Positions 1 to 64,000 of a stretch of 64,000 nucleotides of DNA are shown piece after piece; within the stretch, counting starts at the first letter, position 1; each line of letters opens with the position of its first letter. A program made the translations under genes and the position numbers. The notes below the pieces were generated by a model. It searched no databases and was not told the origin of the DNA. It saw only the letters and a program-made list of their open reading frames with translations. Origin of the DNA: Panorpa germanica (taxonomy: Eukaryota > Arthropoda > Insecta > Mecoptera > Panorpidae); assembly GCA_963678705.1 (NCBI GenBank), contig OY783203.1, forward strand, positions 1,612,001 through 1,676,000, given 5' to 3'.

Positions 1-2222
1 TCCAAGACCTCCATAATCAATATTTTATCCCTTCCTCCTCTACCATGTAATTTAATACGAAGATGTTATCCATAGTGATCATCCTCTCTTAAAACACGAA
101 AACTAATTAATAAAATGAAAACATTTTCCTTTTTTCAAATAAAATATATTATTTTATAAACAAATTTATTAAGTAATTCTGACAAATATTGTTCCTTTTA
201 TACTTAGAAATAACATTGTAATAAGTAGCTAATAATATTATTATACAGGAAATATATTTAAACCGTTTTTGTCCTCTACATTAAACCATATCACACTAAA
301 TTTAAATATGCCAGGCACTTTCATTTTGATGATCTTGTCCAGAGTTATCACGCCGGCAACGTACAGCCTAACAAAACCTCGTCTTTAAAATGATAGTTCT
401 CTCGCGATAGTTCTACTCGTGGTCAGAGATAAAATCTTGTGACTTTTGCGAGAGTACTATCAACTATTTAGTCAATTAGATATTGTAATAGTTGAACGTG
501 AAAACAAGCTTAAATGTTAGACTTAAATGAATTACACTATCAAATTTATGAATTAATAACTCTACTTAAAAATATTGTAACGTTCATCAATCAATCTCAA
601 AATCACCTCAGACTGTTTAAGATGAATACTTAAGAAAATAAATAAGCTCTCAAGATTTACTAGTTTAGCCTTTATGGTCAATAATTGGGTCTAGGGTTGT
701 CTGCTTTTAGAAAGCATCCTTCTTACAAATGTTTTTTCTCGCGTCCCGTTAAAATTGGGAAAGGCGTGTATTATTCTTCCTTCGTAGTTTTATCGTTTTA
801 CCATTTCATGTTAGATTTAGGATATCTTATTGTTTAGATCTTTCAATATTTAAACATTTGCTTTTATTTTTTGTTGGTGAGATTCTTTCATTTACTCCAT
901 AATGTTCTTATACAACATAATTTTAGCAGATAAATAACCATAATTTTAAATATAAATATAATGTTCAATTATAATTTCTTATAATTCTAAAAATCTAAAA
1001 AAGGTCGTTTTATAATTGTGTTAAACACTAAACTTATTTTATGATTTTAATAACAATAAATAGGTCGTTGAGAATTATGTTTAGATAACTTTTATTACAC
1101 AAAAGGTAACTTTTTTATATTAAATAAACAATGAAATAACAATACTACAGAAATAAACAAAATAAAGTTGAATATACATAATAACTGTAACAGGTAGTAT
1201 TATAAAATAACCTTTTTTGATTATTTAGAACAATGAAATTATTTTTGCAGCTTAATAATCATAAAAATTGTACTAGTAAAGAATATTAAAAGAAATAACA
1301 TTTTAGAATGCTACGTATATGATGACTACATAAAAAAACATCTTTGCTACAAAATTCAGGTAAATAAATCTATTTTACAAGTTCATGTAATGCTAATAAA
1401 ACCTAATATATTAGTACAAGAACGCTATCAATTACAAATTGCACATTGGTTTAGTCTACTCAAAATTCACTTCACAGACAAAATTAAAAAATTTCTTAAA
1501 TTGATATATAGATAAATTAATTTAGAATAGTTTCACCCGTTTACAACCCTTTCTACTATTATTAAATAAGATCTGATGATACATGTTTATTCACCAGTTG
1601 TTGCTTTTTGTGAGCACGTGGGTATGGAATGAGATCGAGTTGTACAAAATACGTTATCCTAGTGAACACTTACGTTTCTAATTTACTAGTATTGCGTCTT
1701 AGTAAAAATAAAAATTCAAACAAAAAATCACATTGTTAATCCAATATTTTAGCCTAAAATTTTCTTAAAAATATCGAATTTTTATTTTTTCTTTATTATG
1801 CAATCAAACCAGATTACATTTCTAAAATGAAGTGCCTGTCATTATTGTAAATTTTTTAAAATTAATTAGTAACTATTTATTAGACGTAGTATAAATGGTG
1901 CTTTTCAAATGGCAGTACGATTTCAAGTATTAGCACAAAAGTATTGCTTTATGTTCATCGAATTCACTATAAGTTCGTAGTGTGAGTTACTCAAGATAGA
2001 ATTACAATGGCAACTTAGGTTTCTCGCAAAATTCAACAAGGACGAAAGGAGATGGAGGTGGGGAGAATCAGAATTGCAGGAAATTTGGGTGACGTAATTT
2101 ATGGATGGCCCCTTATTACCTGACCAAAATAATAGAGTGTAATTTAAATGATTCAAAAGATGGGCGAGAGGTGTTTTTCGTGGGTCAAAGCTTTCTATAT
2201 CAAACGTAGACAAAAACAATTT
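1..2222. other. AT-rich intergenic stretch, no gene seen
   Basis: I see no coding exon, RNA gene or clear element here. A short segment around 2040-2180 is less AT-rich and contains GTGACGTAATTTATGGAT at about 2089. The same 18-mer recurs at about 25361, so this is probably an old dispersed-repeat fragment fused to the start of the tandem array that follows. Confidence 0.5.
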
Positions 2223-3480
2223 CAGAATAACAAAATAACAAAATGATTTATGTTTCATATGATTTGGAAAGTGTCTTATTTTTCAAATTTGTCTGCAATG
2301 CATGTTATGCAGTTTTTTCTAGTTACAATACGAATAATGTGGGACTTTCAAAGGTTTTCTTAGTTAATATTAGATACGAAAGCATCTAAGTAGATGACAC
2401 TGAAAATAACGGAAACGCGTTATCCGAACAATTATGAGACCAGCTCAGGATAAATTAAATACTATATTTTTATAAGAGTTCCGCTGGCAACAAGATTTTT
2501 TAGTTCGTGACCAAACTTAAAGAAATTGCAGAATAACAAAATAACAAAATGATTTATGTTTCATATGATTTGGAAAGTGTCTTATTTTTCAAATCTGTCT
2601 GCAATGCATGTTATGCAGTTTTTTCTAGTTACAATACGAATAGTGTGGGACTTTCGCAGGTTTTCTTAGTTAATATTTGTCACCTTAAGGTATTTTTACT
2701 GATAAGAAATCAACTAAGTAGATGACATTGAAAATAACGGAAAAGTGTTATATGAAAAATTATGAGACCAGCTCAGGATAAATTAAATACTATATTTTTA
2801 TAAGAGCTCCGCCAGCAAAAGGATTTCTTAGTTCGTGACCAAACTTAAAGAAACAATAATTGCAGAATAACAAAATAACAAAATGATTTATGTTTCGTAC
2901 GATTTGGAAAGTGTCTTATTTTTCAAATCTGTCTGCAATGCATGTTATGCAGTTTTTTCTAGTTACAATACGAATAGTGTGGGACTTTCAGAGGTTTTCT
3001 TACTTAATATTTGACACCTTAAGGTATTTTTACCGATAAGAAATCTACTTATACGTACACTGAAAATAACGGAAAAGTGTTATCTGAAAAATTATGAGAC
3101 CAGCTCAGAATAAATTAAATACTATATTTTTATGAGAGCTCCGCCAGCAACAAGATTTCTTAGTTCGTAACCAAACGTAAAGAAACAATAATTGCAGAAT
3201 AACAAAATTACAAAATGATTTATGTTTTATATTATTCTTAGAAGAGTGGTGCTTTTCTGTTTCCGAAAGATTGCTAATCGATTGATAAATGATTTCTTAT
3301 TTACAGTAAAATCTCTTTATTGCGAGTAGTTTATAAAGAAAAAATGATTTCAGAATAACAAAATTACAAAATGATTTATGTTTTATATTTTTTTGAAAAG
3401 AGCGTTCGTTGTTTTCGATGCCCGGAAGATTGCCAACCGAAAACCGCCAACGAGAAAAGCATCTTATCTCTCTAAGCATG
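2223..3480. repeat. Tandem repeat, unit about 332 bp, five partial or full units
   Basis: The motif CAGAATAACAAAATAACAAA followed by ATGATTTATGTTT begins at 2223, 2529, 2863, 3195 and 3351. The spacings are 306, 334, 332 and 156 bp. Units share further blocks in order: a GTCTGCAATGCATGTTATGC block, a GAGACCAGCTCAG block and a GACCAAAC block. The first three units are near full length and close to each other in sequence. The fourth is cut short and the fifth fades out near 3480. No coding potential is credible. It could be a short satellite-like array or the tandem-repeated interior of a non-autonomous transposon. The flanks show no termini I recognise. Confidence 0.85.
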
Positions 3481-5233
3481 TCCTAAGTCTTTAAGAACCT
3501 ATTTCACTGTAGGAACGGTGTAAATTAATTCGACCCCGAGGCAAAAAGGTGGCATCAATCAAAATCCTGTCCATACTTATTTTACAACGTTAGAGATAAA
3601 AAATTAAGAGTTACATCTCATCGGGCACCAAGTTTGAGAACGTCAAACAATAAGAGTAGGCTATTTTAAGGAGAAGCGAAAGAATAACACGAATCTTTGA
3701 AATAAGCTGGGGCGCATCATCATCGCCTCTACAATAAATTTTTCTCTGGTACCAGCCCTAGTTAAACATTTATTTTACTTAAAATAATGATGAAATGTTA
3801 CATAAAAACTACTTACGTTTTACTACATTTATGTATAAAAAAATTTCATAAACAAAAGGAAAATTGTACATACATGTTTTTAGATGTATGCGTAATATGT
3901 AACGAACATATATGGCATTCTATATTAATATAGAACTAGAACTCTCTTAAAAATAAACTATCTTACGTATGGAACTAAACTAATTTTGTTTAGTATCAGA
4001 GAGGATTATAAAAAAATATTTCTTGAATTTCAGTGCCGTGGTTATCACATATTTAGGGGCCTCTAGCAGAGTTGGAGTTGGAATTAATGGGGATTTAGTT
4101 GGACTAAATACAGTTGAATTAAGCGTGAGAAAAAAAAAGACCGATTCTCAGACCGATTTTATGCTATAAGAGATGGTAGATATTACTACAAAATATATAT
4201 ACCCGCTATCACAAAACAGATATTAGTTTACATTCATATAATATTTTAGTAAAACAAAACCTCGTAATATTAATTCTAATAAGGTTTTGATTTAATATTT
4301 AATAACTATTTTAAAAATCTTTAAAATCCTTAAAAAAAAATTATAATTACGCTAATGGGCAAAAAGATAGACTTATTATTCAAAAAGTCGGAGAATAAGT
4401 CACAAAAATATGTATATTAGGTAACATTGTTTACGTAACAGGTATTGTTATGTTAAACTTTTAATACACATTTAAAACTGCGTTTAGCGGGTATAATATA
4501 TATACTTGTACTGAAATAACTCACAGAACAGAAACACTGTCTTAAGTGTGGCCAAACGTCGTTTCCAGTGATATTACAACAAATAGAATAAATAATATAT
4601 GTTTACTACACCACTGCCTACTGATGAATCTCATTATCATTCCACCAAACGAAAAAAGACGTTCTACTGGGAAACTTGAAAATATTTTAGTATGGATATT
4701 TATTTAAAGAATCTAAATTAGTATCATTAACTTTTAAATACTGCAACGTTTCTAGGTTTAGAAATTAGAAAATAGATATTTCATATTTTGTATTTGCATT
4801 TGAAGTACATATATTTCATAGTCATGTCATATCTCTGCATTTATAAAAGTTTTGATTGCGCGTGACAGATACATGACATGTTGTTGTTACATCATCGTGT
4901 TAATTGAAATTGTCATTCTGACGTTATTAATGCCATATTATACAACAAGAGACAATCATTTAAACATGAACATAACGATCACAGATTCAATGGCTCAATA
5001 TTCTAATAGCAGAACGGAAATTTTTAGTGTATATATTCTATTATTGAAACACTGGAAACGAAATATTCTTCACCGTTTATATTAATATTTAATACTACAT
5101 ATAGAATTTGTTTTGATATGTACACTAAATGGATTATTGGACTAAAATGGATTAATGATATTTCTATCTATACTATACTACATAATCTTAAAATTAAACT
5201 CACATTTAAGGTAAAAAGTACATTGGTATGTGT
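3481..5233. other. AT-rich intergenic stretch, no gene seen
   Basis: There is no supported gene. Two short inverted copies of a TATATA-ACCCGCT motif, near 4190 and 4485, could be worn ends of a small TA-flanked MITE, but the match stops after about 15 bases. The 3' UTR of the minus-strand zinc-finger gene must lie in the right-hand part. Confidence 0.4.
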
Positions 5234-8503
<3,270 letters not shown>

Positions 8504-10189
8504 TTCTTTTGGCTTAAATTTTTTTATTATTTTTAAGACTTGTGACAGCTAGCAAACTAAACACACATACACTTAAGTTTCTTAAGTTGCTGATTCATTT
8601 TCATTACAATATAAACCGGCAGCTAGTAATGAAGCATGAATAGGGAAACTGCAAAATATTGTTTCTGCTAGAACATTATTTAGCAAAGTCTAGTCTATCT
8701 GGTGCTATTCAATATTTTTAAATTGCTTTCCTTTTAGAGAACAATACAACAACATTATTTTTACATATAAATATCCATTTGTCTTGCTTCAGTTATTTAA
8801 TTGTATTAATAAAGAAAATTATTATTATTATCACTAATCTTCTTCGGTTAATCAGTTAAAGCATAAGGTTTTAAATAATTTATATTTTTGAGGTTGATGT
8901 TATATTCAGTCAAATTTACTACGTTTAGTAATAATTATGAAGACAAAGTAGTCAAAGTCTTGATAAAATTCTAAATAAGAGAAAAAATGCGGTTACCACT
9001 ACCTGTTAAGCCATGTAATATTCAAACCATCCACCCTACTCTCCAGATTTAGTGTTTAGCGATATTTTCTTTACAAACAGTAAATGATAAAGAAAAATAT
9101 TATAAAAGAAAATTGCTCATTCTAATATACCACTTTATATATCAGATTATTAAAACTATAATTAAGACACTTCTTGTATAATATCTTCTTTTTATTTTGA
9201 TTATTAAAAAATATACAGAACATAAACAATCAATCATGTACATTGCGGAAGATTACTTATCACTAATTTAGATTTTAATTTGAAATTGTATATATAATTT
9301 AGAATATACGAGTACGTTATTGCTTAAAATAAATATATGGAAGCATTTTTATTTCTACCTAATTGCACGAAATAATACAGCATTCAATAAAAGGTGCGTA
9401 TTTATTCGCTAATCTGAGTTGTCCCAGTTAAATTTAAAAACAATGTTGACGGTACATTTACAATGTATTATGCTATTTTATTATGTTTAAAGAATTATGC
9501 ATGTAGTTATGACAGTCAGTATGAGAAAATTTATAAGCTCGCGCCAGTCACTTTAATATAATTCTATATTCGCAAATCACATTAAGTAATTATACAAAAA
9601 AAAAAACAAATATAAGTAGTGAATCCTGCAGAACAATACTGTAAAATATATAAATATGTATATAAAAATAATCCTGTGAAATGCAAAATTCATTTAACTA
9701 GCGGGTTCTCAATTGGAATCCATGTAAATTGTACTACTCTAAGTATCTGGCTTTATTAGTTTTATGCTAAAAATCATTATAAATTAAAAAATTGAAGGCA
9801 CCTATAAATATATTTACAAACTGTCGTGATTTAACCTAATTTACTCTTTTATTATGCTTTGTGCAAATTATTATGCACATTTATTACAAAACTGAAACAA
9901 TACTATTTAACTTTCAGTTATTTGTTTTTAATTTTAAAGTAACCTCTTTAATATTACTAGGAAAACATATTGGAGAGATTACTTTCAATAATTATTATTA
10001 TGACAATAATAATAGTAAATTATCTTAATGTAACCTTCACATGATTTATTTACAGTTAAACGATTTTTTTAAAATAAATTTATATTAATTAAACTAGGCA
10101 TATTAAGATGATTTACTATTATAAAAAAACGATAATTTGAAGAACTAGTACTTAAATAAACATTTTGAAAACTAAAAAAATATAATTTG
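8504..10189. other. Intergenic interval between ZAD zinc-finger gene and YME1L
   Basis: There is no gene. The left part should hold the promoter and 5' UTR of the minus-strand zinc-finger gene. The right part holds the YME1L 3' UTR, with a minus-strand AATAAA at 10045-10050, about 140 nt past the stop. The remainder is AT-rich without a recognisable element. Confidence 0.5.
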
Positions 10190-13293
<3,104 letters not shown>

Positions 13294-14449
13294 TTCACGA
13301 ATTTACTTACACTATTTAACACAAAACATATAGAATTTTAAGTTAAATTACGTCAAAAATTCACTTTTCATAACCTCTGATTCCTGACACGGTGCACCAG
13401 ATAATTTTTTCGTTGTTCTTATTTTTTGTTGCTATCATTGCTCATGAGAACCAACATAAGAAGGATAATATTTAAAAAACAATTGAACGTTCATAGATGG
13501 AGTTACATCCTTAACCATGCTTTAGCAAACTTTTAAATTTTTTTTAAAGATTTCAATTAGTAAATAATATTATGTTATCATTTAGAAATTAATCAACTAA
13601 TTTATAATTGTGGATGATTTAGTGTAAATATATTTATATAATAATATTAAATTGATTATTTTAGATGTAAACAAAAATAATTACATTATATAATACAACC
13701 AATGAGAAACAATCGATTTTTACTTTTTGCGAAATTGGTTCATGATTTCAAGAAATTCGTTCAAAACGTTACATAAATAAATAGTTATATATATAAATAA
13801 TTATAAATAGTCATCTATGTGATAGCAATATTTGTAATGAACCCAATATATGCATACTAAAATCATTCTTAGTATAAACTCAACTTTTTGGATATGCCGC
13901 TATCTTTTAGAATACTATAACAAAGTGTTAACATAGTTTTTATAATTATAAATGAGATCAACGCAGTTATTTTGATTTGCTAACTCAGGTGAGATTCTAA
14001 AAGCATTAAATTCAAGATTTAACCCAATTTAAATAATAATATTTTAGGAGAAAATAAGAGAAAAGTGAAATTGGAAGGAGGGGACAGGAATATAACGATT
14101 AACAAATTCATCGGTTAAGATAGCAAACAGAAAATTAATTATGTTCTTAAAATATATGCTGTTTACAGCAATACATTTAAATTGACAAAGTTTATAACAT
14201 TAATAAACTGAAGGTTTTTCTGATTGGAAATGCCTGAAGCTATATTAATTATTAAATTTGTATGTTGTGTAAAAATTATTTTAAGACTTGTTTATTTCCT
14301 ATTATTCCTTAGAAACATTTCATAATTGAATTAAGTTTGTTTGAAATATATAATAATCGCAACTTTCCATAGACTACAGTTCTACTCACACTACAGACTT
14401 TGACATCTGTCAAACTCAGTCTGTTGTTGACTTTGGTCGACTCGTGAGC
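13294..14449. promoter_or_regulatory. Divergent intergenic interval between YME1L and TTC39
   Basis: The YME1L start (minus) and the inferred first exon of TTC39 (plus) point away from each other across this AT-rich interval. It should contain both promoters. I see no gene, repeat or motif that I can name. Confidence 0.4.
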
Positions 14450-14552
14450 TCTGGATTGGTTGTTGTTGGGAGCAGGAAACATTATAATAAACATTACATT
14501 TGTCAACTGTATATTCATAGTTAATATTGTTTAATACATTGAAATTAACTTG
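14450..14552 (+). other. Possible 5' UTR exon of the TTC39 gene
   Basis: The first coding exon of TTC39 (18038) is preceded by a TTTTATTGTTTTAG acceptor at 18024, so an upstream non-coding exon is needed. A good donor, CTTG|GTAAGTG, lies at 14552-14553, just after a short stretch that is richer in GC than its surroundings. The exon's left edge is a guess. This is inference from splice signals only. Confidence 0.35.
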
Positions 14553-16116
14553 GTAAGTGTTTCCTGTTTATGTTTATAATTTATATAATTTTAGTTTAAA
14601 GTTTATTTTATTATTATCGTAAATATGTTTTATACAATAATGTTATATTGATTATTAAATTTAAATATGTAAATTATTCAAAATCATTTATAAATAATTT
14701 TCGGCAACTATAAATTAAACGGATTATTAAAATGTTATAAATAATAAACGTACAATTACAATATTTTAAAGGATATTTATTTAATATTAATTATTCTGTG
14801 ATACTTAATCATTTTATAATGTCACATTAAGAATTCAGAGATTTTCACTAAATAAATTTGATATAAAATGAACGTGTATTTAACACCGCTAAATTGTTTT
14901 ACAAATATAATGTATATTTTTGTCTATTTGCATATTCACTCTATAAAATAAGCAAACTTTGAATGCCTTCAGAGTGAATCCTTCCTTCTCTCTACTGTTA
15001 AGTAAATATTATTTTTGTTTATTTACAAATGTTTTATAAAAATCATGAATAACAGACCATACAGTGTAAATGTTGTGATCTTTTACGATTGGCATTTAGC
15101 AATAGTAACGCATAGAGCCTAACCATAACCTATTTGTATTTCCTTGAAACTGAAATAGAACGCAAAACAACGTGGCTATACACAACAAATTTATAAGCAG
15201 AAAACTTAAAAAATCTCAGTGGTCGACTAACATTACCCCAAATTAATTTTCGTGGATTCCTATTACCCACCTAGATCTAGATTCACCAGGAAAATTTTTG
15301 AGGCATGGGTAAGAAAGTGACTGAAAGAAGAAATAGTCCTAAATGTTTAAATGTGAAACAAAATTAAGGAAGATATAAACGTGAGTGATAAAATGGATAA
15401 CAAGAGTCAAGTAGATGAAGAACTTAGCTTCAAAATTCAGAATAGAGACTGAAGAGTTAGTAAATACATTTTTCTGATTAATTTACTGTTGCTAATTACT
15501 GCGCTGTTTCGGAATATTTTTTACCACCCTTAATTTTAATGGTTAAGCACTTCATTTAAAAAAAAAAAATGGCGACGAGAAACGGTTTTTTTACTGGTCA
15601 AAAATTTTCTTAATTGTGCATACAACAATTTTTGTATATCTGATAAATATTGAGTTGCACCGCTGAAAAATAGAGCACTTCAGTGAAAGTTAGTAATGAT
15701 TCAAAATATATAATCGTAAACTAATATGAGGCCACGACACTATAAAGACTGACAGTATAGTTGAAGGTTGTCGCTGAAAGGACTTAGCATCGGAAATTTG
15801 CCGACGTTAAATAAATTAAATAATTTAATGTTTCAACAAATCAAATCTTTAATACTATAAAATAATTATCTTGCAAATGCATAATTCATTTTATGTAAAT
15901 AAGCTAAATGTTTGAACATTTAAAAGTATTACGAGTCGTACGTATTTTACCTTTTGTATATACCTGGGACCAGTTTTTGTAAGCAGTCTAATATGATTAT
16001 CTTTCTGTGAGATCGGTCACCTCTAAATCGCAAACATCATAAACACAATGTTGCAGATATGTTATTATAAACAAATACATTTTATGAATGCCTGTGTTTT
16101 AATAAACCAAAGTAAT

Positions 16117-16233
16117 AAGTGGTCCCTAAACTACGGCCCGCGGAATCTTTTGTAAAAAGCTACGTGTGTGAGCGGGGTTTTTAAAGAGGTTAAAATGGGT
16201 CAGACTTCTCAAATCATAGTTTGGAGACCTCTG
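16117..16233. mobile_element. hAT-like MITE remnant, about 117 bp
   Basis: The left end reads AAGTGGTCCCTAAACTACGG. The reverse complement of the right end reads CAGAGGTCTCCAAACTATG. They agree at most of the first 16 positions and match the CAGNGGTCYCNAAACTA type of hAT terminus. I find no convincing 8-bp duplication, so the copy is probably old. Confidence 0.55.
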
Positions 16234-17392
16234 CTTTAAATCATATTAGCAACTGCATGAAATATAGTTATGTAGTACGTAAAATCAAAGTTAGAATAAA
16301 AATTAATGAAAACAAAATCTTAAACTCTACTACTGATAGAGTATAATTTACCGATTTAGATATTTTATTGTTATTGTAACAAAATTTTTGTCAATTTTTG
16401 TCTCTGTCACTTTTTTAAAAGCACCTTTCTAAAAACACTTAAAAGTATCATAGGCATTATATTAGGCATTCATATTTAAGCATATAAAATATTCAATTAA
16501 AATATGTAGTTCGCTGGCCACGGCTCTATTTTATGCTATTTAATTCTTAAAGGTAGGAATGTAGGTTTAGAAGATAAAGTACGAGTAAACCAAGAACTGT
16601 CGTCATTTTGATTGCGAGATATTACTATAAGCATCTTCGGTGTGTTAACGACAGTGAACGCCTATTATTAGACGCAAAGGTCACTAGTATTTGATCGTAG
16701 CTTAAAGTTGTAATTTTTTTTATTTTTACTATATTTATATGTTTTATAAATAGAGTTTATGAACCGAAATTTATTCAAAAGAATCTTCTAATTTATTTAC
16801 GATTAATTAAAAGTAAAAGCAAAGATTTTTTTGTTAGATAACTCAGCAAGAGAACTATATTGTATCTGGCTAAAATGCCTGGTTTTTTATTCTTTGGAAC
16901 TTAGCTGAATTTTCTAACTTTATTGATTAATTATAAGGTTAGTTGCTAAAGTAGATATTTTTAATAACTTATTCGAAAGCCCTTCAGGTTGTAATAAAAC
17001 TAGTTTTTTTATTTGAGTCTTATCACTGACAACCTCCTACTATGTTGGAAATTTCTGTGGTGTTGTGGCCTCATATATGTGGGCTGCACTACCGCCTGAA
17101 AAAAATATTTACTTCACAAGAATTCTTACGGTTATACGGTATTATTTTTAATATAATAAATTATACAATTTTTATTTAATTTTATTATTAACTAGATAAT
17201 AAACGTGAGGATATTTTCATTCCTGTACGAAACTCATTTAATCTACTATGTCGAAATTTTATAGTTTTTTATATATATCTTACATAATATTATCGTAAAG
17301 TATATTTACAACTAGAATATCGTAAACCAAACAATTATTTATAAAATAGCATAAAGTGTTATCATATTTGCAAGCATATTGACGATTTGAAC

Positions 17393-17651
17393 CAGTGATG
17401 TCTAACAATCCCTTGTTGGGTGGGCCACACACCAATTGCATCGTTCATTTGAGAGCTCATCTGAAGCTAATTTTACTTGCTTTGATTTAATATAATTGAT
17501 TATTTAGCTTTGACTAACATGACAGTGTTTGACTTATTCAACTATACAACTAAAAGTAAACAAAAAATTAACCACAATATTTAGCGGTGTACTTATAAGG
17601 GACGCAACAAATCTTCGACTGGGTTTGTAGACCGCGTGCGGGACATCACTG
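17393..17651. mobile_element. Non-autonomous hAT element, 259 bp
   Basis: The left end is CAGTGATGTC and the right end is the reverse complement, GACATCACTG. The perfect 10-bp terminal inverted repeat then diverges. The interior includes GGGTGGGCCACAC, typical of hAT MITEs. The flanking octamers (ATTTGAAC and ACCTAAAT) agree at only four positions, so any target-site duplication has worn away. There is no transposase. Confidence 0.65.
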
Positions 17652-18037
17652 ACCTAAATGCTGATAGTGGTTACTAACTTTATAAACATTTACGTTGCAC
17701 GCTTTGTCGTTCATTTGTTTTATGAAATAGGTTATATTACATGCCATGTTTTACATGTGTTATTATTGTGCTATTCGAGAATAGGCGAATACGTTTTGAA
17801 CAGCGTCATAACATCGCTGTAGTTGGGAATAATATATGACCACGTCGTCAATAGAGTAATGGAGTAATGGAAATTAGGAAGTCGTACAAACAAAAGTAAT
17901 CGATAAGTAACAAAGTGAGACATTATTGTCCTTTTGTTATAATAGTAAACAATACTAAGATATACTAACGTAACAACAATTTATTTGATAATTTAATAAA
18001 TAATGCATTTTTTTATTGTTTTAGGTAATTTGTGGCC

Positions 18038-39245
<21,208 letters not shown>

Positions 39246-41215
39246 ATTCCATAAAATATAATTTCATAAAAAGTTGTTGTTTTGTACGTTAAGTTTTATT
39301 AAAGTTGTTTATGAAATATTGTTGAATTAAGTTGTTTACAAATGTATTAAAAGCATTAAAATCATGAAAAAAGTGAATTTTGAATAAAATTATATAGTTT
39401 TGATTTCCTTTATAAATTAATATCTATTCAAATCAAAGTGATAATTAAGTAAGTTTTAAATTTAGTTGAAAAAACCGCATCGATATTTAAAAAGACTATT
39501 CACGTCTTTCTAAGTTTAATCTTCTAAGAACACATCACAACCAATTATATATATCAAACACAGAAATGTAATTGTTATATAAAAAAAATTTAATAATTAG
39601 AATATTTATCTGAAATTATTTTAAAATTGGTAGAGATTTGCAATATTCAATGTTACAAGATACTGCCCTAGTTAGACCACATAACACATAAACTGTAAAT
39701 ATGAATAAATAACATTTACACTAGAGCTATACCAAAGAGCTGATTACAAGCTGATATAGCAAATTTTAATTTTCTTTTTAGTCTTATATATAATTCAAAC
39801 AACTGTTAATAATAAGTAAATAGTAATAAATTTAGAATGTTTCACACCGGATGATAATCATATGCATGTATTTTAATAAATGTCATACTTCATGATAACT
39901 ACTTGATTATGCTTTTGTCATGGGTCTTTTATTTAAGTCGAAAATTAACTACTAAGCGTATAAATAGAAAAATTCAGAATTAGTTCAATTTGAAGACGTA
40001 TTCGTTGCATATGATAATATGTATCAAGCCTTAATAGAGCAACGTAGACAAGTTAGTACGTGATTAGAATAGGATTACGAATAAACCTATTTAATAATTA
40101 AACAACTATATTTTGATGTAAAAAGCATATGTGTATATAAACATACAAAAGAAAGTTACCAAATTTGATTTAGATAAAATATAACAAATTAGGCTCCTAG
40201 TAAATGTTGAAGACTCTTCTTTGGTGTGCAACTTTGGCTGTCTATTTCATTTATCACCTATTAGAGGCCACTAGTATAATTTTAGTGAAATTACGAGTAT
40301 TTAGCCTTAAATTAATTAGTGAAATTTATCTCGTATGCTGTACTTGTTTATTTTACAGATGCATAGCGATAACCAGTCAGGCCTCAAACGTGTGGCCTAA
40401 ATCAATGGGTAGGAAATATTATTTATGATCCTACTTGTACATAGTGAGTAGTATTTTGTCATAAAATCGACATATTTACTAATTCTATTAAAATAAAAGT
40501 TTGTTAGTGTTTTATATAAAAGAAAATGATAATATATTAATAAAAATTACAATATATTGATTTATATATAGAATAACTTTTCGAAAAATTGATGTATTTT
40601 CGTATTTCACTCATCTTGAAATTGAATGTAATAAAATTAAGTACTTTCAAAATGCTTCCAATTAATATACATTATTAATATTGATATACTTTTAAATAAA
40701 ACAAAGTGAATGTAATTATTGATAATTAATGCCATTAATAAAATATAGGTATTGAATAATGTTGTTTTATTTAAAATTTATACAGTATGAATTTATAATT
40801 CAAACCGAATTGGTAATTAGATATTATCACCAATCAACAGTCACCAATGAACATCACATCAGTTCATCACTTCAGAAATTCAATTCTATCCACTGAAAAT
40901 TTATATCAACTTACATTATATTCAGTGATATATTAATCATTCAAACTGTTTATTTCGACTATCCTATCAATCTATCATTAAACTGTTGACATGAAAAAGC
41001 TAAATAAAAATTTTGACTTTGACATTAGTAGGATCTTCTAAGTGATAGTACCGGACTACAGATTAATACAGATTACAAAATTCAGTAGTACTAAATCGAG
41101 ACATTAATAGTCCGGTACTTACATTGTATACAAATTGCAGTTATTATTATGATTTAACCCTTTGCGATCAGAATATGACATAGCCTAAGTCACGACCGCA
41201 AAAGGTGAACACGTA
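39246..41215. other. Convergent 3' interval between TTC39 and the Apollo-like gene
   Basis: The interval holds both 3' UTRs: AATAAA on plus at 39383 for TTC39, and a minus-strand AATAAA at 40949-40954 for the Apollo-like gene. A short inverted repeat, AGTACCGGACTA against its complement near 41107-41118, forms a 12-bp stem with a loop of about 50 nt. No gene is supported. The open frame at 40204-40428 has no family resemblance. Confidence 0.5.
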
Positions 41216-44200
41216 TTAAATACTCTTTTTCATTGTGTCTATAAAATAAGCAATTGCTTTTAGGCTCTCTGTGTTTATATCTCTATCATTATCTGTCAAC
41301 AATAATAAACCCCTTTTACTAACTAACATTGGAGGAAATCTTCTTGTGTAGCTGTTATATTTTACAGTTGGATTTAACACGCATTTTTTTGATCCAATCG
41401 TTTCTTTTTTGTTATTAGATTTAACAATATCCGTTGATTCTGGCGAAGTGCTTTGCGGTAACGTCCTGAATTCTTCTATACCCTTCTCTACACCAACCTG
41501 TTCTATTGATTCTAATACAACTCGACACTTTGGTAATGATTCATAAAGTGCTATACTCTGCAAACTAAGTTGTGAAGAGGGTGAATTTACCGAAGAATGG
41601 GTCCTGTCTTCCATTTCAATATCTTCTTCAGAACTTAGTATAAAGTCTGAATCTATATCTGCAACACTCGTTATACATTCTGCATTGTTTGAACTTAAAT
41701 TAACTGAGACCAGTGTCATATTGATTGTGTTGTCTATTCCATCTGGAGGTTCTGTTTTTAAAGGACTCGTTAACGATTCAGAACTGCAATCATCTGAGGA
41801 TATATCTATAACTTCTAGAGCTCGTAGTTTGGAAGATTGTTCGGTATTTGACAATTCTACAATATCGTTGTCCCATGTTCTATTATTTTCAGATTGAAAT
41901 AATAACTCAACTGCATCAGTTTCCATTGACGTTTTATCTATACTAGTTGACAATGATTCAACAAATTCATTATCATTATCTGGAGTCTGCTCACTGACAT
42001 AACGTAAATTAAATTGGCTTAAAGGAATTACTGTACTGCTGTCAGTACTTGAAGCATTAAGACTTACATTATTTGTTTTGTTCAGTACAGTTGCATCAGA
42101 ACTAATCTCCGTTATTTCATGAACTATATTTAATTTACAATTAAAATTAACTTTGCGTTTTGCTTGCACTTCATTTGTTATAGATATGCCAGTTTGTGTA
42201 GATTGTGTTAAAGGCAAATCATTATCTGTAGCATTAATATCACTCGTATTGATATGTATGTCTGTAATATTGCACTTATCTCTTAAAGTGATGTCTCCAG
42301 ATTGAAGATCTGTTTGGCATGCCACTTCCATTGTTTTACAGCCTTTACTTACTAAACTTGCACGGTTTATTGAAGAACTAAGAAACACTTGCCAAGGTTG
42401 TATACGGCTTAATTTATTTTTAAGTCTAAGTTGATTGTCATCCATATCTATAAATCTATTAATATTTTTTGGCGGTTGAGAGCTCAGTAGTTGTGAATTT
42501 GGTAAGGTGGAAATGGGCTGACTTGACTGAGTATTTTCTACATATTCTATATTTTGTGTACTAGCTGTCATAGGGATGAACTCAGATTGTGTGATAGATA
42601 AATCAAAGGTATTTTGCGATGCTTGATATTCTTTTCTTTTTGGATTTGTAATGTTTTCTTCTGTGTTACAACATGGGGAAAATTCATCAAAATCATTAGG
42701 TGTTGAAGAGATTATTTCACTTTGCACTGCTGTTCGCTTATCAACTGTTGGTAAATTGAGTTCAGATATTTGCGGAACATCAATCACTATTTCTTCATGT
42801 CTGGGTTCCAGAGTTAAATCTTGAGAAGCAAGTGGGATTTTGCTATTATTAACCCTATGTAATACACCTCTTTTTAACGCTTCATTACAAACATATTCAT
42901 TCTGACATATTGGATACACACATTTAGGGTTCATCATTTTCACAAAATCATCTATATTTTGAGGCGAAAAAATGTCATCATATGTAATGAAATACATTCC
43001 AATTTCTTTAAGATTACTTTCCGACAAGGTATAGTCTAAGGTAGGGAATAAAGTGATGATTTTTTTAGTTTTATAACGTCTGAAAAAGTTTATAAATAAT
43101 TTATTTTATTTATATATATTAACAACAAGTTTTATTAATCTAACTAATTCAAATCTGCGTTACCTTTCAATGTCCGACAATATAACTGTATTGTTCCAAA
43201 CTACTCTAATAGTATCAGATCTATTCTCACTGAAGTATTGGATTAAGCCAGCACTCTTAAATGATTGTAATCTATTGGAGCCCGGAAAAACCTTTATACC
43301 AGCTTTAGCAATTCCAAACATTAATTGCTCCATGCCCCAAATTGGCGCTGATAGTACAAACTGGTAATTGCTATTATTTCTGAAACGAAGAAATTATTAA
43401 ATATTACTTCTATATGATATAGAGTAAGATTCAAGACTATCTGTCATATTCTGTCTTTTCTTAATATTTCGAATTTATTTCTTCAGTTATTTTTATATAT
43501 TTTTGATCATATTACACATCTAACTCCTTAGTCTTAAATAATACAGTCTTAATTTCTATAAACCATGTCTTAATTTCTATAAAACTGTACTATATATTAT
43601 TAAAGTTTGTTACCAGAACTTTAAATGTCCAATTATTTCTTAACAACTCCTGATAATTTAGGAAATATTAACAATTAAAGAAGTCGTTTTTTTTACTTTA
43701 ATTATTAAAGGATTCCATCGTTATAGAAAATTCCAATACATGGTACGTTACATGCAATAAATTTGCCATCTCTTTTATACAACAGAGACGCATACGAATG
43801 TGTGTGTGATACGTCGTTACTACTAACAGCTGAGTTGTGTATTCCATGAAGTATTATATAACTAAGGCTGCGAACAAGGAAAAATAATTTCCATTATTTA
43901 TTACTATTTATTTCTTCTAAAAAAGAAGCAAAACTGAAATTCAATTTTTTTTGTTATGGCTCAAAGTCATCAAGGGAAAAAATAAAAAATTTAAAATTTT
44001 TCAGTGGTAGCGGGCACTGAGAGACAAAAACTTAGAACATCTTATTAGTCCATTATAATAATGTACATCTCTGCTTCAAATTCAAGTGACATATAGATAT
44101 TACTTACTTTACAATATTCTTTACTTGTTCAACAGCAAGATCGGTTGAAAAATCAATTGGCAATCCCATTGCAGTATTGTCTATGTATAGAGTATCAATA

Positions 44201-45067
44201 ATTTCATTTTCTCCTAAAGACAATAAAAAGTTATTTTCAAGCAAGGCCGACTCAAATCGAAAACAGCCAGTATAAAAAATTGTTTCATTAGGACCTGTAA
44301 TTAAAGAACGAAAAACTATAGAGGCTTTTATTGTCACATTATAAAAATGTTAAAATTCAAGGATGTAAAAGTACATTTAAATAGGAACATAACACTGCCA
44401 TCAGCATTTTCCGTAGGACACAGCGTTACAGTAATTGTTATTCTGTTCACAAATATAGCTGTTGGTTCATACGGTTTTATAGCTTTTAGGAATTTATGAT
44501 CCACCTGAAACAATACATTATTGTGTGTTTCATTTCTTTCTGATATCATTAACAAATAAAACATATTTACACATTTAAGTTTATGTTTACCTTTGTAATG
44601 CGCTTTAAAATGTTGATGTTATGTTCTGAAGAATATATTTGTGAAGTGAACTGTCCATCTATTAAGGTATTCATTGTTTCGATATCCAGTCGTGTTAGAA
44701 AATGTGCATAAGGCTGTAATTTGAAAAATTACCTAATTAGTGTTATATCCTAAATAGTAACATAAATAATTTTCAGTGCCTTTAGTACCTAGTTTAAACT
44801 AGGCCTCTATATATAGACGCTAGATATATATTTATTTTCCACAAATTTTGTAACTTACCACACACTGTACTGAAATACATATTGAGGAAAATGCAAAACA
44901 ACAATGTTTTCAGCTAATATACTGTAGTCGTGAGCAACACAGATAAATTTGATATTATTAAATTGTTAAGTTGACAAAATAGTATTGTTTTTAAAGAGTC
45001 GTATACTTACTTTATTGTTTTTCCAACAATTAACGGCAATATACTCATTTATGATATTTCCCTCCAT
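41216..45067 (-). CDS. DCLRE1B-like: SNM1B/Apollo (DCLRE1B) homologue lacking the nuclease motifs, 858 aa
   Basis: Apollo is a metallo-beta-lactamase/beta-CASP 5' exonuclease of telomere end processing and crosslink repair. Minus-strand exons: 45011-45067, 44591-44713, 44375-44504, 44108-44294, 43164-43379 and 41216-43079. All phases agree. Fold landmarks match animal Apollo in order: IAVNCW, GSVMFLF (96-102), FYTGCFR (110-116), IDTLYIDNT (136-144) and a strand ending in CVYPI (about 290). The metal ligands are gone: HxHxDH is RLDIET (27-32), the NHCPGS histidine is N93, the TGDFR aspartate is C114, and SDHSS reads DDIFS (272-276). From about 290 onward is an acidic Ser/Thr/Asn-rich tail with no domain I know. 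It includes VIDISSDD (661-668), a SUMO-interacting-type motif. The long open frame and clean splice sites argue against a pseudogene. I expect a non-catalytic scaffold. Confidence 0.83.
43561..43865. repeat. Dispersed repeat family R, copy 1
   Basis: This copy lies in intron 4 of the Apollo-like gene. It shares AACCATGTCTTAATTTCTAT, AAAACTGTACTATATATT, ACATGGTACGT and the block GCCATCTCTTTTATACAACAG with copies near 50573-50790 and 60301-60545. No ORF or defined ends were found. Confidence 0.7.
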
Positions 45068-45726
45068 TTTCACAATAATCGAAAAATTAACGAAGTTTAT
45101 TATTTACATAAGAATCTGAATTATTTGTATCAAATTATATATATTCTGCAAGCACTTTAATATTTCACATAGGGCACATCGTTACACAGCGTAACGTCAG
45201 CAGAGAGTTAATTTTATCTTAAACCTATTTCACCAAATTCAAACAGCATTTCCAACTGTTTTCAAAAACTAACTATCTGTCAAATATTTCGTAAGGATAA
45301 TGTCAACGATCTTGGTTCATAGATAAGAAGAATAAGAATACTGAAAGAGAATAGGTCAGTCTGTAGTCTGTACAGACTTGTGTTTGGACTTGTGGCTCAC
45401 CCTCTTGAGACATCACTGTATCGACGTGTTTGTTGCTTGTCTATGATTTGACATCTGCTGTCAATTTGTGCTTCTGTCATTAATATTCTGTTTTCTGATT
45501 TTGATGCGAGAATTTTAAAGAAATTTATTTTTTTGGTGATTTCCACATATCACACAAAAATATGACAGTTTTTGTAAAGAAGAAATATAAATGTATACAT
45601 TTTTAAGTTCAAGACAGATATAACCATGCTACTTCTTTTATAATATATAAAAACCAAATATTCTCATTGCTTCCACATCCCATGGTGTCCCCAATAGAGC
45701 CCTATAAAAGAGGGCTCCAACTTAAA
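45068..45726. promoter_or_regulatory. Shared bidirectional promoter interval
   Basis: The start codons of the Apollo-like gene (minus, 45067) and the AP1AR-like gene (plus, 45727) lie 659 bp apart and face away from each other. Both 5' UTRs and the promoter must fit here. I see no TATA box that I would trust. Confidence 0.6.
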
Positions 45727-47913
45727 ATGGGGACATGTTATGGGCGCTGTTTTAAACGTCGGGATAGTTTATCAAGGTTTGTTCATTTTTCCACTCGGAG
45801 CTGGGACTTTATTAAATATATTACTTGATATTTAGATATTTTATGCCTGCAACATCATTTCAAATTAGTAAAATATATTTTTAGGAGTGCTCATCATCGA
45901 TTGAGTTTGTCGAATACAATGGATGATATTACAGTTGCCAATGAGGTGTGTCATAAATATTGGTTTTTAAATGAAGTACATATATTATAACAAATTTAAT
46001 ATAATTGAACATGTTTATAGATATTGATTGACTGTAGGATGAAAAATAGTTCGAGGTAACAACCCTATTTTTACATTACTTGGAATCAGCTAATACGTAA
46101 TTTTGGTTCATTTTTGATTAATATTTTTTTCTTTTTTGCCTTCTGGAAAAGTTTTGTCTCTCGCTATTTTAAGAAGAATAAAATACGTGGAGAGGTAAAA
46201 ATCAAAGTTGTTTAAATGAATATAAATCACTGTTTCACAAAAATTCAATTCTATACCTGTTAAACACAGTTACATGTTAATGTTAAGATTTACTTAACAT
46301 TAAAGAAGTTACTTTTATGTAAAAAATAACGTTTTGTTACCTATTTTATTGCTATTAACAAAGGGACTTTTTCTAGTTTAGAAGAATCATAAAACGTTCT
46401 ATTTGGATTAGTAAAATCATTTTTAAGAATTAAAACGGGCATACGAAGACTTTTGTCTCTTTAGAATCATAAAATAAAATGACCAAAATTTAAACCTTTT
46501 CAAATTAAATATTGATAAGATTTCAAATAACTTAAATGTTGCTAGTATTTAAGATAATATACATGTTTTGTGTTTAGAAGGTATCTACACACAGCATCCG
46601 ACAATTGACTTGACAACAACTAAACAAACATGGATAAAGTCATGCACTGCTTTTGAACGAGTGTTATGTCGCAGATTTAAATAAAACGTGATATTGTAAT
46701 TTTATATATATACATCTATTCATATAGTAACCAAACAGGAGTACGAATTAATTGCTACTTACGATTTTAGTAATGTATCTCATAGCATGATCAAACCTAA
46801 AGTAGTAATTTGTTCCTAACTCATTCCGGCTATATATATCGTCCAACCAAGTAATCTCCGTTACATTTCGCCATAAATCAACTATTTTCCGGAGATCATA
46901 TTTAGTAAATATTATACACGCTACTTGTAGTTTTATACAATTTAATTTGCGTTTGTTACAAATATAATTATTTTGTGCAAGAAATGTAACAGTGGTTCAT
47001 ATTTATAAATATATCCATCTTTGCACATATGTGTATATTCTAGAAAAAACGCCTCGATTTAATGGAAGATTTTTGGGGTGCACCAAATGAAACATCATAT
47101 ACAAGGTTTAATAATGGGCAATCAAATTCTTCAACCGCGTAAGTATTTTTGTATATAAGTAATAATAATATATACATATTGTATTCATATATTTTATATC
47201 GGAATGAAAATTTAAAATTTAAGGTCAGGAACAGATATTCAACTTCAATGCTTAGACGTTGGAAATTTGCTCACGTCTAAAGGTCCATGTACGCATTTGT
47301 TAGGGAGAGATAATGGTTTAACTAATCTGTCAACACCGGCTAGCTCTTTAGACTTAGAATGGGAACACGAATACAATTCTAATAATAATCATCCGTGGTA
47401 ATTATTTTATTTTTATTGTATAAGTAATATGGAATTCTGAATTACACTAATAGTAATGCTAATGAACAATTTCGTGAATTTTCTACTGAGGATATGCATA
47501 TATCTGATCAAATAAATAAGCTCTAGAATAGCACTGTTAAGTCCTAATTTTTATAAAATAATAATAGTTTGAATGGATTCCTATTTTTATAAGAATAGGT
47601 AAATGAATGCCGTTGATATCGCATTAACGATTCGCATGCATAAAAGGTTCCAGCTTTTATTAGATACATTTATTTCCATAGGACTGTACTCCCTGAAGAT
47701 GAATATGTTGATATTTTACCCGAAGCTAGTACAGCAACTGCAACAGTAGCTTCAGGTTGGTCTCATATTTCAACTCCAGACTCTTTGGAATGGGATCCTG
47801 TTGAACCTAATTTTGAAGAATCTGCTTTGGATGCAGATACAGAGAAATTATTAAATGAAATTGAAAGACTGACAAATCAAGTTTTACAAGAAACTGGAAA
47901 TGGTAACAGCTGA
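45727..47913 (+). CDS. AP1AR: AP-1 complex-associated regulatory protein (gadkin)-like adaptor, 203 aa
   Basis: Gadkin links AP-1 coated endosomes to kinesin-1 and Arp2/3. Exons: 45727-45776, 45885-45945, 47044-47138, 47224-47397 and 47682-47913. Phases agree, and the sum is 203 codons plus stop. The N-terminus MGTCYGRCFKRR fits N-myristoylation at Gly2 with nearby palmitoylated cysteines, as in vertebrate AP1AR (MGNCCWTQCF). SSLDLEWEHEY and DSLEWDPVEP resemble the two acidic tryptophan motifs of AP1AR (SLDLEWEDEE and GLEWENDF). It is shorter than the human protein (about 302 aa), and the basic coiled coil that binds AP-1 is not evident. Either this lineage lost it or an exon in the 1.1-kb intron 2 was missed. 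The identification rests on short motifs, so it is tentative. Confidence 0.62.
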
Positions 47914-50900
47914 TTACGAGATTATTAAAGACGTGCCTGAAATAGTCTATTGTCGCTCATATAATAGAAACTAACTACCCACCATCTATTAAAAAATAAC
48001 ATTTATATAACTATATAAACATCATGTTGAATAATATTTTCATAGTATGAAGTGATGGCTGTAATAATTTGTATAAATCAGATATTATTTAAGTATGGCA
48101 TAGTGTGCATACTAAATATAGTGTAAAAGTTACAATAATCTATATTGCTTAGATTGTAGAAATTGTTGTTGATATTATTTAGTTACTCTGTGTTAATTTT
48201 ACATATCATAAAATTTTTTTTTTAAATTATTTCAAACCAAAATTATATATATACTTCCGCAATTTACGTATGTCCGTATACAATCTTGTTATTTAAAAAC
48301 TACATAATTCATACCACATATACCACTGCCAGTTTTTAAATAATAATGATTATTTTGTTATGAAATGTTTAAAAATATTTTTTATTTTAATTTTTAAACA
48401 AACAAAATATTTGAAGGGTATATTTTTAACATTTAATAAGCACGCTTACTAATTTTCTTTATTTGATATAATTAGCAAATATTTTTAAGTGTTTAATTAA
48501 GTTAGGTATGAACTAAAATATTAAATATTATTAAAATTATAGAGATTTTTATTAGAGCCAGCATTTATCAAGTCAACGAGAAAATTGCAAATTTTGAATT
48601 TTAACAGAATTGATATAGGTTGAGTTAATTGAGTTAGGTTGATTTGGAATGGCTCTACAGTTATGTTAATATTTTCCCCATATGGAATGGAAAAATATCC
48701 CGAGTTGGGACCAAAGAGTGGAATATTTAATTTCGGGTAATAGTTAAAATTATATTGAATATTATATAATAAAATAGGTATGAATCTCTGGTGGAAATAG
48801 TACATGTCGTAGTCTATTTTTTGTTTTTTTTTTGACTAGAAACAATTGGCATTATTAGAGAATAAAATTATTTTTTCATGCGATAATTTTTTTTTACATT
48901 AAGTCAGGAATTCACTTACAAACAATATTGCGTAGAAGTGTATCAGATTTAAGAATCTGCGTTTACATTTACCGCTACAGTACACAGTGTACAGTTGCAA
49001 GTGGTTTGTGGTACGTACAGAGCCATCAATTTGAAACAATACTGCTCACCATTTTTTACAAGTGCATTCCCAGCGATATGTCGACATAATGATAGTAATA
49101 AATTACTTTTAAATTATTGTTTTATTTTGGAATTTTCAAATAGCATAGAAAATCAGAGTGCAAATATGAAACAGAAAAACAAAGTTGTAAAATTGAGTTT
49201 TGTACTCAGAAATCCTTCGCACTTCTTTTCGTATTATTTCCAATAAAACACTTTGCGATAGAATACAGGAATAACTGAATAACTATACTCACTGAAAGTT
49301 AAGAGAAAGATTGAAAGAGAACAACATTTTTCCTTTAATAGAAAACATCATTAGATAATCCCATTTCTTTTAAAATAATATTTGAGTACTTTTTATAATT
49401 GTTGTATATATAAATATATAATTACTAGAGTATACCCCCGTCGCAAGCGACGACTGTCTTTTGTATGTGCATTAAATTTCATTTCAAATTTTAATTCCAT
49501 TTTTAAATTGAAATATTTAACTCGTTCTATATAAATTTATATATAAAAAGAAATAATTTTTCATATAATAGCGTTGCGGTGAGACAAACGCTAAAATAAT
49601 TATAACCATATAAAATTAATTAGGTTTATAAAATTGATACATTATCTTTCTTCTAATTTTTATTTCCATTTCTTATGTGCTCTTTCCTCGCATCTCTATT
49701 CTTCCGTTGTCCTTTTATTCTTTTTTTTTCTTTGCTCTATCCCACTTCATTCTTTGCTAACATGAAAACCACTGTTAATTTCATACTTCCATTACTTTTA
49801 AAAATTATATTCAAGTGAAATATTAATTAAATTAAATTATTATTATTACATTTTTAAAATATAATTCCTAATTATTTTATTAAATTTATATGAAATATAC
49901 TACACAATCATATTTTAAACTGTGCCAACACTGATGTGGGTGGGTATATAATTTCGCTATCGCCTCATCACTTTTCAATATTCATTTCTGCTGTGATTAA
50001 TGCTGCTTTATATTAATAAAAGGAACATATACTTTCCTTTCTTTGTTCGGGGAGCTTTTTACTATGTATACTTATTTTCTTCCCCATTTATAATAGCGGC
50101 CATATTACTCTTAGCACTTCCTGTTCCTTCGACCATTAGCTATATATCTATGCCTAATTTTTTATTTCCTCTTTTTCCGGTGCCATCTTAAACTTTTCGA
50201 GCTTTTTAATCTATTCATTGGCCTCTTGACTAATAAACATATGTACTATTTATACCAAATGTTGTTAATATATAATTAATTGTATTATGTAATTTATGTA
50301 CCCGGCAGTGTAAAAATATATTCTAAGTATATAGTATAAAATTAAAAATAATTTCTTTGAACTTATTAATCTTAAATATAATTATAGAACTACACCAAAT
50401 TAGAAAATTAGTTAGCCAAGTAATGTCGTGGCTAATATCAGAGATAGTGAATTTTTCTTGATAACCGTAACTTGATGGCCGTTGTGTAGAATTAAGATTC
50501 CGGTAAAAAAATATTTGTTTTCTAATATCAATAGTTCTCCATAGAACGCGCAGAACTAGGCGGCCCGCGAGATATTAACAATTAAAATAGTCATTTTTGA
50601 CCATTGATTTAATTTTTGAATCATTAATAGAATCCAAAGTTATAAAAAATAAAGCTGCACGTGATATTCAATGATTTGCCATCTCTTTTATACAACAGAG
50701 CATACTTGCATTCGACTGTGTGTATTTGATACGTTTACTACCATCAGCTGCGTTGTGCATCCCATCAAGTTTTATAGTATGATTCACAGATTTGATTGGT
50801 GTGAAAAAAGATAAATGATCTTGATTACTTATTACATCTATGACGTCATATGCAGAGCTAAGACAGAACTGAAATTCAAATTGTAAATGTAGTAATACCT

Positions 50901-51680
50901 CCGTCTACTTTTATATATTAAATAAAATCGCCAATATACATATATTATAACCTATATTTCAATGAAAAATAAAAAAAAGACCACTGCTCTTCAACGAAAA
51001 TGAGTTTAGAAGCCTATCAGAGATAAAAGCACATTCGTAGAAGCATATGCGCGTGTATTAGTTCACAATGGTTTTTGATATGTACGCATGCTCTTTGCAA
51101 AGAGTTACATGAATTTGTTTCACGTGTATATCTATCCATACGAGTTTGGTGAAGGTAGTATTATCTCTGGAAGGTAGCTGTGGTTCGATATAGTTTTACA
51201 ATCTGTGGTGTAGTTTAATGTTTAGAAATGGCGGATTTCGCATTCTAGGTATAATTTAAAAGTTTTATAGATTTATATGCGTGTTTTCATAAATTATTTA
51301 TGCATGCAGTAATTCCCTGTGTCTAAATGTCAAGTTTACTTTGTAAAGGTGTTTGGATAATAAAATGGCGTATTTTCTAAACAAATTACCTTGATAGAAG
51401 GTATTGTTTACTTGTGATAATGGTTATAACACTATGACAGAACAGTAAACGCCTTCATTTGGTAGTTTACAAACAAAAATCCTCGATATGTTGACTAGAA
51501 AGTTTAATTAAGTCTACATAATGTTCATCTAGAAATTTGGGCAAAATAGAGGTAATTATTCAGTTATAATACTTAATGAAAAATACTGCTAATTTTTTTT
51601 AATAGTTAAATATTCGTTATCTGCTTATTCGTCATTTCAATAATTTTCAGTTCTAAGAAAAAGTATATATTAACGTCAGG
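47914..51680. other. Intergenic interval between AP1AR-like and Nrk genes
   Basis: AT-rich. It holds the AP1AR-like 3' UTR on the left and the Nrk 5' region on the right. A GC-rich palindrome, CGTCGCAAGCGACG, at about 49439-49453 follows TAGAGTATACCCC and looks like a mobile-element end. Copy 2 of repeat family R is at 50573-50790. A 94-codon minus-strand frame at 48521-48805 is not supported as a gene. Confidence 0.5.
50573..50790. repeat. Dispersed repeat family R, copy 2
   Basis: It matches copies 1 (43561-43865) and 3 (60301-60545), most clearly through TTTGCCATCTCTTTTATACA followed by ACAGAG, the ATTAACAATTAAA block and the CAGCTGNGTTGTGNATCCCAT block. It is more worn than the other two. 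Confidence 0.65.
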
Positions 51681-53952
51681 ATGTATAAAAAACTGTGCTG
51701 CCAATTTTGGATATTTGCACTTTTGTTGATTCATTTGGAGCAGATACCGTCAGAAGCCATAGGATATTGTTCAATTTATAATGGAAAGGTTCGTTAAAAC
51801 ATTTTTGTGTTCAACTTATGTGCATTTATTATGTACATTTGCTAAAACATGGTAAGTATACTGATTATGATTATTCTTAATGCTAATTGGTATTTGTTTT
51901 TAGGTTTGTAAGAACTACCTTAAACGATCTAGACTAGTTTGGTATAATATGTCAACTGATAGTAATAGCGGAGAACTTAATGAGCAGATCACTTCTGGTT
52001 TGTGGGACGAGATGATAGTTGGTTTAACAGAACCTTGTCGAAGTGCAGCTGAGGTTTATATATTGTTCTTGTTTGTAGCCACATAAAAAATTCCAATTAA
52101 TTACTTAACTAATTTATTTAATTTTCAGAAATTATTATGTTTATATGCATTCCCACAGTGTGAATATGAAAATGATAATCCTGTTGGATTGCCACTATGC
52201 TATCAAGATTGCATTGCAGTTAGGCAACAATTTTGCTATAACGAATGGGCGTTAATTGAAGATAAGAACCAACGTGGAATCCACTTTAAATCAAAGAAAC
52301 ATTTTACATTACCCATATGTGAAACATTGCCTAAATTTAATCGCGATGATAAAAAATCTGTTTGTTCATCGGCTGGGCTAACAGAAATAAAACAAGATGA
52401 AATAACAGGTATAATATAATAATGCATCTTATATTCAAAGATATAAGATACATTTATGTGTTATTTATAGATAATTGTCGAAATGGAAACGGCAGATTTT
52501 ACATGGGAACAGTGAACACCACTTACACTGGCATACCTTGTCAACATTGGAATTCACAAAAACCACATTCCCACGTGAGACCACCTGACGTCTTTCCAGA
52601 AGTTCAAAATGCAGAAAATTACTGTCGGAATGCAGGAGGTGAAGAACCATCTCCTTGGTGTTATACTATGGATGTAAATGTTCGCTGGCAGAGATGTGAA
52701 ATACCATTATGCGGTAACAAAGTAGTTAAGTCAAGCACATATATATGTATATTTTTTTAATAATATTTCTATTATAGCAAATTCTACTGAAGAGAGCACT
52801 GACAGCAAGAAAATTTCTATGGAGACATTTTTTACGCCTACATTCATTTTTATATTAGCCGGTGTTGGATTTGCAGCTATTGTTGTTATATTGCTGATTG
52901 TACTATTATGCCATCGATTTTTTTATCATAAACGACAAATAGTCATGGGATACGATCAGACAGCAACTCAAGAAGTAAACATAGACTTGGATAAACTTCC
53001 AAGTAATATGGCATACCATAGAACAGGAGCTCAACTGAATCCAAAACTAGAAAAACTTGAGTTTCCAAGGAATAATATTATCTATATGAGAGATTTAGGT
53101 CAAGGAGCGTTTGGTAGAGTTTTTCAAGCTAAAGCTCCTGGTTTAGTTAACGAAGAAGAATTTACTTTGGTAGCTGTTAAAATGCTGAAAGATGAGGCAT
53201 CACAAGATCTACAGGTTGATTTTGAAAGAGAAGCCTGTTTGTTAGCTGAGTTTGATCACCCTAATATTGTTAAACTACTTGGTGTTTGTGCTATAGGACG
53301 ACCTATGTGTTTATTATTTGAGTACATGGGACGAGGTGATTTAAATGAGTTTCTACGTTCTTGTTCGCCTGGCAACTATGTTGTTCACAGTGTGCATCCA
53401 GAAGAAACCGAAATGTTTAGAGATGTACAATTGTCTCACATGGATCTGCTTAATGTTGCACAGCAAGTTTCAGCTGGAATGGTATACCTCTCTGATAGAA
53501 AATTTGTTCATAGAGATTTGGCAACCAGAAATTGTTTAATAGATGACGATATGGTTGTTAAAATTGCGGATTTCGGTTTGTCACAGAAAATCTATTTGCA
53601 AGATTATTATAAGGGAGATGAACATGATGCAATACCAGTTCGCTGGATGCCACTCGAGAGTATTTTGTATAACAAATACACGCTAGAGTCCGATGTGTGG
53701 GCATTTGGAGTGTGCCTATGGGAAATATTTTCCTTTGCTCTTCAACCCTATTATGGAATGACGCATGAGGAAGTAGTGAAATTTATTAAAGAGGGAAATA
53801 TGTTAGGTTGTCCGGAAAATACACCAGTAGATGTTTATGACCTGATGAAATCATGTTGGCATCTCAAACCTACTGGTAGACCGTCGTTTCGGTCTATATA
53901 TCAAAAATTATATGATATTCAGAAGGACTTAGAACGACGCCTAACAGAGTAA
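51681..53952 (+). CDS. Nrk: Frizzled-kringle receptor tyrosine kinase, Nrk/Ror2 type (MuSK-like), 651 aa
   Basis: This single-pass receptor kinase belongs to the Ror/MuSK group (Wnt-type co-receptor ectodomain, neural in flies). Exons: 51681-51788, 51904-52053, 52129-52408, 52471-52713 and 52778-53952, with phases consistent. The signal peptide covers about residues 1-26. A Frizzled cysteine-rich domain spans about 30-165 and a kringle domain 182-260 (CRNG ... PWCYT ... CEIPLC). The membrane helix is at about 282-305. The kinase spans about 360-635: GQGAFG 368-373, VAVK lysine 395, HRD 505-507, DFG 525-527 and activation-loop tyrosines 533, 537 and 538 (YLQDYY). The whole kinase lies in one exon. 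The juxtamembrane [16 protein letters not shown] and kinase match MuSK more closely than Ror1. There is no Ig domain, as in fly Ror and Nrk. Poly(A) signals are at 54107 and 54130. Confidence 0.95.
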
Positions 53953-54479
53953 ATTCGCATTTAATAAATTGTAAAGTTGTATTTGTTTTATAAAATTTAC
54001 TTACTTTTATTTAGACAAATATTCTGAATTGTTCAATTCGGTTAAAAACTTGTACGTACAATTTCATAGACTATTTTTATATTTATATATATTTATTGTG
54101 TTACAAAATAAACAAAGTGCTTATATGCCAATAAATTCATTTTGTTAAAGTTTTAGTTTTTATTATAAGTCTATAAAATTTTGTATCAAATTATTATTAG
54201 TGTAATTGAGTATAATATAAATATAACTTGTAAGTCTTTAGTATAACATGTCACGACGAATCTTGTATAAAAACTGACTGCCTACTTTAATTAAATGAAT
54301 ATTGAATGTGTTGTGTATTCTTGTATTAAACTCGTAATGTTTTTTTTAAATATAATTTTGTAATTATAAATATCAAATATGATGTGTCTACTTTATATCT
54401 GAACATTATTAAAACAATTTTAGTACTGTGAATAGTGTTTTTTTTTTGCTGTTACTAGTTCTTATTTTACCTAGTTGTA

Positions 54480-54770
54480 ATTTAGAATGGGGGAAGCCCT
54501 TTTTGAATTTCTAATTTTTGAAAGATGTTAGCATTGAACACCGAAATACAGATACAAAATTTCAACTTTGTATCTTTTACGGATTAACAGTTATACAAAA
54601 GAACCCGTTCTTTTTTCCAGTTTTTTCAAAATTACGGGTTTCCAGGAACTTCAAAGAAAATCCGAGGACACCAAAACTCTTAGAACTCTACGAAATAGGC
54701 AATTTTCAAATATTTCTCTGGAGCCGTTTTCGAGCCACCATACGAATCGCGTAAACATATAAACTTACAC
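54480..54770. repeat. Unassigned segment, possibly an old repeat
   Basis: Base composition differs from the flanks. It carries ACCGAAATACAGATACAAAA, ACTTTGTATCTTTTACGG and a GGAGCCGTTTTCGAGCC motif near the right end, reminiscent of LINE 3' ends or MITEs in other insects. Two short overlapping open frames are present but neither resembles a protein family. Confidence 0.3.
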
Positions 54771-55024
54771 CTGGGACATTATAAATAAGATGATGATTAT
54801 ATTGTAGGTAATCCAGATAAATTCATTATGGAAAATTAGAAATCATTCTAAACTGAAAACGCAACAATTAAAAATGCTTGCTTAATTAAGAAATATATAT
54901 TACTTTTGTAAATTGGAGCACCTGTACAATTAATTAGTACCGTGATGTTTCATCCTTTCATGTTGCATCCATGCACCTTTTAGTCTTTCAAAGCACTTTT
55001 TAACTACACAATTAAAAATATAAT

Positions 55025-55360
55025 CAAAACTTTAAAATTTTCTTTATTAATTCTTTTAATTAATTATTGTACAAAAAACTATTAAGATAATTATATTAGC
55101 TTATTTGCTATAAAATCTATTTTAATTTTTCTGTGTAAGGTAATGTCATTTTCCATACAGAACCAACAGTAATGCAGAAAAAATTTATAATTTTATTTTA
55201 AAGTTTTCTTTATTATCTCATATAATCAATTACTGTACAAAAAAAATTATTTATATAATTATATTAGCTTATTTGCTATAAAATCTATTTTATTGTTTCT
55301 GTAAAAGATAGTGGCATTCTCCATACAGAATCAACAGTTATGCAGAAAAAGTTTATAAAA
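55025..55360. repeat. Direct tandem duplication, period 168 bp, two copies
   Basis: The marker ATATTAGCTTATTTGCTATA followed by AAATCTATTTTA occurs at 55093 and 55261. Shared blocks on both sides include TTTTCTTTATTA, TGTACAAAAAA, CCATACAGAA and ATGCAGAAAAA. The copies differ by scattered substitutions. No coding potential. Confidence 0.85.
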
Positions 55361-55440
55361 TTACGTTTATGTTTCAAACAGAATTGAAACTGATCACATA
55401 ATACACACTACACTTTTTACGCATAACATCACATATTTAC

Positions 55441-55441
55441 G

Positions 55442-55484
<43 letters not shown>

Positions 55485-55495
55485 CATAAATATAT

Positions 55496-55535
<40 letters not shown>

Positions 55536-55550
55536 TATATATATATATAC

Positions 55551-55615
<65 letters not shown>

Positions 55616-55628
55616 TATATATATATCC
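55441..55628. repeat. AT dinucleotide microsatellite, about 185 bp, interrupted
   Basis: Nearly pure (AT)n with a few C and A interruptions. The open frames across it encode only Tyr/Ile repeats and are artefacts. Confidence 0.97.
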
Positions 55629-57312
55629 GAGTGAATGTATATAATATATAATAAATTCTTTTATATATAAAAATATCACCTATGTATTTAAAGTAGCAGT
55701 CTATAAGAAATTTCATTGTATAAATTTCAATAATTTCGTATTTAACCTTTTTATAATTATCATGTATTTATATATATTAACTAAAGCTAAATAATTCGCT
55801 ACTGTTAACAATGAAAATATCTACAACACCACTACAATTGTTTATATATCGTTCACATTACAGATAATGACAGAACAATTTATTCTAGTTTGACTTTGAC
55901 CTAGCTAAGTGCATTAATTAGGAAATTACCTTGTTGTAAACAAAGTGTCTAATACCATAATAAAATCGTCAAAATACTCTTTCTATTTAATATTGAATTT
56001 CAATAATTACATATTTTAAGCAGGTAGCAGTAACAATGAAAATAGTTTTATTTCTTTATTTAATTTAGTTTAATAAAATATATATTATATTACAATGCCA
56101 TATTACAGCATATTTCATATTAAAGCACTTAGCTCACCCTGAAGTACTACACATATAAGTGCAAATTATTTATAAATTCTATAATTAATAAAAAATCAAA
56201 TTCCACTTTCTAATGTTAAATATGAAAATAACACAAAATAGTGTGGTAATAAACAAAAAAAAACAAATTTACCAGTATGTAAAATAATATTGAATTTTAA
56301 AATATACATTACTTAAAATTTCTTTTATATATCCAATTCACCATAAATAGTACTTCCTTCCATATTTGGCTTTAATATACCCTTATGTACAATTTAATTT
56401 AAATTTCTTAATAATAAGAGTAAATACTCCATTGAATTCTTAAAAATTTTGTAATGCTAAATCTTGGTAAAATAATTAAAAAGAAATGAATTTAGTAGCT
56501 AGTTATGTGAACTAGATATAAATCCCAATTTTGCTCTCTTTCTTTATAATAATATTAACAAACATCTTTTCAGTATTGCATTTAGAAAAACGGGTCTAAA
56601 TACCAAAACATTGTTAACAGTATGATTGAGAAACTAACAATGTTGCCCATTAGTAAAATTATATACAAAATCATTTTAAATCGTAAGAAGAATATTATAA
56701 ACAAGAATATGATAATCAACAGCAACAAAAATATAAACAGTTAGATATTAAATTAATTTTAAAATCTACTTTACATAGATTCAATTAATTCTTATAAAAA
56801 TAAAAACTGTGCTCAAAATAACAATAATTCTGATATATAGAAAATCGTCTTATGTGAAAAATCACTAAAATAAATCACTACATTTTATCAACAGCTTGAT
56901 CTAAAATTAAGCTTTCTATTTATTTTAATAAACTGACTTTAAAATGAAATGACTCCGACTAAATATTTACACACCGCACATCCCTATATAAGTATATATC
57001 TGTATAGTTCTTGTTTCTATAAGAAACAAATTTTCATCCAACTAATATATCCGTAAAACAGATAAATTTTAGAAAAAAAAATAAGCAGTTCAAAACTAGA
57101 TAACGTTTAACTCACCGTATAAAATAAACTGAATATTTATAATAAAAAGAAATCCACTGTAATTGTTGAATTACATTCCTTAGTTTTTATCACATATCTG
57201 AATTATAACAGTTTTCTTCTTCTCTTTAAAAAAACATTGTTTTTAAATTTAGATTTTAAAAAAATGTGTTTTCTATAAGCACTATAAACTATTAATTCTT
57301 GTAAAAGTAGAG

Positions 57313-58062
57313 CTATAAAGTAGCTCTCTTGCGCGAGCGATGGTTCTGTCGTTCTGCAGATGATAATTGTTTATCCTTGCATTTATAACAACTAAACACA
57401 TCAGGAATATTGTTTCGTTTCACTTTTGCGCAGGTGAGGTGAATCCACGTTAAGCAAATGGAACATTCAATCATTGGTCGAGCTGCGAATGGTTTGCCAC
57501 AATAACAAGTAACTAGGTTATATGAGTCTGAATCAACGGAATCTAAAATATAAAAATTGTTGTCACATTTTTGGTCACTTTTATAGTTCAAATATATATT
57601 AACTGATAACGTACCAGAATCGTTTTCATTTTCGTCCGAAGAGGAACTCATCTTGTCATCTGGCATTGAACTAACCGTAGACTCAGAATTGATGCTTCCC
57701 GCACTGTCCATTGGACTATTTGCAGAAGTTCTCAGTTCCTGTACATAATGTTAATTTACTTAATGAAGTCTTTTTAAAAGGTAAAACATTTTACATAGGT
57801 ACAACAAAAGTAAAGCTAACCTCTTGTCGAACTCTTTCTTCCTGTCGGGCTCGTTCATCTTGACGTACCCGTTCATTATAATTTTCATGTTCTAAGACTA
57901 TTTGACAGAACATATAAAAATCCTCACTAGTTCTTGGACGCTTTATAGATTGTGTCTGAGAATATAGTAATTAATCAATTAAATATGTACAAAATATTGA
58001 AATATAACCTCTAATTTTACTGTGCTAAAATAAAAAATATTACTTACGGAATTTGAATCCAT
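57313..58062 (-). CDS. PHF23: PHD finger protein 13/23-like, 167 aa
   Basis: PHF13/PHF23 are nuclear readers of H3K4me3. Minus-strand exons: 58048-58062, 57821-57955, 57615-57738 and 57313-57542, with phases consistent. The first coding exon is only five codons (MDSNS). [17 protein letters not shown] (about residues 10-26) matches the KRxRTVEDFxxFCxFVL box of PHF13/23. Then comes a charged repeat of [12 protein letters not shown] type, a Ser-rich acidic linker, and a C-terminal PHD finger with a complete C4HC3 ligand set: CYC, ECSIC, WIHLTC and CYKC. RPMIEC, TWIHL and CAK are shared with human PHF23. The tail is basic (HRSRKR). It is much shorter than the human proteins (about 300-400 aa), with the middle reduced. 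The last intron (57543-57614) can be retained in frame (see findings). Confidence 0.88.
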
Positions 58063-58760
58063 TTTGACATTCGAGATAATTATAGAATCCACTAAAACAA
58101 TAAACAATTCAGAAAATTACATTCAAATTGGTTTTAATAAGAATAAAAACAGTAGTAAAAATAAAGTGAACAGACTGTAAAAATAGTTGACAGTAAAAAG
58201 CAATCTACTAATTATTATTTATTTTTGCAAAATGAAATTCTAAATTAACGCACATATTAGAATAGATTATCACCATTCATAAAAAAATTTTAACATTAGA
58301 TAATTAACAATATTAAAAGACATCACTACTTCAGACAATCGCAGCAAATTGTAGAACTAAATGCTAAATGTTCTTCCCTTCCTCTTTCCTCTCAATTCTT
58401 CTTTCGGACAAAAGTTTAATATATTATTTACTTCTTATTTTATTTACAAAATATTAGTGGCCAGTAACATAAAATGATGCCATCTTTGGATGCACCTGCC
58501 ATTCTAATTAAACTCCTCAAACTTACTATTATTGTTTAAGCTGGGTTTAACTATTACTTGAATATATGGATTATCATACAAGTTTATAAAATATTAGTTA
58601 CGATTTTTAAATGTAAAATAAGTAGACACGTTTTTTAATAGTATCACATTACATTTTCATTATGAAATAATCCAAAATTTCATAAATTTGTGCTTAAATC
58701 ATCAGAGACAATCAAAGTGACATATGTATACACACAGTTAGTGCGACTCATGGATTAATA

Positions 58761-59245
58761 AGGCCGTGTTCACATATGCATGTTCGATTAATCATGCTTT
58801 TATCAATTACTCGAGGACGAATAGACATCCACGATCATTAGGCGACACACCGAATGATTCACATTTGTATTTAAAATATGGCAAATATTCAGCTCACGAA
58901 CATTCATTTAAACATTTGTTTAAATAAAATATGAGTTAGGTTATTACAGTTACTTGTTTGGTATGAAATAAACACTTAGCAAAAAAATTTAATTATGGGA
59001 ATTAAACGTTCAGATACATTCATGCGGAGCATCGTAGTTTATTTTTAAATGTTAGTCGTCAAAGTAAGTAAAGTACGATGCCTTGAACATGGCCGAAGTA
59101 AATATTATGACGGTTTGATATGTTCTGTTTTATCAACACTAAACCAAAAATGCTCGTCTTCGTGTACGAATTCCAAAATGTTTGCCGAATGGGAACAAAC
59201 TTTGTTTGTTCGTACACAAATGTTGAATAATCGGATCTGAACACT
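58761..59245. repeat. Dispersed repeat, copy B, with MITE-like left end
   Basis: The left end reads AAGGCCGTGTTCACATATGC after TTAAT. From 58850 it follows copy A (23870-24160) block by block, with about 120 bp extra between AGTTAGGTTATTAC and the GAACATGGCCGAAG block. The ends resemble those of the 29939-30143 element, so all three may belong to one family. Confidence 0.6.
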
Positions 59246-59429
59246 GAAAATATTAGTTCTTTTACATATTCTGCAAGCTTTACACACTTTTGTGTCTCAT
59301 AAAGATAGAGAGTTGTGAGACAATTGCGCACATGCTCTTCAACGTGTTTATTAGTTGCGAATCGTTCTCCTTCAGGTTATTCCTTTAAGGGTGCGAAAGG
59401 GTAAAAAAGTCTTTCTAATTTCTTCGGAA

Positions 59430-59624
59430 TTAGTGCCCTTTCCTCGGAATCCATTGGGCACTAATATTCCTGAAACCAAGATGATATGTGATAACGGATT
59501 GAACACTCGCATAACTGATGCCCATTTCCGAAGAAAATTCTTTAAGAGTTAGCCGGCCATCACGCCCAATAAGCTCTTGATTTGCACGAATGTTGTAATC
59601 TGTAAGGCTTGTCCTTGGATCACC
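59430..59624 (-). pseudogene. Mariner transposase fragment (helix-turn-helix region)
   Basis: The frame reads LTDYNIRANQELIGRDGRLT, then EFSSEMGISYASVQSVI and LGFRNISAQWIPR. This is the second helix-turn-helix and linker of mariner-type transposases (compare T-ENI-V-LI-EDRRLT, GISYGSVQSIL and LGM-KVSA-WVPR). Only about 60 residues remain. The DDD catalytic domain and the inverted ends are absent, so this is a relic. Confidence 0.8.
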
Positions 59625-60300
59625 TTGGATAATAAATAAAAAGATAATAAATATAACAATGCAATATTGTTTGAATTTGAATATAACCAAGGGTGTTAAT
59701 AGGATAGAACCTGTTGTCCACCGTTGTCTAACAGATATCTATGGTCGAAACAGTCGAAATGAGTCGAAACAAAGTATACAGTATATACTATAGTTGGTTA
59801 TATAGAAATAGTAAGGATGATAATCGAACTTAAAAAGCTAATCCGCGTTCAGAATCTTTAGTCACTGTTGACTTTCATTCCCTAGTCTAAACCTAGCGAT
59901 AATTTTTTTCCTTTACCACCGTGTTTTTATAGGTATTGCGGCATTCTTATCGACCATAATTGACTGTATCTGGTATTGTACTTTGCTTCATTCATCGTCT
60001 TCATCCTATCCCATTTTTGAATCTCTACATCTCTTTCCTTTATCAGATTCCACACACTTTGTCGTATACAACGTTATTATATGAAAATTTATGGGTTATC
60101 GCAACAGCTGCTAGCGCTGTAACGTTTGATTCTACTTTTTTGTACACTTCTCTTGTTTACAGTGATGGCAATGGTAAGCAAATGGCAGTGAGAAGAATTA
60201 AAAAATATAAATATATAAATGGACTATATGGCAATGTAGAGTAACAAAAATAAACGACAAAGTCTTATATCTTAACAGCACAAATCTAAATGGGTTTGTG

Positions 60301-60545
60301 AACCATGTCTTAATTTCTATAAAACTGTACTATATATTGATAAAGTTGGTTACCAGAACCTTAAATGCCCAATTATTTTTTAATAGCTCCTTAATTTTCA
60401 AAGTCTTTAAGATACACTTTAATTATTAAAGAGATCTAACTTTACAGAGAATTCAAATACATGGTACGTCACATGCAGCAAAGATGTCATCTCTGTTATA
60501 CCACAGAGTAACTTATATTGTGTCTATTACATCTTTTTAGAAATA
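60301..60545. repeat. Dispersed repeat family R, copy 3
   Basis: It opens with AACCATGTCTTAATTTCTAT and AAAACTGTACTATATATT, identical to copy 1 over about 38 bases, and continues through ACATGGTACGTCACATGCA. It is the best match to copy 1 (43561-43865). Confidence 0.75.
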
Positions 60546-61292
60546 AATTCTGAACGCATTGGTAATAGAATGGACTATGGACACATGGTGTTTATCTTTG
60601 TTTATTAAAATCATTACTGGAGTTGGTACTATTAGCAAACGATAATCACATTTTTTTATTATTGCACATGCGTTATTCTTATCAAAAGAAAGTATTGTAA
60701 TGTTTAATTTTTTTAATTTTAAACATCAGATATATATACCTCGCCAACCACAAGATGACGCATGCGTACTGCCTAAATGAAATTTATGTATACCTGTAAA
60801 GGGGCCTATTACCAACATTAATAACAAACACTTTCTCTTTCTAACTAACTTGTTATTCATGCTTTTTATTTGTATCTCCGTTTCACTTATTTGGTATCAG
60901 CTAACTCTAACCCCACTCAACTGACTACAATTTTACTAGCCTAGCTTCTACTGGCTATTGCTAATATTGCTAGATATTTTACATGTATTTTGTAATGTGT
61001 TTGTATTTTGTATAATATTTACATTTTATTTGTAGTTGTGTTTTATTGGAAGTGATAATTTGTGTATGTATATAATGGCAATGTGCCGAATTTGGAATAT
61101 ATATTTTTTTAGTAATTTATTTTATAGTGATTAAATATCTAATATAATATTACTAATGTGTAGTCATGTTTTTACAAAATGTCAAAAATTTTACTTAATA
61201 ATATAAGTGTGAAAGAGCTGAGATTTCGTTTTGTTTAGAATGTGTTAAATAAATTTAGTTTTAAGGCAACAATATAAAAAAATTGTGCTGAT

Positions 61293-63122
61293 ATGAGTGG
61301 TCCCAGTGCTACAAAACAGGACTTCGTTTTCACGGTTCCTCCGGAGGCTCCTGTGTTCGAACCGTCCGTAGAGGAGTTTCTAAATCCCTTGGCATATATT
61401 AACAAAATTCGACCACTTGCGGAAAAATCAGGGATTTGTAAAATTAAGCCACCAACGGTGAGTCCTATGTAAAATGAAATTAAAAGGATAAGAACCAAAT
61501 TATTACTATAGTTTACAATTTCCAATGGATTGCAAATGGATATATAGTTCAAGAAAACTTTAATGAGTTCGCCATTTACAATTTTTAACAATGCACGTAA
61601 CTTTCCTTTTTTGAATATAATATAGGACAAATTGTTAAATTACTATTATTTTTAGTCCTGGCAGCCCCCTTTCGCAGTTGATGTTGACAGGCTAAAATTT
61701 ACGCCCAGGATTCAAAGGCTTAATGAACTAGAGGTTAGTTTTTTATTATAAACTGAATCACAAAATATTAAGATTAATCTTATCTGAACTGAATTAAATA
61801 ATTAAATAAAAATTTAATTGTGTAGTTGTGGAATTCTAAATATATTTAATATAATAATGTTTATTTTTTATAGAAATAGTTATTAAACGTGTTACATAAT
61901 TTAAAACATATTCTAAAATATTGTTTATGATGGTGTAGTCATGAATCATATTCATGAGTATATTGGATGGAGTCGTTTTTCAAAATTGTATTTAATGTAT
62001 AAATAATGAATCCAAACGATTCATTTAAAGCATCATTTGAACATAAAATTATAATAGAATTTAACACACTATATGATAATTAAATATTTATATATTTTAG
62101 TGCTTTAATTTGTATTGTATTTTATTGTTTGTTTGTTAGTTTTTATTGAGAAAGTTAGTTATCAATTTTTGTTTATTTTTAGGCCAAGACTAGGATAAAA
62201 TTAAATTTTCTAGATCAAATTGCTAAATTTTGGGAATTACAAGGATCTTCTTTGAAGATTCCTATGGTAGAACGGAAAGCCTTAGATTTATATTCATTGC
62301 ATCGCATAGTTAAAGAAGAAGGTATGTATATTTGAAGTTTATGTATTACCAAAAATGTTTCAATTAATAAAATGTGTTTATTATTATTAACATATTTTAC
62401 ATAATATTTTAAACTGTATCACCGCTATAAGGCGGCGAATGTTTTACAGTTATGTTAATGACGTAATTTTTTATTTTTAGGTGGTTTAGAAGTTTGTACA
62501 AATAATAGAAAATGGGCAAAAGTAGCTGCTCGAATGGGACATCCTCCAGGAAAAGGAGTTGGAAGTACTTTAAAGAATCATTATGAGAGGTTGTTGTATC
62601 CATTTGATGTTTTTAAAGATGGAAAGACTGTAGCGTCTCTTACACAGGTAAACGTTTTGTGTTCATCATATTATTGTTTGTTTGCGTTTATAATGTCTGT
62701 TGTGCTGAATGTCCTTATATGTATTTTAGACTGAACAGCTAAAAATTGTTCAAACTGTGGAGGAATGTGAAAAAAAAATTAAAGAGAATTTGAATTGTAA
62801 AGATGAACAGGATATTTCATCGATCCTTATGCCTCCTCCGCCTTGTCCGCCTTGTTATGAAAAGAACACAAGACGTTCAAAACGTGCTTTAGTTCTCACA
62901 TCAGAAAAGGTGATTTTGCCAAGCGGAGATGAAGCAGCTCAAAGGATAATACTTATCATGTGTTCAGATATGTTATTTGTTAATTTTTGTTTTTAGAAAA
63001 TTGAGGAATGTGAGGTCCAGAGTTATCAACCACATGGAATAGTCTCTCGTCAAGCAATTACCCCACCGCCCGAGCAAAATCCAAGAAGGTCGAAACGCTT
63101 TAGTCCGGGAATTGATGGAAAG
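61293..63122 (+). CDS. lid: Lysine demethylase 5 (Lid/KDM5), N-terminal part, continues past the window
   Basis: KDM5 removes H3K4me3/me2 and acts in chromatin complexes at promoters. Exons seen: 61293-61457, 61656-61733, 62183-62321, 62481-62647, 62730-62909 and 62997-63122, phases consistent, giving 285 codons. The JmjN domain spans about residues 14-65 ([17 protein letters not shown] ... SGICKIKPP). The ARID DNA-binding domain spans about 82-172 ([16 protein letters not shown] ... [15 protein letters not shown]). A linker with PRRSKR-type basic repeats follows (NTRRSKR and NPRRSKR). The first PHD finger, JmjC, C5HC2 zinc finger and later PHD fingers must lie beyond 64000. The start codon is the first ATG and is followed by the canonical [12 protein letters not shown]. 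Confidence 0.96.
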
Positions 63123-64000
63123 GTAAAGTTAGAATAAATAATTTATTTAACAGATCTTTAAGTCATTAACAACTGCAAGACCGAGCTAATTGATAATTAG
63201 TTTTATTGTTATTAAATCAATGCCCCAATGTTTATAATTACGAGTATTACTAAATTTTGTTGGTAACCATTAACTATAGGTGTAATTGCATTTATTTTTA
63301 CATCAGTTGCGTTTGAAGTAGAGAATGCTTTTTCCAGTTTTAGAACGTAGTAAATTGAATTTTATTAGCAGTGCTTTTTTATATAAATATATAGAGGGTT
63401 TGTTTAATTTGTTATTCATATTGTATAATACATTCCATAGTCCATGTACAAAAGTATTTAATAATATATTTTGGAAATTAAAATATCTTACAGCCAGTAG
63501 TATATTTTTTTAACAAATTATGTTTTTTTATTTTATATAATGGAAAGAACTCCTATACTGGAAGTAAACTGGAAGAATTTTTAATTAGAATGTTTGATAT
63601 ATATCCTTTTTAATTCATTTTAAAGTCCCTAAAACTAAATGGTCTATTACGTATTATATTCGATAACGGACTATTATGTTTGATTTTTAAGCAAATACAA
63701 TTTTTATTTTTATTATTCATTTAGTGCAGTTACATTACAAGTAAAATTTTCTCATTTAATGTTTTTAATTCTAATATAAAAATTAAATTTCTAAATATAT
63801 TATTGGAATATCAAAGTGGAGTAATCTTGTTGACTACCAATTATATGGAGGAAACACTTATAATTATATAATTTTTATTAAAAAATATAATATAATATTA
63901 ATATAATTTTTTTTAAATTTTGTTTATAAGTATAATTTACAAGATCAAAATTCCTGGTAATTTTTTTTATATAATATATGTACAGTATGAAATATACAAG
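63123..64000 (+). other. KDM5 intron 6, beginning
   Basis: The donor GTAAAG follows 63122. The rest of the window is AT-rich with no exon recognisable as the PHD1 region of KDM5, so the intron exceeds 870 bp. Confidence 0.7.

Follow-up and report, generated by a model that had tools for sequence, protein, structure and literature searches.

The window analysed here is a 64,000-nucleotide stretch of contig C21 in the Panorpa germanica genome assembly (464 Mb, 249 contigs), and it holds several genes besides the one on which we focused. A Pfam scan covering ten exon-sized frames of the window gave matches to C2H2 zinc-finger, TTC39-type TPR and PHD-finger frames elsewhere in it. The window also contains AAA and M41 peptidase frames, which we take to be YME1L-like, as well as a receptor gene, presumably ROR/Nrk-like, with kringle and tyrosine-kinase exons (52401-53952, plus strand). 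A non-LTR retroelement (31256-35951, plus strand) consists of an ORF1-like frame without a Pfam match, followed by endonuclease and reverse-transcriptase frames (Pfam frames at ~32.6-36 kb) that are parted by a stop at 34146-34148; this is also the part of the window with the lowest CpG.

The gene under study occupies the minus strand from 45067, the A of its ATG, to 41216, the final base of its stop codon, with six exons, five GT-AG introns and an uninterrupted frame for an 858-amino-acid product; the coordinates and the number of exons are exactly those originally predicted. Exon 1 (45011..45067, start codon at 45065-45067) encodes MEGN..IAVNCW and is followed by exon 2 (44591..44713), exon 3 (44375..44504) with a conserved GSVMFLF, exon 4 (44108..44294), exon 5 (43164..43379), which encodes part of the beta-CASP region, and exon 6 (41216..43079, stop codon at 41216-41218), which completes the core and then encodes a 538-residue, S-, T- and N-rich tail. 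An in-frame stop is found 5' of the ATG and an AATAAA lies ~260 bases past the stop codon. All five splice-site pairs are intact and the gene has none of the frame or splice damage that characterises pseudogenes, so that a broken gene could be ruled out. By eye, a small multi-exon gene (45918-47900, plus strand) starts ~0.85 kb away in head-to-head orientation, and the two genes may share a promoter region.

The first ~300 residues of the product form an MBL/beta-CASP core that is recognisable by sequence. Its best match was human Apollo/SNM1B (residues 37-297, E 1.4e-15, 60 bits), ahead of human Artemis (E 6e-6, 29 bits) and SNM1A (E 1e-5, 28 bits), and GSVMFLF, YTG-FR, LY-DNT and the end of the beta-CASP region share the order and spacing of Apollo, in agreement with the Apollo-like core that had been proposed. 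Pfam-A recognised no domain in the protein, neither MBL nor beta-CASP, and domain-based annotation would thus overlook this gene. When the core was searched against 5.8 billion proteins, an oyster Apollo (E 8.8e-13) was the sole match among 2234 scored candidates; an alignment-based search returned five proteins, of which two are oyster Apollo, one comes from a plant, one from a cockroach and one is unnamed, and a third protein search returned 0 matches among 145 candidates. The E values with the human and the oyster Apollo exclude a chance resemblance. We refer to the plant, cockroach and unnamed proteins as SNM1A-like: the unnamed and plant proteins group with SNM1A in our tree, from which the cockroach one was left out. 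Beyond these matches, none of the three protein searches found an orthologue of the gene. The deposited cockroach (Diploptera punctata) SNM1A-like protein is itself without the MBL motif-2 region, perhaps because its annotation is incomplete and not because the region was truly lost.

The positions of the catalytic ligands were taken from PMC8450094 and PMC4678830 and mapped onto the protein by alignment with five references (human Apollo, two oyster Apollo and two SNM1A-like proteins). In this alignment, all six metal ligands and the general-acid histidine of active SNM1 nucleases are replaced. Numbered as human Apollo to window protein, the motif 1 aspartate in exon 1 is changed (D14 to N13), as are the four ligands of motif 2 in exon 2, where HxHxDH has become RLDIET (residues 27-32, 44675..44692; H31 to R27, H33 to D29, D35 to E31 and H36 to T32), the motif 3 histidine in exon 3 (H99 to N93, 44406-44408), the motif 4 aspartate in exon 4 (D120 to C114, 44263-44265) and the general acid in exon 6 (H276 to I274), which lies in the former motif B, where SDHSS now reads DDIFS (residues 272-276, 42965..42979). 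One automatic alignment placed DIETMN instead of RLDIET at the HxHxDH position that three others agreed on, and the ligand set is lost either way. In the phosphate pocket, K186 is M182 (exon 5), S258 is L252 and S274 is D272. Three active-site positions are retained: D145 as D142 (motif A, 44179-44181), T257 as T251 and D275 as D273. The substitutions RLDIET, N93, C114 and DDIFS named in the original prediction are thus all present, and its broader statement that every nuclease motif had been replaced holds for the six ligands and the acid histidine and is overstated in the word "every", given that D142, D273 and T251 are kept.

The replacements are concentrated at the active site. The five references, whose effective number is smaller than five because the two oyster rows are near-identical, share 61 invariant columns; among these, the window protein kept none of ten listed active-site columns compared to 29 of 51 others (Fisher p 0.0009). 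That list omitted two active-site positions that are kept, and the difference was 2/12 versus 27/49 (p 0.024) once D145 and T257 were counted, and 0/7 versus 29/54 (p 0.011) for the six ligands and the acid histidine alone. In Artemis, the H33A, H35D and D37A proteins are described as keeping their fold and losing one or both metals together with activity (PMC8450076); the equivalent of H35D is precisely what the window protein carries at H33 (D29), and its other ligand positions are changed too. The activity of Apollo H276A is described as negligible (PMC8450094). Judged from these residues, the protein is predicted to be catalytically dead.

Searches of the whole assembly with the DRMBL family and with Apollo uncovered two genes beyond the one in the window: an Artemis gene on contig C4 (best match Artemis, E 1.4e-52) with HCHTDH, GHCPG, TGDFR and SSHAS motifs, and an SNM1A gene on contig C7 (E 3.6e-75) whose motifs read HYHADH, TGDFR and SEHSS, together with an NHCPG that spans a splice. 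From these motifs, both are predicted to be active. Neither these searches nor one with the core found a second Apollo in the genome: at E up to 1, the core matched only itself and Artemis (1.1e-5), and exon 6 is present in one copy. A second Apollo or near copy could thus be ruled out, which leaves the dead gene as the sole Apollo candidate found. An active second DCLRE1A/B gene had been suggested as something to look for; the intact SNM1A is a candidate for its DCLRE1A half, and no second Apollo emerged. The idea that the protein may partner an active Apollo paralogue consequently found no candidate in the genome, even though SNM1A and Artemis are both present with intact motifs.

The tail (final 538 residues, 321-858), in which L and I are also abundant, was scanned for five motif types: SUMO-interaction, TRF2-docking, nuclear-localisation, S/T-P and S/T-Q. 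Twelve S/T-Q sites were found where 6.1 were expected (p 0.0065, for a motif type that was singled out among the five after its count was known). Seven of them fall within 48 residues (392, 401, 412, 421, 424, 433 and 438; 42476..42619). Such a density, seven in a 50-residue window, was reached in 0/4000 shuffles of the whole protein and 0/4000 shuffles of the tail, and seven in a 100-residue window in 0/4000 and 8/4000, respectively. The cluster also stood out when only residues 361-460 were shuffled so as to keep local composition (p 0.0004). Comparison proteins (residues 1-760 of the animal's own SNM1A, its own Artemis, the two oyster Apollo, and the cockroach and unnamed SNM1A-like proteins) never exceeded three S/T-Q in 50 residues, a density that their own shuffles also attain; those reaching this minimal threshold include the own SNM1A and the cockroach protein. 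Published thresholds for SQ/TQ clusters are 3 in 100 or 3 in 50 residues, and such clusters mark many ATM/ATR substrates (PMC3564818, PMC4705472), with the loose definition fitting > 25% of yeast proteins (PMC3564818). With 7 predicted sites in 48 residues, the tail lies well above the at least 3 in 50 that define an SQ/TQ cluster domain, and in this it resembles the ATM/ATR substrates that carry one. SUMO-interaction motifs were not significantly enriched in the tail (3 compared to 1.6 expected, with 239/1000 shuffles as high).

Two AlphaFold models of the protein, built from 6 and 4 sequences, were poor (mean pLDDT 52.5 each). Using these weak models, Foldseek, whose scoring also uses sequence letters, ranked human Apollo at the top (E 1.4e-16 and 2.3e-13), with a whole-chain TM of ~0.35 for both. 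Both the secondary structure and the Foldseek matches at local scale are consistent with an MBL/beta-CASP fold and, considering the low pLDDT, the low TM and the letter-aware scoring, this fold is supported locally only.

A role in telomere complexes had also been envisaged, and this part of the original prediction has so far found no support. The TRF2-docking motif has the pattern Y/F-x-L-x-P. This motif, expected at the C-terminus of a shelterin accessory factor, was absent from residues 321-858. Telomeric repeats themselves were elusive: no (TTAGG)7 was found in the 464 Mb assembly, TCAGG arrays were not found in it either, and (TTAGG)5 gave two matches compared to three for the reversed control. 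None of the six contig ends examined (from three contigs) had telomeric repeats, two of them being 295-bp and 443-bp satellites, and a TERT-RBD search of the genome returned one match that was sub-threshold and stop-ridden. Chromosome ends may be missing from the assembly, and such a search could overlook a TERT that is split and diverged, so the absence of these repeats is only suggestive: non-canonical telomeres are one possible explanation, an assembly without ends the other.

We then weighed four other explanations for an Apollo-like gene without its ligands. A gene-model or assembly artefact masking a normal enzyme is hardly credible. The gene model is known from genomic sequence alone, which leaves some room for it, but the ligands and the acid are lost across four separate exons, exon 6 is single-copy, no second Apollo match was found and no alternative HxHxDH, NHCPG, TGDF or SDHS is present in any frame near the locus. 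Indeed, in a six-frame translation of the window HxHxDH occurred a single time, at 4965 on the plus strand, and no frame held NHCPG, TGDF or an SDHS-like motif (a splice-split motif would escape such a scan). No overlooked exon is thus seen near the locus, and a hidden HxHxDH exon, which had been named as what would overturn the original prediction, could be ruled out. It is also improbable, if less so, that the active site was remodelled, with D29, E31, N93, C114, D142 and D272 binding another metal so that a different substrate is cut or bound. Two of the four motif 2 ligand positions are acidic (D29 and E31), the motif A aspartate is kept and PMC10211241 mentions pseudoenzymes with migrated residues; this must be set against the loss of the bridging aspartate and of five histidines (four ligands and the general acid), against a phosphate pocket whose K186, S258 and S274 are now M, L and D, and against the loss of active-site metals described for Artemis H35D (PMC8450076). 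Somewhat more plausible, yet still unlikely in our judgement, is that the gene is a fast-evolving Artemis or SNM1A duplicate that resembles Apollo rather than its orthologue. In a ten-row tree, the protein joined Apollo with a support of just 71/72, without nesting within the human and oyster Apollos. A pairing with human Apollo alone had a p-AU of 0.030, and neither a grouping with SNM1A (p-AU 0.187) nor one with Artemis (0.314) was rejected. Diagnostic columns were matched at 9/43 for Apollo, 6/30 for Artemis and 2/19 for SNM1A, and the sole other match of the core in its own genome was Artemis. Against a duplicate, the bit score with human Apollo is twice that with Artemis or SNM1A, a sister position to the own-genome SNM1A was rejected (p-AU 0.004) and one to the own Artemis nearly so (0.066), and the protein starts directly at its MBL domain and has the Apollo-like residues W15 and N143. 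Apollo orthology thus follows from best match and elimination, with the placement in the tree unsettled.

The main rival is that the gene is on its way out: the Apollo function would have been dropped, constraint would be weak and the open frame would be a leftover. We hold this to be rather unlikely, although it deserves more weight than the three explanations above. The branch leading to the gene is extreme (5.85 changes per column, compared to 1.32 for the own SNM1A and 1.84 for the own Artemis), which could be expected under weak constraint and equally under a new role; the core has diverged beyond Pfam recognition; and, as TTAGG and TCAGG arrays were not found in the assembly, the task for which Apollo is best known may have disappeared. 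On the other hand, neutral simulations of the coding sequence left it free of stops in 62/300 runs at 0.01 substitutions per site, in 9/300 runs at 0.02 (when ~5% of residues had changed) and in 0/300 runs from 0.05 upward. Changing all ten listed active-site residues would thus take many more substitutions than an unconstrained frame tolerates. This modelling argues that plain neutral decay does not fit and speaks for the earlier claim that the gene is maintained, as an argument from one sequence that is no substitute for dN/dS. Five intact splice-site pairs, a loss concentrated at the active site with 29/51 other invariant positions kept, and the SQ/TQ cluster in the tail also speak against a gene on its way out.

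On balance, we consider it fairly probable that the gene encodes an Apollo that has lost catalysis and is retained as a scaffold under the control of DNA-damage kinases. According to this scaffold model, the core would still fold and serve as a docking surface, ATM/ATR-type kinases would phosphorylate the tail upon DNA damage, and the phosphorylated tail would recruit or regulate repair factors, while SNM1A, Artemis or another nuclease would do any cutting. The enzyme side of Apollo would then have been lost and its adaptor and signalling side kept. The pseudo-nuclease kept for repair scaffolding that was initially proposed thus gains from the Apollo-like core, the lost ligands, the open frame and the clue of a seven-site SQ/TQ cluster, with neither its telomere role nor its active Apollo partner supported so far.

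Dead beta-CASP proteins have precedents in RNA processing, where INTS9 and CPSF100 are described as such (PMC7980224). Like these partners of INTS11 and CPSF73, the window protein combines an MBL/beta-CASP core with a lost HxHxDH (NYHC in INTS9; PMC7980224), and its inactive-looking core sits in an intact gene. Unlike it, INTS9 and CPSF100 act in RNA-processing heterodimers and have C-terminal dimerisation domains, whereas the window protein has no Pfam domain and no active Apollo twin was found for it. Compared to SNM1B/Apollo, which is its best sequence match and with which it shares motif order, spacing and an N-terminal MBL start, it differs by its replaced ligands and acid histidine, its long tail bearing the SQ/TQ cluster and its missing TRF2-docking motif; SNM1A and SNM1C/Artemis belong to the same superfamily but are weaker matches and keep their active site. 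A search of the open-access literature returned no paper in which SNM1B appears together with pseudoenzyme or pseudonuclease, and no dead SNM1 DNA-repair protein was among the matches listed (titles and abstract starts, with most subscription journals outside coverage). What is new here is the seven-site SQ/TQ cluster in the tail of an Apollo-like protein, dead beta-CASP proteins being known already.

The observation itself, an intact Apollo-like gene with lost active-site residues, is real. We advance only tentatively, and with clearly less confidence than the scaffold model, that in the lineage of this animal Apollo, formerly a 5' exonuclease of telomeres, became a scaffold that does not cut and is phosphorylated by ATM/ATR, and that canonical telomere repeats were lost in parallel. 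If true, this conversion would be a natural separation of Apollo signalling from its nuclease. For mammalian Apollo, nuclease-deficient mutants are described as having given differing results on a role beyond cutting, including a partial repression of telomere fusion (PMC5564657). A natural dead Apollo beside intact-looking SNM1A and Artemis would be evolution's own experiment on what Apollo does beyond cutting.
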